Source: Psychrobacter ciconiae (GTDB taxonomy: Bacteria > Pseudomonadota > Gammaproteobacteria > Pseudomonadales > Moraxellaceae). From it: 64,000 nucleotides of DNA. The stretch spans positions 1,488,001 to 1,552,000 of the forward strand of contig NZ_CAJGYV010000001.1 of NCBI RefSeq assembly GCF_904846055.1, in the 5' to 3' direction. A program made the position numbers and the translations under genes. Positions 1 through 64,000 of this stretch are shown here, piece after piece (positions within the stretch are counted from its first letter, which is position 1; each line of letters starts with the position of its first letter). The notes under the pieces were generated by a model that was given only the letters and a program-made list of their open reading frames with translations, was not told where the DNA came from and did no database searches.

Positions 1-1089
1 TGGCGTAACAGGCGCAAAAATTTCTAAATTTTGCTGACTTTGCGCATCAATGATTAAGTAATCTTGGCTAGTTTCAATAATTAACTGATTGACCTGCGGA
101 ACTTGGCGCTGCTGAGTTTGCCGAGCGTAATGAATGAGCGCCGCGCAGCTGGACTGGCAAAGCGGCAAGTCACTAATCCCTAAACCGTCCAATCTTGTTA
201 CCAAAAATTGCTCGCAAAGCGTGCTGCTGGCATGCGTCCGGTGAAAGTCACTGGCGGCAACGTCGATGATGGGGCAGTCAAAGTTTTGAGTTAACCAAAG
301 CTTTAAATTGCTATCCGCCGTTTCGCTGATTAAGCACTCACTTGGGGCAAATCGCGTTAAGACGGTCTGTAATTGCGCGGTGAGGGTTTGCCAATTATTT
401 TCACTAATGGCTTGGGTAATGAGCGTTCCGGCGGCAAGGTTGAGTTGGCTAACCGCGGCTTGAATGGGTTTGTTCGAATTTGCTTTTGGCAACTCAATAT
501 CAATGGCGACAACGGTTGGCGTTTGCCCTGAGCTGATAAGCGCGTCATCGGTCAGCGTTCCTGCGGTTAAGGTTTTGACCACTTCGCGGTGCATGATTCC
601 GGTGGCGCTGGCTGATTTTTTACTTTTTTCGCCAATATTTTTGGCTTTAGCAGGCGTAGTTTTATTATTGGCTTTACTATTGCTGCTGTCTGACTCGTCA
701 ATTTGTTCACAAACCACGACGGTTTGCCCTGCGGCAATAAGCCTTGCCATATAGCTGTCGGCGGCGTGAAAAGGCACTCCTGCCATGGCGATGACGTTGC
801 CAGCTTTGTCATGACCACGCTTTGTGAGCGTGATATCCAAGATTTCGGCGGCGCGTTTGGCATCGTCAAAAAACAGCTCATAAAAGTCGCCCATCCGGTA
901 CAGCAAAAGCGCGTTCGGGTAGCGCGCTTTCATGGTCAGATACTGAACCATCATCGGCGTATGGTCGTTTAAATCAAAAATTTGCTGATTGATCAGCAGT
1001 TTGCCGTCATTGATAGGTTGGTTAAAGTTAAGCGCAGGTTGGTTTACATTGGTGGAAGATTGCAGATTTGGCGCGGATTTTTTGGTCAT
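1..1089 (-). CDS. mutS: DNA mismatch repair protein MutS, N-terminal part (runs off window edge)
   Basis: Reading leftwards from an ATG at 1089, 363 codons are open to the window edge, so the 3' part lies outside. MutS recognises mismatches and recruits MutL. The mismatch-binding domain I is visible: the Phe-x-Glu wedge sits at F69-Y70-E71 within [11 protein letters not shown], followed by [13 protein letters not shown] and a connector-like region. About 35 extra residues precede the domain compared with E. coli MutS, and a Lys/Ala/Ser-rich insert lies near residue 130. The clamp and Walker ATPase domains would be beyond position 1. It is divergent from secA across 229 bp. Identity is firm from the domain I signature; completeness cannot be judged. 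Confidence 0.93.
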
Positions 1090-1214
1090 TCAAGGTCTCA
1101 ATACTTAAAAAGGGTTGGCGGATAATCAAAGATAATCTTGTTTATTATCAGCACGATTGCGCTATTTTATCATGATTTAACGGTAGTTTTGCGCGCAAAT
1201 ATGACCTGCCGCCC

Positions 1215-1246
1215 TTGTATCCATGACCGCGATAACCATATATAAT
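1215..1246 (+). promoter_or_regulatory. Candidate sigma70 promoter for secA
   Basis: A perfect TATAAT lies at 1241-1246, about 70 bp before the secA ATG. The best upstream hexamer, TTGTAT at 1215-1220, leaves a 20-bp spacer, which is long, so the -35 assignment is weak. It sits in the divergent mutS-secA gap. Confidence 0.45.
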
Positions 1247-1318
1247 GAGGCACACTTTGTAGGGTGATCGCTCAGCGTTGATGGCTGCCGGTCAAAAATT
1301 TTCAAAGGTTAAATCATT

Positions 1319-4129
1319 ATGTTATCAAAGATTGTAGGCAGTGTGGTCGGCACCAAAAACGAGCGCGAACTTAAACGCATGCGCCGCGTGGTGGACAAGG
1401 TCAACGCCCAAGAAAAAACTATCCAAGCCCTAAGTGATGAGGCGCTCAAACAAAAAACCGACGAGTTCAAATCGCGCCACCAAAACGGCGAAAGCTTGGA
1501 TGCGCTCTTGCCTGAAGCCTTTGCCGTCTGCCGTGAGGCGTCCTTACGCGTGACCGGAATGCGCCATTATGACGTTCAGCTCATCGGCGGTATCACCCTG
1601 CATGAAGGCAAAATCGCCGAGATGAAAACCGGTGAGGGTAAAACCTTGATGGCGACCCTTGCCATTTATCTCAACGCCATTAGCGGTAAAGGCGTTCATG
1701 TGGTCACAGTTAACGACTACTTGGCGGCGCGTGATGCCGAGCTGAACCGACCGCTGTTTAACTTTTTGGGGCTTGATGTTGGGGTCATTTACTCGCAGCA
1801 GCCGGCGCATGACAAAGTTGCCGCTTATCAAGCTGACATCACTTACGGCACCAACAACGAATACGGCTTTGACTATTTACGCGATAATATGGTGTTCAGC
1901 TTAAATGAGAAAAAACAGCGACCACTGAACTATGCCATTATTGATGAAATTGACTCGATTTTGATTGATGAGGCGCGAACGCCGCTGATTATCTCAGGTC
2001 AAGCCGAAGACTCCTCAAGAATGTACGCGCTGATTAACACCATCATTCCGCGCTTGAAACGCTCAAAAGATGAAGAAGCCAACAAAAACAACGAAGACGA
2101 AGATTTTTGGATTGATGAAAAAAACCGTCAAATCGAAATCAGCGAAAAAGGCTACGAGAAAATCGAACGCTTTTTGATGGAAGTCGGCGAGCTTGGTGAA
2201 AACGAAAGCCTTTATAGCCCAAGCCGATTGCCACTTTTGGCGCACGTTCAAGCCGCCATCCGCGCCCATCATATTTTTGTCAAAAACATTCACTACATCG
2301 TTCACGAAGGCGAGGTGATCATCGTTGATGAAAACACCGGTCGCACCATGCCCGGTCGCCGCTGGTCAGAAGGGCTTCATCAAGCGGTTGAAGCCAAAGA
2401 AAACGTTGAGATTCAAGCCGAAAACCAAACGCTAGCAACCACCACGTTCCAAAACTATTTCCGGCTTTATGACAAGCTCTCTGGCATGACCGGAACGGCG
2501 GACACCGAAGCTGCTGAATTTAAATCAACTTATGATTTAGACGTTGTCGTGATTCCAACGCACCGACCGATTGCGCGGGTGGACTTGGATGACCAAATCT
2601 TTTTAACCAAACTTGGCAAATATAAAGGCATCATCCGCGAGATTAAAGAAATCCAAGCCAAAGGCGCGCCGGTATTGGTCGGAACGGCAACCATTGAAGC
2701 GTCAGAAGAGTTGTCCTACCTACTTGATCAAGAAGGCATCAAGCACAACGTCTTAAACGCCAAACAGCACGAGCGCGAAGCGGAAATCATCGCCCAAGCC
2801 GGCAGCCCAAAAGCGGTCACCATCGCCACCAACATGGCAGGTCGCGGAACGGATATTATCTTAGGTGGTAACTGGCAGTCGTTTATCGAAGATATCGACG
2901 CGGTAAGCCCTGACGAGCTTGCCCGCTTAAAAGCTGAATGGCAAGTCAAGCACGACCAAGTCGTTGCGGCAGGTGGTCTGCATATCATCGGCTCTGAGCG
3001 TCACGAGTCGCGCCGGATTGACAACCAGCTTCGCGGCCGTGCCGGTCGTCAAGGTGACCCTGGCATGTCGCGATTCTTTTTATCGCTTGAAGATGACTTG
3101 ATGCGCATTTTTGCCGGCGACCGCGTGGTGAACATGATGCGCGCGATGGGGCTGAAAGAAGACGAAGCCATTGAGCACAAAATGGTCTCAAAATCGATTG
3201 AAAACGCCCAAGGTAAAGTGGAAGCCCGCGACTTTGACGCCCGAAAAAATCTTCTTAAATACGATGACGTCGCCAACGAGCAGCGTAAAGTCATCTACGG
3301 TCAGCGTGATGACTTGCTTGCTGAGATGGACTTATTGGACGCCATCGATGCCATGCATTATGAAGTTTATAACGCCATGATTGATCAGTTTATCCCGCCA
3401 GGATCGGTGGATGACCAGTGGAATATTGATGGTCTTGAGGATGAGCTTGAGGACGAGTTTAAGCTTTATATGCCGATTAACGATTGGCTTGATGAAGACC
3501 GCCGATTGGATGAAGAAGGGCTTCGCGAAAAAATCATCCAAACCGCGCTTGACCATTATCACAGCCGCCGCGAGCAAATGGGCGAAACCAACGCCGCTCA
3601 GCTTGAGCGCCATTTTATGCTGCAAAGTTTGGACAAGCACTGGAAAGAGCATTTAACCCAAATGGATCAGCTGCGAAAAGGCATCCATCTTCGCGGTTAT
3701 GCCCAAAAAAACCCTGAGCAAGAATACAAACGCGAATCGTTTGAATTGTTCCAAATGATGCTTGGGGCGATCAAATCCGAAACGGTTCAGGATTTATCAC
3801 GCGTTCATATCCCAACCAAAGAGGAGCTTGAAGCGCTAGAGGCTCAGCAGCGCGCCGAGCAGCAACGCTTGCAAGAGATGATGCACTTTGAGCACGACGA
3901 GGGCGGCAGTTTGGGCGAGGAGGGTGACAATTCACGCGAAACCGCACGAGCTCGCGGTCAGATGCAAATCACCCTTGGTGGCGGCGGCATTTCAGTGGCA
4001 GGCGCAGGCGAGGGTGTTGAGCTTGATAAAAAAGAGCCTAACCCGTATGCGGGCATGAACATCAGCCGAAATGCGCCTTGTCCTTGTGGTTCGGCGCTCA
4101 AATATAAGCAGTGTCACGGCAAAATCTAG
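1319..4129 (+). CDS. secA: Preprotein translocase ATPase SecA
   Basis: SecA is the motor that pushes unfolded preproteins through SecYEG at the inner membrane. The 936-residue product is full length. The first nucleotide-binding fold has Walker A GEGKT at residues 105-109 and the DEAD-like [15 protein letters not shown] near 208-222. The second fold carries [14 protein letters not shown] and the [11 protein letters not shown] motif. The C-terminal zinc/SecB-binding tail is intact (C921, C923, C932, H933). An AAAGG ribosome site lies just before the ATG at 1319. The gene stands alone, divergent from mutS, with a lipoprotein gene 122 bp downstream on the same strand. In gammaproteobacteria secA can be controlled by SecM; no secM-like leader is visible here. 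Confidence 0.98.
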
Positions 4130-4251
4130 CGGTTAAGGGATATCAGGAGCAAGGATTACCCTGTTAACGCTGATCATTGTTTACAAATTGGAAATAGGCG
4201 ATTGCTATCAGGCGCGCTATAGTAAGAGCGATAGCCATTTAGGAGACGGAT

Positions 4252-4794
4252 ATGAAACTTGGGCAACATAAAAAATCATTATTAGTAACCGGACTGATGA
4301 TCGGAGCGCTAAGCTTAGGCGCTTGTCAAAAACAAGAGCCGGACAATAGCGCTGAAACTGATATGAGCAGCGAGCAAGCCGTTCCGATGTCAGCAGAGCC
4401 TGCCGAGCCAAATGATGCGATTGTTGCCACCGATGCTCCTGCTGATGATGTTGCTGACGATACCGTGGCGATGGTGACTGGCGGCGTTGCCCAAATTCAG
4501 TACCTTTGCACCCCTGAATTTAAAGTCGATGCCACCTATAAAGACGACGCCAATCAGGTGGTGCTTGAAACCAATCAAGGCACGCTGACTTTGGATAAAA
4601 CCAATGACGGCACCAATCCTGAAGTTTACGAAGTCAAAACTGCCATTGATGGCAGCGAGGGCATCACCGAATGGCGCGTGGCACATAAAGCCCGTGAAAC
4701 TGGCGTGATTCGCGTTTTAGATGCGAATAACAAAGAAGTCAACACCTATGAGTGCAAACGCGAAGATAAGCCTGCCGTTGCGCCTGCCGGCTAG
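4252..4794 (+). CDS. Lipoprotein with MliC-like (lysozyme inhibitor) C-terminal domain
   Basis: The 180-residue product starts with a lipoprotein signal peptide (Lys-rich n-region, hydrophobic core, lipobox LGAC with C25). An acidic Ala/Pro/Asp-rich linker follows to about residue 78. The C-terminal domain begins IQYLCTPEFKVDATY and ends NTYECKRED, so two cysteines bracket a beta-rich stretch with a central GITEWRVAHKARETGVIRV. That spacing resembles the MliC/PliC family of membrane-bound C-type lysozyme inhibitors. The family match is inferred from layout, not a close sequence match, and the usual short inhibitory loop motif is not obvious. A GGAGACGG ribosome site precedes the ATG, and a strong terminator follows. 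Confidence 0.7.
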   Translation: MKLGQHKKSLLVTGLMIGALSLGACQKQEPDNSAETDMSSEQAVPMSAEPAEPNDAIVATDAPADDVADDTVAMVTGGVAQIQYLCTPEFKVDATYKDDANQVVLETNQGTLTLDKTNDGTNPEVYEVKTAIDGSEGITEWRVAHKARETGVIRVLDANNKEVNTYECKREDKPAVAPAG

Positions 4795-4820
4795 ATCTTA
4801 TAACGCATGATAGTAAATAT

Positions 4821-4848
4821 AAAAAGCAACGGTGACGTTGCTTTTTTT
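4821..4848 (+). terminator. Intrinsic terminator after the MliC-like lipoprotein gene
   Basis: Perfect 11-bp stem (AAAAAGCAACG / CGTTGCTTTTT) with a GTGA loop and a T-run, 26 bp past the stop codon. Confidence 0.9.
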
Positions 4849-4887
4849 GATACTGGTTTTTAATACTATTAAAAAATAGGTAATGAG

Positions 4888-5658
4888 TTAATGCTTAGGA
4901 TGCGACAAAAAGCCTTCCTCATTCACGTTCAGCTCTTCATGTTGCAGCGCAACCGCCACCGTATCGGTATGCGTATGCGTCGTTTTGCTGACGTTTACTT
5001 CTTGAACCACGTAGGTGTCTTTGGTCACCGTTGCTATTTGTCTTGAAATCACAATCTCAACCGGACTGTCACCAATCTCAACTTGATTGCCGTTAATCGT
5101 TATCACCGCTTTATTATCAAGGCTAGGCGTGACGTGGCGAACGACGTCTTTATCCTCATAATTGCCCGTTAGCAAATTTTGCTGCTCATCATTGCCAAAC
5201 TCAGTTTGCACCGTGATGTATTCTTCAAGCAGCTCGATGGGTACGTTCACGGTTTTGGTTCGCGTGTGTTTGGTGACAATGACTTTGCCCACATCAACGC
5301 GCTCTTTGCTGACAACGGGGCGCTCCTCAAGCAGTTCAAGGTGACCGCCATTTTTTTGATTGATTTGAGTTTGATTGCCTGATAGGTTTGCAGAAGTCAT
5401 CGCGGCATCATCAAGGGTGCTTGGGTTAAGGCTACCTTGATTAAATGTAACTTGATTATCGACTTGCTCAGGACTAGGAAGCTTATTATCGTGGCTATTA
5501 TCGGTTAAAAATGCTTGCTGATGGTGGTCATCAGTAATGGCTTCTTGATGGTTTGGTGTGGCTTGCGGCTGACTGGTTGCGCTTGCTGGCTGGACGCTTG
5601 GGCTCAAGGAAGGTAAGTCGTTTTGTAAGTTGCCGTGAGTCATTTTATCGTTTGACAT
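4888..5658 (-). CDS. DUF2382 (YsnF/AvaK-type) domain protein
   Basis: The 256-residue product has a polar, Gln/Ser/Asn-rich and probably disordered N-terminal third. A DUF2382 domain runs from LELLEERPVVSKERVDVGKV (around residue 107) to the end, with the repeating pattern of paired beta strands (VTKHTRTKTVNVPIELLEEYITV; VTKDTYVVQEVNVSKTTHTHTDTV). It has no signal peptide. DUF2382 proteins are often stress-associated in other bacteria; the molecular role is unknown. The next gene upstream on the same strand (5797-6645) carries a second copy of this domain, so the two are related neighbours. A terminator at 5715-5746 separates them, so they are probably separate transcripts. Confidence 0.85.
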   Translation of the reverse strand: MSNDKMTHGNLQNDLPSLSPSVQPASATSQPQATPNHQEAITDDHHQQAFLTDNSHDNKLPSPEQVDNQVTFNQGSLNPSTLDDAAMTSANLSGNQTQINQKNGGHLELLEERPVVSKERVDVGKVIVTKHTRTKTVNVPIELLEEYITVQTEFGNDEQQNLLTGNYEDKDVVRHVTPSLDNKAVITINGNQVEIGDSPVEIVISRQIATVTKDTYVVQEVNVSKTTHTHTDTVAVALQHEELNVNEEGFLSHPKH

Positions 5659-5714
5659 GGCGCACTCCTATTATTGTTATTATAGATTTATTTAGCGGTT
5701 TTGCCGCTGGATGT

Positions 5715-5746
5715 AAAAAAGGTCAGAGACGCGCTCTGACCTTTTT
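5715..5746 (-). terminator. Intrinsic terminator after the PRC-barrel/DUF2382 gene
   Basis: Stem GGTCAGAG / CTCTGACC (5721-5728 with 5734-5741), extended by A/T runs on both sides, so it can act in both directions. It lies about 50 bp past the stop codon of the gene at 5797. Confidence 0.88.
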
Positions 5747-5796
5747 AAGTGATACTTTATGCAGTTAATTGTTTAAATTATAAGCATAAAGCAATA

Positions 5797-6645
5797 TTAC
5801 ATGCCACGAGCGCGGCGGACGTCTTCAGCAGTGATGCCTTCACGGTTGACTAGGTTGCCTTCACGGTCAACCACATTGCCGTCACGGTCGACATCGAGCT
5901 CTTCGCGTTGAATGGTTTCAGCGATGGTTTCCGTATGATGCTGAGTGGTCTTACCAACGCTTACTTCTTCAGCAACGTACGTTTCTTTGCCAACGCGGGC
6001 GCGCTCAGCTTCAAGCTCAACCTCAATGGTTTGGTCGTGCAAATCATCACCAATGCGGCGGTCAGTTGGACGGTCAACGTTCGTACGTTCGATATGCGCG
6101 TGCTCTTCTTCTAGGTCAACATCGATGTTACGCTCTTCGGTGACCACGTGTTTGCCAACTTTGACCAATCCTGCCACGATGCGGTCTTTGTTGACAGTCA
6201 AGCGCTCTTCAAGCAGCTCAAGGGTATTTGGGGCATTGTATGAGGTGTCTTGAACTTCAAAACGCTCAGCTTGTGGCACAGTATCAGCAACAAATGCCTT
6301 GCGGTCTCGCTCATACTGCTCTTTGTAGCTGTACTGATAGTCATGGTCGTAAACTTCCATGGCTTCAACTTGAGCTTTGGTTAAGCTGTCAAAGAACACG
6401 TCATCACCAACGATACGCGCAAGTCCTGCCGGAACCAATACTTCTTTTGAGCTGAACCAACCGCCTGCATCAACGATTAAATAGCGGATTCGACCAGTGG
6501 TATCTTCAACCAATGCGCCTTCGATTTTGCCGATTTTTTCTTCGTTAGCACCGTAAGCCGTTTTGCCTGTTGGGTCGTAATAGTCGTCACCAATAAGATC
6601 GCGGTGAGTGGCTTGAATGTCTCTTAAGCGGATAAGTTGGCTCAT
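5797..6645 (-). CDS. PRC-barrel plus DUF2382 domain protein
   Basis: The 282-residue product joins an N-terminal PRC-barrel (about residues 20-90: KIGKIEGALVEDTTGRIRYLIVDAGGW, then SSKEVLVPAGL) to a DUF2382 domain (about 145-255: LELLEERLTVNKDRIVAGLV, VGKETYVAEEVSVGKTTQHHTETI). The tail has two short copies of D-R-[ED]-G-N-[LV]-V. This fusion is common in general-stress proteins of soil and marine bacteria; PRC-barrels bind partner proteins or RNA. It has no signal peptide, so it is cytoplasmic. A 17-bp palindrome lies about 175 bp upstream in the probable promoter region. Function beyond a stress association is not known. Confidence 0.88.
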   Translation of the reverse strand: MSQLIRLRDIQATHRDLIGDDYYDPTGKTAYGANEEKIGKIEGALVEDTTGRIRYLIVDAGGWFSSKEVLVPAGLARIVGDDVFFDSLTKAQVEAMEVYDHDYQYSYKEQYERDRKAFVADTVPQAERFEVQDTSYNAPNTLELLEERLTVNKDRIVAGLVKVGKHVVTEERNIDVDLEEEHAHIERTNVDRPTDRRIGDDLHDQTIEVELEAERARVGKETYVAEEVSVGKTTQHHTETIAETIQREELDVDRDGNVVDREGNLVNREGITAEDVRRARGM

Positions 6646-6674
6646 TATAATTGTCCTTCTATTGAATTATTATT

Positions 6675-6719
6675 AAAAACACGGTTACTAAAAACACGAC
6701 TGTTCAAAACATAGTTCCG
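6675..6719. repeat. Degenerate 15-bp tandem repeat, 3 units
   Basis: Units AAAAACACGGTTACT, AAAAACACGACTGTT and CAAAACATAGTTCCG follow each other without gaps, 30 bp upstream of the PRC-barrel start codon. Confidence 0.65.
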
Positions 6720-6819
6720 GCTAAAATTTTGAGACTTACGGTTCATCATTTTAGGCGCGGAAAATGGTCTTTGGCTGAGCTTACTAAGCAAGTAGTACCG
6801 AGCAATTTTTCAAAATAAA

Positions 6820-6836
6820 ATAACCTGCTAGGTTAT
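6820..6836. promoter_or_regulatory. Interrupted palindrome, possible operator
   Basis: ATAACCT-GCT-AGGTTAT is a perfect 7-bp inverted repeat around 3 bases. It has no T-run, so it is not a terminator. Its place upstream of a stress-type gene fits a repressor or activator site; the factor is unknown. Confidence 0.35.
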
Positions 6837-7122
6837 AATAATTTGAAACTCTGCTTTGGGTTAGGTCATCTGATTGTTCTAATTTGACCTTGCAGCCTCA
6901 ACTTGTAATTATCGTAACACCGTAATTTTTCAGGGGATATATAATCGGCGTAGCAAAGTGTCAGTAGCACGTTAACTCGTGTAATGGGCTGTAAATGGCA
7001 TAACAACCTTGCGCTACAAATTAACGCTTTTTTACAGTAATAAACTTTGTTTTAGTATTTAACGCCTTATCTTAACTAGAAAAGTCATTTTAAATGCGCT
7101 ATAACCTAAAAAGACAAATTAA

Positions 7123-7149
7123 AAAACCGCGCTTTTAAAACGCGGTTTT
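7123..7149 (-). terminator. Intrinsic terminator after the thiolase gene
   Basis: Stem AAAACCGCG / CGCGGTTTT with an AT-rich loop, 73 bp beyond the thiolase stop codon on the minus strand. Confidence 0.85.
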
Positions 7150-7171
7150 GGCAAGTTGCTATATTGCCATC

Positions 7172-7207
7172 AAAAATATTGTCGTCATTAAAAATATTGT
7201 CGTCATT
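7172..7207. repeat. Perfect 18-bp tandem duplication
   Basis: AAAAATATTGTCGTCATT occurs twice in a row (7172-7189 and 7190-7207) between the thiolase stop codon and its terminator. Confidence 0.85.
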
Positions 7208-7221
7208 AAAAACAATCAAAA

Positions 7222-8418
7222 CTAATCGCGCTCAAGAGCGATCGCGACCGCCTCACCGCCGCCAATACAAAGGGCTGCGATGCCTTTTTTGCCGCCGGTG
7301 CGCTCAAGCGAGTTGATCAGCGTCACCACAATCCGCGCCCCTGAGCAGCCGACCGGATGACCTAGGGCACAAGCGCCGCCTTCGATATTCACACGGCTAT
7401 GGTCAAGGTCAAACGCTTCTATCGCTGCCATCGTCACCATAGCAAAGGCTTCGTTGATTTCCCAAAGGTCAACCTCGTTTGCCGACCAACCGGCTTTATC
7501 AAGCACTTTTTGAATTGCGCCAATAGGAGCGGTGGTAAATTCGCTTGGGAGCTGTGAGTGCGAGGCGGTGGCGACAATTTTTGCTTGATAAGTCAGGTTT
7601 TGCGCCTCGGCATTGGACTTGCTCATCAGAACAACAGCCGCTGCGCCATCAGAGATGGAGCTGGCATTGGCGGCGGTAATCGTACCGTCTTTGGCAAAAG
7701 CAGGTCGTAGCTTTGGGATACGTTCAGCATCAGCAAGCGCTGGCGCTTCGTCCGTGTCAACGCTCACTTCCCCTTTGCGCGTGGTGAGGGTGACGGGGGT
7801 GATTTCGTTTTTAAAATGACCGTTGTTAATGGCAGTTAGCGCGCGATTTAACGATTCAATGGCAAAGGCGTCCATCTGCTTGCGAGAGTAGCCTTTTTTA
7901 TCCGCCATTTCTTGGGCAAATTGTCCCATAAGTTTGCCGGTTTCGGCATCTTCTAAACCATCGGTGAACATATGGTCGAGGACGTTTTTGTGCCCCATTC
8001 GGTAGCCTTGGCGCGCGTTTGGCAATAAATACGGCGCGTTGGTCATCGACTCCATGCCGCCTGCCACCGCAATGTCAAAGCTGCCGGCGCTAATGCCATC
8101 CGCCGCTTGCATGATGGCTTTGAGCCCTGAGCCGCAAAGCTTGTTGATGGTGACCGCGCCGGTGCTGTCTGGCAGTCCAGCTTGACGCATCGCTTGACGG
8201 GCAGGACCTTGACCAAGCCCTGCGGTCAAAATACAGCCCATGATGACCTCATCAACCGCGGCGCTATTGATTTTTGAGCGCTCAACGGCCGCTTGAATGG
8301 CAGCCGCGCCAAGGTCGGTGGCTTTGGCGTCAATTAATGCGCCTTGAAAGTTGCCCATCGGGGTTCGAGCGCCATTCACGATGACGATGGGGTCTTGTTG
8401 CACTTTGCTCATAATCAC
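7222..8418 (-). CDS. Acetyl-CoA C-acetyltransferase (thiolase)
   Basis: Thiolases condense two acetyl-CoA to acetoacetyl-CoA or run the reverse cleavage. The 398-residue product has the full two-domain thiolase fold. The nucleophilic Cys is in NKLCGSGLKAI (C95). The Asn-Glu motif is in WEINEAFA. The general-base His is in GGACALGHPVGCSGARI, and the second active-site Cys is in AALCIGGGEAVA. Length and motifs fit the AtoB/PhaA biosynthetic or degradative type rather than a FadA subunit; no fadB partner or polyhydroxybutyrate gene is next to it. Translation may start at M1 or, two codons later, at MSKVQQDP. The two cannot be separated from sequence. Confidence 0.93.
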   Translation of the reverse strand: MIMSKVQQDPIVIVNGARTPMGNFQGALIDAKATDLGAAAIQAAVERSKINSAAVDEVIMGCILTAGLGQGPARQAMRQAGLPDSTGAVTINKLCGSGLKAIMQAADGISAGSFDIAVAGGMESMTNAPYLLPNARQGYRMGHKNVLDHMFTDGLEDAETGKLMGQFAQEMADKKGYSRKQMDAFAIESLNRALTAINNGHFKNEITPVTLTTRKGEVSVDTDEAPALADAERIPKLRPAFAKDGTITAANASSISDGAAAVVLMSKSNAEAQNLTYQAKIVATASHSQLPSEFTTAPIGAIQKVLDKAGWSANEVDLWEINEAFAMVTMAAIEAFDLDHSRVNIEGGACALGHPVGCSGARIVVTLINSLERTGGKKGIAALCIGGGEAVAIALERD

Positions 8419-8462
8419 TCCAAAATTTTTAGCTGAATTTAAAGTTTATCTTTTAGTTATAT

Positions 8463-8502
8463 CAAAAATGGGCTTGCCATAGTAAGACTACGACAAACCC
8501 AT
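8463..8502 (-). terminator. Intrinsic terminator after hom
   Basis: A 15-bp stem, fully paired if G-U pairs are allowed, around a 5-base loop (8468-8502), followed on the minus strand by TTTTT. It lies about 100 bp past the hom stop codon and separates hom from the thiolase gene. Confidence 0.85.
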
Positions 8503-8558
8503 CAGTCAAGCAAAATACCAAGCTTTAATTTTTGTTGCTTTGGTTTTTTCAGCGAGCG

Positions 8559-8588
8559 ATTACTTAAACAGCAATTACTTAAACAACA
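8559..8588. repeat. 15-bp tandem repeat, 2 units plus a decayed third
   Basis: ATTACTTAAACAGCA is followed directly by ATTACTTAAACAACA. A third similar stretch (ATTTAAGCAAACA) begins 3 bp later and runs up to the hom stop codon. Confidence 0.7.
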
Positions 8589-8605
8589 GTGATTTAAGCA
8601 AACAA

Positions 8606-9931
8606 TTAAGAGGACAACTCATCTAAACGGATGCGAACGACGCTATCGGTGACCGCTGCTAACTGCTCAATTTTTGCAATGGCTTCATTCATTTGAACTT
8701 CAACCACCGGCAAGGTCAAAATAATGATAGGAACTTGACCGACCTTATGAGCAGGTTTTTGCAAAATGGCGTCAATGTTAATGCCAAAATCACTTAAAAT
8801 GCGGGTGATGTCGGCAAGCACCCCAGGGTTGTCATAAGCATGAACGCGCAGATAATAGCCAGTCGTCATTTGCTCCGCCGGTAAAATCGCCAAGTTATTG
8901 AGCTGCTCAGGGATAAATGCCAAATGCGGAACGTGGTGACCATGATTGTCCGTGCCAAGAACGCGAACCAAATCCATCACATCCGCCATCACCGCCGATG
9001 CCGTTGCCCCCGCACCTGCGCCATCGCCATAATACAGCGTCTGCCCAAGCGGATGGGCGTTAACTAAAACGGCATTTTTTACGCCGTTGACGTTGGCAAG
9101 TAAGGTGTCTTTAGGAATAAGCGTGGGGTGAACGCGCAGCTCAATGCCAGCAGGGCGGTCATCAATCGCCGCGCGGCGAACGGCAAAGCCCAAGTGCTTG
9201 ATGCGGTAGCCAAGCTCTTCGGCATACTCAACGTCTTGTAGCGTAATTTTGGTAATACCTTCACAGTAAACCTTGTCAAATTGCAGCGGCATGCCAAAGG
9301 CAATCGAGGCAAGTAGCGCAAGTTTATGCGCCGCATCAATCCCTTCGACATCAAAAGTGGGGTCGGCTTCAGCGTAGCCGAGCGCTTGAGCCTCTGTCAG
9401 CACTTCAGCAAATGGGCGACCAGTTTCGCGCATTTCGCTCATAATGAAGTTGCCAGTGCCGTTAATGATTCCGGCAAGCCAATCGACTTTATTGGCGGCT
9501 AAAGCCTCACGCATGACCTTAATAATCGGGATTCCACCCGCCACTGCCGCCTCATACGCCACATGGACATTATATTGCTCAGCTAAGGCAAAAATTTCAT
9601 TGCCGTACTCAGCCAAAAGCGCTTTGTTGGCAGTAACCACGTGTTTGCCTTTTTTGATGGCTTCAACGATCAAGTCTTTAGCAAGGGTCGTGCCGCCAAT
9701 CACCTCGATGACAATATCGACATCATCGCTTGCCACAATCGCCATCAAATCACGGCTTTGATGGATGCTTGGGTCAATATCATCGCGGTCGCGGCGAACG
9801 CCCACCGTGGTAATCTTAATATCGCGACCACTTCGGCGCTTTAACTCGTCTAAATTGTCATTGATTAATTGGACGACGCCCGTTCCGACCGTTCCTAGAC
9901 CAAGTATCGCAAGATTGATAGAATGACTCAC
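8606..9931 (-). CDS. hom: Homoserine dehydrogenase
   Basis: It reduces aspartate semialdehyde to homoserine, the branch point to threonine and methionine. The 441-residue monofunctional enzyme has an N-terminal NAD(P)-binding motif GLGTVGTGVV (residues 11-20), a central catalytic domain with GIINGTGNFIMSEM and EADPTFDVEGIDAAHKLALLA, and a C-terminal ACT domain (about 360-435: DNPGVLADITRILSDFGINIDAI). The ACT domain suggests feedback inhibition, as in family members that bind threonine. dsbC lies upstream on the same strand, as in Pseudomonas, but thrC, which follows hom there, is absent; a thiolase gene is next instead. Terminators on both sides make it a single-gene transcript. Confidence 0.97.
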   Translation of the reverse strand: MSHSINLAILGLGTVGTGVVQLINDNLDELKRRSGRDIKITTVGVRRDRDDIDPSIHQSRDLMAIVASDDVDIVIEVIGGTTLAKDLIVEAIKKGKHVVTANKALLAEYGNEIFALAEQYNVHVAYEAAVAGGIPIIKVMREALAANKVDWLAGIINGTGNFIMSEMRETGRPFAEVLTEAQALGYAEADPTFDVEGIDAAHKLALLASIAFGMPLQFDKVYCEGITKITLQDVEYAEELGYRIKHLGFAVRRAAIDDRPAGIELRVHPTLIPKDTLLANVNGVKNAVLVNAHPLGQTLYYGDGAGAGATASAVMADVMDLVRVLGTDNHGHHVPHLAFIPEQLNNLAILPAEQMTTGYYLRVHAYDNPGVLADITRILSDFGINIDAILQKPAHKVGQVPIIILTLPVVEVQMNEAIAKIEQLAAVTDSVVRIRLDELSS

Positions 9932-10105
9932 AGTATCCTCAAGTTTTTAATTAAAAAATAGATAAAAATAAATGGATTGGCAAAAATAAAATGAAAAAGT
10001 TAGCCAATCAAAATGATGCTAAGCTTTTCGTTATCATACGTTGAACAGGCGCTGCCGTCTATAGTCAGCGCCGTAATCCACGGATAATAAAATGAAAAAC
10101 AACCT

Positions 10106-10138
10106 AAAAAAAACGAGCCAAAATTAAGCCCGTTTTTT
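10106..10138 (-). terminator. Intrinsic terminator after dsbC
   Basis: A/T-flanked stem ACGGGC / GCTCGT (minus-strand RNA, one G-U pair) within long A and T runs, starting 5 bp after the dsbC stop codon. Confidence 0.8.
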
Positions 10139-10142
10139 AATA

Positions 10143-10979
10143 CTAATTGTTGATGGCGGCCTCTGCAAGCTGCGCGGCGGGCAAATAACCACCGATTTGC
10201 TGACCCGACTCAGTGAAAATAGCGGGCGTGCCGCGAACGCCTAAACGCATTCCGATTGCCATTTGCTCACCGACTGGGTTGTCGCAAGCATTGGCACTGA
10301 CATTGGCACCAGTTTTGGCATTGTCCATCGCTTTTTTGCGGTCACTGCTGCACCAAATCGCCTCCATTTTTGGAATTGACTGCTCACTTCGCGGCCACGC
10401 CAAATAGCGCACCTCAATGCCGCGCGCGTTAATGTCGCCCATCTCCTCATGCAGCTTTTGGCAATAGCCACAATCGGCATCGGTAAAGGCATAAACCACC
10501 GCTTTGGTCGCACCTTTTGCCGGATAAATAATCATATCTTTTTTGGCGACATTTTTCAGCTCATCTTTGGCAGCTTTAGCAGTAATGGCGCTGCTGATAT
10601 CGACAGGCTCGCCGTCACCGACGGAGATAATCTGACCTTGAATGATGTGTTTTCCTGACTTGTCGGTAAAAAATGGCGGCAAACCCTCGGCAGTCACCCA
10701 ATAAATGCCGCTCATATCGGTCGGTACAGCAGAGATGATCTTTTCTTCAATCCCCGAAGCTTGTAAGTTTTCTTGCAGCGCCTGCGCCACCTTGCTGTCA
10801 CTGTCTTTTGCCACCACCGATGTTTTTGCTTGAGCGCTATTGACTACCTTGCTGCCGCCCGCGTCAGCTGCATTGTTTGAGCAGCCAGAGGCAATGACAA
10901 TCACCGCTGCGGTCATCAGTGCCGAGGTCAGCTTATTTTGTTTAAAAGAGGTTGCTGCAAAAATCGAGGGTCGAAACAT
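10143..10979 (-). CDS. dsbC: DsbC-family thiol:disulfide isomerase, predicted lipoprotein
   Basis: DsbC isomerises wrong disulfides in the periplasm. The start chosen is ATG 10979, preceded by AGGA; a longer frame to 11057 lacks a ribosome site. The 278-residue product has an N-terminal hydrophobic segment ending in a lipobox-like IASGC (C33), so it is probably lipid-anchored rather than free. The DsbC dimerisation region covers about 60-140. The thioredoxin-like domain has the redox motif C170-G-Y-C173 and a cis-Pro loop GVRGTPAIF. Cysteines near the end (WCSSD, ACDNP) match the second disulfide of DsbC. It precedes hom, as in Pseudomonas, with a terminator between them. Confidence 0.92.
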   Translation of the reverse strand: MFRPSIFAATSFKQNKLTSALMTAAVIVIASGCSNNAADAGGSKVVNSAQAKTSVVAKDSDSKVAQALQENLQASGIEEKIISAVPTDMSGIYWVTAEGLPPFFTDKSGKHIIQGQIISVGDGEPVDISSAITAKAAKDELKNVAKKDMIIYPAKGATKAVVYAFTDADCGYCQKLHEEMGDINARGIEVRYLAWPRSEQSIPKMEAIWCSSDRKKAMDNAKTGANVSANACDNPVGEQMAIGMRLGVRGTPAIFTESGQQIGGYLPAAQLAEAAINN

Positions 10980-11364
10980 ATCGCAAGTCCTAGGGCGCAA
11001 GCCTGATTGAGAATAAAAGCAAAAAAGCGCGATTAACGCGTTTGAAAAATGGCGCAATCAAGCGTCTAGTAATACGGCTGAGCGCTTGATATTAAAGAAA
11101 AATTTATGCTTATCTTAACATATTTTTTAAATCCTTCGCCAATATTAGCCCTAAGCCTGCAAAAATAATTGCCGCTTTAGTTTGGTAGCAATGGTTTAAA
11201 AAACCTTCAAGAAAGGTATAACAAAGCCAACAAAACGTCCTCTTAGATACATTTGCGGACTGTAATATTAAATTTGGAGCGATTAAGCTACAGCTATAAC
11301 GCTATCAATTTAAATGTTTAAATTTTGGAAAATATCAAAAACAATATAATAATAAGGAGCCGCC
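10980..11364. other. Intergenic region between divergent dsbC and the DUF808 gene
   Basis: No gene is supported. It should hold two divergent promoters. An 8-bp perfect inverted repeat (ATCAAGCG 11057-11064 with CGCTTGAT 11083-11090) lies about 80 bp upstream of dsbC and has no T-run. Confidence 0.5.
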
Positions 11365-12279
11365 ATGGCCGGAGCAAGCTTACTTGCCTTAATTGATGAT
11401 ATCAGCGTGATTTTGGACGATGTGTCCTTGATGACCAAAGTTGCAGCCAAAAAAACCGCAGGGGTTTTGGGGGATGATTTGGCGCTCAACGCCGAGCAGG
11501 TCACCGGCGTCAAAGCCGACCGCGAGCTGCCTGTCGTTTGGGCAGTAGCTAAAGGCTCGTTTTTTAATAAGTTGATTTTAGTCCCTGCTGCGCTTTTGAT
11601 CAGCGCCATATATCCGCCGCTTGTGACCTTTTTGCTGATGTGTGGCGGCTTATATTTATCTTATGAAGGCGCTGAAAAAGTCATTCATAAATTTTGGCCG
11701 CATCTGTTGCCACACGATGAGGAGCAAGCGGCTCGGCTCCAAGCCAATGCTGACGACACTGTAGATTTGGTGGCGTTTGAAAAACAAAAAATCAAAGGGG
11801 CCATTCGAACCGATTTTATTTTATCGGCTGAAATCATCGTCATTGCGCTTGGTTCAGCGGTCGGCGCCACCTTGCTTGAAAAAAGCTTAATGCTTGCCAT
11901 TATTGCTATTGGATTAACGGTTGGCGTTTATGGCTTGGTTGCAGGAATCGTCAAAATGGACGATTTGGGGCTATATCTACTTAAAAAGCCAAGTGATGCG
12001 GCAAAAAAATTCGGTCAGTTCTTATTGTCCGCTGCACCAAAGTTGATGAAGTTTTTGTCAATTGCCGGAACAATAGCGATGTTTTTGGTGGGCGGCGGTA
12101 TTTTGGTGCACGGAATTAATTTTTTGCATCATGAAGTTGAAGATTTGGCGCATTTGACGGGCGTGTTTGAAAGCCTCACCACAATGCTATTAAATTCGGC
12201 GGTTGGATTAATCGCTGGGGTGCTTGTGGTAGTGATCGTGACTATGATTGGCAAATTTCGTCAAAAAGGAGCGCATTGA
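11365..12279 (+). CDS. DUF808 family inner-membrane protein (YedI-like)
   Basis: The 304-residue product matches the DUF808/YedI family from its start: MAGASLLALIDDISVILDDVSLMTKVAAKKTAGVLGDDLALN. About six hydrophobic segments follow (around residues 65-100, 150-200, 225-255, 275-300), so it is a polytopic inner-membrane protein. An acidic cytoplasmic stretch (ADDTVDLVAFEKQKIKGAIRTD) lies mid-way. An AAGGAG ribosome site precedes the ATG. The family has no assigned biochemical function. It converges on rne across a shared bidirectional terminator. Confidence 0.88.
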   Translation: MAGASLLALIDDISVILDDVSLMTKVAAKKTAGVLGDDLALNAEQVTGVKADRELPVVWAVAKGSFFNKLILVPAALLISAIYPPLVTFLLMCGGLYLSYEGAEKVIHKFWPHLLPHDEEQAARLQANADDTVDLVAFEKQKIKGAIRTDFILSAEIIVIALGSAVGATLLEKSLMLAIIAIGLTVGVYGLVAGIVKMDDLGLYLLKKPSDAAKKFGQFLLSAAPKLMKFLSIAGTIAMFLVGGGILVHGINFLHHEVEDLAHLTGVFESLTTMLLNSAVGLIAGVLVVVIVTMIGKFRQKGAH

Positions 12280-12320
12280 CTCCAAGTCGTTATAACACGT
12301 TGCTCTAAAAAAGTTAAAAA

Positions 12321-12352
12321 TAAAACCCCAAAAGCGAGCTTTGGGGTTTTTA
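12321..12352. terminator. Bidirectional terminator between the DUF808 gene and rne
   Basis: Stem AAAACCCCAAA / TTTGGGGTTTT around GCGAGC-type loop bases. Both strands end in T-runs, so it serves the two convergent genes. Confidence 0.9.
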
Positions 12353-12381
12353 ATTATGCTAAAAATATTAAAGCGAGATGG

Positions 12382-15300
12382 TTATGATGACGCGTTGTCA
12401 TCATCGCTGCGGTTGTCATTGCTATCAGCGCCATCATTAGGTTGCGCGGCTTCTACTTTTTCGACTTGAGTCGGCTTTTTGTGCTCAGCTTTGGCTTTTC
12501 GAGTTCGCGCTTTGGGTACTTTTGGCGTGGTAAGATTAAACATTCCCGTTTGCGGCAAGAGCTGCTCAGCAACGTTTTCAATCATGTTTTTGTAGCTGGC
12601 AATGGTAGTTTTTGACTTTGCCGATTGGCTGTCGTCTTTAACCTGAGCGTCAGCTTGATTGTCATCAGCTGTAACATCAACATTACCCTGAGTTTCCGTT
12701 AGCGCTGACTCTTGTAAGTCTTGAGGGTAAGCGTCATCGGCTTTGAGCAGCGATTCACTGTGGCTGCTGACCTCATCGGCTTGTGACTCGGCGCTAAGAG
12801 CGCTAGCCTCCACGTCATGAGCGTCGGCGCTTGAGGCTTGGACAGCTACCTTGCCGTTGTCAGCTTCTGCCGGCTTTGCTTCTGAAAAATTAGGCACCGA
12901 GCTTTTACTTGCTTCAGGTTGCGCCTCAGCTTTTAAAGCGGCTTCAGGCTTTGCATCATCCTGATAGTCAGGGTGCTGACCGCGCGGGTCATTGCTGGCG
13001 CGCTGACCGATCGGGCGAGGGGCGACCGCTGTTTTGCCTTGAGCCGTTCCAAACTGGCTGACCGGCGCAATCATGGCATCAAACTGCGCCAAATACTCAT
13101 TGGCAAGCGGCGCGTAGCCATAGTTCACAAAGCTGAACTCGTCGCTTTGAGACGGGTCTTGATGGCTGACCTTCGATACCGCCTCAATAAAGCTGCGGAT
13201 GATGCCAAGTTGGCTGAGCTTGTCGGCCGCATCGGGGAGGGTGGCGTGAATAAAGTCGCCAACGCTTCCAGACAGGGCAGGGCGAACCGTGGCGGCACTT
13301 GGCGCAGTTTGGGACTGCTGCTGACGAACAACGCGCGGGTCGTTATTGGCTTTGCCAAACTTATGCGCGGTCACGTAGCGGTCGGTGAACCATTCTGTGC
13401 CTTTGGTTTGCCCTTTTTTTGCCTCGTCGTTTTGATTGGCTGCCGCCGGCTCATTACTTTTTTCTTGGCTGTCCGTCACTTTTGGCGCGCTTTTTACTGA
13501 CTCGGTAGGGCGGCTGGCACGGTTAGCGTGGGTTGCAGAGTCAGCTTTTGGCGCTTGAGCGGCTTTTGAGACGGTTTTAGTCTCAGCAGCTTTTGCGGTG
13601 ATACTGCCTTCGTTACCATCTTCGTTGGTCGTCGCTTTTGGAGCAGGCTTTTGAGCAGGCTTTACCGCTTTTGCTGCCGGCTTATTTTCATCCAATGACA
13701 AATGAACGACTTCTTGCGCTTTTAGCTTTGGCGGTGCTTCGTTGATTTGAAGGACGACTTCGTCATAGTTTTGCGCTTTAGCAGCTTTGCTTGGGGCTTT
13801 TTCTTGAGTCTTCTCATCCGCCTTGCTGGTTGCTTCTTGAGAAGTTGCCGTTAATGGCTCACCGCGATCAAGCTTACCGCGAGAGCTGCGCTGTGAGTAC
13901 GGCTTGCGCTTGGCAAGACTTTCCTCATTTTGCTTTGGCGACTCATCACCGCTTGGCGCTTTTTTGTCGTCATGGCGATTGCGGGTCGCATTGTCGCTAT
14001 TTGCTTCGTGATCATCGCGGTCGCGGCGCGCTCGTGGTTTGCTGGTTCGCGTCTTACGTGGTTTGCGCTTTCGGCGGTCATCCGCCTCGTCCTCGCCACT
14101 TTCACTGCTTTGAGCAGGTTTTTGCGAGGGCTGTGGCTCTGCTTGTAAGCTGTCATCAGGCTGAACGTTTTGCAAGGCGCTGCTATCGACTTGACCAAAC
14201 GCGCCTAAGCTTTGAGCGCCAGAATTGACCAAAGTTTCAATGGCGGAGGCAGCATCATTACTGCTTACGCTGGCTTGAAGCGTTGCTTGCGGCGCTTGGG
14301 CAAATAGGTTCGACAGCCAAGCAACGGCAGGGGTAGCCGGTTTTGGCGCAACGGGCTTTTGGGCGGCTTGAGTGACATTGCCATTTTGCGTATTGCCATT
14401 TTTAGCATTAGCATTTTGTAAAGTTGCAGGAGCTTGGCGCGCCTCTTTTTGCGCCGTTTGCTGCGCGGAAGCTTGGCTTGACGCGTTTTGCCCAGATTGG
14501 TTATTTTGATTGCTAGGCTGCTGATTTGATGCGCTTCGCGGTTTTCGCGTTGGCTGCTGTTCAGGTCGGGTAGTGTCGGCGGTTTGCCAATCAACGTCGT
14601 AGCCTAAATCGCTAAATTCTTGCTGCTGGGTGTCGGTGATGCGCTCATAGCTTGAGGGCGCAAAGCCGTCGCGGTTAAAGTGCAGCTTAAAATTCGGCGA
14701 CTCTAAATGCGCGTGCGGCAAAATGGTGATTCGCGTGCCGCTGTCTTGTTCAAGATAAACAAGGCTATCGCGCTTTTCGTTGAGTAAAAACGCGGCGATA
14801 TCGGTCGGAACTTCAGCTTGAACCTCGCCTTGACGCTCTTTTAGGGCAATTTGCTCGATTTGGCGCATGATGGACAAGGACAATGAGCGTAAATCGCGAA
14901 TCATACCGTTGCCATGACAGCGCGGGCAGATATAGCCGGTGGATTCCTCGAGCGATGGTCGCAAGCGCTGACGGCTCATTTCCATCAAGCCAAATTTGGA
15001 AATCTCGCCAAACTGAACGCGGGCGCGGTCGTATTTGGTCGCCTCAACCAAGCGCTTTTCGACCTCTTTTTGATGACGGCTGTCATTCATGTCAATAAAG
15101 TCAATGACAATCAAGCCGCCCATATCGCGAAGTCTTAACTGACGGGCGATTTCATCTGCCGCTTCAAGGTTGGTATGATAAGCAGTTTCGGCAACGTCCG
15201 AGCCTTTGGTCGATTTGGCGGAGTTGATATCAATCGATACCAAGGCTTCAGTTTGATCGATGACAATTGAGCCGCCCGATGGCAGGCGAACTTCACGCTG

Positions 15301-16125
15301 ATACGCCGTTTCGATTTGCTTTTCGATGTTAAAGCGCGCAAACATCGGCTCATAATCGGTATATTTGCGCAGTTTGTCCGCCTGCTTTGGCATCACCGCA
15401 TCGATAAAGTTAGCCGCTTCAATATAAGCGTTTTCGTTATCGATCCAAATCTCAGTGATGTCATCACGAAGATAATCGCGAACCGCTCGCGTCACCACGC
15501 CAGCTTCTTGATGAACAAGGCGCGGCGAGGGGAATTTTTTATTTTGCTCTAAAATGGCTTGCCAGATATTTAAAAGGTGGTTTAAATCGTGCTGCAAATC
15601 TTCTTGAGTCTTACCGATGCCTGCCGTTCGGATAATCACGCTCATGCCTTTTGGTAAATCCAAATTGGCAAGCATGCGCTTCATATCTTCACGAAGCTTT
15701 CCTGAGATTTGTCGTGAAATACCGCCGCCGCGCGGGTTGTTGGGCATCAGCACCAAATAGCGACCGGCAAGAGAGATATAAGTTGATAGCGCCGCGCCTT
15801 TGTTACCGCGCTCTTCTTTTTCGACCTGAACGATGAGTTCATCGCCTTCTTTGATGAGTTTTTTGATGTTTTCATCGCGCGGATTGCCGCTTAAATACTC
15901 GCTTGAGATTTCACGAATCGGCAAAAAGCCTTGACGCTGCGAGCCATATTCCACAAAAACGGCTTCTAAAGACGGCTCAACGCGGGTGACATGAGCTTTA
16001 TAGATGTTGGACTTTTTTTGCTCGCGGGTGCGGTTTTCTAAGTCAAAATCGTAAAGGTGATTGCCTTTACAAAGCGCCACGCGAATTTCTTCGTTTTGGG
16101 TGGCGTTAATCAAAATACGTTTCAT
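12382..16125 (-). CDS. rne: Ribonuclease E
   Basis: RNase E starts most mRNA decay and matures rRNA and tRNA; its tail scaffolds the degradosome. The 1247-residue product is full length. The S1 domain spans about 37-120. The DNase I-like catalytic core has the metal-binding aspartates D299 (SIDINSAKSTKGSD) and D342 (VIDFIDM). The zinc-link is C400-P-R-C403. After about residue 520 the protein becomes long, low-complexity and Ala/Gln/Lys/Glu-rich. It has an Arg-rich RNA-binding stretch (DRRKRKPRKTRTSKPRARRDRD, split by acidic residues) near 680 and a basic C-terminal patch. Partner-binding sites are not recognisable. rluC is divergent, as in E. coli, and a long leader is likely, fitting the autoregulation known for rne. 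Confidence 0.97.
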   Translation of the reverse strand: MKRILINATQNEEIRVALCKGNHLYDFDLENRTREQKKSNIYKAHVTRVEPSLEAVFVEYGSQRQGFLPIREISSEYLSGNPRDENIKKLIKEGDELIVQVEKEERGNKGAALSTYISLAGRYLVLMPNNPRGGGISRQISGKLREDMKRMLANLDLPKGMSVIIRTAGIGKTQEDLQHDLNHLLNIWQAILEQNKKFPSPRLVHQEAGVVTRAVRDYLRDDITEIWIDNENAYIEAANFIDAVMPKQADKLRKYTDYEPMFARFNIEKQIETAYQREVRLPSGGSIVIDQTEALVSIDINSAKSTKGSDVAETAYHTNLEAADEIARQLRLRDMGGLIVIDFIDMNDSRHQKEVEKRLVEATKYDRARVQFGEISKFGLMEMSRQRLRPSLEESTGYICPRCHGNGMIRDLRSLSLSIMRQIEQIALKERQGEVQAEVPTDIAAFLLNEKRDSLVYLEQDSGTRITILPHAHLESPNFKLHFNRDGFAPSSYERITDTQQQEFSDLGYDVDWQTADTTRPEQQPTRKPRSASNQQPSNQNNQSGQNASSQASAQQTAQKEARQAPATLQNANAKNGNTQNGNVTQAAQKPVAPKPATPAVAWLSNLFAQAPQATLQASVSSNDAASAIETLVNSGAQSLGAFGQVDSSALQNVQPDDSLQAEPQPSQKPAQSSESGEDEADDRRKRKPRKTRTSKPRARRDRDDHEANSDNATRNRHDDKKAPSGDESPKQNEESLAKRKPYSQRSSRGKLDRGEPLTATSQEATSKADEKTQEKAPSKAAKAQNYDEVVLQINEAPPKLKAQEVVHLSLDENKPAAKAVKPAQKPAPKATTNEDGNEGSITAKAAETKTVSKAAQAPKADSATHANRASRPTESVKSAPKVTDSQEKSNEPAAANQNDEAKKGQTKGTEWFTDRYVTAHKFGKANNDPRVVRQQQSQTAPSAATVRPALSGSVGDFIHATLPDAADKLSQLGIIRSFIEAVSKVSHQDPSQSDEFSFVNYGYAPLANEYLAQFDAMIAPVSQFGTAQGKTAVAPRPIGQRASNDPRGQHPDYQDDAKPEAALKAEAQPEASKSSVPNFSEAKPAEADNGKVAVQASSADAHDVEASALSAESQADEVSSHSESLLKADDAYPQDLQESALTETQGNVDVTADDNQADAQVKDDSQSAKSKTTIASYKNMIENVAEQLLPQTGMFNLTTPKVPKARTRKAKAEHKKPTQVEKVEAAQPNDGADSNDNRSDDDNASS

Positions 16126-16905
16126 ATCAATGTCCTAGGATAAGGCGCATCGATGAGGGTTAAACCTTTGGCAAGGGTAAGTCAATTCTCGATAATTAGG
16201 CGTTAAAGTTTTGCAAGGCGATTAACTCTTAAAACCTTGGGCAAATAAAAGATGGCGTCGCTATAAAAGTAATAAAAAAGCCGTAAATTGCTTAGGGGAT
16301 TACTGTTATAACTTTCGCTCATTTTAATATATTAATGTCAATAGTATAAATAGTCGCGGATGTTGAAAATCACGAAGTTCATAAAGCATCACTTAACGCG
16401 AAGTTTTAATCTCAAAGCCGCGATTGGCTTATTATTGTCATGCCTAAATGCAAAAAAGTGGTCAGCTCGCCGAAGCGGGGCGTACGTGGCAAACAGAAAA
16501 AATATTGGTTTTCAATCCCGTCTGTTTGACCGCAAGGCGAGTGCTCACCGCAATCATTATCCTAAAATGTTCAATGACTTTATTTTGTCCCATCACCAAA
16601 TCAGTTACGGTCATGGTTTGCCAAGGTCTGATCTTGACCTCATCTTTTGCGCAAAATAAAAAATCTAAAAATTATGGGTTGGCTTTAAACGCCTGCCAGT
16701 GTGAATCATCTATCTTCAGTTTGGCAAGCGAAAAAAATGTCAGATGAGCCTGATGCCAAACTGACATCATAAAAGCGTTGATAATCGTGTTGTTTACCCA
16801 AAATCATAAAATCACAATCAAAGGCAAAAACTCATTTCCAAGCCGCTTTTTTAGCGCCCAACATGCTAAACTATAGCAAATGTTTAAGTAAATAACTAAC
16901 GAAAA
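16126..16905. other. 780-bp gap between divergent rne and rluC
   Basis: No convincing gene: the open frames here lack ribosome sites and family resemblance. A TATACT on the minus strand near 16350 could be an rne -10 box and would give a leader of about 210 nt. At 16717-16767 two overlapping inverted repeats compete for the same bases: CAGTTTGGCA with TGCCAAACTG, and ATGTCAG with CTGACAT. The gap is much longer than typical here, which fits regulatory RNA upstream of rne, but this is inference. Confidence 0.5.
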
Positions 16906-17934
16906 ATGAAAAACGACCACAATTTACCACAGACAGCCGCAGAGCAAGCGCCCATTTTTAACAGCAAGCAAAAACCGCAAAGCGCCGATGATGACATCAG
17001 CGACTTTAGCCGCGTTAACTATGTGGTGATTACGCGTCATCAGCACGAGCAGCGCTTGGACAATTTTTTGTTAAACCGCTTAAAAGGTGTGCCAAAATCG
17101 CACATTTATAAAATGATTCGCGCTGATGAAATCCGCGTGAATAACAAGCGCTGCAAGCCTCACGACCGTATTTATCGAAACGACGTGGTTCGCATCGCGC
17201 CGGTGCAAATTGCCACCCGTGACAAGCTGATTATCAGCAGTGATTTTGCCAATGGTTTGCTTGCCCGCGTGGTTTATGAAGATGATGGCTTGTTGGTGCT
17301 CAATAAGCCTGCCGGAATTGCCGTTCATGGCGGCAGCGGTCAAAACTTTGGCGTCATCGAAGCGATGCGTGAGGCGACCGGCAAAAAATATTTGGAACTG
17401 GTGCACCGGTTGGACAAAGACACCTCAGGGCTATTGATGATTGCCAAAAAGCGCTCGGTGCTGAAAACCTTGCAGCAGCATTTGGTCGATAAAACCATCC
17501 AAAAGCATTATTTGTGTCTTACTCGCGGTCAGCCGGTGTTGACGCAAAGCACCATTGACGCCAAGCTTTTGCGTTACACCTTAGCCAATGGCGAGCGCCG
17601 CGTCCGCGTGGACAGCAAAGATGACAGCGCAAAGCCGAGCCAAACGGACATCAAAGTTCATGGTAAATTTTTATTCAATGACAAGCCGGCAAGCCTGATT
17701 GAAGCCATGCCGCGAACGGGGCGAACGCACCAAATCCGTGTTCATTTAGCCCATTTGGGTCATCCGATTTTGGGCGATGACAAATACAATGTTAAAGATG
17801 ATTCGGGCGTGAGCCGTCTTTGCCTTCACGCTTGGCAGCTTGAAATTCCGGACTATGAATTGATGGTGGCGCCATTGCCTGACGAATTAGCGGCGCTGAT
17901 TCCAAAAGATATTTTGCAAAAGCTAAATGGTTGA
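16906..17934 (+). CDS. rluC: 23S rRNA pseudouridine synthase RluC
   Basis: RluC converts uridines 955, 2504 and 2580 of E. coli 23S rRNA to pseudouridine. The 342-residue product has an N-terminal S4 RNA-binding domain (about 48-105: RLDNFLLNRLKGVPKSHIYKMIRADEIRVNNKR). The RluA-family catalytic domain follows, with the nucleophile D170 in LVHRLDKDTSGLL and the closing motif RTGRTHQIRVHLAHLGHPILGD. The first 35 residues are polar and probably disordered. It is divergent from rne, and a HAD phosphatase gene follows, an order shared with Pseudomonas. Confidence 0.96.
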   Translation: MKNDHNLPQTAAEQAPIFNSKQKPQSADDDISDFSRVNYVVITRHQHEQRLDNFLLNRLKGVPKSHIYKMIRADEIRVNNKRCKPHDRIYRNDVVRIAPVQIATRDKLIISSDFANGLLARVVYEDDGLLVLNKPAGIAVHGGSGQNFGVIEAMREATGKKYLELVHRLDKDTSGLLMIAKKRSVLKTLQQHLVDKTIQKHYLCLTRGQPVLTQSTIDAKLLRYTLANGERRVRVDSKDDSAKPSQTDIKVHGKFLFNDKPASLIEAMPRTGRTHQIRVHLAHLGHPILGDDKYNVKDDSGVSRLCLHAWQLEIPDYELMVAPLPDELAALIPKDILQKLNG

Positions 17935-17988
17935 TTTTAAAAACGTCTAATTATTAGTCAAGTTAATGTTTAAATGATAAGAAGAATA

Positions 17989-18651
17989 ATGATGCAAAAC
18001 GCTAACGTAACGGATAAGTCCTTAATTATCTTTGATTGGGACGGCACGCTGATGGACTCAATTGGCTTGATTGTTGAGTCGATGCACCACGCGGCGGCAG
18101 GGTTTAACCTTACCACCACGGACACGGCGGTCAAAGACATTATCGGCTTAAGCCTTGAGCGCGGGATTGAAATTTTATTTCCCGCTTTAAGCAATAGCGA
18201 CAAAGCTTTACTGCAAGAGCGCTATAGCGACTATTATATTGCCAATAGCGATCAAACACCGTTTTTTGCGCCCATTGAGCCGATGCTCAAATCATTAAAT
18301 AGCGAGGGCAAAACCTTAGCCGTCGCCACCGGCAAAAAACGCCGAGGTCTTGACCGGATTTTAAGCGTATCCAACAGTAGCGATTATTTTGCCATCACCC
18401 GCTGCACCGATGAAGCCAAATCCAAGCCGCACCCGCAAATGCTGATTGATATCTTAGAGGCTACCAAAACGCCGATAGAAGATACCGTTTATATTGGCGA
18501 CAGTATTTTTGACATTCAGATGGCAAATCAGCTTGAGATGACCAGCATCGCGGTCAGTTATGGCGCAGCAAAAGCTGAACACCTTGCCGCCCAAAACCCA
18601 AGCTATCAGGTTGCCACCCCTGATGAGCTTGCTAAATTGTTATGCGGTTAA
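17989..18651 (+). CDS. HAD-superfamily hydrolase (phosphoglycolate phosphatase-like)
   Basis: A HAD-IA phosphatase of about 220 residues. Motif I is IFDWDGTLMDSIG (nucleophile Asp), a helical cap follows, motif II lies in AVATGKKRRGLDRIL, and motifs III/IV are KPHPQMLIDIL and YIGDSIFDIQMANQ. Substrate cannot be told; the family includes phosphoglycolate phosphatases. The frame opens at 17974, but the AGAAGA ribosome-like site at 17980-17985 favours the ATG pair at 17989/17992. It lies 54 bp after rluC and is likely co-transcribed. It converges on engB with only 4 bp between stop codons. Confidence 0.85.
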   Translation: MMQNANVTDKSLIIFDWDGTLMDSIGLIVESMHHAAAGFNLTTTDTAVKDIIGLSLERGIEILFPALSNSDKALLQERYSDYYIANSDQTPFFAPIEPMLKSLNSEGKTLAVATGKKRRGLDRILSVSNSSDYFAITRCTDEAKSKPHPQMLIDILEATKTPIEDTVYIGDSIFDIQMANQLEMTSIAVSYGAAKAEHLAAQNPSYQVATPDELAKLLCG

Positions 18652-18655
18652 ATGC

Positions 18656-19348
18656 TTAATTTAACGGCTCATCATCTAATGTGCCATTTAACCACTCCTT
18701 ACCATACCAACGTCCCATGACGCCGGCAAGCTCGTCAATGCCTTCTTTTTTAAGCGCTGAGAACAGCTGAATCGAGCAGTTGAGCTTAAGTTTTTTCAGC
18801 GCTTGCCGAGTTTGCAGCAAGGTGTTTTTTGCCGCGCCGTATTTAAGCTTATCTGATTTAGTGAGCAATAAATGCACCGGAAGCTCGCCATCTTTTGCCC
18901 AGTGCAGCATTTGCTCATCAAAAAATTTGAGCGGATGACGAATGTCGGTCAATAACACAAGCCCCGCCAAGCTTTCACGCGACACCAAATACTCCTCCAA
19001 CTCCACCTGCCATTCTTTTTTCATCTCAAGCGGAACAGCAGCGTAGCCATAACCGGGCAAATCGACCAATCGCGCTGACGGGTCGCCCACGCTAAAAAAG
19101 TTAATCATTTGCGTGCGCCCCGGTGTTTTTGAGGAGCGGGCAAGCTGACGCTGATTGGTAAGCGCGTTAATAGCTGAGGATTTGCCAGCGTTTGAGCGCC
19201 CTGCAAAGGCAATCTCGCGACCACTATCGGCAGGGCACAGTTTAAAGGTGGGCGCTGAGAGCATAAATTCGGTTTGCTGAATTTTTTGCCGCGCTGTGGT
19301 ATTAAAGGCGGCATGTTGTGCTGCCAAGTTTTGCGGGGAAGTCGTCAT
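18656..19348 (-). CDS. engB: Ribosome biogenesis GTP-binding protein EngB/YsxC
   Basis: EngB is an essential GTPase of 50S assembly in many bacteria. The start chosen is ATG 19348, with AAGG 10-13 bases upstream; a longer frame from 19399 lacks such a site. The 230-residue product has the G1 loop GRSNAGKS (50-57), switch region SSKTPGRTQMINFF, G3 DLPGYGYA, G4 TKSDKL and a G5-like SALKKEG. Neighbouring cytochrome c genes mirror the Pseudomonas order engB-c5-c4, interrupted here by an insertion sequence. Confidence 0.95.
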   Translation of the reverse strand: MTTSPQNLAAQHAAFNTTARQKIQQTEFMLSAPTFKLCPADSGREIAFAGRSNAGKSSAINALTNQRQLARSSKTPGRTQMINFFSVGDPSARLVDLPGYGYAAVPLEMKKEWQVELEEYLVSRESLAGLVLLTDIRHPLKFFDEQMLHWAKDGELPVHLLLTKSDKLKYGAAKNTLLQTRQALKKLKLNCSIQLFSALKKEGIDELAGVMGRWYGKEWLNGTLDDEPLN

Positions 19349-19637
19349 GAGGATTTGCCTTAAAAAATTTACACGTCGATAAAATGTTGATGGCGTCATT
19401 ATAAGAACTTTTAGGCTGATTCCCTAATTTAACGCTGCTAAATATTGATTATTTGCCTTTATTACAATTACTAAAGCACAACTGAATTCGCTATTGCGCC
19501 ATGACATATTTTGTTACAATGAAAGCTCACGCTCGGGAGTTTGGCACACTTAGCATCGGTTGATTGCCGTGTATATTATTAAGTCAAGCGCCAATGAATT
19601 TTAAACTTCCCCGCCAAATCGCTTAAGGAGGTGTAAG

Positions 19638-19976
19638 ATGCGCCCGAATTTTTTGAAACTTAATCATCCAGCCTCATGGTTGGCTCAAGGTGCGGTTGTT
19701 TTACTGTTAAATAGTCCGTTGGTCATTCCTCAATCAACCGCTGCCGATGTGGCTAAAGTCTATCAAAGCTCATGTGCCGCTTGCCATGACCACAGTGTGT
19801 TCAATGCCCCCAAAAAAGGGGATAAGGTCACTTGGGATAAGTTAAAACAGCAAAAAGGAATGCCGGCACTTATTAATTCTGTCAAAGGCGGCATGACGCA
19901 GATGCCCGCAGGTGGGCTTTGTGAAAATTGCAATGAAAAGGACTTTAAAGCGCTGATTGAGTTTATGAGTAAATAA
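19638..19976 (+). CDS. Cytochrome c5-type periplasmic c-type cytochrome
   Basis: The 112-residue product has a signal peptide and one haem c site, C46-A-A-C49-H50. The axial Met is expected in MTQMPAGG near residue 89. A second cysteine pair (CENC) near 94-97 is the hallmark of the cytochrome c5 family, where it forms a disulfide. It probably passes electrons between the bc1 complex and terminal oxidases. An AAGGAGG ribosome site lies 7 bp before the ATG. In related bacteria it sits next to cytochrome c4; an IS630-type element now separates them. Confidence 0.9.
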   Translation: MRPNFLKLNHPASWLAQGAVVLLLNSPLVIPQSTAADVAKVYQSSCAACHDHSVFNAPKKGDKVTWDKLKQQKGMPALINSVKGGMTQMPAGGLCENCNEKDFKALIEFMSK

Positions 19977-20106
19977 GCGGCTTTTAATCGATAAACTCAG
20001 CGTTTTTGGTTGTTGGCACTCCCTCTTGGTGCAAAGCTATAGGGGAAGGATTTTTGATGCTTAATGATGAAGCTTACTGCGTAATATTACTCTTTATCAG
20101 TTCTGG

Positions 20107-21023
20107 TATAGCCAAATCGACCTAAAAATGTTATAAAATAAAATATCTTAACTGACCCCTCAATTCATCATGACCTATTCCTTAGATTTTCGCAAACAAG
20201 TGCTTAAAAGCTTAGCTAACGGCATGACCTTTGCTGAAGCTGCCGTATTTTATGACATCAGCCCGACCACCATTCAAAAGTGGAAGAAGCGGCTTCACAG
20301 CAAAACTACTCGCAATGTCACGGCACGAAAGATAACTGATGAGGCATTGCGTAAAGACGTTGAAGACTATCCCGACAGCTATCATTACGAACGTGCTACC
20401 CGCTTGAACTGCAGTGCCTCAGGGATTTGTGAGGCGTTAAAGCGCTTGGGAATCAGCAAAAAAAAGACCTTAGAACACCCAAACGCTTGCCCGATAAAAA
20501 GAGCTGAGTTTAACGCTAAGCTCCACTACTTCAAACAACAAGGCTTTCCCATCATCTATATGGACGAAAGTGGCTTTGAGCATGAAACGATAAGACCATA
20601 CGGTTATGCACCAATAGGTAAACCTTGTATCGATAGCTACAACTGGCAAGGTAAAAAACGAACCAACGTCATTGGAGCGTTATACCAAAAGGTCTTGTTT
20701 GCGCTAGAATTCATTGAAAAGAACGTCAATTGGCGAGTGATTTATGATTGGTGCAAGTACAAACTGATTCCAAGCCTTAAGACCAAATGCGTGATTGTGA
20801 TGGACAACGCATCCTTTCATAAAAACCGTCGCATTGCCAAACTGCTTAACCGTCATGGTCATCGCATCTTATGGCTACCACCTTACAGTCCTGACCTAAA
20901 CCCTATCGAGAATAAATGGGCTCAGGTAAAATTCTTAAGACAAGGTTGGATAGAAAATGACTTATCAAAACTGTTTTATGATATTCATCCAAACCATAAC
21001 TCTTTTAAAGTGAACTGACTATA
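20107..21023 (+). mobile_element. IS630-family insertion sequence, complete
   Basis: The element spans about 913 bp (20109-21021) between TA dinucleotides, the target duplicated by this family. Terminal repeats are imperfect: the left end reads TAGCCAAATC and the complement of the right end reads TAGTCAGTTC. One intact transposase gene fills it. It lies between the cytochrome c5 and c4 genes and breaks neither reading frame. Confidence 0.75.
20170..21018 (+). CDS. IS630-family transposase
   Basis: The 282-residue product has an N-terminal helix-turn-helix (SLDFRKQVLKSLANGMTFAEAAVFYDISPTTIQKWKK). A DDE integrase-type domain follows with all three catalytic residues: D132 (YMDESGFEH), D212 (VMDNASFHK) and E247 (PYSPDLNPIENKWAQVK). 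The 34-residue D-E spacing is typical of IS630/Tc1. No frameshift or stop interrupts it, so it may be active. Confidence 0.93.
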   Translation: MTYSLDFRKQVLKSLANGMTFAEAAVFYDISPTTIQKWKKRLHSKTTRNVTARKITDEALRKDVEDYPDSYHYERATRLNCSASGICEALKRLGISKKKTLEHPNACPIKRAEFNAKLHYFKQQGFPIIYMDESGFEHETIRPYGYAPIGKPCIDSYNWQGKKRTNVIGALYQKVLFALEFIEKNVNWRVIYDWCKYKLIPSLKTKCVIVMDNASFHKNRRIAKLLNRHGHRILWLPPYSPDLNPIENKWAQVKFLRQGWIENDLSKLFYDIHPNHNSFKVN

Positions 21024-21365
21024 TCAATTTTGAAATGGCGATTATTTGTCGTCCGCTTCAAAGCCTCTTGGTGCTAAATGCTGACTTATCACTTAAAATG
21101 ATAAAATACGTGTAACGTTACGATTAAGTAGGCAAATTGTCTAAAGTCTTGCTATAATAATTGAAATTAACCCCTAATAGTCGTAAGTGATTTGGGACGC
21201 GTGTCAAGCTTTTGCGATATGTGCATAGGGAGGCTATCGCGGCAGCTTTAATAGTACGCTATAATACGCTCGCCTATGATTTGGGTTGTGGGTCATTGCC
21301 ATATCCTCGCGATAAATGTCAATCAATCTTAACCATGCTTACGCTGAGTTAGTAGGATCTTATCA
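21024..21365. other. Intergenic region before cytochrome c4
   Basis: No gene is seen. Two TATAAT hexamers (21153-21158 and 21260-21265) are candidate -10 boxes for the c4 gene; neither has a good -35 at normal spacing. The AGTAGGAT sequence before the ATG may serve as a ribosome site. Confidence 0.4.
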
Positions 21366-22034
21366 ATGAAAAAGTTAATCGCTGCCGCCAGCTTATGTGT
21401 TGCAAGTTTCAGCGTTCAAGCGGCTGTCAATGTTCCAAAATATGATGTCAATGCCGGAAAAAGCATCGCAGAGAGCGTTTGCGCGGCGTGTCATGGGGTC
21501 GATGGCGTGAGTATTGTTCCGGCTCAGCCGAACCTTGGTGGTCAAAACGTCAAATATCTGTATAAGCAGTTGGTCAACTTTAAATCAGGCTACCGTAAAA
21601 ACGGCATCATGCAGTCACAAGTCGCCAATTTATCCCAGCAGGATTTGGCAAACGTTGCAGGATATTACGCCGAGCAAGCCTCTTGGGGTGTCGGTTATGG
21701 CAACCCTGCAACGACTGAAGCGGCAACCAAGCTCTTTTTAGGCGGTGATAAATCGCGCGGCGTTATTCCTTGTGCCGGCTGTCACGGTCCTGATGCTGCT
21801 GGTAACAAGTTTGCAGCTTTCCCAAAACTTGGCGGTCAGCATGCTGAATATATCGCAACCCAGCTGAAGCTGTTTCGTGCGGCAGGTCGGGAAGACGACG
21901 TGGCAAGTGAAGACCAAAAACGGGTCAATGACGCCGAAAAAGAAGGCGATAAGGGTATGATGCAGGTCGTGGCATCAAAGCTATCAGACCGTGATATTCG
22001 TATTCTATCGGATTATTTAAGCGCAGTTCACTAA
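21366..22034 (+). CDS. Dihaem cytochrome c4
   Basis: A periplasmic, membrane-associated dihaem cytochrome of the respiratory chain, usually an electron donor to cbb3-type oxidase. The 222-residue product has a signal peptide ending in VQAA near residue 20 and two homologous haem domains. The haem sites are C39-A-A-C42-H43 and C136-A-G-C139-H140. Each domain repeats the pattern PNLGGQ-x-x-YLYKQL / PKLGGQHAEYIATQL and an axial Met (NGIMQSQ; KGMMQVVA). A perfect terminator follows. The IS630 element upstream may have moved it away from ancestral control shared with the c5 gene. Confidence 0.94.
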   Translation: MKKLIAAASLCVASFSVQAAVNVPKYDVNAGKSIAESVCAACHGVDGVSIVPAQPNLGGQNVKYLYKQLVNFKSGYRKNGIMQSQVANLSQQDLANVAGYYAEQASWGVGYGNPATTEAATKLFLGGDKSRGVIPCAGCHGPDAAGNKFAAFPKLGGQHAEYIATQLKLFRAAGREDDVASEDQKRVNDAEKEGDKGMMQVVASKLSDRDIRILSDYLSAVH

Positions 22035-22065
22035 TTAAGCTGCTGCTGTAATTAGGATAGATTTT

Positions 22066-22090
22066 AAAACCCCGATATCGGGGTTTTTTT
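22066..22090 (+). terminator. Intrinsic terminator after cytochrome c4
   Basis: Perfect AAAACCCCGAT / ATCGGGGTTTT inverted repeat followed by a seven-T run, 31 bp past the stop codon. Confidence 0.9.
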
Positions 22091-22152
22091 ATAGTTTTTG
22101 CGCTGTAGTATACTATAGCAATCAAGATGACTGAAACGCTTGGATTACAATT

Positions 22153-23295
22153 ATGATGATTCGCTATGCCTCTTATTTTATGGCCGCGCTGCTACCGCTG
22201 TTGCTGTTTCGTTGGTTTGCGCCCGCCTCTATTAATGAGATTGATTTTTGGCTGCTTTGGCTCTTGGCGATGATTTTGGTATCGCTGCCGGTGATTTACG
22301 CGGAGATTGCTTTGGCGCATCGCAGCCTGTCAGCACCTTTTGCCGGCATGCAAAAATTGACTCGCGAAGCGGACGCCAGCCCCATTTGGCGCAGCTTTGG
22401 CTGGCTTGCAGCACTGGTATCTATTACGATTGCGGCGCTGCTTATTTCAGGAGCAGGCGATGGCGCGCTGATTGCGCTAGAAGGTCTTGGCATAAACCCT
22501 GATGTGCCAAGCTTTGCTATCGCAGCTGGAATGACCATAGTTGCTGTATTGCTAAGCTTTCTTGGGGCGGCGACGCTACCGATTGGCTTTGGTCTGATGG
22601 TGGTTAGTCTTGCGCTTGGGCTGATGAGCGGCTTTAGCGCGCCAAACTTTGCCTTGACCAATATCAGCTTGACTGAATGGGCGCATGCGGTGGCGCTTGC
22701 TTTAGTAAGTGTGGGCGCAGGGACTGGGATTTATTGGTTTGCTCAGCATCTGGTCACTCAGCAAAGCCCAACGGCGGTCAGTTCAAGCAATCAAACTGCC
22801 ATGGCAGAAAAGCGGTCGCAGGGTCTAAGTGATGTTAGCGCCTCAAAGCTTGTCTTGCCAATTTGGTTACTACAAATCGCCATTGGCGTTGTGGCGTTAC
22901 TCACCAGTCAATTGGTGATGCCGCCGTTAGGGCAGCTGATTTATTGGTTTGGGGTGTTATTTGTGGTCAGCTATTTGCTGCATTATAGCGCCCAACAGTT
23001 TGCCCATCAGTTCGGTTTTTTATTGAGCATTGTCATGACGCTCGTGGTCGCTATGATTTTAGTGATGGCGATCCCGACAAGCTGGCTTTTGGGGCTATTG
23101 GTGATAGTCAGCTCCGCTGCAGTATTGCTGCTGTCTGTGTTTGCCGGTTGGCAGATGAAGATTAGCCATTTACGAAAAGCGCTTAATTTTAGCAATGAGG
23201 GTTTTTATAACCTTTGGCGCGTGGCGATTCGTCTTGTGGTTCCTATAGCACTCATTTTGGCGCTAATAGGTTGGGTGCTGCAATGGGCGAGCTGA
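22153..23295 (+). CDS. Polytopic membrane protein, SNF (sodium:neurotransmitter symporter)-like
   Basis: The 380-residue product has about ten hydrophobic segments. The second segment and its flank (LVSLPVIYAEIALAHRSLSAPFAGMQKL...IWRSFGWLAALVSITIAALLISGAG) resemble the TM2-TM3 region of bacterial SNF/NSS transporters. The usual TM1 motif with GNxWRFP is not recognisable, and the protein is shorter than typical members (about 450-500). It may be a divergent or reduced member, and transport activity is not assured. A TATACT lies at 22109-22114. Its end overlaps the start of rnfH by 13 bp, so the two genes are probably translated together. Confidence 0.6.
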   Translation: MMIRYASYFMAALLPLLLFRWFAPASINEIDFWLLWLLAMILVSLPVIYAEIALAHRSLSAPFAGMQKLTREADASPIWRSFGWLAALVSITIAALLISGAGDGALIALEGLGINPDVPSFAIAAGMTIVAVLLSFLGAATLPIGFGLMVVSLALGLMSGFSAPNFALTNISLTEWAHAVALALVSVGAGTGIYWFAQHLVTQQSPTAVSSSNQTAMAEKRSQGLSDVSASKLVLPIWLLQIAIGVVALLTSQLVMPPLGQLIYWFGVLFVVSYLLHYSAQQFAHQFGFLLSIVMTLVVAMILVMAIPTSWLLGLLVIVSSAAVLLLSVFAGWQMKISHLRKALNFSNEGFYNLWRVAIRLVVPIALILALIGWVLQWAS

Positions 23296-23612
23296 TAACC
23301 GTTCAGTTGGCATTTGCCGAAACTTGCGAGCGCCAGCATTATTTAACGCTGCAAATTAAAGAGGGTAGCACGATTTTGCAGGCGCTTGAAATGTCCGGTT
23401 GGCTTGATAAGTTTGCTGACTTAGAGAACTGGTGTCAAGCTCATGCAGCAACGCTAACCCCAACGGCAAAGCACTGGCGCGTTGGGGTATTTTCACAAAA
23501 GCAGCCGTTGACTTATCTGCTAAGACCAAACGACCGAATTGAAGTTTATAGAGGGTTAACGCTTGACCCGATGGAAAAGCGCAAAAACAAGAGTAAAAAT
23601 AAGAAGCGATAA
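23283..23612 (+). CDS. rnfH: RnfH/RatB family protein (UPF0125)
   Basis: The start is the ATG at 23283, inside the end of the preceding gene, giving 109 residues. The ubiquitin-like RnfH core is clear: ITVQLAFAETCERQHYLTLQIKEGSTILQALEMSGW, then WRVGVFSQKQPLTYLLRPNDRIEVYRGLTLDPMEKRK. The tail is Lys/Asn-rich. The family is found beside ratA, smpB and bamE or in rnf operons; its function is unsettled. It converges on bamE, only 30 bp away, which supports the assignment. Confidence 0.88.
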   Translation: MGELITVQLAFAETCERQHYLTLQIKEGSTILQALEMSGWLDKFADLENWCQAHAATLTPTAKHWRVGVFSQKQPLTYLLRPNDRIEVYRGLTLDPMEKRKNKSKNKKR

Positions 23613-23642
23613 CGCGGATAAGGGATTAGATTATCAGCTTTG

Positions 23643-24038
23643 TTATTTTTCTGGTAGAGTTTCAATACCTTCGATACGATTGACCATACCATTGGCATCA
23701 AAATAGACCTTTAAATGTTGGCTAGCATTGTGGATATTGGGCTTACCTTGACGGCGACCTTCTGTCCCAGCCTCATAATCATAAATGTAATCCCAACGGT
23801 TTGGCACAAGCGTGTCTTTGATAGCAGGGCTACCTAAGATATAAAGAACTTGGTTTTGGTTCATGCCAGTTTTTAATTTTTGTGCTTGAGATTGCGTAAT
23901 TGGCGTGCCTTGCGGCAAATCAATGGTATAAACGCTAAGCGCCGAGCAGCCTGTCATGCCAAGGACGGCTACTAAAGCGGCGCTGAAAGCTACTGAGCGT
24001 AGCGGCGTTGTTGAACAAAAAAATAACGACTTAATCAT
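23643..24038 (-). CDS. bamE: Outer-membrane assembly lipoprotein BamE (SmpA/OmlA)
   Basis: BamE is a lipoprotein of the BAM complex that inserts beta-barrel proteins into the outer membrane. The signal peptide ends in a lipobox LGMTGC. The SmpA/OmlA domain follows, with the family signature KLKTGMNQNQVLYILGSPAIKDTLVPNRWDYIYDY. Start 24038 (MIKSLFF) gives a normal signal length; an ATG five codons upstream at 24053 is also possible. In Pseudomonas this gene is divergent from fur with a short shared promoter region; here a 1.2-kb tnpB element separates them. Confidence 0.92.
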   Translation of the reverse strand: MIKSLFFCSTTPLRSVAFSAALVAVLGMTGCSALSVYTIDLPQGTPITQSQAQKLKTGMNQNQVLYILGSPAIKDTLVPNRWDYIYDYEAGTEGRRQGKPNIHNASQHLKVYFDANGMVNRIEGIETLPEK

Positions 24039-24184
24039 GATAAGATAACTCATAAGTGGTTTGAAATCAGATAAGCTTGAGCTTTTAATGTGCTAAATGA
24101 TACGTTATTTGCCGAGCGTTGCCTACCATCTCATGGATTATTTACCTAAGTATGGTCAATTTACGGTATGATTTATCCAAAGTC

Positions 24185-25418
24185 GCCGTAAAACCATGCC
24201 GTTCAGGGCGTGGATATCAGGCGACAGGCGTTGACGCTTAGAATTGTCTTAGGCTTGCTAAAATTCACTAAACCCAGCAAAATCAAACCATGAAAACCCT
24301 TAAACTCCGACTTAAAGACAAACACGCCAAACAACTGACCGCGATAAGTGGTTCGGTTAACTTTGTTTGGAACTATGTCAATGAGTTGAGTTTTAAGCAT
24401 TTACAGCGAACTGGAAAGTTTTTTAGCGCTTACGATTTAGCCGAATACACCAAAGGCTCAGGCGCTCTGCTTAGTTTACACTCGCAAACCATTCAAGCCA
24501 TTAGTGAAACTCACGCCAAAAGCCGAAAGCAGTTTAAAAAAGCTAAACTAAACTGGCGAACCAATAAGCCCAAAACAGGCAAAAAAAGCTTAGGTTGGAT
24601 ACCCTTTAAAAAGAGTGCCATTAAACACTTAGCCACGCGCCAAAGCGGTAAAAAGGCGCTGAAATCAACCATTCAATTAAGCTTAGCCAAAGGTCAAAAG
24701 CTGGTCATCGACCTTTGGGATAGCTACAATTTAGCCTTGTATGACCTAAACACTCTTGAGTTGGTTCAAGACGCAAGGGGTAGATGGTATGCGTGTATCA
24801 CGGTTAAAAACCACCCTAAAAAACATATTGAGCATGGCACAGGTCAAGTTGGCATTGATTTAGGACTCAAAGACGCGGCGACAACCTCAGATGGCGATAC
24901 CCTCACCGTCAAACAAACCTTAAAATGGGCTGAAAAATTGGCAACCGCCCAACGTGCTAAGAAGAAACAGCGTGTAACCGCCATTCACGCCAAGATTAAA
25001 AATACAAGACGAGATTTAATTCATAAATTCACCACGCAACTGGTTAAAGGCAATTCGCTGATTGTGGTTGGCGATATAAAATCAAAATCATTCACTTCTA
25101 AGAAAACCAAACTGGCTAAATCGACTTACGATGCAGGTTGGTTTGAGCTTAAACGGCAATTGGACTATAAATGCAAGCATGCAGGTTGTCGTTTTGAGAT
25201 TGTGAATGAAGCTTACACCACCCAAACCTGTTCAAGCTGTCGCCAAATCAGTGACAGTAGTCCGAAAGGTAGAACAGGCTTGCGAATAAGAGAATGGACT
25301 TGTGAGTGCGGTGTCACTCATGACCGTGATATCAATGCGGCAAAGAACATTCTTGCGGTCGGTCTTGACCGTCTTGCAGAAGGAATCCCCTCTCTTTAGG
25401 GAGGGGAGGAAGTCAAAA
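24185..25418 (+). mobile_element. IS200/IS605-family tnpB-only element (IS1341-like)
   Basis: About 1.23 kb with no terminal inverted repeats but subterminal hairpins, as in this family. The left end (24185-24222) contains CCATGCC-GTTCA-GGGCGTGG; the right end contains CCCCTCTC-TTTA-GGGAGGGG at 25387-25406. Both ends recur in a 272-bp element at 60993-61264, which fixes the shared boundaries. It carries tnpB only and no Y1 transposase tnpA, so it would need a helper to move. It lies between bamE and fur; the exact outer bases are uncertain by a few nucleotides. Confidence 0.85.
24290..25399 (+). CDS. tnpB: TnpB RNA-guided nuclease (IS605 OrfB family)
   Basis: TnpB proteins are RNA-guided DNA nucleases, ancestors of Cas12, that help their element persist. 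The 369-residue product is intact. It has an N-terminal OrfB_IS605 helical region, RuvC-I Asp D190 (GIDLGLKD), a zinc ribbon with C314, C317, C338 and C340, and RuvC-III Asp D347 (HDRDINAAKNI). The RuvC-II position, normally Glu-Asp, reads VVGD (G261-D262). A Glu at E307 (IVNEAYTTQTC) could supply the missing carboxylate, as reported for TnpB lineages with a displaced glutamate. A guide RNA is expected to overlap the 3' end. Confidence 0.92.
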   Translation: MKTLKLRLKDKHAKQLTAISGSVNFVWNYVNELSFKHLQRTGKFFSAYDLAEYTKGSGALLSLHSQTIQAISETHAKSRKQFKKAKLNWRTNKPKTGKKSLGWIPFKKSAIKHLATRQSGKKALKSTIQLSLAKGQKLVIDLWDSYNLALYDLNTLELVQDARGRWYACITVKNHPKKHIEHGTGQVGIDLGLKDAATTSDGDTLTVKQTLKWAEKLATAQRAKKKQRVTAIHAKIKNTRRDLIHKFTTQLVKGNSLIVVGDIKSKSFTSKKTKLAKSTYDAGWFELKRQLDYKCKHAGCRFEIVNEAYTTQTCSSCRQISDSSPKGRTGLRIREWTCECGVTHDRDINAAKNILAVGLDRLAEGIPSL

Positions 25419-25434
25419 TTGAATCATTTGGTTG
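25290..25434 (+). ncRNA. Predicted omega (right-end) RNA of the tnpB element
   Basis: In studied elements the guide RNA scaffold overlaps the tnpB 3' end and the right end, and its guide is the flanking genomic DNA. The GC-rich right-end hairpin (25387-25406) and the GGAGGAAGTCAA end fit this. The 5' limit and the guide (about 16 nt after 25418) are inferred by analogy only. Confidence 0.4.
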
Positions 25435-25484
25435 ATTGAGGCTGCTTGGCGGCTTCATTGGCTTTGATAATAAAAGGGAATACC

Positions 25485-25922
25485 ATGTCATCATTTACTA
25501 ATCAGGATTTACGCAAAGCAGGACTCAAGGTCACTTTACCGCGGATTAAAATTTTAGAATTGCTTGAGCGCGCTGAAAACCACCATATGAGCGCTGAGGA
25601 AGTTTATAAGACATTGATTGAGCAGGGTGAGGATGTCGGTCTGGCAACCGTTTATCGCGTGCTGACTCAGTTTGAGCAAGTTGGCATCGTTCAGCGGCAC
25701 AATTTTGAAAATAACTTATCTGTGTTTGAGCTGAACACCGGCGAGCACCATGACCACTTGGTTTGCGATGCTTGCGGCAAAATTGTTGAATTTCATAATG
25801 AGATTATTGAAAAAGAACAAGAAAAAGCCGCTAAAGAGCACGGTTTTAAACTAACAGGGCACTCATTGGTACTTTATGGCATTTGTAGCGATGAAGATTG
25901 TCAAGACAGCGCTAAAAAGTAG
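25485..25922 (+). CDS. fur: Ferric uptake regulator Fur
   Basis: Fur is the iron-dependent repressor of iron uptake genes. The start at 25485 is preceded by AAGGGA; a frame extending to 25446 is not needed. The 145-residue product has the winged-helix DNA-binding domain (LRKAGLKVTLPRIKILELLE...EEVYKTLIEQGEDVGLATVYRVLTQFEQVGIV). The metal-binding region has HHDHLVCDACGKIVEF and a C-terminal CSDEDC. Only about 67 bp separate the ATG from the right end of the tnpB element. No convincing -35/-10 pair or Fur box is visible there, so its promoter may now include element DNA. Confidence 0.96.
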   Translation: MSSFTNQDLRKAGLKVTLPRIKILELLERAENHHMSAEEVYKTLIEQGEDVGLATVYRVLTQFEQVGIVQRHNFENNLSVFELNTGEHHDHLVCDACGKIVEFHNEIIEKEQEKAAKEHGFKLTGHSLVLYGICSDEDCQDSAKK

Positions 25923-25993
25923 TTTGGCTTGAGTTGCTTTTTCTAAGCATATTTTTTAGCTGATTTCTTATTACTTACTTTCTTACTTCATAG

Positions 25994-26028
25994 CCCTGAC
26001 TTATCTTTTAGGATGGTCAGGGTTTTTT
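25994..26028 (+). terminator. Intrinsic terminator after fur
   Basis: CCCTGAC / GTCAGGG stem with a 15-base loop and a six-T run, about 70 bp past the fur stop codon. Confidence 0.8.
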
Positions 26029-26041
26029 ATGGGCTTTATTT

Positions 26042-26839
26042 TTATTGGATAAAATAGCGAACACCAGACCAGCCAACTTTGATGGCAAGCAGCAATAAAA
26101 TCGCAAAAATGGCAAGCCTAAACTTGTCGTTACTGACTTTACTCCGAAGCCAAATGCCCACCATCAAAAAAATGACCGAAGCTGTGCAAATCGCGACCAA
26201 GGTGATGATCTCCAATCGCCCAAACGCCAAAACTTGCTCTTTTAATAGGGCTAATTGAACGATTTTGCTTAAAAAATAACAGACGTTACTGGCTTTAACG
26301 ATTTCGTGCTTGTCATCGGTTTTAGAAAACAAGTACATCATCAAAATGGGTGACATGGCGTTGGTTGCGCCGCCGATAATCCCAGCAGCTAAGCCAAAGC
26401 CAATCATACTCAAGGTTGAGGTTGGGATGTGAAGCGCTTGAATGACTCCTTTTTGGCTCAAATAGCCATTTATCACAAAATACAGGGTCACCGCTGCCAT
26501 TAACAGATAAACGTAGCCTGCGGGAACAAATAACAATAATTTGACGCCGATGACACTGCCAATCAGCGAGGTCAGCGCCAACAAGCCATATTTTTTGGCG
26601 TAGTAACGCGCCTCAAAAGCCAAGCTTTGATGGTTGTTGGTCGTTAAGACGATAAGGTTTAATAGTAGGCTTGGAAACGCCATCAGGGCAATGGCTTTTG
26701 GCAGCGGATATAGCATTGCCAAAGCAATCGTGCCAATCATAGGAAGGCCAAGCCCTGTCAACCCATGAAGTGCAGCCGCAATGGCAAAAACTACCAGTTC
26801 TAACGCCAGCAATAAAGGCTCTGAGAGGTGAGTAATCAC
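26042..26839 (-). CDS. TauE/SafE (TSUP) family permease
   Basis: The 265-residue product has seven to eight hydrophobic segments and the TauE/SafE pattern: an N-terminal AIAAALHGLTGLGLPMIGT and a repeat-like second half with GFGLAAGIIGGATNAMSPILMMYLF. Family members export or take up sulfite, sulfoacetate and other organosulfur or organic anions; the substrate cannot be told here. It converges on fur and stands alone upstream of pilU on the same strand, without a clear operon partner. Confidence 0.88.
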   Translation of the reverse strand: MITHLSEPLLLALELVVFAIAAALHGLTGLGLPMIGTIALAMLYPLPKAIALMAFPSLLLNLIVLTTNNHQSLAFEARYYAKKYGLLALTSLIGSVIGVKLLLFVPAGYVYLLMAAVTLYFVINGYLSQKGVIQALHIPTSTLSMIGFGLAAGIIGGATNAMSPILMMYLFSKTDDKHEIVKASNVCYFLSKIVQLALLKEQVLAFGRLEIITLVAICTASVIFLMVGIWLRSKVSNDKFRLAIFAILLLLAIKVGWSGVRYFIQ

Positions 26840-26906
26840 TAAGTTTCCTGTAGCGGCTATGAGGCGGTTTACGCTTTTACGCCGCCAGTCATGGGCTGAT
26901 ATTTAA

Positions 26907-28031
26907 TCATGGATTAATATCTAAGGATAAGCTGTCAGCGCCTTCATCAAGGTTGACTTGGTTGTTTTTACCGCTTAATTTAATTTTCAGGCGCACATCG
27001 TTTGGCGAGTCGGCGTAGCTGATGGCGTCTTTATAGGTAATTTCGCCGTTTTCGTACAAGTCAAACAGCGCTTGGTCAAAGGTTTGCATGCCACTGTTGC
27101 GCGATCGGGTCATCACCTCTTTGATTTCGTGAATCTCGCCTTTACGGATATAGTCGCTGATCAGCTGTGAGTTGAGCAAAATCTCAATGGCAGCGCGGCG
27201 GCTTTTGCCATCGGGGGTCGGGATGAGCTGCTGGGCGACGATGGCTTGTAAGTTCAAGGATAAGTCCATAAACAGCTGGTTGTGGCGGTCGCTTTCAAAA
27301 AAGTGAATAATACGGTCGATGGCTTGGTTGGCGTTGTTGGCGTGTAAGGTTGCAAATACCAAATGCCCCGTTTCAGCGTACTGAATGGCGTAGCTCATCA
27401 CCTCGCGGTTACGAATCTCGCCAATCAAAATCACATCGGGTGCTTGTCGCAGCGTATTTTTAAGACCCGCTTCAAACGATAAGGTATCAATGCCAACCTC
27501 GCGCTGGGTGACGATGCAGCCGCGGTGCTTATGAACAAACTCGATCGGGTCTTCAATAGTGATGATATGACCGTGGGAGTGCTGATTGCGGTAGCCCACC
27601 ATCGCCGCAAGGGTGGTTGATTTTCCCGTTCCGGTTGCGCCGACAAGTAAAATAATGCCGCGATTTTTCATTGCCAGTTCTTTAAGCGAGGTCGGCAAGC
27701 GCAGCTCTTCAACGGTTGGAATTTTATTTTCGATTTTTCGTAAAACCATCCCTGCCATATCGCGCTGCATAAACGCGCTGACCCGAAATCGCGCTTGCTG
27801 AGCGTTATCAGTGATGGCAAATTGGCACTCGCTGGTGTCCTCAAACTCTTTAACTTGCGCTTTGGTCATGATGCTTTTGACCAGCGCCATGGTTTGGTCG
27901 GCGGTCAAAGGCGTTTTGCCTACCGGTAAAATCTGACCGTTAACCTTCATTGAAGGCGCAACGTCGGCGGTGATAAATAAATCCGAGCCGTTTTTTTTAA
28001 TCATCAATTGCAGCAGTTTGTCAAAATCCAT
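26907..28031 (-). CDS. pilU: Type IV pilus retraction ATPase PilU
   Basis: PilU is the accessory retraction motor that works with PilT in twitching motility. The start is ATG 28031, with GGAG 8 bases upstream; the frame runs 8 codons further without a ribosome site. The 374-residue product has the PilT-like N-domain (FDKLLQLMIKKNGSDLFITADVAPSMKVNG), Walker A GATGTGKSTT near 134-143, Asp box IITIEDPIEFVH, Walker B ILIGEIRNREVM and His box TGHLVFATLHANNANQAIDR. The IGEIRNRE and C-terminal extension distinguish it from PilT. pilT lies immediately upstream. Confidence 0.95.
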   Translation of the reverse strand: MDFDKLLQLMIKKNGSDLFITADVAPSMKVNGQILPVGKTPLTADQTMALVKSIMTKAQVKEFEDTSECQFAITDNAQQARFRVSAFMQRDMAGMVLRKIENKIPTVEELRLPTSLKELAMKNRGIILLVGATGTGKSTTLAAMVGYRNQHSHGHIITIEDPIEFVHKHRGCIVTQREVGIDTLSFEAGLKNTLRQAPDVILIGEIRNREVMSYAIQYAETGHLVFATLHANNANQAIDRIIHFFESDRHNQLFMDLSLNLQAIVAQQLIPTPDGKSRRAAIEILLNSQLISDYIRKGEIHEIKEVMTRSRNSGMQTFDQALFDLYENGEITYKDAISYADSPNDVRLKIKLSGKNNQVNLDEGADSLSLDINP

Positions 28032-28095
28032 AGCAGCTCCAAGCGTGATGGGCAAACATTGTGTGAACTCTCATAACCATGACTTATCGTTACTT

Positions 28096-29151
28096 TTACA
28101 TGAACGCTTCAGGCTGTTTGGCATACGGTCTTGCCACATCTTTACTGATGGTACCTTGTGCCACCAAGTTTTTGAGCGTCTGATCAAGGGTGATCATACC
28201 ATCCCCTGCGCCCGTTTGGATGGAGGAGTACATTTGCGCGATTTTATTTTCGCGAATCAGGTTACGAATGGCAGGCGTGCCAAGCATGATTTCGTGAGCA
28301 GCAACCCGACCGCCAGTTTGCCGGCGCAACAGTGTTTGCGAGATGACCGCTTGCAAGGACTCAGACAGCATGGCTCGGATCATGTCTTTTTCTGCTGCCG
28401 GAAATACGTCAATGACACGGTCAATGGTTTTGGCAGCTGAGCTGGTGTGCAGCGTCCCAAAAACCAAGTGTCCCGTTTCAGCAGCGGTTAATGCCAAACG
28501 AATGGTTTCAAGGTCGCGAAGCTCACCAACCAAAATCACATCAGGGTCTTCACGAAGCGCCGATCGCAGCGCTGGCTCAAATCCTAAGGTGTCGCGGTGG
28601 ACTTCGCGTTGGTTAATTAGGCTTTTTTTGGACTCGTGAACAAATTCAATCGGGTCTTCAATGGTTAAGATATGCTCTTTTCGCGTCTCGTTGATATAAT
28701 CAATCATGGCAGCAAGGGTGGTTGATTTACCAGAGCCTGTCGGTCCTGTGACAAGCACGACGCCGCGCTTAAAGTCAGAAACCCGCTTAAACACCTCGCC
28801 CATCCCTAAGTCTTCCATAGTCAAAACTTTGGAAGGAATGGTTCGAAAAACGCCGCCAGCACCGCGGTTTTGGTTAAAGGCGTTGACCCGAAAGCGCGCA
28901 AGATTTGAGATTTCAAACGAAAAGTCCGTCTCAAAAAACTCCTCAAAGTCCGCTCGCTGCTTATCATTCATGATGTCATAAAGCAGCTGGTGGACGGTTT
29001 GGTGGCTCATGGCGGGCATATTAATCCGCGTCATCTCGCCATCAACACGAATCATCGCCGGCATTCCGGCAGAAATGTGTAAATCCGAGGCGTTATGTTT
29101 GACGGTAAAGCGCAACAAATCTTCGATATTGATGGCGTTTTTTTCGGCCAT
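28096..29151 (-). CDS. pilT: Type IV pilus retraction ATPase PilT
   Basis: PilT powers pilus retraction for twitching, adhesion and DNA uptake. The start is ATG 29151 with AGGATG upstream; 13 codons of open frame before it lack support. The 351-residue product carries Walker A GPTGSGKSTT, Asp box LTIEDPIEFVHESKKSLINQREV, Walker B ILVGELRDLETI, His box TGHLVFGTLHTSSAAKTIDR and the C-terminal AIRNLIRE retraction motif. It probably forms an operon with pilU (64-bp gap) and is divergent from yggS, the same layout as in Pseudomonas. Confidence 0.97.
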   Translation of the reverse strand: MAEKNAINIEDLLRFTVKHNASDLHISAGMPAMIRVDGEMTRINMPAMSHQTVHQLLYDIMNDKQRADFEEFFETDFSFEISNLARFRVNAFNQNRGAGGVFRTIPSKVLTMEDLGMGEVFKRVSDFKRGVVLVTGPTGSGKSTTLAAMIDYINETRKEHILTIEDPIEFVHESKKSLINQREVHRDTLGFEPALRSALREDPDVILVGELRDLETIRLALTAAETGHLVFGTLHTSSAAKTIDRVIDVFPAAEKDMIRAMLSESLQAVISQTLLRRQTGGRVAAHEIMLGTPAIRNLIRENKIAQMYSSIQTGAGDGMITLDQTLKNLVAQGTISKDVARPYAKQPEAFM

Positions 29152-29355
29152 AATAAAACATCCTATGCAAAAAGGCGGGGTCGTTGCCAAAGCAGGCTAT
29201 AATAAAGATGCAAGAATCGGGGCATCTTTTATTTTCAAATAATGATTTATTCAGCTTAACAAACTTTGTAACAATATCATAACAATACTTTAACCCTTTC
29301 ACCATCGTACAAAAACATTTTAGTAAAATTAGGCAATAAAAAAAGGAAATTATAG

Positions 29356-30096
29356 ATGATGAGCCAAGCTACTGACAATCTAGACCTAAATAAAGATGAA
29401 TTAATCAACAACTGGCAGCACGTAGGTCAGCAAATTGTGACCGCTTGCCAAAAAGCTTCTGAAAACGGTCGCAAGGTGGATGCTTCAGGCGTGACTTTGC
29501 TTGCCGTTTCCAAAACCAAACCTGTTGCCATGATTGCAGCACTGGCTCAAGCCGGTCAGCGCGATTTTGGCGAAAACTACTTGCAAGAAGCGATTGGCAA
29601 AATTACTGAACTCAAAAATGAAGAAGGCTGCCAAGACCTCGTTTGGCACTACATCGGCAGCATTCAGCGCAACAAAACCCGCGACATTGCCGAGCATTTT
29701 GATTGGGTGCAAACCCTTGAGCGCGATATTATTGCCAAGCGCTTAAACGATCAGCGCCCAGATAGTTTGCCGCCGCTAAATGTGCTCATCCAAGTCAACA
29801 TCGACGAGGAAGAGAGCAAATCCGGCTGCCATCCTCGCGAGGTGGACGCGCTTGTCAACACTATCAAAGCTTACCCAAAGCTAAATCTTCGCGGCTTGAT
29901 GATTATCCCTGATAAAGCCGGAAGTGATGCGTTTGACCGCACTCAGCAGCTTTTTTCAAGCATTAAAACCGCGCATCCTGAGCTTGAGCAGTGGGACACA
30001 CTGAGCATGGGAATGAGCGGGGATATGGAAGACGCCATTACTCATGGCTCCACCATGGTTCGGGTGGGAACGGCGATTTTTGGTGCTCGTAGCTGA
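29356..30096 (+). CDS. yggS: YggS family pyridoxal-phosphate homeostasis protein
   Basis: YggS/PLPBP proteins bind pyridoxal 5'-phosphate and buffer its supply, without known catalysis. The 246-residue product has the PLP-binding Lys in LLAVSKTKPVAMIAAL (K near residue 54), QRDFGENYLQEAIGKI, the barrel strand WHYIGSIQRNKTRDIAEHFDWVQTLER and the phosphate-binding loop LSMGMSGDMEDAITHGSTMVRVGTAIFG. An AAAGGAAA ribosome site precedes the ATG. It is divergent from pilT. Confidence 0.95.
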   Translation: MMSQATDNLDLNKDELINNWQHVGQQIVTACQKASENGRKVDASGVTLLAVSKTKPVAMIAALAQAGQRDFGENYLQEAIGKITELKNEEGCQDLVWHYIGSIQRNKTRDIAEHFDWVQTLERDIIAKRLNDQRPDSLPPLNVLIQVNIDEEESKSGCHPREVDALVNTIKAYPKLNLRGLMIIPDKAGSDAFDRTQQLFSSIKTAHPELEQWDTLSMGMSGDMEDAITHGSTMVRVGTAIFGARS

Positions 30097-30126
30097 GTTT
30101 AAATTTTTTAAAATTTATGCTAAATC

Positions 30127-31401
30127 TTAAATGACCTCATCAAGTTTGGTCACCAGCAATTGAATGATTTTTAAATGACTGGTTGCCAAAATCTCAAATC
30201 GGTAACCGGCGTATTCAATGCTGTCGGTTTTTTTTGGGATTTTGCGCAGCATAAACATCATAAAACCGCTGATGGTTTCGTAGTTTTCGCTGTGCGGCAA
30301 ATTGACGATATCTAAGGCGCGGATGACATCCTCAATCGGCGTCATCCCGTCAATCAGCCACGAGTTTTCGGTACGCTGAACGATGGGCTGCTCCTCCAAA
30401 GTCACAAGCTCGCCCATGACGATGCTCATGACGTCCTTTAAGGTAATCACGCCAACGACCAGCGCGTATTCATTGACAATCACCGCAAAGTCCGCGCCGG
30501 TCGATTTAAACGTTTCAAGCACCTCAAACAGTGATAAGGTATCAGGGATAAATAACGCCGGCTTGAGCAGTGATTTGTCGGTCAAAGTCACTTGTTTTTG
30601 TTCCAAAACCGCCGCCAAATAGCTTCGCGACTCGACATAACCGATGATGTGCTCCAAATCATCGTCATGACACACCAAAAACTTATGATGTGGCTCTTGA
30701 ATCATCACCTCGACGATTTCACTCATCGGCGCTTCACTGTCAAAATAAACGATATGCTCGCGCGGATTCATCACCGAGGTTACCGTGCGCTCTTGCATCT
30801 CAAAAATATTTTCAATCAAATGATGCTCTTGCTGCTTTAGCACGCCTGCTTCTGCGCCGGCATCCATCACCGCGTAAATGTCCTCAGAGGTCATCGCATC
30901 TTGGCGAACGGTTGAAATGCCCAAAATTTTAAAAATTGCATTTGCCGCGCCATCAAAAATCCAAATCAAAGGCTTTAAGATAAAAATCAAAAATATCATC
31001 GGTCGCACGACTTTAACCGCAATGGCTTCAGAGTTGGACATCGCAAGGCGTTTGGGCATCAAATCGGCAAACAGCACAAACACACTGGTCACAATCACAA
31101 ACGACACGATGGAGGCGGCAACCTCATGATGAAACAGCTGCTCAAGATACGGGCTGATCGCCGACTCACCAATTGCCCCTGCCAAAATCGCCACCGCGTT
31201 AAGCGCCACCTGAACCACCGTAATAAAGCTCCCCGGCTGCTCTTGCATCCCTAGCACATCAAGGGCGCGAATCTCTCCTTCTTTTGCCATCACTTGCAGC
31301 TTAATCTTGCGAGAGGACGCAAGCGCCAACTCCGAGCTTGACACAAAGGCACTAATGGCAATCAAAATAAAAATAAACACGCTGGCAGTCAGCAAGCTCA
31401 T
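30127..31401 (-). CDS. CNNM/CBS-domain transporter (HlyC/CorC family, YtfL/PaeA-like)
   Basis: The 424-residue product has an N-terminal CNNM (DUF21) membrane domain with about four segments (SVFIFILIAISAFVSSSELALASSRKIKLQ is typical). A pair of CBS domains follows (about 205-330: MNPREHIVYFDSEAPMSEIVEVMIQEPHHKFLVCHDD). The C-terminal CorC_HlyC domain (about 345-420) contains NSWLIDGMTPIEDVIRAL. Relatives move divalent cations or, for E. coli PaeA/YtfL, polyamines. The old hemolysin name has no functional basis here. It converges on yggS with a 30-bp gap. Confidence 0.88.
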   Translation of the reverse strand: MSLLTASVFIFILIAISAFVSSSELALASSRKIKLQVMAKEGEIRALDVLGMQEQPGSFITVVQVALNAVAILAGAIGESAISPYLEQLFHHEVAASIVSFVIVTSVFVLFADLMPKRLAMSNSEAIAVKVVRPMIFLIFILKPLIWIFDGAANAIFKILGISTVRQDAMTSEDIYAVMDAGAEAGVLKQQEHHLIENIFEMQERTVTSVMNPREHIVYFDSEAPMSEIVEVMIQEPHHKFLVCHDDDLEHIIGYVESRSYLAAVLEQKQVTLTDKSLLKPALFIPDTLSLFEVLETFKSTGADFAVIVNEYALVVGVITLKDVMSIVMGELVTLEEQPIVQRTENSWLIDGMTPIEDVIRALDIVNLPHSENYETISGFMMFMLRKIPKKTDSIEYAGYRFEILATSHLKIIQLLVTKLDEVI

Positions 31402-31489
31402 AACGGTCTCGATGTAAAATGAAAAGGGTGAAATAAAAAATTAACAAAATAAAAGTATCAGCTGAAAAATAAATCATTGATAAATAAGC

Positions 31490-31517
31490 AAAAAAAAAGC
31501 TGGGATTTCCCAGCTTT
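31490..31517 (-). terminator. Intrinsic terminator after nadE
   Basis: AAAGCTGGG / CCCAGCTTT stem with an ATTT loop; an A-run on the plus strand gives a T-run for the leftward transcript, 22 bp past the stop codon. Confidence 0.88.
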
Positions 31518-31538
31518 CTTAACACGTTGGAAAATCCA

Positions 31539-33212
31539 TTAGGCTTTAATTGACCACTTGTTGACGAGTGGGTAGCGCCGCTCACGACCAAAGGCCTTTT
31601 TGGTAATCTTGGTACCGATAGCCGCTTGTTGGCGTTTAAACTCACTGTTATCGACCATTTTAAGCACTCGGGTCACCAAATCGCCATCAAAGCCTTTATC
31701 GACAATGTCTTGATATCCCAGGTCCTCATCGATATACAGCGCCAAAATACCATCAAGGACATCATAATCCGGCAAGCTGTCTTGGTCTTCTTGGTCAGCG
31801 CGAAGCTCCGCTGACGGCGCTCTGGTGATGACCCGCTCAGGAATGACAGGCGTGTCCTCCAAGCGGTTGCGGTAACTTGCCAAGCGATAAACTTGCGACT
31901 TATAAACGTCTTTTAGCACATCAAAGCCGCCTGCCATATCGCCATAAAGGGTTGAGTAGCCGACCGCAAGCTCAGACTTATTGCCGGTGGTGATGACCAA
32001 ATGCCCAAATTTGTTAGACAGCGCCATCAAAATCACCCCGCGAGCGCGCGCTTGGATGTTCTCTTCGGTGGCATCAAGCGGCGACTTGTTAAATAGGGGT
32101 GCGAGCGTATGCCGGATGCCTTCAACCGCATCAAAAATCGGACAGACGGTATAAGACACATTGAGCCTGCGCGCTTGGGCTTGCGCGTCCTCAAGGCTGA
32201 TTTTTGAGGTGTACTCGTACGGCATCATCACCGCATAAACCTTGTCCGCGCCAAGCGCATCGACGGCGATACAAAGGCTCAGCGCCGAATCAATCCCGCC
32301 GGATAAGCCCAAAATCACCCCGCCAAACCCTGAATAATTGACATAATCGCGAAGCCCAACCACCAACGCTTGATACATCTCTGACTCGTGGCTTAAGGTG
32401 AGTGGCGCTTTGGTCTGGCTGTCAAAGCGCAAGGTTTTTACGTCAAAGTTGACAATCCGCAAGCAGCTTAAAAAGCGCGAGGCTTCGTGAGCCACCTCGC
32501 CATCTGCTTGAACGGCAAGCGAGCCACCATCAAACACCAAATCGTCTTGACCGCCGACCGCATTGATATACAAAATCGGCAAGTTATTGTCGCTGCTGCG
32601 TTTGGCGAGCATGGCTTTTCGCGACTCTTGCTTATCGATTTCAAACGGCGACGCATTAAGGCTAACAATCAACTGCGCGCCTTGGTCTTTGAGCTCAGAG
32701 ATGAGGTTTTTTTCCCACAAATCTTCGCAAATGAGTAGCCCAATGGTCACGCCTTTATAATCAAATAAAACCTGATTGCGACCTTTATCAAAGTAGCGGC
32801 GCTCATCAAAAACGCCATAATTGGGCAGGTACTGCTTGTGATAAAAGCCTTTTTGCTGACCGTTGTGCAAAATCGCCGCTGAGTTGAACGTGCCGTGATG
32901 GTCAACGTGCGGATAGCCGATAATCATGACGATATCGTTGATATCGCTTAGTGAGGCAAGCGCACTTTTGATGCGACCCGATAGGCTTGGGCGCAGCAAC
33001 AAATCTTGCGGCGGATAGCCCAGCAGCGACATTTCAGGAAACACGATCACGTTCGCGCCTTTATCGCGGGCTTCTACCGCCAAATCGCGCATTTTTTTCA
33101 CATTGTTTTGAATATCACCCACCAAAAAATGCGACTGCGCCATCGCAAAAGTAATATGATCGGGCGGCTTTGGCGTCGATTGTTGGTGAGCTTGGTCGTT
33201 GTCTTTTGACAT
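31539..33212 (-). CDS. nadE: Glutamine-dependent NAD+ synthetase
   Basis: The enzyme amidates deamido-NAD to NAD using glutamine. The 557-residue product fuses two domains. The N-terminal nitrilase-type glutaminase (about 20-270) has its catalytic triad in VIVFPEMSLLGYPPQDLL (Glu), FYHKQYLPNYGVF (Lys) and IGLLICEDLW (Cys). The C-terminal synthetase domain (about 285-550) has the PP-loop LGLSGGIDSALSL and TGNKSELAVGYSTLYGDMAGGF. The first 18 residues are polar. It stands alone with its own terminator. Confidence 0.96.
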   Translation of the reverse strand: MSKDNDQAHQQSTPKPPDHITFAMAQSHFLVGDIQNNVKKMRDLAVEARDKGANVIVFPEMSLLGYPPQDLLLRPSLSGRIKSALASLSDINDIVMIIGYPHVDHHGTFNSAAILHNGQQKGFYHKQYLPNYGVFDERRYFDKGRNQVLFDYKGVTIGLLICEDLWEKNLISELKDQGAQLIVSLNASPFEIDKQESRKAMLAKRSSDNNLPILYINAVGGQDDLVFDGGSLAVQADGEVAHEASRFLSCLRIVNFDVKTLRFDSQTKAPLTLSHESEMYQALVVGLRDYVNYSGFGGVILGLSGGIDSALSLCIAVDALGADKVYAVMMPYEYTSKISLEDAQAQARRLNVSYTVCPIFDAVEGIRHTLAPLFNKSPLDATEENIQARARGVILMALSNKFGHLVITTGNKSELAVGYSTLYGDMAGGFDVLKDVYKSQVYRLASYRNRLEDTPVIPERVITRAPSAELRADQEDQDSLPDYDVLDGILALYIDEDLGYQDIVDKGFDGDLVTRVLKMVDNSEFKRQQAAIGTKITKKAFGRERRYPLVNKWSIKA

Positions 33213-33757
33213 TGTTATTGTTCCTATAGACTTTTAGATAAATTTTGGTTGATTGTTATCAATGAATTCTCAAAAATAAGCTTGGCAATTTGCGCCGCTT
33301 AGCAATCTTTACATAATCATCAGTAATCAAAAAATGAGTCAATTTAATGGGTTGCGCCAACTTTTATCAAAGCATCAATCAGCCTTGACGTGGCGGTTTG
33401 TGGTCAGATCATCAAAGCACTCACTTGATTAGTATATCATTAATTGTAAATCTTCGATGAAGACGACAGGGTTTTACCACAAATTATGACAAGACTTTTC
33501 CTCTATTTTAAAAGGGTTGCGACCAGATATTGCAAAAAAACACCTGTCCTAGCATCGCAAATAGCATTTATTTTATGGTCTTAGATAGTAAATGCTCAGT
33601 TTTGGCTGATGATGTCAATGAATACGATAATATTGTAACATTGTAAGCAAAAATTACATCGTGATATTACTCATTTGGCGAAAGCTGTTGCATAATGGCA
33701 AAACAGATAACAATTTGGCAGCGGTCAGATCGCGCGGCTTTGATAGGATGATAAGCG
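33213..33757. other. 545-bp gap between divergent nadE and the AI-2E-family permease
   Basis: No gene with family resemblance or a ribosome site is seen. It is AT-rich and must contain two divergent promoters. TGTAA-N7-TTACA at 33642-33658 resembles a GacA half-site pair but with one base less spacing than the consensus. Confidence 0.5.
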
Positions 33758-34939
33758 ATGGTAGAAAATTGGACAAAAGAGTTTATTATTCAAAGGCTGC
33801 TTGCCATCACGCTGCTGGCAGTGTTGTTTGTGCTTTGCTTTCAGGTGGTGCAGTTTTTTATTGTCCCTGCGATTTGGGCGGCGATTTTGGCTTATGTCAC
33901 CTTTCCAATTTATACTTTTTTTCATGAAAAAGTGCGCTTTAGTTCCAATTTTAGCGCGGCGATTATGACCGTTGGCATCACCTTGCTTATCGGTATTCCC
34001 TTGGTGATCGGGGTGTTTATTTTGCAGCAAGAGGCGCTCAGCTTAATCACCGGCTTGGTGCATCGGATTCGGGTCGGGTATTTGGACGTTCCTGAGTCGA
34101 TTAAGCAGCTGCCCGTCATCGGTCAGCCGATCAAAGACATGCTTTGGCAAATCAATAAAAACCCCGAAAATGCGCTTGAGGCGGTTCGGACTTGGGTGCA
34201 GTCGCATCTGTATTATGGCAAGGTGGCGCTTGATGTGGTGGCAAGCAGCCTTGCTAAGCTTGGGATGGCGCTGATGACGTTGTTCTTTTTTTACCGTGAC
34301 GGCATCAACTTAATCCGCCAAGTCCGCCAAGCCCTGCGCAATATCATTGGCAATCGCATTGATGGTTATATCGATTCGGTGGGGATGACGACAAGGGCGG
34401 TGGTTTATGGCATTGGATTGACTGCGCTTGCCCAAGCGCTGCTTGCCGGAATTGGCTATTATTTTGCCGATGCGCCAAGCCCGATTTTATTTACCATTGT
34501 CACCTTTATTGTGGCGCTGATTCCCTTTGGGACGCCATTTGCTTGGGGCGGTATGGCAATTTGGCTGCTCAGTCAAGGTCATACGGTTGAGGGTATTGGT
34601 CTTGGACTTTGGGGCATTTTGGTTATCAGCTGGGTGGATAATTTAATTCGTCCGATTGTGATTAGCGGCGCCACCAAGATTCCATTTATCATTATTTTTA
34701 TCGGCGTTTTAGGCGGTCTGACAGCATTTGGCTTTGTGGGATTGTTTATTGGTCCTGTGGTACTTGCCATCGGTCTTGCGGTTTGGCGTGAGTGGATTTC
34801 GCAGCATAAAAACGACATTTTCTCCCCAAAAGAGGAGGTTGTTTTGGTCGAAACCGGCGGTCGGCAAACGGCGTTGCAAAACGATTTAAAGGCTACCAAA
34901 CGCTTTGATACCAAAATTGACAACGAAACAAACCCTTAA
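33758..34939 (+). CDS. AI-2E family transporter (PerM-like permease)
   Basis: The 393-residue product has about eight hydrophobic segments and the PF01594 pattern. An N-terminal hairpin (LLAITLLAVLFVLCFQVVQFFIVPAIWAAILAYVTFPIYTFF) is followed by a long soluble loop rich in helix and then the conserved block ALIPFGTPFAWGGMAIWLLSQG...WVDNLIRPIVISG. Known relatives include AI-2 exporters and Na+/H+ antiporters; the substrate here is unknown. The C-terminal 35 residues are polar. pdxB follows 58 bp downstream. Confidence 0.87.
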   Translation: MVENWTKEFIIQRLLAITLLAVLFVLCFQVVQFFIVPAIWAAILAYVTFPIYTFFHEKVRFSSNFSAAIMTVGITLLIGIPLVIGVFILQQEALSLITGLVHRIRVGYLDVPESIKQLPVIGQPIKDMLWQINKNPENALEAVRTWVQSHLYYGKVALDVVASSLAKLGMALMTLFFFYRDGINLIRQVRQALRNIIGNRIDGYIDSVGMTTRAVVYGIGLTALAQALLAGIGYYFADAPSPILFTIVTFIVALIPFGTPFAWGGMAIWLLSQGHTVEGIGLGLWGILVISWVDNLIRPIVISGATKIPFIIIFIGVLGGLTAFGFVGLFIGPVVLAIGLAVWREWISQHKNDIFSPKEEVVLVETGGRQTALQNDLKATKRFDTKIDNETNP

Positions 34940-34997
34940 AAAAAACAAAAAACCGTTTCATCAATAACAATTAAAACGTAAACAAGGAAAAATAACG

Positions 34998-36143
34998 ATG
35001 CCAATCACTCATTTAGACAATAATAAACCGCTAACCATTGTTGCTGATATGAATATCGCCAGCCTTGAGGCTTTTTTTAATGAAGCGACCTTGGCTCAAG
35101 ATGGCAATCCATCAAAAGCGGTCAATGTCATCACCACGGCAGGTCGTGATATCAATAGCGATTTTTTGGCAAAAACATCACCGGACATTTTGCTGATTCG
35201 TTCGGTCACGCCCATTAATGAAGCTTTATTAAAAAATAATAATAGCGTTCGCTTCATCGGCTCAGCGACCATCGGCACGGATCACGTTGACCCGCATTAT
35301 TTAGCCAAGCGCAATATTACCTTTGCCAACGCCGCGGGCAGCAGCAAGCATTCAGTTGCGCAATACGTGATCACCGCGATGTTGACCTTGCGACCTGAGT
35401 ATTGGCAACAGCCGCCCACCCTTGGGATTATCGGTCTTGGTAATATTGGCGGCACGCTTGCGCAATATGCGACCGATTTGGGCTGGCAGGTTTTAGGCTA
35501 TGACCCGTTAATACCTGAGTCAAATATCAACAATTCAAGCTTTGACACCGTGATTAGCCAAAGCGATGTCATCAGCCTGCATGTGCCGTTAACCGTGGAT
35601 AAAACGGCTGCCCCGATTGATGGCAGTGAGTATCCGACGCGGCATTTGATTGATGCCGCCGCGCTTGCTAACATGCCCAAAGATACCATGCTGATTAACA
35701 CGGCTCGCGGCGCGGTGGTTGAGGAAGCCGCCTTAAGCGTTGACATTGAAAAGACCGCTCGGCAAGTGGTTCTTGATGTGTTTGAGCATGAGCCGACCAT
35801 CGATGCCGATTTTTTAGCCAAGCTTGCCATTGCCACACCGCACATTGCTGGTTATAGCTTAGAGGGCAAACTTCGCGGCACGCAGATGATTTATGACGCG
35901 CTTTGTGAGCGCATGGGCATTGAGCCTAAGCAAGCCATGCAGCAACTGCTTCCTGAAAACTGCTATTTGTGGTCAGAGCTCAAAGCCCATCCGGACAGAT
36001 TGATTAAATTTTATGACATTTTGCAAGATGATGCCGCGCTGCGAGCCGTCGTTTTTGATGGCAAGGTAGCAGGGGCAGACTTTGATAACTTGCGCCGCGA
36101 CTATCGACTGCGCCGCGAGTGGCAAAATGACATGAACATTTAA
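34998..36143 (+). CDS. pdxB: Erythronate-4-phosphate dehydrogenase
   Basis: PdxB oxidises 4-phosphoerythronate in the DXP-dependent pyridoxal phosphate pathway. The 381-residue product is a D-2-hydroxyacid dehydrogenase with the PdxB-specific start (LTIVADMNIASLEAFF), nucleotide-binding GIIGLGNIGG (about 139-148), catalytic Arg in LLINTARGAVVEE, Glu in VVLDVFEHEPTID and His in IATPHIAGYSLEGKLRGT. The C-terminal PdxB dimerisation domain is present. An AAGGAAAAA ribosome site precedes the ATG. epmA follows 45 bp on and could share the transcript. Confidence 0.95.
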   Translation: MPITHLDNNKPLTIVADMNIASLEAFFNEATLAQDGNPSKAVNVITTAGRDINSDFLAKTSPDILLIRSVTPINEALLKNNNSVRFIGSATIGTDHVDPHYLAKRNITFANAAGSSKHSVAQYVITAMLTLRPEYWQQPPTLGIIGLGNIGGTLAQYATDLGWQVLGYDPLIPESNINNSSFDTVISQSDVISLHVPLTVDKTAAPIDGSEYPTRHLIDAAALANMPKDTMLINTARGAVVEEAALSVDIEKTARQVVLDVFEHEPTIDADFLAKLAIATPHIAGYSLEGKLRGTQMIYDALCERMGIEPKQAMQQLLPENCYLWSELKAHPDRLIKFYDILQDDAALRAVVFDGKVAGADFDNLRRDYRLRREWQNDMNI

Positions 36144-36188
36144 GCGTTAAAAAGTAATGACAGGTAACATGGCAAAAAAGGCAATCGT

Positions 36189-37229
36189 ATGACGGCGCAA
36201 ATCGCGACATTTTCAACGGGCAATTCAGCGCTAAAGCTAAGCGTTGCAAACAAAAGCTTTGCGCCGACGATGACACTTGCGATGGCAAAACAGCGCGCCA
36301 AAATGCTGATCGATATCCGCGCGTTTTTTGCCGAAAGGGAGGTTTTGGAGGTGCAAACGCCACTGTTATCAAGGTCGGCAAATACCGATACCTTTTTGCA
36401 GTCGGTTCGCGCGGACGTTCATTATCAAGACAAGCCAATGAGTTATTATTTGCACACCTCACCTGAATTTGCCATGAAGCGGCTGTTGGCAAGTTGGCGT
36501 TCGCCGATATTTCAGATTTGCCCTGTCTTTCGTGATAACGAAATCGGTCGGCGGCACAATATCGAATTTACCATGCTGGAATGGTATCGCCCCGATTTTA
36601 GCTTATCTCAGCTTGCCGAAGAGCTGCGATTATTGCTTGAGGCGGTGTCAAAACGTCCGGTCGTGCTCAATCATTACCGCTATATCGATGCGTTTTTGGA
36701 CTTTGTGGGCATTCATCCGCTGACCGCCAGTATAGAAGCGCTTCAAGCGGTGGCTGAGGATAAGGGCGTGGCATCGGTTGATTTTTCGGGAATGGATAGC
36801 GAGGATATCCGCCAAGGTTGGCTTGATTTGTTATTTAGCCATTTGGTTGAGCCAAACTTAGGTCATGAGTTGCCGACCTTAATTATCGACTACCCCAAAG
36901 CCACTGCTGCCCTTGCAAAAACCGCGATTGATAAAGATGGCAATGAGGTTGCGCGCCGCTTTGAGCTTTATATCAACGGCATTGAGATTGCCAATGCTTA
37001 TGATGAATTGGCGGACAGCGCGCTGCTGCGGTCACGCTTTGAGGCGGATAATGCTCGCCGCCGTTATCATGGATTGCCGATTATGCCAATTGATGAGCAC
37101 TTACTGGCAGCAAGTGAAAACCTGCCCAATTGCAGCGGCATTGCGGTCGGGTTTGACAGATTGCTCATGGTGATAACTGGCGCAACGTCACTGAGCGAGG
37201 TTATCCCATTTCCAAGTGATTTGGCGTAA
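36189..37229 (+). CDS. epmA: Elongation factor P--(R)-beta-lysine ligase EpmA
   Basis: EpmA (PoxA/GenX) attaches beta-lysine to a lysine of EF-P, helping ribosomes through polyproline stretches. The 346-residue product is a short class II lysyl-tRNA synthetase-like catalytic domain without an anticodon domain. Motif 2 is FQICPVFRDNEIGRRHNIEFTMLEWYR, and motif 3 is GIAVGFDRLLMVITG. The partner genes epmB and efp are not in this window. Notably the window encodes Pro-rich proteins (for example the 42198 gene) whose translation may need modified EF-P. It converges on yaiI. Confidence 0.95.
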   Translation: MTAQIATFSTGNSALKLSVANKSFAPTMTLAMAKQRAKMLIDIRAFFAEREVLEVQTPLLSRSANTDTFLQSVRADVHYQDKPMSYYLHTSPEFAMKRLLASWRSPIFQICPVFRDNEIGRRHNIEFTMLEWYRPDFSLSQLAEELRLLLEAVSKRPVVLNHYRYIDAFLDFVGIHPLTASIEALQAVAEDKGVASVDFSGMDSEDIRQGWLDLLFSHLVEPNLGHELPTLIIDYPKATAALAKTAIDKDGNEVARRFELYINGIEIANAYDELADSALLRSRFEADNARRRYHGLPIMPIDEHLLAASENLPNCSGIAVGFDRLLMVITGATSLSEVIPFPSDLA

Positions 37230-37282
37230 CTTTTAAAATTTTAAAGTTAAAAATTTTGAGTTCGAAAAAATTTAAAAAAGCC

Positions 37283-37732
37283 CTAGCGAACCAAGCGGTT
37301 CATGCCATCGGCAAAGGCTTTTTTATCGCGATCGCCAAACGGTTTTTGTCCTGACATGTCTTGCAAATCCAAAACACCCGTTCCGCGCATGGTGTCCATA
37401 AAGTCACGCATGTTCAGCTTTTGCTTGATGTTGTCCTGATTGTAAATGACGCCGCGCGGGGAGAGCACTTTTGCGCCTTTTTCTAACACGTCGTTGGCAA
37501 GCGGAATGTCACTGGTGATGACCAAATCGCCATTTTGACAAGATTCGGCGATAAAATCATCGGCTTTATCAAAGCCTTGCGGCACGACGGTCATCGTTAA
37601 TAGCTTTGATTTTTTAAGTTTAATCGGCTGATTGGCAACAAAAATGGCGCAAGTTTGGGTCCGCTCAGCCGTTTTGATGATGATGTCTTTGGCAACCAGC
37701 GGAATGGCGTCAGCATCAACCCAAATTTGCAT
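37283..37732 (-). CDS. yaiI: YaiI/YqxD family protein (UPF0178, DUF188)
   Basis: The 149-residue product matches UPF0178 throughout: MQIWVDADAIPLVAKDIIIKTAERT, VPQGFDKADDFIAESCQNGDLVITSDIPLANDVLEKGAKVLSPRG and the C-terminal GDRDKKAFADGMNRLVR. The acidic residues in WVDADA and VITSDIPLA recall PIN/NYN-like nucleases, but activity is unproven. Its start codon shares one base with the purK stop codon (TAATG), so translation is coupled to purK. Confidence 0.92.
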   Translation of the reverse strand: MQIWVDADAIPLVAKDIIIKTAERTQTCAIFVANQPIKLKKSKLLTMTVVPQGFDKADDFIAESCQNGDLVITSDIPLANDVLEKGAKVLSPRGVIYNQDNIKQKLNMRDFMDTMRGTGVLDLQDMSGQKPFGDRDKKAFADGMNRLVR

Positions 37733-39045
37733 TATTTTACTGCCTTAGCGGTTGGCTTTGATTGCTTATCGCCGGTTTTATCATCCGCTTCATCATTCAC
37801 AACGGCTGCGGCTTGATGGGCAGCTTCTAAAGCGTTATTTTCTAAATGGCTTGCAAGACCAACTTTATTAGGCAATACGGCGATAATTTTACTTAAGGCG
37901 GCTTCTAAATCGCAAACGTCGTTTGGCATAACGGTAATGTGGGCAATTTTGCGACCTTCGCGCTCGGTCTTATGATAGCTGTGATAATGAGCGCTATCGA
38001 TGGCAAGCAGCTCGCTTATGTCCGGATATTGACCGATGACGTTAATCATAATCGACGGGTGAACGTTGTCAGTATCGCCAAGCGGCAAGCCCACCACGGC
38101 GCGGATATGGTTTTCAAATTGACTGGTGATTGCGCCCTCAATGCTCCAGTGCCCTGAGTTGTGAACGCGCGGGGCAATCTCGTTAGCCACCAAATAATCA
38201 TTACCGCGATCATCTTTGGCAACGAACAGTTCAAGCGCTAAAATGCCTACGTAATCAAGGTGCGCCATGATTTTACTGATGGCGGATTGGGCAAGGGGGG
38301 TTAAATGGCTCGTTCCGACAGCAGGGGCTTGCGTTTTTGCCAAAATGCCCTCGAAGTGATGGTTTTCAACCAAATCATAACAGCGAACCGCGCCGTTTTG
38401 GTCGCGAGCGGCAATGATGGACACCTCGCGGCTAAAGTTCACAAAGCCTTCGGCAATTAAGGGGGCAGGGGTCGAGGTTAATTGACCGTTGCCGCTGACC
38501 GCGTCTTTTAATTCGTCCCAAGCGTTATTAATTTCATTTTCTGTTCTAACAACCACCTGACCTTTGCCATCATAGCCGCCGCGACTGGTTTTAAGTACAA
38601 TCGGTAAGCCTAGTTTTTGGCAAGCGCTTTGTAATTCCTCAAGCGAGCTGACTGCTTCAAAGGGCACGGTCTGAATAGCAAGCTCGTTAAACATGCGCTT
38701 TTCTTTTAAGCGGTCTTGGGCAATGTCAAGCGCGATTGGTGGCGGGAACATGCCGCATTTATTACTGCCTTTTTGATTCGATAACTTGGCAAGTTTTTCA
38801 ACCGTTTCGGTCGGCGTGTTTTCAAATTCAAGGGTGAACACATCGGCGGCATGAATAAACGCCTCAAGCTCATCGCTTTTAAAGACTTGACCGTAGAGGC
38901 TTGCTGGGCAGTGGTCGCTATCTTCTAAAAATACGCAGCGAAAGCCAAGCGGAATGGCGGCTTCAGCAAGCATCATTGCCAGTTGACCGCCGCCTAAAAT
39001 TCCGATGGTTTTGGGCGCGTGACTAGGGGAGTTGGCTTGGGTCAT
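37732..39045 (-). CDS. purK: N5-carboxyaminoimidazole ribonucleotide synthase
   Basis: PurK uses ATP and bicarbonate to carboxylate AIR to N5-CAIR in purine synthesis; PurE then rearranges it. The start is ATG 39045 (MTQANSPSH); 22 upstream codons of open frame add only an odd hydrophobic stretch. The 437-residue ATP-grasp enzyme has GILGGGQLAMMLAEAA at the N-terminus, LKTSRGGYDGKGQVVV in the ATP-binding region and LVANEIAPRVHNSGHWSIEGAITSQFENHIRA near the active site. The final 30 residues are an acidic/Lys-rich extra tail. purE lies just upstream, yaiI overlaps downstream. Confidence 0.95.
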   Translation of the reverse strand: MTQANSPSHAPKTIGILGGGQLAMMLAEAAIPLGFRCVFLEDSDHCPASLYGQVFKSDELEAFIHAADVFTLEFENTPTETVEKLAKLSNQKGSNKCGMFPPPIALDIAQDRLKEKRMFNELAIQTVPFEAVSSLEELQSACQKLGLPIVLKTSRGGYDGKGQVVVRTENEINNAWDELKDAVSGNGQLTSTPAPLIAEGFVNFSREVSIIAARDQNGAVRCYDLVENHHFEGILAKTQAPAVGTSHLTPLAQSAISKIMAHLDYVGILALELFVAKDDRGNDYLVANEIAPRVHNSGHWSIEGAITSQFENHIRAVVGLPLGDTDNVHPSIMINVIGQYPDISELLAIDSAHYHSYHKTEREGRKIAHITVMPNDVCDLEAALSKIIAVLPNKVGLASHLENNALEAAHQAAAVVNDEADDKTGDKQSKPTAKAVK

Positions 39046-39236
39046 GGCGGGCTCTTTTTTAGAAGTTGATAAAAAATAAAGATTTGCAATTAAAAATAAG
39101 AAAAGGTGCAAAGTTGCACCTTAACGTGAAGATTTTTAGAAGACCTAAAAACTAGCGGAAAATAAGCTTCAAGTCAATATGAAATTGACAGAGCACTTTA
39201 AAATGAGCTTGGAAAATCAGCATGATAAAAGCCTTT

Positions 39237-39800
39237 TTAGCCGTTAATAATGCCAGGAGTCGGGCTTGCCAGCACCGTTTCGGTTTGATTTTGGCGCAAA
39301 GTGTCAAGCTTTTGGGCAGCATCAGCATCATGAAGCGCTAAAATTTGAATGGCAAGCAGCGCCGCGTTATAAGCCCCTGCAGTTCCAATAGCAAGCGTGC
39401 CAACCGCAACGCCTTTTGGCATCTGAACGATGGACAGCAAACTGTCCCAACCGCTTAAAATTGATGATTTTACCGGAACGCCAAGCACGGGCAGGGACGT
39501 TTGACTGGCGCACATTCCTGGCAGGTGGGCTGCGCCGCCTGCGCCTGCGATGATGACTTGCAAACCGTTGGCTTTTGCTGATTTGGCAAAATCAAATAAA
39601 CGGTCGGGCGTTCGGTGCGCTGACACCACCTCACAAGAAAAGGCAATATCAAAGTCCGCAAGCAATTGCGCCGCTTCGCGCATCGTTGCCCAGTCGGACT
39701 GCGACCCCATGATGATGCCGACTTTGGCGACACCTTTTGGCGAGATAACAGGCTCTGGGACGTTTGAATGACTAGCCGCTTGATTGGGAACTTGGCTCAT
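39237..39800 (-). CDS. purE: N5-carboxyaminoimidazole ribonucleotide mutase
   Basis: PurE converts N5-CAIR to CAIR in purine synthesis. The 187-residue product has the class I signature: [36 protein letters not shown] (catalytic His), [17 protein letters not shown] and [33 protein letters not shown]. About 25 polar residues precede the domain and 25 follow. It lies upstream of purK with a 190-bp gap, so the two may or may not share a transcript; no terminator is seen between them. Confidence 0.96.
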
Positions 39801-39877
39801 GATGCAATTCCTGCAAAACGATTATCATACTAAGATGTCGCCGTGTCGTAAAGCCTGCCGCGCTTATTATCTGTTAT

Positions 39878-39924
39878 AAAAAAAGCTCAATGATAAAAAA
39901 TGCTCAGTGAAAAAAGCTCAGTCA
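39878..39924. repeat. Degenerate 15-16-bp tandem repeat, 3 units
   Basis: Three units built on A6-[G/TG]CTCA[A/G]T follow each other in the purE-phosphatase gap and run into the phosphatase stop codon. Confidence 0.6.
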
Positions 39925-40862
39925 TGAACAAACTGAATAAAATTGTCTGCCGATAATGGTAGCGGATTTTTTGTGTCAAGCTGATAACAAGTCAGATAAC
40001 CGCTATCGACCGCCGCTGAATAATCAGTACAAATCACCTGAGGGCTAAGCGGCTCAGGGTTTCCAGTTAACCAATAGTGACCAACGAACACCGGTTTTTG
40101 TGTTTTTAAGGCAAAATTGATGTTTTCCGCCAAAGCATCGGTTGGGATAAGCGCCAAGTTTGATTTTGGCGCTCGCGCAATCTCGTGAATGGTTTTTGAC
40201 TGCAAATCATCAAGCCACCAGCGAACACGGACGTTTTTACGCTCAGCGCCTTCTTTATCGACCATCACTAAACCTTCAGGAAGTGGCGTTTCGACCCCCT
40301 TTAAGACCCGTTCAAGCGCGTCAAACTCCGGCGTGTCCTTTTGCGAGGTTGCCACCAGTGCGTCATAAGCTAAGCAATTATTTTCGGTCAATAATGGCTT
40401 TAGCACCGCCATACTATCAACATCCCAACAGGCATGAACAAAGCAGGCGTAATCGGTTTCAAGCCAAAGTGGAATCTCATAAAAGCGCTTGAGCCAGTAG
40501 CGATGCTGCTCTGAGCCCATCGGTGCCTCTTTTAAAAACGCCTCATGTTGACGGCGGTGAACCTCACTATGAGAGCGCAAATACTCCTCCGGCTGATACG
40601 GATTTGGGGTGGCAAACGCCAGCGCATTGTACTCATGATTGCCCATTACCGCATCAGCAACGTCGTTATCAATCATGGCAAAGACGATTTCAAGGGTGGC
40701 AAGCTCTTGCGACCCGCGGTCAATCAAATCGCCGATAAATAGCGCCCGATGACCGCTTGGCGGCTCAAAATACGTGCCGTTGTGCCGATAGTTGAGCTGA
40801 TTGAGCAAGCCTTTAAGCTTATCTGCATTGCCATGAATGTCACCAATAATATCAATAATCAT
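39918..40862 (-). CDS. Calcineurin-like metallophosphoesterase
   Basis: The start is ATG 40862 (MIIDIIGD), with TTGGAG upstream; the frame extends 16 codons further without support. The 314-residue product has the metallophosphatase motifs in order: GDIHGNADKL, GDLIDRGSQEL, MGNHEYNALAF, then FVHACWDV and FVGHYWL. This set is typical of PPP-type phosphatases acting on proteins or dinucleoside polyphosphates (ApaH/PrpA-like), with a cap region of about 120 residues between GNHE and the last His motifs. The substrate is unknown. It stands alone between purE and the rhomboid gene. Confidence 0.88.
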   Translation of the reverse strand: MIIDIIGDIHGNADKLKGLLNQLNYRHNGTYFEPPSGHRALFIGDLIDRGSQELATLEIVFAMIDNDVADAVMGNHEYNALAFATPNPYQPEEYLRSHSEVHRRQHEAFLKEAPMGSEQHRYWLKRFYEIPLWLETDYACFVHACWDVDSMAVLKPLLTENNCLAYDALVATSQKDTPEFDALERVLKGVETPLPEGLVMVDKEGAERKNVRVRWWLDDLQSKTIHEIARAPKSNLALIPTDALAENINFALKTQKPVFVGHYWLTGNPEPLSPQVICTDYSAAVDSGYLTCYQLDTKNPLPLSADNFIQFVHD

Positions 40863-40965
40863 AATTGTTACTCCAAGATAGCTGTTTTTTTTTAACACGT
40901 TTTTTGGCATAAGCTTTTTTTAACCATAAACAACTTTAGGCTGACAGTTGGGCTGCAGCCTTGTT

Positions 40966-41008
40966 GTTATGACCAATTAGTTATGACCAAATTAGTTATG
41001 ACTAAATT
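40966..41008. repeat. Degenerate 14-15-bp tandem repeat, 3 units
   Basis: Units GTTATGACCAATTA, GTTATGACCAAATTA and GTTATGACTAAATT lie head to tail between the phosphatase start and the rhomboid stop codon. Confidence 0.7.
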
Positions 41009-41068
41009 TTTTTAAAAGGTTTGAGATGAGAGTGTTAATAGGTAAATCGATAGTTCTTGAAAAAATGC

Positions 41069-41677
41069 TTAAAACTGAGGAGAAATTAGGGCATTTAAAA
41101 AGTGCAATAAAATCGGCGGATGCAAAATAATGGTCGCCACTACCCCAAATGCGCCGCCCCACAAATGCGCCAAGTGGTTGATGTTTGAGCCGCCTTGTTT
41201 GTTGGCATAAATGCTATACGCGACGTAGGCTATAGCAAACACAATCGCCGGAATGGGAATAACGGCAAATAAATAAATCATCTCCCAAGGCGCAAGCAAG
41301 ATAAAGGCAAACAACACGGCAGAAACGCCGCCTGAAGCGCCAAGACTTAAATAGCTCGCGTTACGTTTGTTTTTAATATAGCTTGGAATCATCGCGGCGA
41401 CAATAGCCAGCACATAAAAAATCACAAAGCCATAGCCAAATACAAACTCGCGGTATAAGCCTTCAATCGCGCGACCAAAAAAATACAGGGTAAACATGTT
41501 AAATAGCAAATGCATACTGTCAGCATGAATAAACCCGTGGGTGACAAACCTGTCCCATTGTCCCGCGCTTATCGCCGGCGGGTAAAAAATCAGCCGATTA
41601 AATAGGGTTTTATTTTGCCAAGCCATAAGGCTGACAATAACCGTGATGACGATAATCAAGGTGGTATGAGTGAGCAA
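41069..41677 (-). CDS. Rhomboid family intramembrane serine protease
   Basis: The 202-residue product has six hydrophobic segments, the minimal bacterial rhomboid core. Motifs are RFVTHGFIHADSMHLLFNMFTLYFFG in TM2 (HxxxN-type oxyanion residues), the catalytic Ser in LSLGASGGVSAVL (TM4) and the partner His in INHLAHLWGGAFG (TM6). Rhomboids cut transmembrane helices; the substrate is unknown. There is no extra cytoplasmic domain. Confidence 0.93.
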   Translation of the reverse strand: MLTHTTLIIVITVIVSLMAWQNKTLFNRLIFYPPAISAGQWDRFVTHGFIHADSMHLLFNMFTLYFFGRAIEGLYREFVFGYGFVIFYVLAIVAAMIPSYIKNKRNASYLSLGASGGVSAVLFAFILLAPWEMIYLFAVIPIPAIVFAIAYVAYSIYANKQGGSNINHLAHLWGGAFGVVATIILHPPILLHFLNALISPQF

Positions 41678-42197
41678 AGAAAATCCTTAATCTCGGTCAG
41701 AAGTAATGGATGAAAAAAGGTAATGATTGATGGTCTTTCAACGCGACTTTTATGAAACCTAAGTTTCAATCATAGTAGTGAGTTTGCCAAAAAAGCTCAA
41801 TTGCGAATTAACACAAATTACATTCAACTACAAAATACTCGTGAATGTTGGCAAAGCTGCCTAATATCGCTGCTATACGATTACGAAGTTTTGTGGTTGA
41901 CTAACTGAGCCTAAAATAATAAGGATTTTTATTGATTTACGGATACTATTATCGACAATAATTTACTAAAATAATAGCGTGATCGTAATTTTTAATCCGG
42001 ATGATAGAGTGACCCAATAAAACCCTAAACTCAATTTGTAAGGCTATTTTAGCGAACCTTTTACACCACAGCTTTTTAACGATAATAATTTTAACGAGAG
42101 TAGTTTTAACGACAGCGATTTTAACCATAGTAATTGTAACCATAAGAATTTGGATTTTATTTTTGGAGACGGTAGTCTTAGGACAAGGCGAAAATTT
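41678..42197. other. 520-bp gap between the rhomboid gene and the first membrane-anchored paralog
   Basis: No gene. It is AT-rich and ends in a five-unit 15-bp repeat (42074-42148). A minus-strand open frame here is produced by the repeat itself and lacks a ribosome site. Confidence 0.5.
42074..42148. repeat. Degenerate 15-bp tandem repeat, 5 units
   Basis: Units TTTTAACGATAATAA, TTTTAACGAGAGTAG, TTTTAACGACAGCGA, TTTTAACCATAGTAA and TTGTAACCATAAGAA run without gaps, ending 49 bp before the start codon of the following gene. TT-TAAC is constant; the last eight bases drift. Confidence 0.85.
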
Positions 42198-43556
42198 ATG
42201 ACCATTATTTCTCAATTAGAAAATACTGTAACGCCTGCCATTGTGGGCGCAGAAGGCGGGATAGCTCACCGCAACTTACTTGAGCAGTTTTATGCCATTT
42301 TGGTGAACCGCTTGGCGATTCCTGAGGTGTTTACCAAGCTTCAGCGTTATGACAGTTTGGTTGAGCCGGCACCAAGCAACATTTTATTTGAACAAATTTG
42401 GAGCGAGCCGGCTCAGCGTGAGCTGCTGATTCGCGAGCTTGCAGGAACGCATCATATCGATGCGGCAACCACCGAACAGCTGGTGATTCAAGCCACGCCG
42501 CTTGCGTTTAAAGAGCTGAATGTGCTGGCAAATAATCAGCCTTTGCCGCCATTTTTGCAGTTACAGCTTGCGGACACGCGCCCCTTTTTGCCGGCGTGGG
42601 CGGGCGCTGTGATTGGGCTTGCGATGACCCCTGAGCCTGTCGTAACTGAAGTTGTTCATACCGTTGCGGCAGTTCCTGAGTCGCGGGCGGCAGTGCGAGC
42701 GCGCAATCAGCGCCAAGATATGATGGTGCGCTTGTTGTTAGCTGCCGCCGGATTACTTGCGCTATTACTGCTTTGGTGGCTATTTATTCATGAGCCTGAG
42801 GAGGAGCCGGTACCTACAGAGACAGTCGTGGTAACGCCGACTACAACCGAGCCTGAAACGGCAACGGTTGAGGTCGTCACCCCTGCGCAATTGGTTGTCG
42901 GGGTTGATGATGTGGGCAATTTATACACCTGTTCGGCAACGGTTGGCGATGACAATTTAAAATCACAACTTCAGCAAGCGCTGTCGTCAAGCTTTGGCGC
43001 TCAGGCAAGCATTTGTAATATCACTGTTCGTCAAGGGGTGGCAACGACTTTAACAAATATCAATGTCGAAACCTTGCCAAATGTCTTAGGACTGATGAAA
43101 AGCGCACCGTTCTCACGCTTTCAGTTGCAAAATGACAGCATCAGCCTAGAAGCACCGGACAACTCTCAGCTTGAGCGCTTGCTTGTTGATGTTCGCTCAA
43201 TGGTGCCAACCATCACTGTGACTTCTGCCAAGCCTGTGGTCACAACCACAACGGTTGCCGCGCCGCCAGCGGTGGTTTATGAGCAAGCACCGCCACCACC
43301 ACCGAGTAACGTAACTGTCGTGGCTCCTGCACCCGCGCCTACAACCACCGTAACCACTGTGCCGACAAGTCCACCGCCTGCGCCAACGACGACTGCTAAC
43401 CCTGCGCCGCCGCCACCGCCGCAAAGCAGCATCAATAACGTGCCACAAAATAACCGCCCAGTGGATGGTATTTCGCAAGCAGAAGTCGATGATATGGCAA
43501 ATACCACCATTATCGCCGACCCTGTCAGAAATGGCGCTCAAAATAACCCGCAATAA
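42198..43556 (+). CDS. Single-pass membrane protein with Pro-rich C-terminus, paralog of the 43941 gene
   Basis: The start is ATG 42198, 7 bp after AAGGCG. The 452-residue product has an N-terminal cytoplasmic domain of about 140 residues (LLEQFYAILVNRLAIPEVF, IWSEPAQRELLIRELAG). One transmembrane helix follows near 180-200 (LLLAAAGLLALLLLWWLFI), then a Thr/Glu/Val linker and a BON-like periplasmic domain (about 230-345: VVGVDDVGNLYTCSATVGDDNLKSQLQQAL). The tail is Pro/Thr-rich with runs of four to five prolines. The N-domain, membrane helix and BON-like domain all match the next gene, but the OmpA domain present there is missing. Function unknown. Confidence 0.82.
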   Translation: MTIISQLENTVTPAIVGAEGGIAHRNLLEQFYAILVNRLAIPEVFTKLQRYDSLVEPAPSNILFEQIWSEPAQRELLIRELAGTHHIDAATTEQLVIQATPLAFKELNVLANNQPLPPFLQLQLADTRPFLPAWAGAVIGLAMTPEPVVTEVVHTVAAVPESRAAVRARNQRQDMMVRLLLAAAGLLALLLLWWLFIHEPEEEPVPTETVVVTPTTTEPETATVEVVTPAQLVVGVDDVGNLYTCSATVGDDNLKSQLQQALSSSFGAQASICNITVRQGVATTLTNINVETLPNVLGLMKSAPFSRFQLQNDSISLEAPDNSQLERLLVDVRSMVPTITVTSAKPVVTTTTVAAPPAVVYEQAPPPPPSNVTVVAPAPAPTTTVTTVPTSPPPAPTTTANPAPPPPPQSSINNVPQNNRPVDGISQAEVDDMANTTIIADPVRNGAQNNPQ

Positions 43557-43569
43557 CGGCTCGCACTTT

Positions 43570-43617
43570 TTAGCGTTATAACTTCTTAGTGTAATAAATT
43601 CTTAGCGTTATAAAATC
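43570..43617. repeat. Degenerate 16-bp tandem repeat, 3 units
   Basis: Units TTAGCGTTATAACTTC, TTAGTGTAATAAATTC and TTAGCGTTATAAAATC lie between a stop codon (43556) and its terminator (43621). Confidence 0.75.
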
Positions 43618-43618
43618 A

Positions 43619-43656
43619 AAAACCTGCTTACGCATAATTGTTTAAGCAGGTTTTTT
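43619..43656 (+). terminator. Intrinsic terminator after the 42198 gene
   Basis: AACCTGCTTA / TAAGCAGGTT stem, 12-base loop and a six-T run. Confidence 0.88.
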
Positions 43657-43940
43657 GTTAAAAAATGGCGGTGAGGATTGCTTACAGTTACGTGTCCTCA
43701 TTGAAACATTACTTATCGTAGCATTTACACTACAGCGTCCGTATGGCGAGTCGCGCTTTTTCCAGCTTATAATAAGGGCAGTTTTATTAAGGCGATGGTA
43801 AATTACCTTGAGAAATTCAAGGGAAACTAAAATTTTTTGCTAAAAAAGTGTTATTACAGCGGACGTTTTCGCTGTAGTTATTAAAAATTTTTATAACAAG
43901 ATAATCATAATTAAGAAATTAATACTTAAGGAGAGTTTTT
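43657..43940. other. Intergenic region before the OmpA-domain gene
   Basis: No gene. A 7-bp inverted repeat TACAGCG / CGCTGTA (43855-43876) lies about 65 bp before the start codon, and a related TACAGCGTCCGT occurs near 43730. They could be regulatory sites; nothing identifies the factor. Confidence 0.35.
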
Positions 43941-45734
43941 ATGGACATCATCAGTCATCTTTCACGGACGGTCAGCCCAGCAGTACTTGGTGATGACCGC
44001 GCGCCTACAAAAATGCGCCTGCTTGAGCAGTTTTATGCCATTTTTGCAGCAAAACTTGCCGACCCTGAAGTATTCGGTCGCTTTAGCAGCGAAAATATCG
44101 CCCATAATGACCAAGGGTTTTATGACCGGATTTGGACTGAAGGTAGCCATAAAGACCGTATCGCCAATGAACTTGCTGCCGAAAATAACGTTGATCCAAC
44201 GGCGGCGCGCGGCTTGATTGCCATGGCAGCGCCACTTGCTTATCATGAAATCAAAAACTTGGCAGGAACGACGCCGATTCCGCAATTTTTAAATGACAAT
44301 TTAAGCAGTTATCAGCATCATATCCCGCTTTGGGCAGCCGCGCTCGTTCCAGCCGGAATGGTTGCTGCAGCACCAACTGCCGCCGCTGTTCCTCCGCCAG
44401 CGGGCGTTCATATCTCAGATACCGTCAGCACTGCGCCACTTCAAAAAACGCCTGAGCCTGAAGGCAACTTTATGAAGGCTTTGTTACCGATTATCGGTTT
44501 AATCATTCTAGGGGCGCTGGCTTGGGCGCTGCTTCGCGGTTGTCAAGACAATCCTGAGCCGGTCGGCACGCCTATGGTGACGGAGCAAACCACCAATGAC
44601 GGTCAAAACGTTGCCGTGATGGATGTTGAGCCGGCGTCATTACGGATTGCAACTGGCGACAGCGCAGGGTCACTGTATGCTTGCCGAATGAACGTGGGTA
44701 ACGAAGATCTTCGTGGTACTGTGATGACGGCGATGAGCGATAACTTTGGCAGTGATGCTGACAAATGCCGCGCCGATGTTGATGACAACTTTAGTATTGA
44801 TATGCCAGCTTCAGGGGAGCTTGCAACGATTTTGCCACTGGTTAAAAATGTTCCAAACGCGAGCGCATTTATCAAGGGTAATGAAATCGTGCTAAACGCT
44901 CCTGATACGGCAGCGCTGCAAAAATTGGTAAGTGATGTTCAAGCGGCAGTCCCCTCAATGACTGTGATGGCAGAAAAGCCCCTTGATTTGCAAAGTGAGA
45001 TTGACCGCAGTATTGAAACGGCAACTATCGCTGTTGACCGTCTAGGCGATAATCCAGACCCTCGCGACGTCGCCCGAGCGCTCAGCTTACAAGTGGTTCA
45101 TTTTGAAGTGGACGAAGCCGTCATTCCTGATGTTAACAAGCCGATTCTTGACCGCGCGGTTGAAATTATGAAAAAAGTGCCGGATATGAAATTGCTCATT
45201 ACCGGTCACACCGACAGCACCGCTGATAATGCTTATAACCTGAAGCTTTCGCAAGAGCGCGCCCAATCGATGAAAGATTATATGGTGTCAAAAGGCGCTG
45301 ACCCAAGCAAACTTATCACCCAAGGTAAAGGTGAGACTGAACCGGTCGCTGACAACTCAACCGACCAAGGTCGCTTCCGTAACCGCCGCATTGAATTTAC
45401 CGTTTATGATGAAACGGCGATGAATAATGACGTGGCTATTGCTGATATCGGTGGTGTCAATCCTGTTCCTGCTGGCAATACGGTGACGGTAATTGAGCGT
45501 GAAAGCACACCAACGACCGTGGTTATTCCCGATAGCAGCGCCCCTTCAAACCCACCTACGGTAAATAATGGGAGTGTTAATACTGGCGCCGTAAACAACA
45601 CTGGAATGAGTAATGAAGGCTCAACGGACAATCGTGACCCGAACAATGTTCCCGTTCCTGCGCCAAAAAGCTCACTTCCTGCGCCGCAAACTGATGTACA
45701 ACCTATCAATAATGCCGGAACAGCAAACCAATAA
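43941..45734 (+). CDS. OmpA-domain membrane-anchored protein
   Basis: The 597-residue product shares its layout with the previous gene: N-terminal domain (1-140: MRLLEQFYAIFAAKLADPEVF, IWTEGSHKDRIANELAA), a membrane helix near 175-195 (LLPIIGLIILGALAWALL) and a BON-like domain (about 230-345). It adds an OmpA C-terminal domain (about 385-490: VVHFEVDEAVIPDVNKPILDRAV, LITGHTDSTADNAYNLKLSQERAQSMKDYMV, RFRNRRIEFTV) with the Asp and Arg that bind peptidoglycan diaminopimelate. The tail is Asn/Pro/Thr-rich. It resembles BON-OmpA proteins tethering the inner membrane to the wall. An AAGGAGAG ribosome site is present. The role of the N-terminal domain is unknown. Confidence 0.87.
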   Translation: MDIISHLSRTVSPAVLGDDRAPTKMRLLEQFYAIFAAKLADPEVFGRFSSENIAHNDQGFYDRIWTEGSHKDRIANELAAENNVDPTAARGLIAMAAPLAYHEIKNLAGTTPIPQFLNDNLSSYQHHIPLWAAALVPAGMVAAAPTAAAVPPPAGVHISDTVSTAPLQKTPEPEGNFMKALLPIIGLIILGALAWALLRGCQDNPEPVGTPMVTEQTTNDGQNVAVMDVEPASLRIATGDSAGSLYACRMNVGNEDLRGTVMTAMSDNFGSDADKCRADVDDNFSIDMPASGELATILPLVKNVPNASAFIKGNEIVLNAPDTAALQKLVSDVQAAVPSMTVMAEKPLDLQSEIDRSIETATIAVDRLGDNPDPRDVARALSLQVVHFEVDEAVIPDVNKPILDRAVEIMKKVPDMKLLITGHTDSTADNAYNLKLSQERAQSMKDYMVSKGADPSKLITQGKGETEPVADNSTDQGRFRNRRIEFTVYDETAMNNDVAIADIGGVNPVPAGNTVTVIERESTPTTVVIPDSSAPSNPPTVNNGSVNTGAVNNTGMSNEGSTDNRDPNNVPVPAPKSSLPAPQTDVQPINNAGTANQ

Positions 45735-45752
45735 ACAGCAAAACCTGATAAC

Positions 45753-45786
45753 AAAAAAACCACCAACGCGATTGGTGGTTTTTTTT
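45753..45786. terminator. Bidirectional terminator between the OmpA-domain gene and nagZ
   Basis: AAAACCACCAA / TTGGTGGTTTT stem around CGCGA, with long A and T flanks serving both convergent genes. Confidence 0.9.
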
Positions 45787-45847
45787 GTTAGGTTAAGAAA
45801 ATCTGCGGTTAAAAACGAGCTTTTTAAGCCTTAAGACGCTTTAATTC

Positions 45848-46933
45848 TTAAGACACTGAATAATTGGTAGGGTCAGCAGCTTTTGCCGATAAGCTTGCTT
45901 GATCGTCCTCAAAAAACGCCGCGCTAATGTTATCGCGAGCTTTTTGCCAATGTGGATATTGCTGACAAGTTGCTTCAAGATTGCCTTGCCACGTTGGGAT
46001 TTGGCTTTTCATGGTGGCAGTTTTATTTGCATTTTTGGAAGATGATTTAAGATTTTTTACCGCAGCAAGGGCAGTCATTGCAGCTGCTCTATCATTACAA
46101 ACCAATGCCAAATCACAACCGGCATCAATGGCAGCGCTTACCCGATCGCCAATGTTTCCGGCGACCTTTGCCCCCGCCATGGACAGATCATCAGAGAAAA
46201 TCACCCCGTCAAACCCAAGTTTGTCGCGTAAAATATCTTGCAGCCAAACTTTAGAAAATCCGGCAGGCTGATCATCAACCTGACTAAATATCACATGGGC
46301 AGGCATCAATGCATCAAGCAGCGGCAGCGTCTGTAAAAAGGGCTGAATATCGCACGCCATAATCTTTTCAAACGGTCGATCATCCACTGCCATGGTCACA
46401 TGCGAGTCCGGCGCAATCGAACCATGACCGGGAAAGTGCTTGCCGGTTGTTTTCATTCCGGCAGCTTTCATCCCGCGCATAAACTCGCTGGCAAGGGTAA
46501 TGATGACCTCAGGGTCTTTATGAAAACTGCGATCGCCAATCACAAGGCTTACATCATCAAGGTCCAGTACAGGCGCAAAGCTGATATCAACACCAACTGC
46601 CATCACCTCACAAGCCATTAAATAGCCGCAATCAAAAGCGCAAAGTTTAGCCGAACTGCTATCGACATCAAAGCGCTTGCCAAGCGCTCCCATAGGCGGC
46701 AACTTGCTAAAGCCCTCACGCAGCCGAGCCACCCGACCGCCTTCTTGGTCAATACCGATAATGACATCAGGGCGAATATCGCGAATGGCATCGCAAAGGA
46801 CGCGAACTTGCGCGGCGTCAACCACATTTCGACCAAATAAAATCACCCCGCCCACTTCTGGCTGAGCGATAAGCGCCGTATCCTCCGCGCTCAGTGTAGC
46901 TGCTGCTAAATCAATCATCAATGTGCCTGTCAT
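45848..46933 (-). CDS. nagZ: Beta-N-acetylhexosaminidase NagZ
   Basis: NagZ removes N-acetylglucosamine from anhydromuropeptides in cell-wall recycling and so influences AmpC induction where present. The 361-residue GH3 enzyme is cytoplasmic (no signal peptide). Visible motifs are VIIGIDQEGGRVARL, the flexible-loop His in TTGKHFPGHGSIAPDSH and the nucleophile Asp in VIFSDDLSMAGA. The C-terminus extends by an uninformative Lys/Ser-rich stretch. It is divergent from prc and convergent with the OmpA-domain gene. Confidence 0.95.
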   Translation of the reverse strand: MTGTLMIDLAAATLSAEDTALIAQPEVGGVILFGRNVVDAAQVRVLCDAIRDIRPDVIIGIDQEGGRVARLREGFSKLPPMGALGKRFDVDSSSAKLCAFDCGYLMACEVMAVGVDISFAPVLDLDDVSLVIGDRSFHKDPEVIITLASEFMRGMKAAGMKTTGKHFPGHGSIAPDSHVTMAVDDRPFEKIMACDIQPFLQTLPLLDALMPAHVIFSQVDDQPAGFSKVWLQDILRDKLGFDGVIFSDDLSMAGAKVAGNIGDRVSAAIDAGCDLALVCNDRAAAMTALAAVKNLKSSSKNANKTATMKSQIPTWQGNLEATCQQYPHWQKARDNISAAFFEDDQASLSAKAADPTNYSVS

Positions 46934-47335
46934 TTTATTGCCCCAATGGTTATTTGCTATATAATCAACTGTTTAAGTCTTCTATAGTTGCGCTGTCAAG
47001 AGAGCATTATGCCAATTTGACAGCTGATTGCCAATTTTTAAAGTCGTTTTAACGGATCAGTTTGACTTTTTAATAAAAAATTGATAGATAAAAGTTGACT
47101 AAAGGATAAGCGGATTGAGTCAACGTCTATGCAATTGCGAAAGAGTCTTGATACAGTTTGAGACAGTCAGAATAAGGGGGTTATGCTACTATAAATTATT
47201 TTCTAAAGTCATGGCGGCACGATTTTTTTAGTAGTATTCCTTAAATATTTTTGGTTACTGATATTTTTAATTCAATTTGTAAAATGACGGTTAAGCGGCA
47301 ATCATGAACCGTTAAGTTTCATAAAGTAGGTGTAA
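46934..47335. other. 402-bp gap between divergent nagZ and prc
   Basis: No gene. A TTGACA on the minus strand near 47001 and several AT-rich hexamers may belong to promoters, but none has a matching partner at standard spacing. Confidence 0.4.
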
Positions 47336-49537
47336 ATGATGAAAAAACAACCAGCACAGTGGTTACTGAGCATTGCGTCCGTGGGCGTTGTGGGTCTTAT
47401 TTTGACTCAAAGTTATGGTACAGCGGTGGCTGAAACCAACAGCAGCGGCTTTGCCGCCACTCCCGAGCAAAAGCTGACCACGCGTCAGGTTGCCGCCTTG
47501 TTAGACCGAAGTCATTATCTCAATCAGCCGCTTGATAGCAAAACCGGCGCGCAGATTTTGGACATGTATCTTGACGGTCTTGACCCCAATCACACCTTAT
47601 TTTTACAATCTGATGTCGATGAATTTAAACAAAAATACGCAAGCGACTTTGGAATGCGCCTAAAGCGCGGTGATCTAAGCGCGGGAGTCGATATTTTTGA
47701 GCGCTACCGCAAACGCTCTAACGAGTATTTCGATTTGGCAAGCCGCTTGCTTAAATCTAATTTAAAATTGACAGGCAATGATAGCATCGTGCTTGACCGC
47801 GAAAAATTGCCGCATTTTAAAACCAAAAAAGATCAGCGGGATTACTGGACCAAACAGATTAAATTTCAGCTGATTAGCATTACCTTAGGTCAAGAGGACG
47901 AAAAAGGTAAAGAAAAAGTCTTTATCGACAATCCGGATATTGCCTTGGGTCAAGATTTGGTTCGTAATGACACCCGATCACCCAATGAGATTTTGCTTAA
48001 TCGCCTAAAACGTCAACAGGAGCAGTTGCAGCGCTTTACCGATGATGAAATCATGGAAACGGTGCTCAATACTGCCATGCTGACTTACGATCCGCACAGC
48101 AACTATTATGCGCCGATTCAAGCCACCGAGCTACAAATCCAGTCCAGCCTTCAACTTGAAGGCATTGGCGTCTCCATCCGCCCTGATCGAAAAAATCCCG
48201 ACTATACGCGGATTGTGACCTTGGTTGATGGCGGTCCTGCTGCAAAAAGCGGTCAGATTAAACCCAATGATTTGATTATCGGCATCGCCAAAGACGGCAA
48301 AAATATGACCGATGTGGTCGGTTGGTCAACGCGTGAAATCGTCAGCCTAATCCGTGGCAAGCGTGGTACGCCCGTCACCTTAAAAGTGCGGCAGCCCAAC
48401 GCTCCTGAAGCAAGCGCAAGAACGGTCACCGTCGTTCGCGATGTGATTGAGCAAGAAGAATCGGGCGTGACTCAGCGTGTGGTCAATGTTCAGCGTAAAG
48501 GCATTGATGAGACGCCCAAACGTATCGGCGTTCTTGAAATCCCAAGCTTTTATTTAAACTATCGAGCGCGCCGCAATGGCGAAGAATACCGCAGCGTCAG
48601 TGTTGATACTGAGCGCGCCCTTAAGCAGCTCAACGCGCAAAATATTGACGGTCTTGTCGTTGACTTGCGCAACAACCCTGGTGGCTCACTCGATGAAGTT
48701 GCCAGAATGCTCGGACTGTTTATCAAAAGTGGACCGTTAGTACAAATCCGTGATAACCGCGGCAACGTTCAAGTGTTTCGCGATGACGACGGCGGCGCTC
48801 AGCTTTATGATGGCAAAATGGTGGTGCTGACTAACTTAGCTTCCGCTTCCGCCAGTGAGATTTTTGCTGCTGCCATTCAAGACTATGGTCGCGGGTTGGT
48901 CGTTGGTAGCACCACAACGGGTAAGGGTTCTGCGCAAATTCAGCTTGATAATTTAGCGTTAGGATCAGCGACCTTAACGCAGCGCAAATTTTACCGCGTC
49001 ACTGGTGGCAGTACCCAAAATAAAGGCGTGGTTCCGGATGTGAAACTGGTCAATATCTATGATGACGCCACCTTTGGCGAGCGCGCTCAAAAAAATGCCT
49101 TGCCTTGGGACACCATCAAGACCGCACCATTTAAGCCTGAAGGTAAATTTAGCGCCACCACGCTTGCGACCTTAAATCAGCAATCCAAAATCCGCCAAGC
49201 GCAAAACCCGCAGTTTGTTTATTTAAGCACCTTAAATAAAATTCGCGATATGGAAGATGAGAAAAAGCCCATTAAGCTTGATATCAATAGCCGCCGCGCT
49301 AAAATGAAGCTTGTGGAACAAAAGACCCTTGAGGCTGAAAATCAGCGCCGAAAAGCCCTAGGCGAGCGCCCTTATGCCAATTGGAGCACCTATCAGGCGC
49401 AAATGGATGCCAAATTTGAAGAACGCAGCCAAATGAAAGCCAGTATCCGCCCGCAACTGCCTGAAGATGAAGCTTATATCCATGAGGCGGCAACCTTAAT
49501 GCTCAGCGCCGCCCCAACCCCAGTTTCTGCGCCTTGA
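47336..49537 (+). CDS. prc: Carboxy-terminal (tail-specific) processing protease Prc
   Basis: Prc/Tsp is a periplasmic serine protease that degrades tagged or misfolded proteins and trims wall hydrolases. The 733-residue product is somewhat longer than E. coli Prc (682). It has a signal peptide (cut near AVAE), a helical N-domain, and a PDZ domain (about 265-350: EGIGVSIRPDRKNPDYTRIVTLVDGGPAAKSGQIKPNDLIIGI). The S41 core has the nucleophile Ser in TNLASASASEIFAAAIQDYGRG and the Lys in STTTGKGSAQIQLDN. A DUF3340-type C-terminal region follows. Start ATG 47336 is followed by a second ATG. It is the gene just before the putative GacA-controlled RNA. Confidence 0.95.
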   Translation: MMKKQPAQWLLSIASVGVVGLILTQSYGTAVAETNSSGFAATPEQKLTTRQVAALLDRSHYLNQPLDSKTGAQILDMYLDGLDPNHTLFLQSDVDEFKQKYASDFGMRLKRGDLSAGVDIFERYRKRSNEYFDLASRLLKSNLKLTGNDSIVLDREKLPHFKTKKDQRDYWTKQIKFQLISITLGQEDEKGKEKVFIDNPDIALGQDLVRNDTRSPNEILLNRLKRQQEQLQRFTDDEIMETVLNTAMLTYDPHSNYYAPIQATELQIQSSLQLEGIGVSIRPDRKNPDYTRIVTLVDGGPAAKSGQIKPNDLIIGIAKDGKNMTDVVGWSTREIVSLIRGKRGTPVTLKVRQPNAPEASARTVTVVRDVIEQEESGVTQRVVNVQRKGIDETPKRIGVLEIPSFYLNYRARRNGEEYRSVSVDTERALKQLNAQNIDGLVVDLRNNPGGSLDEVARMLGLFIKSGPLVQIRDNRGNVQVFRDDDGGAQLYDGKMVVLTNLASASASEIFAAAIQDYGRGLVVGSTTTGKGSAQIQLDNLALGSATLTQRKFYRVTGGSTQNKGVVPDVKLVNIYDDATFGERAQKNALPWDTIKTAPFKPEGKFSATTLATLNQQSKIRQAQNPQFVYLSTLNKIRDMEDEKKPIKLDINSRRAKMKLVEQKTLEAENQRRKALGERPYANWSTYQAQMDAKFEERSQMKASIRPQLPEDEAYIHEAATLMLSAAPTPVSAP

Positions 49538-49555
49538 TATAAGTTTCTTAAAAAG

Positions 49556-49583
49556 TCGCTTGTAAGTAAATGCTTACAAGCGA
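49556..49583. promoter_or_regulatory. GacA box (upstream activating palindrome) of the putative Rsm/Csr RNA
   Basis: TGTAAG at 49561-49566 and CTTACA at 49573-49578 are separated by TAAATG, an exact match to the Pseudomonas GacA upstream activating sequence TGTAAG-N6-CTTACA. The symmetry extends to 11 bp per arm. It has no T-run, so it is not the prc terminator, and it lies 18 bp past the prc stop codon. A weak promoter follows: TTGAGC (49603-49608), 18-bp spacer, TGTAGT (49627-49632). Confidence 0.75.
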
Positions 49584-49639
49584 TGACGCCTTAACCTCTT
49601 CTTTGAGCCGTTCAAATTTGCGATGATGTAGTCACTGCC

Positions 49640-49854
49640 CGATGAGGTTGTGGCAAAACGCTTTACTAGGGATTGGTTAAGCCTGCCACATTAGCCATCG
49701 GTTAAGGACAGTAAGTTCATTAGGGATGATGAAAAAAACAAGGGTAGGATGCCCGCAGTGATTTGAGGTCTTGGGATTGGACATCAAGTGACTGATTCAA
49801 GGAAGAAAGGTTGGCAAAAAAACCGTATAACGATCGTCGTTGTACGGTTTTTTT
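49640..49854 (+). ncRNA. Putative CsrA/RsmA-sequestering small RNA (CsrB/RsmY/RsmZ type)
   Basis: An RNA of roughly 200 nt is inferred between the GacA box and a strong terminator. It has GGA motifs at about 49670, 49705, 49724, 49747, 49774, 49779 and 49801, several as AGGGA/AAGGA. Predicted hairpins place GGA in loops: GCTTTAC / GTTAAGC (49660-49682, loop TAGGGATTG), TTCAT / ATGAA (49716-49733, loop TAGGGATG), GGGT / GCCC (49742-49754, loop AGGAT) and GTCT / GGAC (49768-49782, loop TGGGATT). Such loops are the CsrA/RsmA binding sites of known titrating RNAs. No protein frame with a ribosome site explains the region. The 5' end is uncertain by about 20 nt. Confidence 0.68.
49815..49854 (+). 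terminator. Intrinsic terminator of the putative small RNA
   Basis: A long stem (AAAAACCGTA paired with TACGGTTTTT, continued inward by AACGA / TCGTT with one mismatch) and a seven-T run at 49848-49854. It lies 280 bp past prc, too far to be simply its end. Confidence 0.9.
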
Positions 49855-49898
49855 GTTTGTTGGTGCTTATCATCTTATCGTTGATAAAATTTGAGTAT

Positions 49899-49928
49899 AA
49901 AAAAGCCCGTGACAGTCACAGGCTTTTT
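49899..49928 (-). terminator. Intrinsic terminator after slyD
   Basis: AAAAAGCC-x-GTGA / TCAC-x-GGCTTTTT stem with one mismatch, about 50 bp past the slyD stop codon on the minus strand. Confidence 0.82.
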
Positions 49929-49976
49929 ATGCATCGTACAAAAAGTTGCACCGATTATCAGTTTACATCGAGCAAA

Positions 49977-50462
49977 TTAGTGCTCAACACCGCCTACCCC
50001 GTGAACGTGACCGTGGTTCAATTCGTCTTCGGTTGCCGCTCGGACTTCTTGAATTTCCACATCAAAGGTCAAGCGCTGACCGGCTAGCGGATGGTTGGCA
50101 TCAACGGTCACTTCTTTGTCATTGACATCGATAACGGTGACCAGCATCACTTGACCGCCAGCTTCTGATTGAAACTGCATCCCAGGCTGAATGTCTTCAA
50201 CGCCTTGGAAGTTTTCGCGAGGAACGCGCTGAACTGCTTGCTCTTGGTACTCGCCATAAGCGTCGGCAGGCTCAATCACCGCGTGGACTTGTTCGCCCGC
50301 TGATTTGCCTTCGAGCTGCTTTTCAAGCCCTGGAATGATGTTTTGATGACCATGAAGGTAGGCAAGTGGCTGACCTTCTGGTGATTTATCAATGATATTG
50401 CCCTCATCGTCTTTTAACGTGTAGTTAAACTTGACGGCGGTGTCCTTTGCAATGGTAGTCAT
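49977..50462 (-). CDS. slyD: FKBP-type peptidyl-prolyl isomerase, SlyD-like
   Basis: SlyD-type proteins combine prolyl isomerase and chaperone activity and bind nickel with a His-rich tail. The start is ATG 50462 with AGGAT upstream; nine more open codons lack support. The 161-residue product has the FKBP half-domain (VKFNYTLKDDEGNIIDKSPEGQPLAYLHGHQNIIPGLEKQLEG), an insert-in-flap chaperone domain (about 70-125: VIEPADAYGEYQEQAVQRVPRENF) and the closing HPLAGQRLTFDVEIQEVR. The His tail is short (HGHVHGVGGVEH), so metal delivery is likely weaker than in E. coli SlyD. Confidence 0.9.
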   Translation of the reverse strand: MTTIAKDTAVKFNYTLKDDEGNIIDKSPEGQPLAYLHGHQNIIPGLEKQLEGKSAGEQVHAVIEPADAYGEYQEQAVQRVPRENFQGVEDIQPGMQFQSEAGGQVMLVTVIDVNDKEVTVDANHPLAGQRLTFDVEIQEVRAATEDELNHGHVHGVGGVEH

Positions 50463-50740
50463 AAAAAATCCTAGTTTGGTTGTTATCAAGTAATAAACCT
50501 AAAAAAGCCAATCAGCCAGCCAAAAAGCCACCTTACCAGTCAATTATCATCAGTTTATTAAGAGCAAGCGTTAAGTAACTGAAATTGCAGTTAGCCTATT
50601 AATTGAGATGGGGCGATTAACTTTCAAGGCAGAATTTAAAAAAATTAAGGCTAAATTAAAATTTAGCACAAAAGCGCGTCGGTTGCCTTTTTAATGACAT
50701 ACTTTTACTATGAAGCATCATAATAGAATAAGTTGCCCCT

Positions 50741-52648
50741 ATGAGTGAAAATAATAGCCTATTAATTAATGATAACATTCATTACGACATTGATTTTGCG
50801 CGCTTTAATGAGCATCTGGTTGATGTCCGCTTAAGCTTTACCGCAAAAGTGGACGCGCCAACGCTTTGGTTGCCGGCTTGGATTGCCGGAAGTTACTTAA
50901 TCCGTGAGTTTGCACGCAATATCACCGCCGTTTTTTATCAAATTGAAGATCATCAAGACAATGGCAAAACGACTGAATTAAAGCGCGCGCCCAAGCTTGA
51001 TAAGCAATCGTGGCAATTGCCTGAGGTGAGCGCCGGGCAAAAGGTCACCGTCAGTTATGAGGTGTACTGCTACGACTTATCAGTTCGCACCGCTTATGTC
51101 GACCAGTCGCGATTGTTTGGCAATTTCACCTCGCTTTCGCTTGCCATTACCGATTTAGAAAAAAATCCGGTAAGCGTCAAGCTTATCGTTCCAGAAGACT
51201 TTTTGTTAACCAACAGCGATTGTAAACTTGCTTGCGGACTTAAATCCCAAAAAACCCGTGACCAAAAGCTGTATTTTGAGTTAACCGCTAGCGATTATTT
51301 TGAGCTGATTGATCACCCGTTTGAGATTGCCAGTCAAGACAGTTTTGGCTTTGTGGTTCAAGATAATGATGGCACGGCGCTTGCGCATCGCTTTTTTTTA
51401 TCGGGTCGGCACCATGCCAACTTGCCAAGGCTTCAGCGTGATTTGACTCAACTTTGCCAGACCTATGTAAATTGGCTGGGTCATGCGCCCTTTAGCGATT
51501 ATACGTTTTTGACTTATGCCAGCGGTCAAGATTATGGCGGTCTTGAGCACATCAATTCAACCAGCCTTGTGACGCCGCGCTGTGATTTGCCGCGCTTTGA
51601 TGAGCCGGAGTTGCCAAGTGCGCCGTATCAGCGCTTTTTGGGGCTTTGTAGCCATGAGTATTTTCATTCGTGGTGGGTAAAAACAGTTCGACCGTTTGGC
51701 ATGGTTGATGCCGATTTTCGCCGTGAGGTGTTCACGCCGCTGCTTTGGGTCTTTGAGGGTTTTACGTCCTACATCGACGATTTTATGCTGCAAGCGTCAG
51801 GGCTGCTTGATAAAGCAAGCTACCTGACTTTGCTGAGCGATCAAATCAGCCGCTATTATCAAACCTTTGGTCGCGCCCATCAAAGCGTTGCTGAGTCAAG
51901 CTTTGATACGTGGATTAAGCTTTACCGCGCCGATGAAAATACGGCAAATGCGGGGGTCAGTTATTACAATAAAGGCGCGCTGGTGGCGCTGTGTTTGGAC
52001 TTGTGGCTGCTCCAAAAAACGGCAGGGCAGTACCGTCTGTTTGATGTGGTTCGTGCATTTTATGATAAAGCAAAACAAGTGCCGCCTTCGCCAAAATATT
52101 CCGCCCTTGCCATCACTCCTAAAGATTTAACGGAATTGATGGGAACATTTGTTCCAGTTGAGGATTGGCTTGATTTTGAAGCGCGCTATGTCAATGGCGT
52201 GGAAAAATTGCCCATTGAACCCATGCTTGCGGCAACGGGCATCAAGATGTTTGCCGATACCCAAAACACGTTTGCCAAGCATGTGCCTTGGGGAATGCGC
52301 GTGGAAGACACGCCAAGCGGTCTTAAAGTTAATCGCGTGCTTCGAGATAGCATTGCCGCAAAAGCAGGGATTTCGGCAAATGATGTGATTGTTGCTATTG
52401 ATGGCTTAAAAGCGGACAACAAGCAATTTGCCGTGCTAAGTGCAGCAAGGCCATCGGTTATTTGTCATCTGTTTCGCCGTGATGAGCTGTTAACCGTTAC
52501 CGTTAACTTTGCCGAATTTGCGCCCGATGAGCCGTATCAAGTTCAGCTGAAGCAAGCAATTTTATCAAACGATGCTGCTGAAAATTTGCAAGTTACGCCT
52601 GCTTGGCAAGCTTGGCTTGGTGGTATGCCATGGTGCCAGTCAAATTAA
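50741..52648 (+). CDS. M61 family metallopeptidase (glycyl aminopeptidase-like)
   Basis: The 635-residue product has an N-terminal beta-rich domain (about 10-180, with WLPAWIAGSYLIREFARNI) and a gluzincin catalytic domain with zinc motif H305-E306-x-x-H309 (LCSHEYFHSWWVKTVRPFG) and a downstream Glu in FEGFTSYIDDFML. A C-terminal PDZ domain (about 520-600: RVEDTPSGLKVNRVLRDSIAAKAGISANDVIVAIDG) completes the order typical of M61. It has no signal peptide, so it is probably cytoplasmic. M61 relatives cleave N-terminal glycine or alanine from peptides. It has its own terminator. Confidence 0.92.
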   Translation: MSENNSLLINDNIHYDIDFARFNEHLVDVRLSFTAKVDAPTLWLPAWIAGSYLIREFARNITAVFYQIEDHQDNGKTTELKRAPKLDKQSWQLPEVSAGQKVTVSYEVYCYDLSVRTAYVDQSRLFGNFTSLSLAITDLEKNPVSVKLIVPEDFLLTNSDCKLACGLKSQKTRDQKLYFELTASDYFELIDHPFEIASQDSFGFVVQDNDGTALAHRFFLSGRHHANLPRLQRDLTQLCQTYVNWLGHAPFSDYTFLTYASGQDYGGLEHINSTSLVTPRCDLPRFDEPELPSAPYQRFLGLCSHEYFHSWWVKTVRPFGMVDADFRREVFTPLLWVFEGFTSYIDDFMLQASGLLDKASYLTLLSDQISRYYQTFGRAHQSVAESSFDTWIKLYRADENTANAGVSYYNKGALVALCLDLWLLQKTAGQYRLFDVVRAFYDKAKQVPPSPKYSALAITPKDLTELMGTFVPVEDWLDFEARYVNGVEKLPIEPMLAATGIKMFADTQNTFAKHVPWGMRVEDTPSGLKVNRVLRDSIAAKAGISANDVIVAIDGLKADNKQFAVLSAARPSVICHLFRRDELLTVTVNFAEFAPDEPYQVQLKQAILSNDAAENLQVTPAWQAWLGGMPWCQSN

Positions 52649-52663
52649 CCTAAATTTTTTAAC

Positions 52664-52698
52664 AAAAAAATGGCAGCGGATAAGTTGCCGTTTTTTTT
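52664..52698 (+). terminator. Intrinsic terminator after the M61 peptidase gene
   Basis: AAAATGGCAGC / GTTGCCGTTTT stem (two G-U pairs) with GGATAA loop and an eight-T run. Confidence 0.88.
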
Positions 52699-52742
52699 GA
52701 TTGATTTGATTGAAGGGTTAATTAAAAGTTAAATGGTTAAAA

Positions 52743-53684
52743 TTATTTGGTGGTAGGCTTTTTATCTGCATTTTCTGCGTTGTTAGCATTTTCGTCTTTG
52801 GCGTTGTCTAAAGTGTCAGCGCCGCTGGTGTTAGCCGCCGCGTCGGTTGAAGGTTGCAGTCTAACCCAACTGTCAAGCAAGGTAATGACCGGCTGACGAT
52901 AAGTGATAAAATCGCGCGCCACTTGCTGCATCTCGTCATCGCGACCATATTTCAGCTCAATGTTTGCCAAGTTAACCGCCGCCAAATAATGGGGCAGCAT
53001 TACCTGAGCAAAGGAGATATCGGCACTGTCATCGGTAAAAGCTGCGCTCATAGTTTGGCTCAAGGTGTCGATTTCACGCGCAAATTCCGCTTGCATGGCA
53101 GGCGTGTCAGCTTTGGGTTTGGTGCTGTCGGGATGGGAGGCAAGCCATTTTTTAAGGCGACCGATGTCCTCTTTTTGAGCGTCAATTAACCCCTCAGCAA
53201 AAGTGGTCATGGTGGCATCTTGACCGTATTTACGCTCTATTTTTGCCAAATCGCGGACACCGCGATGGTAGCCGAGCATGATTTTGGCAAAGGCAACATC
53301 AGGATCAAGATAGCGCTGACCGATTTGCATTTCATCATTCATTTTGCCAAGCACTTTATTAAAGTCTTTAATACGGGACTCTTGGTTGCTCACATCGCTT
53401 GAATCAGTCTTACTTTCTAAACTGTCATCAAAAATATCGACCTCATCGTCTGCCAAATCCAAGCTATTTGCGGCATCATCTACCTCATCAGCGCTAGGAA
53501 GCGGCGCAGCCTCGTTTTGGGTCGGTTCAACTGCCGTGGTTTCTATTTGAGCATTATCGTTGCTATTAGGATTTGGCTGACAGGCGGTAATGAGGACAAG
53601 ACTTAGCGCGCTAATTCCGATAAGGCAGCGCGGGTTAAGAGCAGTTTTAAACATGGGAGATTTGCGGGAAGTTTTGGCGGTCAT
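52743..53684 (-). CDS. DUF305 family lipoprotein
   Basis: The start is ATG 53684, with AAGGA upstream; two codons before it is a TTG. The product of about 313 residues has a signal peptide ending in lipobox LITAC, an acidic linker and two DUF305 repeats. The first is FAKIMLGYHRGVRDLAKIERKYGQDATMTTFAEGLI; the second is FAQVMLPHYLAAVNLANIELKYGRDDEMQQVARDFI. Canonical DUF305 has M-x-x-H-x-x-A; here the His is kept (GYHRG; LPHYL). The family is exported and often linked to metal handling, but no function is proven. The tail is Asn/Ala/Lys-rich. Confidence 0.88.
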   Translation of the reverse strand: MTAKTSRKSPMFKTALNPRCLIGISALSLVLITACQPNPNSNDNAQIETTAVEPTQNEAAPLPSADEVDDAANSLDLADDEVDIFDDSLESKTDSSDVSNQESRIKDFNKVLGKMNDEMQIGQRYLDPDVAFAKIMLGYHRGVRDLAKIERKYGQDATMTTFAEGLIDAQKEDIGRLKKWLASHPDSTKPKADTPAMQAEFAREIDTLSQTMSAAFTDDSADISFAQVMLPHYLAAVNLANIELKYGRDDEMQQVARDFITYRQPVITLLDSWVRLQPSTDAAANTSGADTLDNAKDENANNAENADKKPTTK

Positions 53685-53800
53685 GAGCAATCCTTGAAGC
53701 TTTTAAGGGCTTGATTGGTCAATGACAAGCCTATTGCGAAAATAATGATATCAAACTATAGCGCTTGATAACACCGTTCGTCGCAATTTTTCAAGATGCT

Positions 53801-54451
53801 TTAGCGACGCGTTTTTGGCACAATTCCCAATTGCTGCAGGCGATTTTGTGATAAATGAACGCGAACAAATTCCCCCGATGGCAAATTGCCAAGCTCAAAT
53901 CCGGCAACCGACCAACGGATTAGCCGCAAACATGGCAGCCCCACATGAGCGCTCATTCGCCGAACTTGACGGTTTTTGCCCTCAAAAATGGTCAGCATCA
54001 ACCAAGCGGTTGGGATGTTTTTGCGCTCACGAATCGGTGGCTCGCGCTGCCAAAGCGGCATGGGAAGCTCATCTTCACCCAATACTTGAACCGTCGCTGG
54101 CAGCGTTTTACCGTCTTTGAGCTCGACGCCGTCTTGCAGCGCTTGCAACTGCTCAGGACTTGGAATGCCTTCAACTTGAACGAGATAGGTTTTGCCAAGT
54201 TTTGGCTGAGCTTGCAGGCTATTTTGCTGAAAATCGTTCAGGGTTAAAGGTTTGGTGATGGCATGATTTACCCGACCATCACGAGTTAATATCAATAATC
54301 CCTCGGAGGTGGCATCAAGGCGACCGGCAACGCGAAGTGATTTGTCGGTAAAATAACGGCTGAGCGTTGCAAATTCATTGTTGCCATCGTCACGAAACTG
54401 GCTTTGAACGCCAAAGGGCTTATTAAATAAAATCAAACTGGAGGTGGTCAT
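53801..54451 (-). CDS. rluE: 23S rRNA pseudouridine synthase, RluE-like
   Basis: RluE modifies U2457 of E. coli 23S rRNA. The 216-residue product belongs to the RsuA/RluB/E/F family but lacks an S4 domain, as RluE does. The catalytic Asp is in VAGRLDATSEGLLILTRDG. LTIFEGKNRQVRRMSAHVGLPCLRLIRWSVAGFELGNLPSGEFV is the family C-terminal signature. It lies just downstream of icd on the same strand; in E. coli rluE and icd are also neighbours. The icd terminator separates them. Confidence 0.92.
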   Translation of the reverse strand: MTTSSLILFNKPFGVQSQFRDDGNNEFATLSRYFTDKSLRVAGRLDATSEGLLILTRDGRVNHAITKPLTLNDFQQNSLQAQPKLGKTYLVQVEGIPSPEQLQALQDGVELKDGKTLPATVQVLGEDELPMPLWQREPPIRERKNIPTAWLMLTIFEGKNRQVRRMSAHVGLPCLRLIRWSVAGFELGNLPSGEFVRVHLSQNRLQQLGIVPKTRR

Positions 54452-54507
54452 AATACAAATTCGCTTAATCGATGACTAAATTTAAGCCATAAAGAATGAT
54501 TTGCCAT

Positions 54508-54543
54508 TAAAAATACCTCAATGATGTTAAACCATTGAGGTAT
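54508..54543 (-). terminator. Intrinsic terminator after icd
   Basis: Perfect 11-bp stem ATACCTCAATG / CATTGAGGTAT with a 9-base loop, then a T-run on the minus strand, about 45 bp past the icd stop codon. Confidence 0.88.
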
Positions 54544-54587
54544 GAGCTGCTAAACGATATTAAACGAATGATCGCTTATAGGGCTTA

Positions 54588-57330
<2,743 letters not shown>

Positions 57331-58701
57331 GTGGTCATGATGAGTATAACAGATTCTGCAAACGCAATTGACATAGCAAAGGTAAGCTTCGGTATTTCGC
57401 ACGATATTGCTTGGCAACAAAAAGGCGATTGGCAAGCGCCCGAGTCGCCATTTATGAGTTTTGAGTTTTGGCAAGTGCTGATGAAAACGGGCGCTATCGG
57501 CAAGGACGCCGGTTGGTGGCAGTTTTTTGTTGAAGTTTATCAGCAAGACGAGCTGCTCAATAACAAATTGCATAGCTTGCCAAACCAAGCCGATAAAAAC
57601 GAAAATAATCACCAGAACGGTAAGCTGGTTGCGGTGATGCCAGTATTTATCAAAGACCATCATCGCGGTGAGTTTGTTTTTGATTACCGCTGGGCGCAGG
57701 CATTTGACCAAGTTGGCGCGGATTATTATCCAAGGCTGGTCACCGCCGTGCCGTTTATTCCGATTACCGGTGAGCGAGTTTGGTTGACGGTGGGGACGAC
57801 GCTGAACGACAGTATCATTACCGCGCTGATTGCCGGCATTGATGCGATAGCTAAGCAGGTTCAAGCCTCAAGTTGGCATGGACTTTTTGTCAATCAAGAC
57901 TTTTGCCAAAAGATTCAAAATAATTTTCCAAGTGAAGTTGAGCTAAAAATATTTAATCCTGAATCTATGGCGGAGTTGCCGATTTTTGAGCGTCAAGGTT
58001 GCCAGTTTTTATGGCGTAACCAACAGCTGCCAAAAGGTGGGGCAGGCTTTGCAAGCTTTGAGGAGTTTTTAGCCACGTTTACCGCCAAGCGTCGCCGAGC
58101 CATCAAAGCTGAACGCCGAAAAGTCGCCGCGCAAGGACTGATATGCCGGCGCAAAGTTGGGACGGAAATCAGCGCTGATGACTGGGAGGTTTTTTATCAC
58201 TGCTACGTGATGACCTATGCCGTTCGCGGTCAGCTGCCTTATTTAACCTTAGATTTTTTTAAGCAACTAGCTAAGCGATTGCCGCAGCATTTGATGCTTG
58301 CCCAAGCTTTAGATGATAACGGTGAGATTGTCGCCAGCAGTTTGTTTTTGTTCGATGCCGATAGCAAAAGTGCAAATTCAAGGGCACTTTATGGTCGCTA
58401 TTGGGGCGCACTTAGCGATTTTGACAGCTTGCATTTTGAGCTGTGTTATTATCAAGGGATTGAATTTGCCATCGAGCGCGGTCTTGCCTTTTTTGACCCC
58501 GGAACGCAAGGCGAGCATAAGCTGATTCGCGGTTTTATTCCGGTGGCAACGCACTCTTTGCACCGGATTTATGACCCGCGATTTGTTCCGGCGATTGGGG
58601 CATTTTGTGATGCTGAGCGTGAGCAAATGCGGCTTTATCGTGAAGATGCCACAACGGCGCTACCTTTTAATCAAGACAATTTGCCATCGCAACTATTCTA
58701 A
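57331..58701 (+). CDS. FemAB-like GNAT family protein (PF04339)
   Basis: The 456-residue product matches the peptidoglycan-biosynthesis-like FemAB_like family: SPFMSFEFWQVLMKTGAIG at the N-terminus, MPVFIKDHHRGEFVFDYRWAQAF, GCQFLWRNQQ, EEFLATFTAKRRRAIKAERRKV and the C-terminal ALYGRYWG...LHFELCYYQGIEFAIERGLAFFDPGTQGEHKLIRGFIPV. Such proteins have two GNAT folds and are predicted acyl- or aminoacyl-transferases; the substrate is unknown. The first codons include GTG/ATG alternatives close together. ubiC follows 59 bp downstream on the same strand. Confidence 0.87.
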   Translation: MVMMSITDSANAIDIAKVSFGISHDIAWQQKGDWQAPESPFMSFEFWQVLMKTGAIGKDAGWWQFFVEVYQQDELLNNKLHSLPNQADKNENNHQNGKLVAVMPVFIKDHHRGEFVFDYRWAQAFDQVGADYYPRLVTAVPFIPITGERVWLTVGTTLNDSIITALIAGIDAIAKQVQASSWHGLFVNQDFCQKIQNNFPSEVELKIFNPESMAELPIFERQGCQFLWRNQQLPKGGAGFASFEEFLATFTAKRRRAIKAERRKVAAQGLICRRKVGTEISADDWEVFYHCYVMTYAVRGQLPYLTLDFFKQLAKRLPQHLMLAQALDDNGEIVASSLFLFDADSKSANSRALYGRYWGALSDFDSLHFELCYYQGIEFAIERGLAFFDPGTQGEHKLIRGFIPVATHSLHRIYDPRFVPAIGAFCDAEREQMRLYREDATTALPFNQDNLPSQLF

Positions 58702-58760
58702 TAACGCAACTTTGCTAATACTGATATTTTGATAAATAGCCAGAGGTTAACCATCCTGCT

Positions 58761-59264
58761 GTGACTGATTTCACCTGTTCGCCAACGTTACTTTTGCCAA
58801 ACGCGCCGAGCAAGCTTGAGCCATTTTTGACTACTAATGGCTCATTGACGGCGCTACTTGAGGAAAAAGCAGGGCAGCCAATCCGCGTTGAGCGCAGCTT
58901 TGAGGGCTATTTAACCTTAAGCCTTGCGCAAAAAAAGCAGCTTGGGATAAAAGGCGCGGAGTTAAACCGACCGCTGTTGGCTTGGGTTCGCAATGCTGAT
59001 TTGTTTGGTAATGACAATGACCCTTGGGTTGCCGCGCAAAGTATTTTTCCGCTGCCAAGTCTAAAAGGTAATGCCAAACGCTTACAGCAGCTCAAAGGCA
59101 CGCCGATTGGCTATGTATTATTTAAACGCCGCCAAACCTTGCCAAGTTGGCGCTTTATCCTGCAAACCGAGCTTGGTTGGCAGCGGCAAACGCGCTATGA
59201 CTGGTTTGGGCGCACCTTTTTAATCAGCGAGACGTTTTTGCCAGCGCTTTGCGAGCGGCTTTAG
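58761..59264 (+). CDS. ubiC: Chorismate lyase UbiC
   Basis: UbiC splits chorismate to 4-hydroxybenzoate and pyruvate, the first step of ubiquinone synthesis. The 167-residue product starts at GTG. It has the UbiC pattern: FLTTNGSLTALLEEKAGQPIRVERS, active-site Arg in PLLAWVRNADLFG, PWVAAQSIFPLPSLKG, LKGTPIGYVLF and the catalytic Glu in LISETFLPAL. Similarity is modest, as usual for this family, but the motif order is complete. No ubiA is adjacent here. Confidence 0.88.
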   Translation: MTDFTCSPTLLLPNAPSKLEPFLTTNGSLTALLEEKAGQPIRVERSFEGYLTLSLAQKKQLGIKGAELNRPLLAWVRNADLFGNDNDPWVAAQSIFPLPSLKGNAKRLQQLKGTPIGYVLFKRRQTLPSWRFILQTELGWQRQTRYDWFGRTFLISETFLPALCERL

Positions 59265-59269
59265 TTGGC

Positions 59270-59311
59270 TAGCTTTGATTTATTAGCTTTAAGTTAATAG
59301 CTTTAATTTAA
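59270..59311. repeat. Degenerate 14-bp tandem repeat, 3 units
   Basis: Units TAGCTTTGATTTAT, TAGCTTTAAGTTAA and TAGCTTTAATTTAA begin 5 bp after the ubiC stop codon. Confidence 0.75.
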
Positions 59312-59556
59312 GAATGAGCAGGCAGTTAATCTCAAAGAATAACTTTAAATTATGAATAGCTTTTTGCATTAAAAAATTTGTTTTTCTGCTTAAAATAAGC
59401 CCATTAATCTATTGAAATGATTTGAATTTTATTAAATTAAGCATAAATTGCAACAATCTCACCTTAAGCTGAGCGTTTTTTAGGTTGGCAAAAGGATGAT
59501 TCATGCTACACTTGATATCAGCAAAAATAATGCATTGGAACAATAGCGGTGATGTC

Positions 59557-59599
59557 GCGCAGCAAGGTAGGTGAGAGCCTTATCCGGTCGCGCTTTTTT
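59557..59599 (+). promoter_or_regulatory. Possible attenuator-like hairpin in the glyA leader
   Basis: GCGC (59557-59560) can pair with GCGC (59590-59593), enclosing AAGG / CCTT (59564-59567 with 59578-59581), and T6 follows at 59594-59599. The internal loops are uneven (3 and 8 bases), so the structure is weak. No known riboswitch class is recognised. Confidence 0.25.
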
Positions 59600-59635
59600 A
59601 TAATTCAAATGAACTTCAAGCCACTAGGACTAATT

Positions 59636-60901
59636 ATGTTTAAAGATATAACAATTAAAGAATTTGACCCTGAACTTGCCAAAGCGATGGCAGCCGAAAG
59701 CATTCGCCAAGAAGACCATATCGAGCTGATTGCGTCAGAAAACTACTGCTCGCAAGCGGTGATGGAAGCTCAAGGCTCAGATTTGACCAACAAATATGCT
59801 GAAGGCTACCCTGGCAAGCGCTATTACGGCGGCTGTGAGCATGTCGATGTGGTTGAGCAACTGGCGATTGACCGCGCCAAAGAGTTGTTTGGCGCCGAGT
59901 ACGTCAACGTTCAGCCGCATTCAGGAAGTCAGGCGAACTCAGCGGTATTTTTAGCGCTTTTAGATGCCAACGATACCATCCTTGGCATGAGCCTTGACGC
60001 CGGCGGTCACTTAACTCACGGCGCTCACGTCAACTTTTCTGGCATCAACTATAACGCCGTTCAGTACGGTTTGGTTGAAGAAACGGGCTTGATTGATTAC
60101 GACCAAGTGGAAGCGCTTGCTCGCGAGCACAAGCCAAAGATGATTATCGCCGGTTTTTCTGCCTACTCGCAAGTGGTCGATTGGGAGCGTTTTCGCAATA
60201 TTGCCGATGAAGTTGGCGCTTACTTTTTAGTTGATATGGCGCACGTGGCAGGACTTGCAGCAACGGACGTTTATCCAAGCCCAGTACCATTTGCGGATGT
60301 GGTCACCAGTACTACTCACAAAACGCTTCGCGGACCACGCTCAGGCATCATCATGTCACGCGATGACAAACTTGCCAAAAAAATCAACTCCGCTGTATTC
60401 CCTGGCAACCAAGGCGGTCCCTTGATGCACGTCATCGCCGCTAAAGCCATTTGCTTTAAAGAAGCTTTAGAGCCTGAATTTAAAACCTATCAAGAGCAAG
60501 TGGTTAAAAATGCGCAAGCGATGGCGACCGTCATTCAAGAGCGCGGCTATGAGATCATCTCAGGCGGCACCGAAAACCATTTGATGCTGATTAGCCTTGT
60601 GAAACAAGAAATGACCGGCAAAGAAGCGGACAAATGGCTTGGTGATGCGTTCATTACCGTCAACAAAAACGCCGTTCCTAACGACCCAAAATCACCGTTT
60701 GTCACCTCAGGAATTCGCATTGGCACGTCAGCGGTCACCACTCGCGGCTTTGATGAAGCCGACGTAAAAGAGCTTGCCGGCTGGATCTGTGATGTGCTTG
60801 ACAGCCGCGGTGATGAACAAGTCATTTCTGACACTCGCGAAAAAGTCAAAGCCATTTGCGCGAAAAAACCCGTTTATGCGAAAAACCAAAAGCAAGCTTA
60901 A
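59636..60901 (+). CDS. glyA: Serine hydroxymethyltransferase
   Basis: GlyA interconverts serine and glycine with tetrahydrofolate, the main source of one-carbon units. The start is ATG 59636 ([10 protein letters not shown]), with AGGA upstream; 29 upstream open codons are not part of the protein. The 421-residue product has [33 protein letters not shown], the PLP region [39 protein letters not shown] (Schiff-base Lys in THKTLRG) and [14 protein letters not shown]. It is followed by a strong terminator and then a small mobile element. Confidence 0.97.
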
Positions 60902-60935
60902 GTTTTAGATAAAGTCAGTTTTAAAACATAAAAGC

Positions 60936-60968
60936 AAAAAACCGCTCAAATGATTGAGCGGTTTTTTT
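60936..60968 (+). terminator. Intrinsic terminator after glyA
   Basis: AACCGCTCAA / TTGAGCGGTT stem, short ATGA-type loop, A- and T-runs on the flanks, 35 bp past the stop codon. Confidence 0.92.
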
Positions 60969-60992
60969 ATTGTTTATTATTTATCAATTAGT

Positions 60993-61264
60993 GCCGTAAA
61001 ACCATGCCGTTCAGGGCGTGGATATCAGGCATTGCTATGATTTGGTATGTTTATTAACTTGTTGCGCTGATTCAGCCAGTAGGCTGGCGTGACATGGCAA
61101 CACCCTAAATACCTCCTAGTTTGTGGCGTGTCTTTTGACAATCCTAACGGTAGCCATAATCTTAGAATAAGACCTAAGCATCATGGTATTAGCAAAGGTC
61201 GCGGTCGGGCTTGACCGTCTAGCTGTAGGAATCCCCTCCATTTAGGGAGGGGAGGAAGTCAAAA
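60993..61264 (+). mobile_element. Non-autonomous IS200/IS605-type element (272 bp), relative of the tnpB element at 24185
   Basis: The first 38 bp equal the left end of the tnpB element, starting GCCGTAAAACC. The last 64 bp match its right end, including hairpin CCCCTCC-x-TTTA-x-GGAGGGG and GGAGGAAGTCAAAA. The middle (about 61031-61195) is unlike tnpB; it includes a small hairpin CAGCC-AGTA-GGCTG. The element lies between the glyA terminator and gltS and ends 4 bp before the gltS stop codon. It could move only with a transposase supplied in trans. Confidence 0.85.
61201..61245 (+). pseudogene. Remnant of the tnpB 3' end (last 14 codons and stop)
   Basis: Read in frame, this gives AVGLDRLAVGIPSI-stop, against AVGLDRLAEGIPSL-stop at the end of the intact tnpB. 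Silent and conservative changes show it derives from a related rather than identical copy. The segment overlaps where the guide RNA scaffold of TnpB elements lies. Confidence 0.75.
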
Positions 61265-61268
61265 AAAG

Positions 61269-62540
61269 TTAAAACGGCAATTTGGTAAAAATCTGCAATA
61301 CCGTTGCGTTCACAATATCGACGAAAAACGCTCCAACCATGGGCACGATTAAAAACGCCTTTGGTGATGGCAAATAACGGTCAGTCACCGCTTGCATATT
61401 AGCAATCGCCGTTGGCGTGGCGCCCATACCAAAGCCGCAATGCCCTGCTGCCAGTACTGCTGAATCGTAGTCTTTGCCCATGATTCGAAAGGTAATAAAA
61501 TAAGCATAAGCTACCATTACTACCGTTTGCACGAGCAAGATGACCAGCACAGGCCCTGCCAAATCGGTCAATTGCCAAAGCTTTAATGACAACAGCGCCA
61601 TGGCTAAAAACAGACTCAAAGCGGCGTTACCAAACACGTCAATAGCGCGGTCGAACATGTCAAAGTTAAATACCATCGTCAGAACGTTTCGGATAATCAC
61701 GCCGCCGCCAAGCGCCCAAACGAAGGTCGGCAGCTCAAACCAAGTGTCTTTTGCCACAATGGTCATCACGTCAGCAAATGCTAAGGCAGCAGCAAATAGC
61801 GCCAGCGTTTCAATGGCAGAGGACGCGGTAATAAAGCGCATGCTGTCTGGCTTTTCAAAGATTTCTTTGGTATCAAGACCCTCATCTTCGCTATGCTTGG
61901 TGCTATACAGCGACTGTTGACCGGCAACGCGCTCAATGTCAGTTGGGTTTGGATTGGCAAGGCTTGGCTTGACGCCCATTTTTTGGATGAGCCTGCGGGC
62001 AACCGGTCCGCCGATCACGCCCCCTGCTACCAAGCCATAAGTTGCCGCAGCAATGCCAAGAGTGGTTGCACCGACCACGCCGTATTGCTCCTCAAGGGTG
62101 ATGCCCCAAGCGCCAGCGGTTCCATGACCACCGGTCAAAGCGATAGAGCCGGTCACCAAGCCCATGAGCGGATCAAGCCCCAAAATGCTTGCCATTCCAA
62201 CGCCAACGATATCTTGCAAAATAATAAATACCGACACCACAACGGTAAAAATAAGCAGCGGCATGCCCCCAGCTTTTAAGCGCCCAAAGTCAGCACTCAA
62301 GCCAATGGATGCAAAAAACATCAACATACACGCCGTTTGCAAATCCTGCTGAAAGTTAAAGCTGTAGCCCCAAATCAAATTCAGCGCATAAACGATGATG
62401 GCAGCTACCAAGCCGCCTGCCACTGGTTCAGGAATATTAAAATCCTCTAAAAACTTAATTTTTTTAACCAAAAACCGCCCAAGCAGGAGCACTAAGGTTG
62501 CTAAAATCAGCGTATAGTAGCCGTTTAATGTTATTTCCAT
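61269..62540 (-). CDS. gltS: Sodium/glutamate symporter GltS
   Basis: GltS imports glutamate with sodium. The 423-residue product has about ten transmembrane segments in two inverted repeats and both GGHG-type re-entrant motifs: TGSIALTGGHGTAGAWG in the first half and AAGHCGFGMGATPTAIANMQAV in the second. NIPEPVAGGLVAA at the N-terminus is also typical. The stop codon lies 4 bp from the right end of a small mobile element, so the original 3' flank, including any terminator, has been replaced. It converges on glyA. Confidence 0.95.
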   Translation of the reverse strand: MEITLNGYYTLILATLVLLLGRFLVKKIKFLEDFNIPEPVAGGLVAAIIVYALNLIWGYSFNFQQDLQTACMLMFFASIGLSADFGRLKAGGMPLLIFTVVVSVFIILQDIVGVGMASILGLDPLMGLVTGSIALTGGHGTAGAWGITLEEQYGVVGATTLGIAAATYGLVAGGVIGGPVARRLIQKMGVKPSLANPNPTDIERVAGQQSLYSTKHSEDEGLDTKEIFEKPDSMRFITASSAIETLALFAAALAFADVMTIVAKDTWFELPTFVWALGGGVIIRNVLTMVFNFDMFDRAIDVFGNAALSLFLAMALLSLKLWQLTDLAGPVLVILLVQTVVMVAYAYFITFRIMGKDYDSAVLAAGHCGFGMGATPTAIANMQAVTDRYLPSPKAFLIVPMVGAFFVDIVNATVLQIFTKLPF

Positions 62541-62812
62541 AAAATTGTCCTTTTTAAATCAGCATCGCTCCACTAAACCACGTTGTAAAAGTTTATTGGG
62601 CAATTATGAAGCACTTTCGCCCAAGCGCTTGCTTGCATTTGAATTGCATAAAGATTTTGGTCTATCCCAAAAAAATGTTATTAATAAAGTTACAATATGC
62701 CTAAATCGAGTGAGACTAGCGTAATTATAAAGAAAAGTACGCCCACCTTTTTGCAGCTTTAGGTAGGCTATCGGTAACTTTAATTATTAAACTATTGAAT
62801 TATTAACATTTT

Positions 62813-62835
62813 TAATAAGGTCGCTCACCTTATTA
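62813..62835. promoter_or_regulatory. Perfect 9-bp inverted repeat, possible operator or mRNA hairpin
   Basis: TAATAAGGT and ACCTTATTA flank CGCTC. No T-run follows on either strand. It lies about 275 bp upstream of gltS and 40 bp beyond the proA terminator. Confidence 0.3.
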
Positions 62836-62874
62836 GTAATAATACATTTTGATAAAATCAGGAATTATAAATTA

Positions 62875-62906
62875 AAAAACGCCGAAATCAATGTCGGCGT
62901 TTTTTT
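62875..62906 (-). terminator. Intrinsic terminator after proA
   Basis: AAAAACGCCGA / TCGGCGTTTTT stem with an 8-base loop and T-runs on both strands, about 50 bp past the proA stop codon. Confidence 0.9.
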
Positions 62907-62956
62907 CAAGGTTCAAAAATGAGGCTAGACTTTATCATAACTGCCTGATAAAGCGG

Positions 62957-64000
62957 CTAGACGCGAGTTTCGCCATGACCGTAAACGACCCATTTTTGTG
63001 AGGTTAAGCCCTCAAGCCCAACAGGACCGCGGGCATGGATTTTGTCGGTTGAAATGCCAATTTCTGCGCCCAAACCATATTCAAAGCCATCGGCAAAGCG
63101 GCTTGAGGCGTTAATCATGACGCTTGAGGAGTCGACCTCACGGATAAAGCGCTGTGATTTGCTGTAGTTTTCGGTGATGATCACATCGGTGTGGTGGCTG
63201 CCGTGGGAGTTGATGTGGTCAATTGCCGCGTCTAAACCCTCAACGACTTTAACCGCTAAAATCGGCGCAAGGTATTCGGTATCCCAATCGTCTAAGTTTG
63301 CCGGACTTAGGTGACCTTGAAGCTTGGCATTGGCTGTTAAAATGGCATTAGCTTGGTCATCAACGCGAAGCTGCATATCGCTATCGGCATCAATGATGGC
63401 TTCGGCAATTTTTGGCAATAATTTATCGGCAACTTCTTTATCAACAAGCAGCGTTTCCATGGTGTTGCACGTGCCGTAGCGGTGCGTTTTGGCATTCACG
63501 CTGACCTTAATGGCGATGTCAGTATTAGCCTCGCTATCGATAAAGGTGTGGCAGTTGCCGTCTAAATGCTTGATGACTGGAACACGAGCATCGCGGCTGA
63601 TGCGCTCAATCAAGCCTTTGCCGCCGCGCGGAACGATAACGTCAACAAAGTCAGTCATGGTAATCAGCTCGCCAACCGCCGCGCGGTCAGTGGTGTTAAT
63701 CACTTGAACGCTACTTTTTGGCAGTCCTGAAGCTTCTAGTCCTTGATGGATACAGCGGGCGATGGCTTGGTTTGATTCAAACGCTTCTGAGCCGCCGCGA
63801 AGGATAATGGCATTTCCTGATTTTAGCGCAAGCGACGCCGCCTCAAGGGTCACGTTGGGGCGTGACTCGTAAATCATGCCAACCACGCCAAGCGGGACGC
63901 GCATTTTACCCAGTAAAATCCCTGAGGGGCGATAAGTCATGTCGCTAATCTCGCCAATGGGATCAGGGAGGCTTGCCACATCTTTTAAGCCTTGTAGCAT
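62957..64000 (-). CDS. proA: Gamma-glutamyl phosphate reductase ProA (5' end beyond window)
   Basis: ProA reduces gamma-glutamyl phosphate to glutamate semialdehyde in proline synthesis. The visible 347 codons start at the window edge and align from about residue 75 of E. coli ProA ([17 protein letters not shown]), so roughly 75 N-terminal residues lie outside; the methionine at 64000 is internal. Visible motifs are [36 protein letters not shown], the catalytic Cys in [27 protein letters not shown] and the C-terminal [22 protein letters not shown]. The gene ends normally with a terminator. Confidence 0.95.

Follow-up and report, generated by a model that had tools for sequence, protein, structure and literature searches.

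Small RNAs that GacA activates and that titrate CsrA are a familiar kind in Pseudomonas and E. coli, and the candidate from Psychrobacter described here is a fresh example rather than a surprise. CsrB and CsrC of E. coli, which titrate CsrA under BarA-UvrY just as we infer for the Psychrobacter RNA, are longer and carry more GGA sites. Rfam has families for both of these, as it does for RsmY and RsmZ. Searched at the gathering score, the window (the whole 64,000-nucleotide stretch of Psychrobacter ciconiae DNA that was analysed) gave no Rfam match, and at E values up to 1 six loci drew four sub-threshold matches, none of them to a Csr/Rsm family. A first-pass annotation had likened the RNA to RsmY, RsmZ and CsrB; the likeness holds for these as analogues, but not for their Rfam models, which went unmatched. 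At title level, the Psychrobacter and Moraxellaceae literature yielded no report of an RNA between prc and slyD; Kulkarni 2006, reportedly the original predictor of such RNAs and possibly of one in Psychrobacter, lies outside that scope.

RsmX, RsmY and RsmZ of Pseudomonas have a GacA operator consensus that is the same as the Psychrobacter box (PMC9911603), and they resemble the Psychrobacter RNA in carrying multiple GGA sites and in that one genome has several of them (PMC8395346). Gel shifts of GacA on promoter probes with TGTAAG-N6-CTTACA, from Pseudomonas mosselii, appear in PMC9911603. The Psychrobacter RNA differs from the Pseudomonas RNAs in its own sequence, hairpin order and neighbours, and from these and the E. 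coli pair alike in lacking an Rfam match. Acinetobacter belongs with Psychrobacter to the family Moraxellaceae. RsmX, RsmY and RsmZ of A. baumannii and the RNAs of A. baylyi ADP1 are listed solely as products of inspecting genomes or of prediction (PMC7366521, PMC5568370), the Acinetobacter RsmX/Y/Z of PMC7366521 having been found by inspection and not characterised, and RsmY and RsmZ candidates from Rfam are named for A. johnsonii (PMC4993456). The prc-slyD RNA is absent from the accessible parts of PMC9927453, PMC12306157 and PMC4993456.

Sequence comparison establishes a GacA box, covarying hairpins, a terminator and conservation among relatives, and shows that the genome encodes CsrA, a GacA-like regulator and a BarA/GacS-like kinase. 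It is because of the conservation, the covariation, these three proteins and two more box-led GGA stretches that we think it very probable that the prc-slyD gap is the gene for a GacA-activated, CsrA-titrating small RNA, as the first-pass annotation had proposed.

Layout of the prc-slyD gap

The gap measures 439 bp, as first annotated, from the stop of prc at 49537 to that of slyD at 49977. Upstream lies prc itself (47336-49537, plus strand), a tail-specific protease scoring above the cut-off of NCBIfam model TIGR00225; the convergent neighbour (49977-50489, minus strand) is a slyD-type peptidyl-prolyl isomerase whose best NCBIfam model falls below its cut-off. The sole listed open reading frame that extends into the gap, 49788-50087 (99 aa), overlaps slyD antisense and was judged not credible as a gene, which leaves the gap free of genes as had been claimed. 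By eye, a second hairpin with an A-run and a T-run can be seen at the end of slyD (49900-49928), where the terminator scan reports none. Elsewhere in the window, an IS605-type OrfB/TnpB-like gene occupies 24290-25399 on the plus strand. The proposed link to nearby type IV pilus genes gained no support from Pfam at E 1e-8, where the 10 open reading frames searched, out of 50 of at least 140 aa, gave no match to a pilus family.

Motif search finds the exact TGTAAG-N6-CTTACA palindrome that had been noted, a putative GacA operator on the plus strand at 49561-49578, with a published consensus and GacA gel shift (PMC9911603). It sits within a palindrome with 11-bp arms (49556-49583, no strand assigned) whose flanks, 49556-49560 and 49579-49583, covary moderately at prc loci. 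Across the genome, 2.48 Mb in 2 contigs, the exact box occurs just three times and the pattern written backwards not at all; base composition predicts about 0.005 per window and 0.19 per genome. All three lead GGA-containing intergenic DNA, with eight GGAs within 400 nt at the locus labelled L001, seven at the window locus and five at L003. The terminator scan is positive at the window locus and L003 and finds nothing at L001, where by eye a longer-looped hairpin stands ahead of a T-rich stretch. Judged by their sequences, the neighbours are presumably carboxypeptidase-like and YgfZ-like genes at L001 and endonuclease/phosphatase-like and PpiD/SurA-like genes at L003.

Between box and RNA, two promoter elements of the plus strand were read by eye: a second conserved element, TGACG...CTCTT (49584-49601), and an extended -10, TGC-GATGAT (49619-49627), which begins 40 bp beyond the box. 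The window has poor -35 letters, as would suit a promoter that needs an activator, and a general sigma-70 scan of the gap finds no promoter. The -10 letters are TGCGATTAT in 25 of 31 aligned prc-type sequences and TGCGATGAT in the window and one other; tandem copies, described below, carry TGCGATTAT, TGAGATTAT or close variants, GGCATTAT or GGCACTAT, without TG, is frequent in the second RNA type, and L003 has CCTATAAT. For L001, the sigma-70 scan does report a promoter on the matching letters, TTAACA-17-GATTAT with TG, though chance alone would give about one such match. At prc-type and second-type loci alike, TGACG...CTTA recurs in the stretch from box to -10, and it is missing from L003; at some loci the element forms a near-palindrome, GACGC-GCGTC.

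The predicted RNA, about 224 nt on the plus strand, would extend from 49634, a 5' end placed by the -10, to 49857. Six to seven GGAs after the box, at least four of them in loops, had been annotated; the gap has seven, starting at 49670, 49706, 49724, 49747, 49774, 49779 and 49801, and four of these (49670, 49724, 49747 and 49774) lie in hairpin loops of the predicted fold, with unpaired probabilities of 0.99-1.0. They belong respectively to plus-strand hairpin 1 (49662-49680, loop GGGAU, with its outermost pairs partly broken in this genome), hairpin 3 (49716-49733) and hairpin 4 (49742-49754, GGGUA-GGA-UGCCC), both backed by fold and covariation, and hairpin 5 (49756-49794), in which 11 of 12 pairs are changed on both sides. 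The GGA of conserved hairpin 2 (49706-49708, plus strand), weakly folded in this genome, is mixed in its pairing; that at 49779 falls within a stem, and the last (49801-49803, plus strand) is single-stranded by alignment and fold, with an unpaired probability of 0.92-0.96. The strong terminator expected to close the region is placed by the scan at 49814-49856 on the plus strand, and relatives have similar hairpins. The fold of 49600-49860, terminator included, has a z score of -5.85, equalled by none of 200 shuffles. The number of GGAs is ordinary for the composition, with at least seven in 548 of 2000 dinucleotide shuffles and the A(N)GGA count of the locus reached in 129 of 2000, and was rejected as stand-alone evidence; what exceeds chance is the position, structure and conservation of the GGAs.

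Conservation and distribution in Psychrobacter

A scan with the Prc protein returned 72 loci, 67 of them labelled Psychrobacter, and removal of three Bacteroidota-type loci, two from Moraxella MAGs and one truncated locus left 66. The box follows prc at 61 of these (53 exact, eight with one mismatch), and at 41 of the 61 all six GGA offsets from the box (109, 136, 158, 171, 199 and 226, within 1) are filled; the remaining 20, like the window locus, have a shifted or incomplete ladder. The five prc loci without a box are L059, L089, L093, L095 and L099, and in the first three the prc-slyD gap is just 227-247 bp with zero to two GGAs. By eye, the sequence at prc locus L098 looks like the other RNA type.

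For covariation, 31 of the 62 available sequences (61 loci plus the window) were aligned, L098 being omitted and near-duplicates thinned by eye. Across the five GGA hairpins, 96% of cells are standard pairs and 18 of 31 pairs are changed on both sides, values reached by none of 500 shuffles. Structures slid by 1-3 columns give 32-52% standard pairs, a comparison in which the predicted structure is favoured because it was taken from the consensus of the same alignment. In all 31 sequences the GGAs in the loops of hairpins 1 and 5 stay unchanged while the stems covary; the box, unlike the hairpins, is conserved by letter.

Plain BLAST with a 330-bp region reaches only 8 of 57 genomes including its own, or 7 of 56 relatives, mostly through box or terminator, and covariance models were used in its place. 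Model R1, built from 21 of the 31 aligned prc-type sequences, matches 91 of 105 genomes of the genus at a threshold of E 0.01 (87 below 1e-10) and leaves 14 without a match, a result that is not independent, since the searched genomes probably include the species behind the model. Model R2, built from six sequences of the second RNA type, matches 102 of 105 (89 below 1e-10). Neither matches any of the 194 other genomes of the family, which sets the Psychrobacter RNAs apart from those of Acinetobacter in a comparison made at genome level. Of the 105 genus genomes, 102 contain one or more exact boxes (two boxes in 66 genomes, one in 19, three in 15, four in a single genome and five in another) and three contain none; a reversed control is non-zero in three of the 105. 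Of 30 box loci in a second genus of Moraxellaceae, probably Acinetobacter, nine lead six or more A(N)GGA within 330 nt, and the majority there are thus without a GGA-rich stretch. These nine (L017, L027, L028, L029, L036, L037, L039, L040 and L045) fall into several sequence classes, and the box loci of this genus fit the Acinetobacter RsmX/Y/Z named in the excerpt of PMC7366521. Among 72,556 plasmid records, the prc-slyD region has no match.

Weak matches to R1 or R2 cluster in some genomes, and six such stretches were fetched. Four (L146, L148, L150 and L151) carry a series of three exact boxes next to prc, all of them followed by GGA-rich sequence, with a 262-aa open reading frame between boxes one and two at L148. 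Other genes intervene at L147 (three boxes) and L149 (two), and both of these stretches include a YgfZ-like open reading frame. GacA in the four prc-array genomes is 80-81% identical to the query; most of the genus is at 88-91%. The YgfZ-like gene found beyond the array at L146 makes it plausible that a single array between prc and ygfZ was later split into prc-type and ygfZ-type RNAs.

The prc 3' end and alternative readings

The RNA might instead derive from the prc 3' UTR, prc read-through into the hairpins yielding an RNA cut from the prc mRNA or part of it, with the GacA promoter second or absent. Consistent with this, among 12 loci checked, a hairpin with a T-run follows prc at RNA-less L059 and L089 (by eye), at tandem loci L148 and L151, and also at Moraxella locus L101, while no hairpin precedes that of the box after prc at the window locus or at the main-clade loci L050 and L065, and at the latter two it is the best and has no T-run. 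The box, however, leads GGA stretches at two loci of this genome away from prc, with a -10-like sequence at similar distance, and we regard a 3'-UTR origin as improbable.

Sequence alone also suggests a double use of the box: at the main-clade prc locus, the GacA operator might serve as the core of a 3' stem-loop of prc mRNA that replaces the prc terminator. We put this forward as a suggestion, and a rather doubtful one, because five loci go against it: L146, where the box is again the first post-prc hairpin but its arms are unextended, L093, with a post-prc hairpin and no T-run, and L095, L099 and L102, with no clear terminator after prc. If true, GacA binding, Rsm RNA synthesis and the ending of prc mRNA would be coupled, and prc read-through would be a second source of the RNA.

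Should the palindrome be no more than a hairpin or terminator that serves prc, or transcription antisense to slyD, the GGA hairpins would be unrelated to it. It has 11-bp arms and a minus-strand T-run in this genome, and its flanking arms covary: the six flanking pairs are all complementary at 37 of 61 prc loci, with at least five at 40, and in 36 of 37 distinct sequences (L098 omitted) 78% of cells pair, compared with 66% in shuffles, and 30 cells are changed on both sides, compared with 10.8, each reached by none of 500 shuffles. This covariation is moderate, since shuffles match the further pair types in 15 of 500 cases and the pairs changed on both sides in 103. The letters of the box core, on the other hand, are fixed rather than covarying, and among 28 other box loci examined L147 and L149 alone reach five or more of the six flanking pairs, the other 26 falling short. 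Beyond the stem, the mean count of T on the minus and plus strands is 4.6 and 5.0 of 12 across the 61 loci; with the T-run not conserved, the box as terminator was rejected, and we consider this reading highly improbable. Equally so is an Hfq-type antisense-pairing small RNA with incidental GGA motifs: a U-tailed terminator fits it, being typical of such RNAs too, but in hairpins 1 and 5 the GGAs of the loops do not vary above stems that covary.

Regulators and significance

CsrA is encoded once in the genome, as an 82-aa frame over the NCBIfam cut-off. The GacA-like regulator shares 44% identity with E. coli UvrY, and its best NCBIfam model, UvrY/SirA/GacA, scores 241 bits, below the cut-off of 280; a 1186-aa open frame is the candidate kinase, whose best model, BarA, scores 520 bits, below the cut-off of 890. 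At E 1e-40 or better, 104 of 105 genomes of the genus and 292 of 299 of the family encode a GacA-like protein. In the features of the functional class, then, the locus has an exact and conserved GacA operator upstream, several loop GGAs (four in the window, five covarying hairpins in 31 sequences) and a non-coding, intergenic position with an intrinsic terminator, in a genome with CsrA and with GacS/GacA, both Gac proteins being best matches below curated cut-offs.

For the GacA-activated RNA, we infer transcription, dependence on GacA, CsrA binding and titration along the following lines. Phosphorylated GacA would bind the palindrome at 49561-49578 and activate the extended -10 promoter with its poor -35; the resulting RNA (49634-49857) would display five to six GGA sites, most of which lie in the loops of hairpins, and these sites would bind CsrA dimers, drawing CsrA off target mRNAs in the manner of CsrB or RsmY/Z. 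The genome would have three such RNAs, this one included.

Psychrobacter, widespread and cold-adapted, thereby gains a concrete putative Gac/Rsm switch with three candidate RNA genes, and with it comes an RNA family of covarying structure that is absent from the Rfam version searched. One copy at prc here and three beside prc elsewhere in Psychrobacter may offer a natural series for the tuning of CsrA-decoy copy number.
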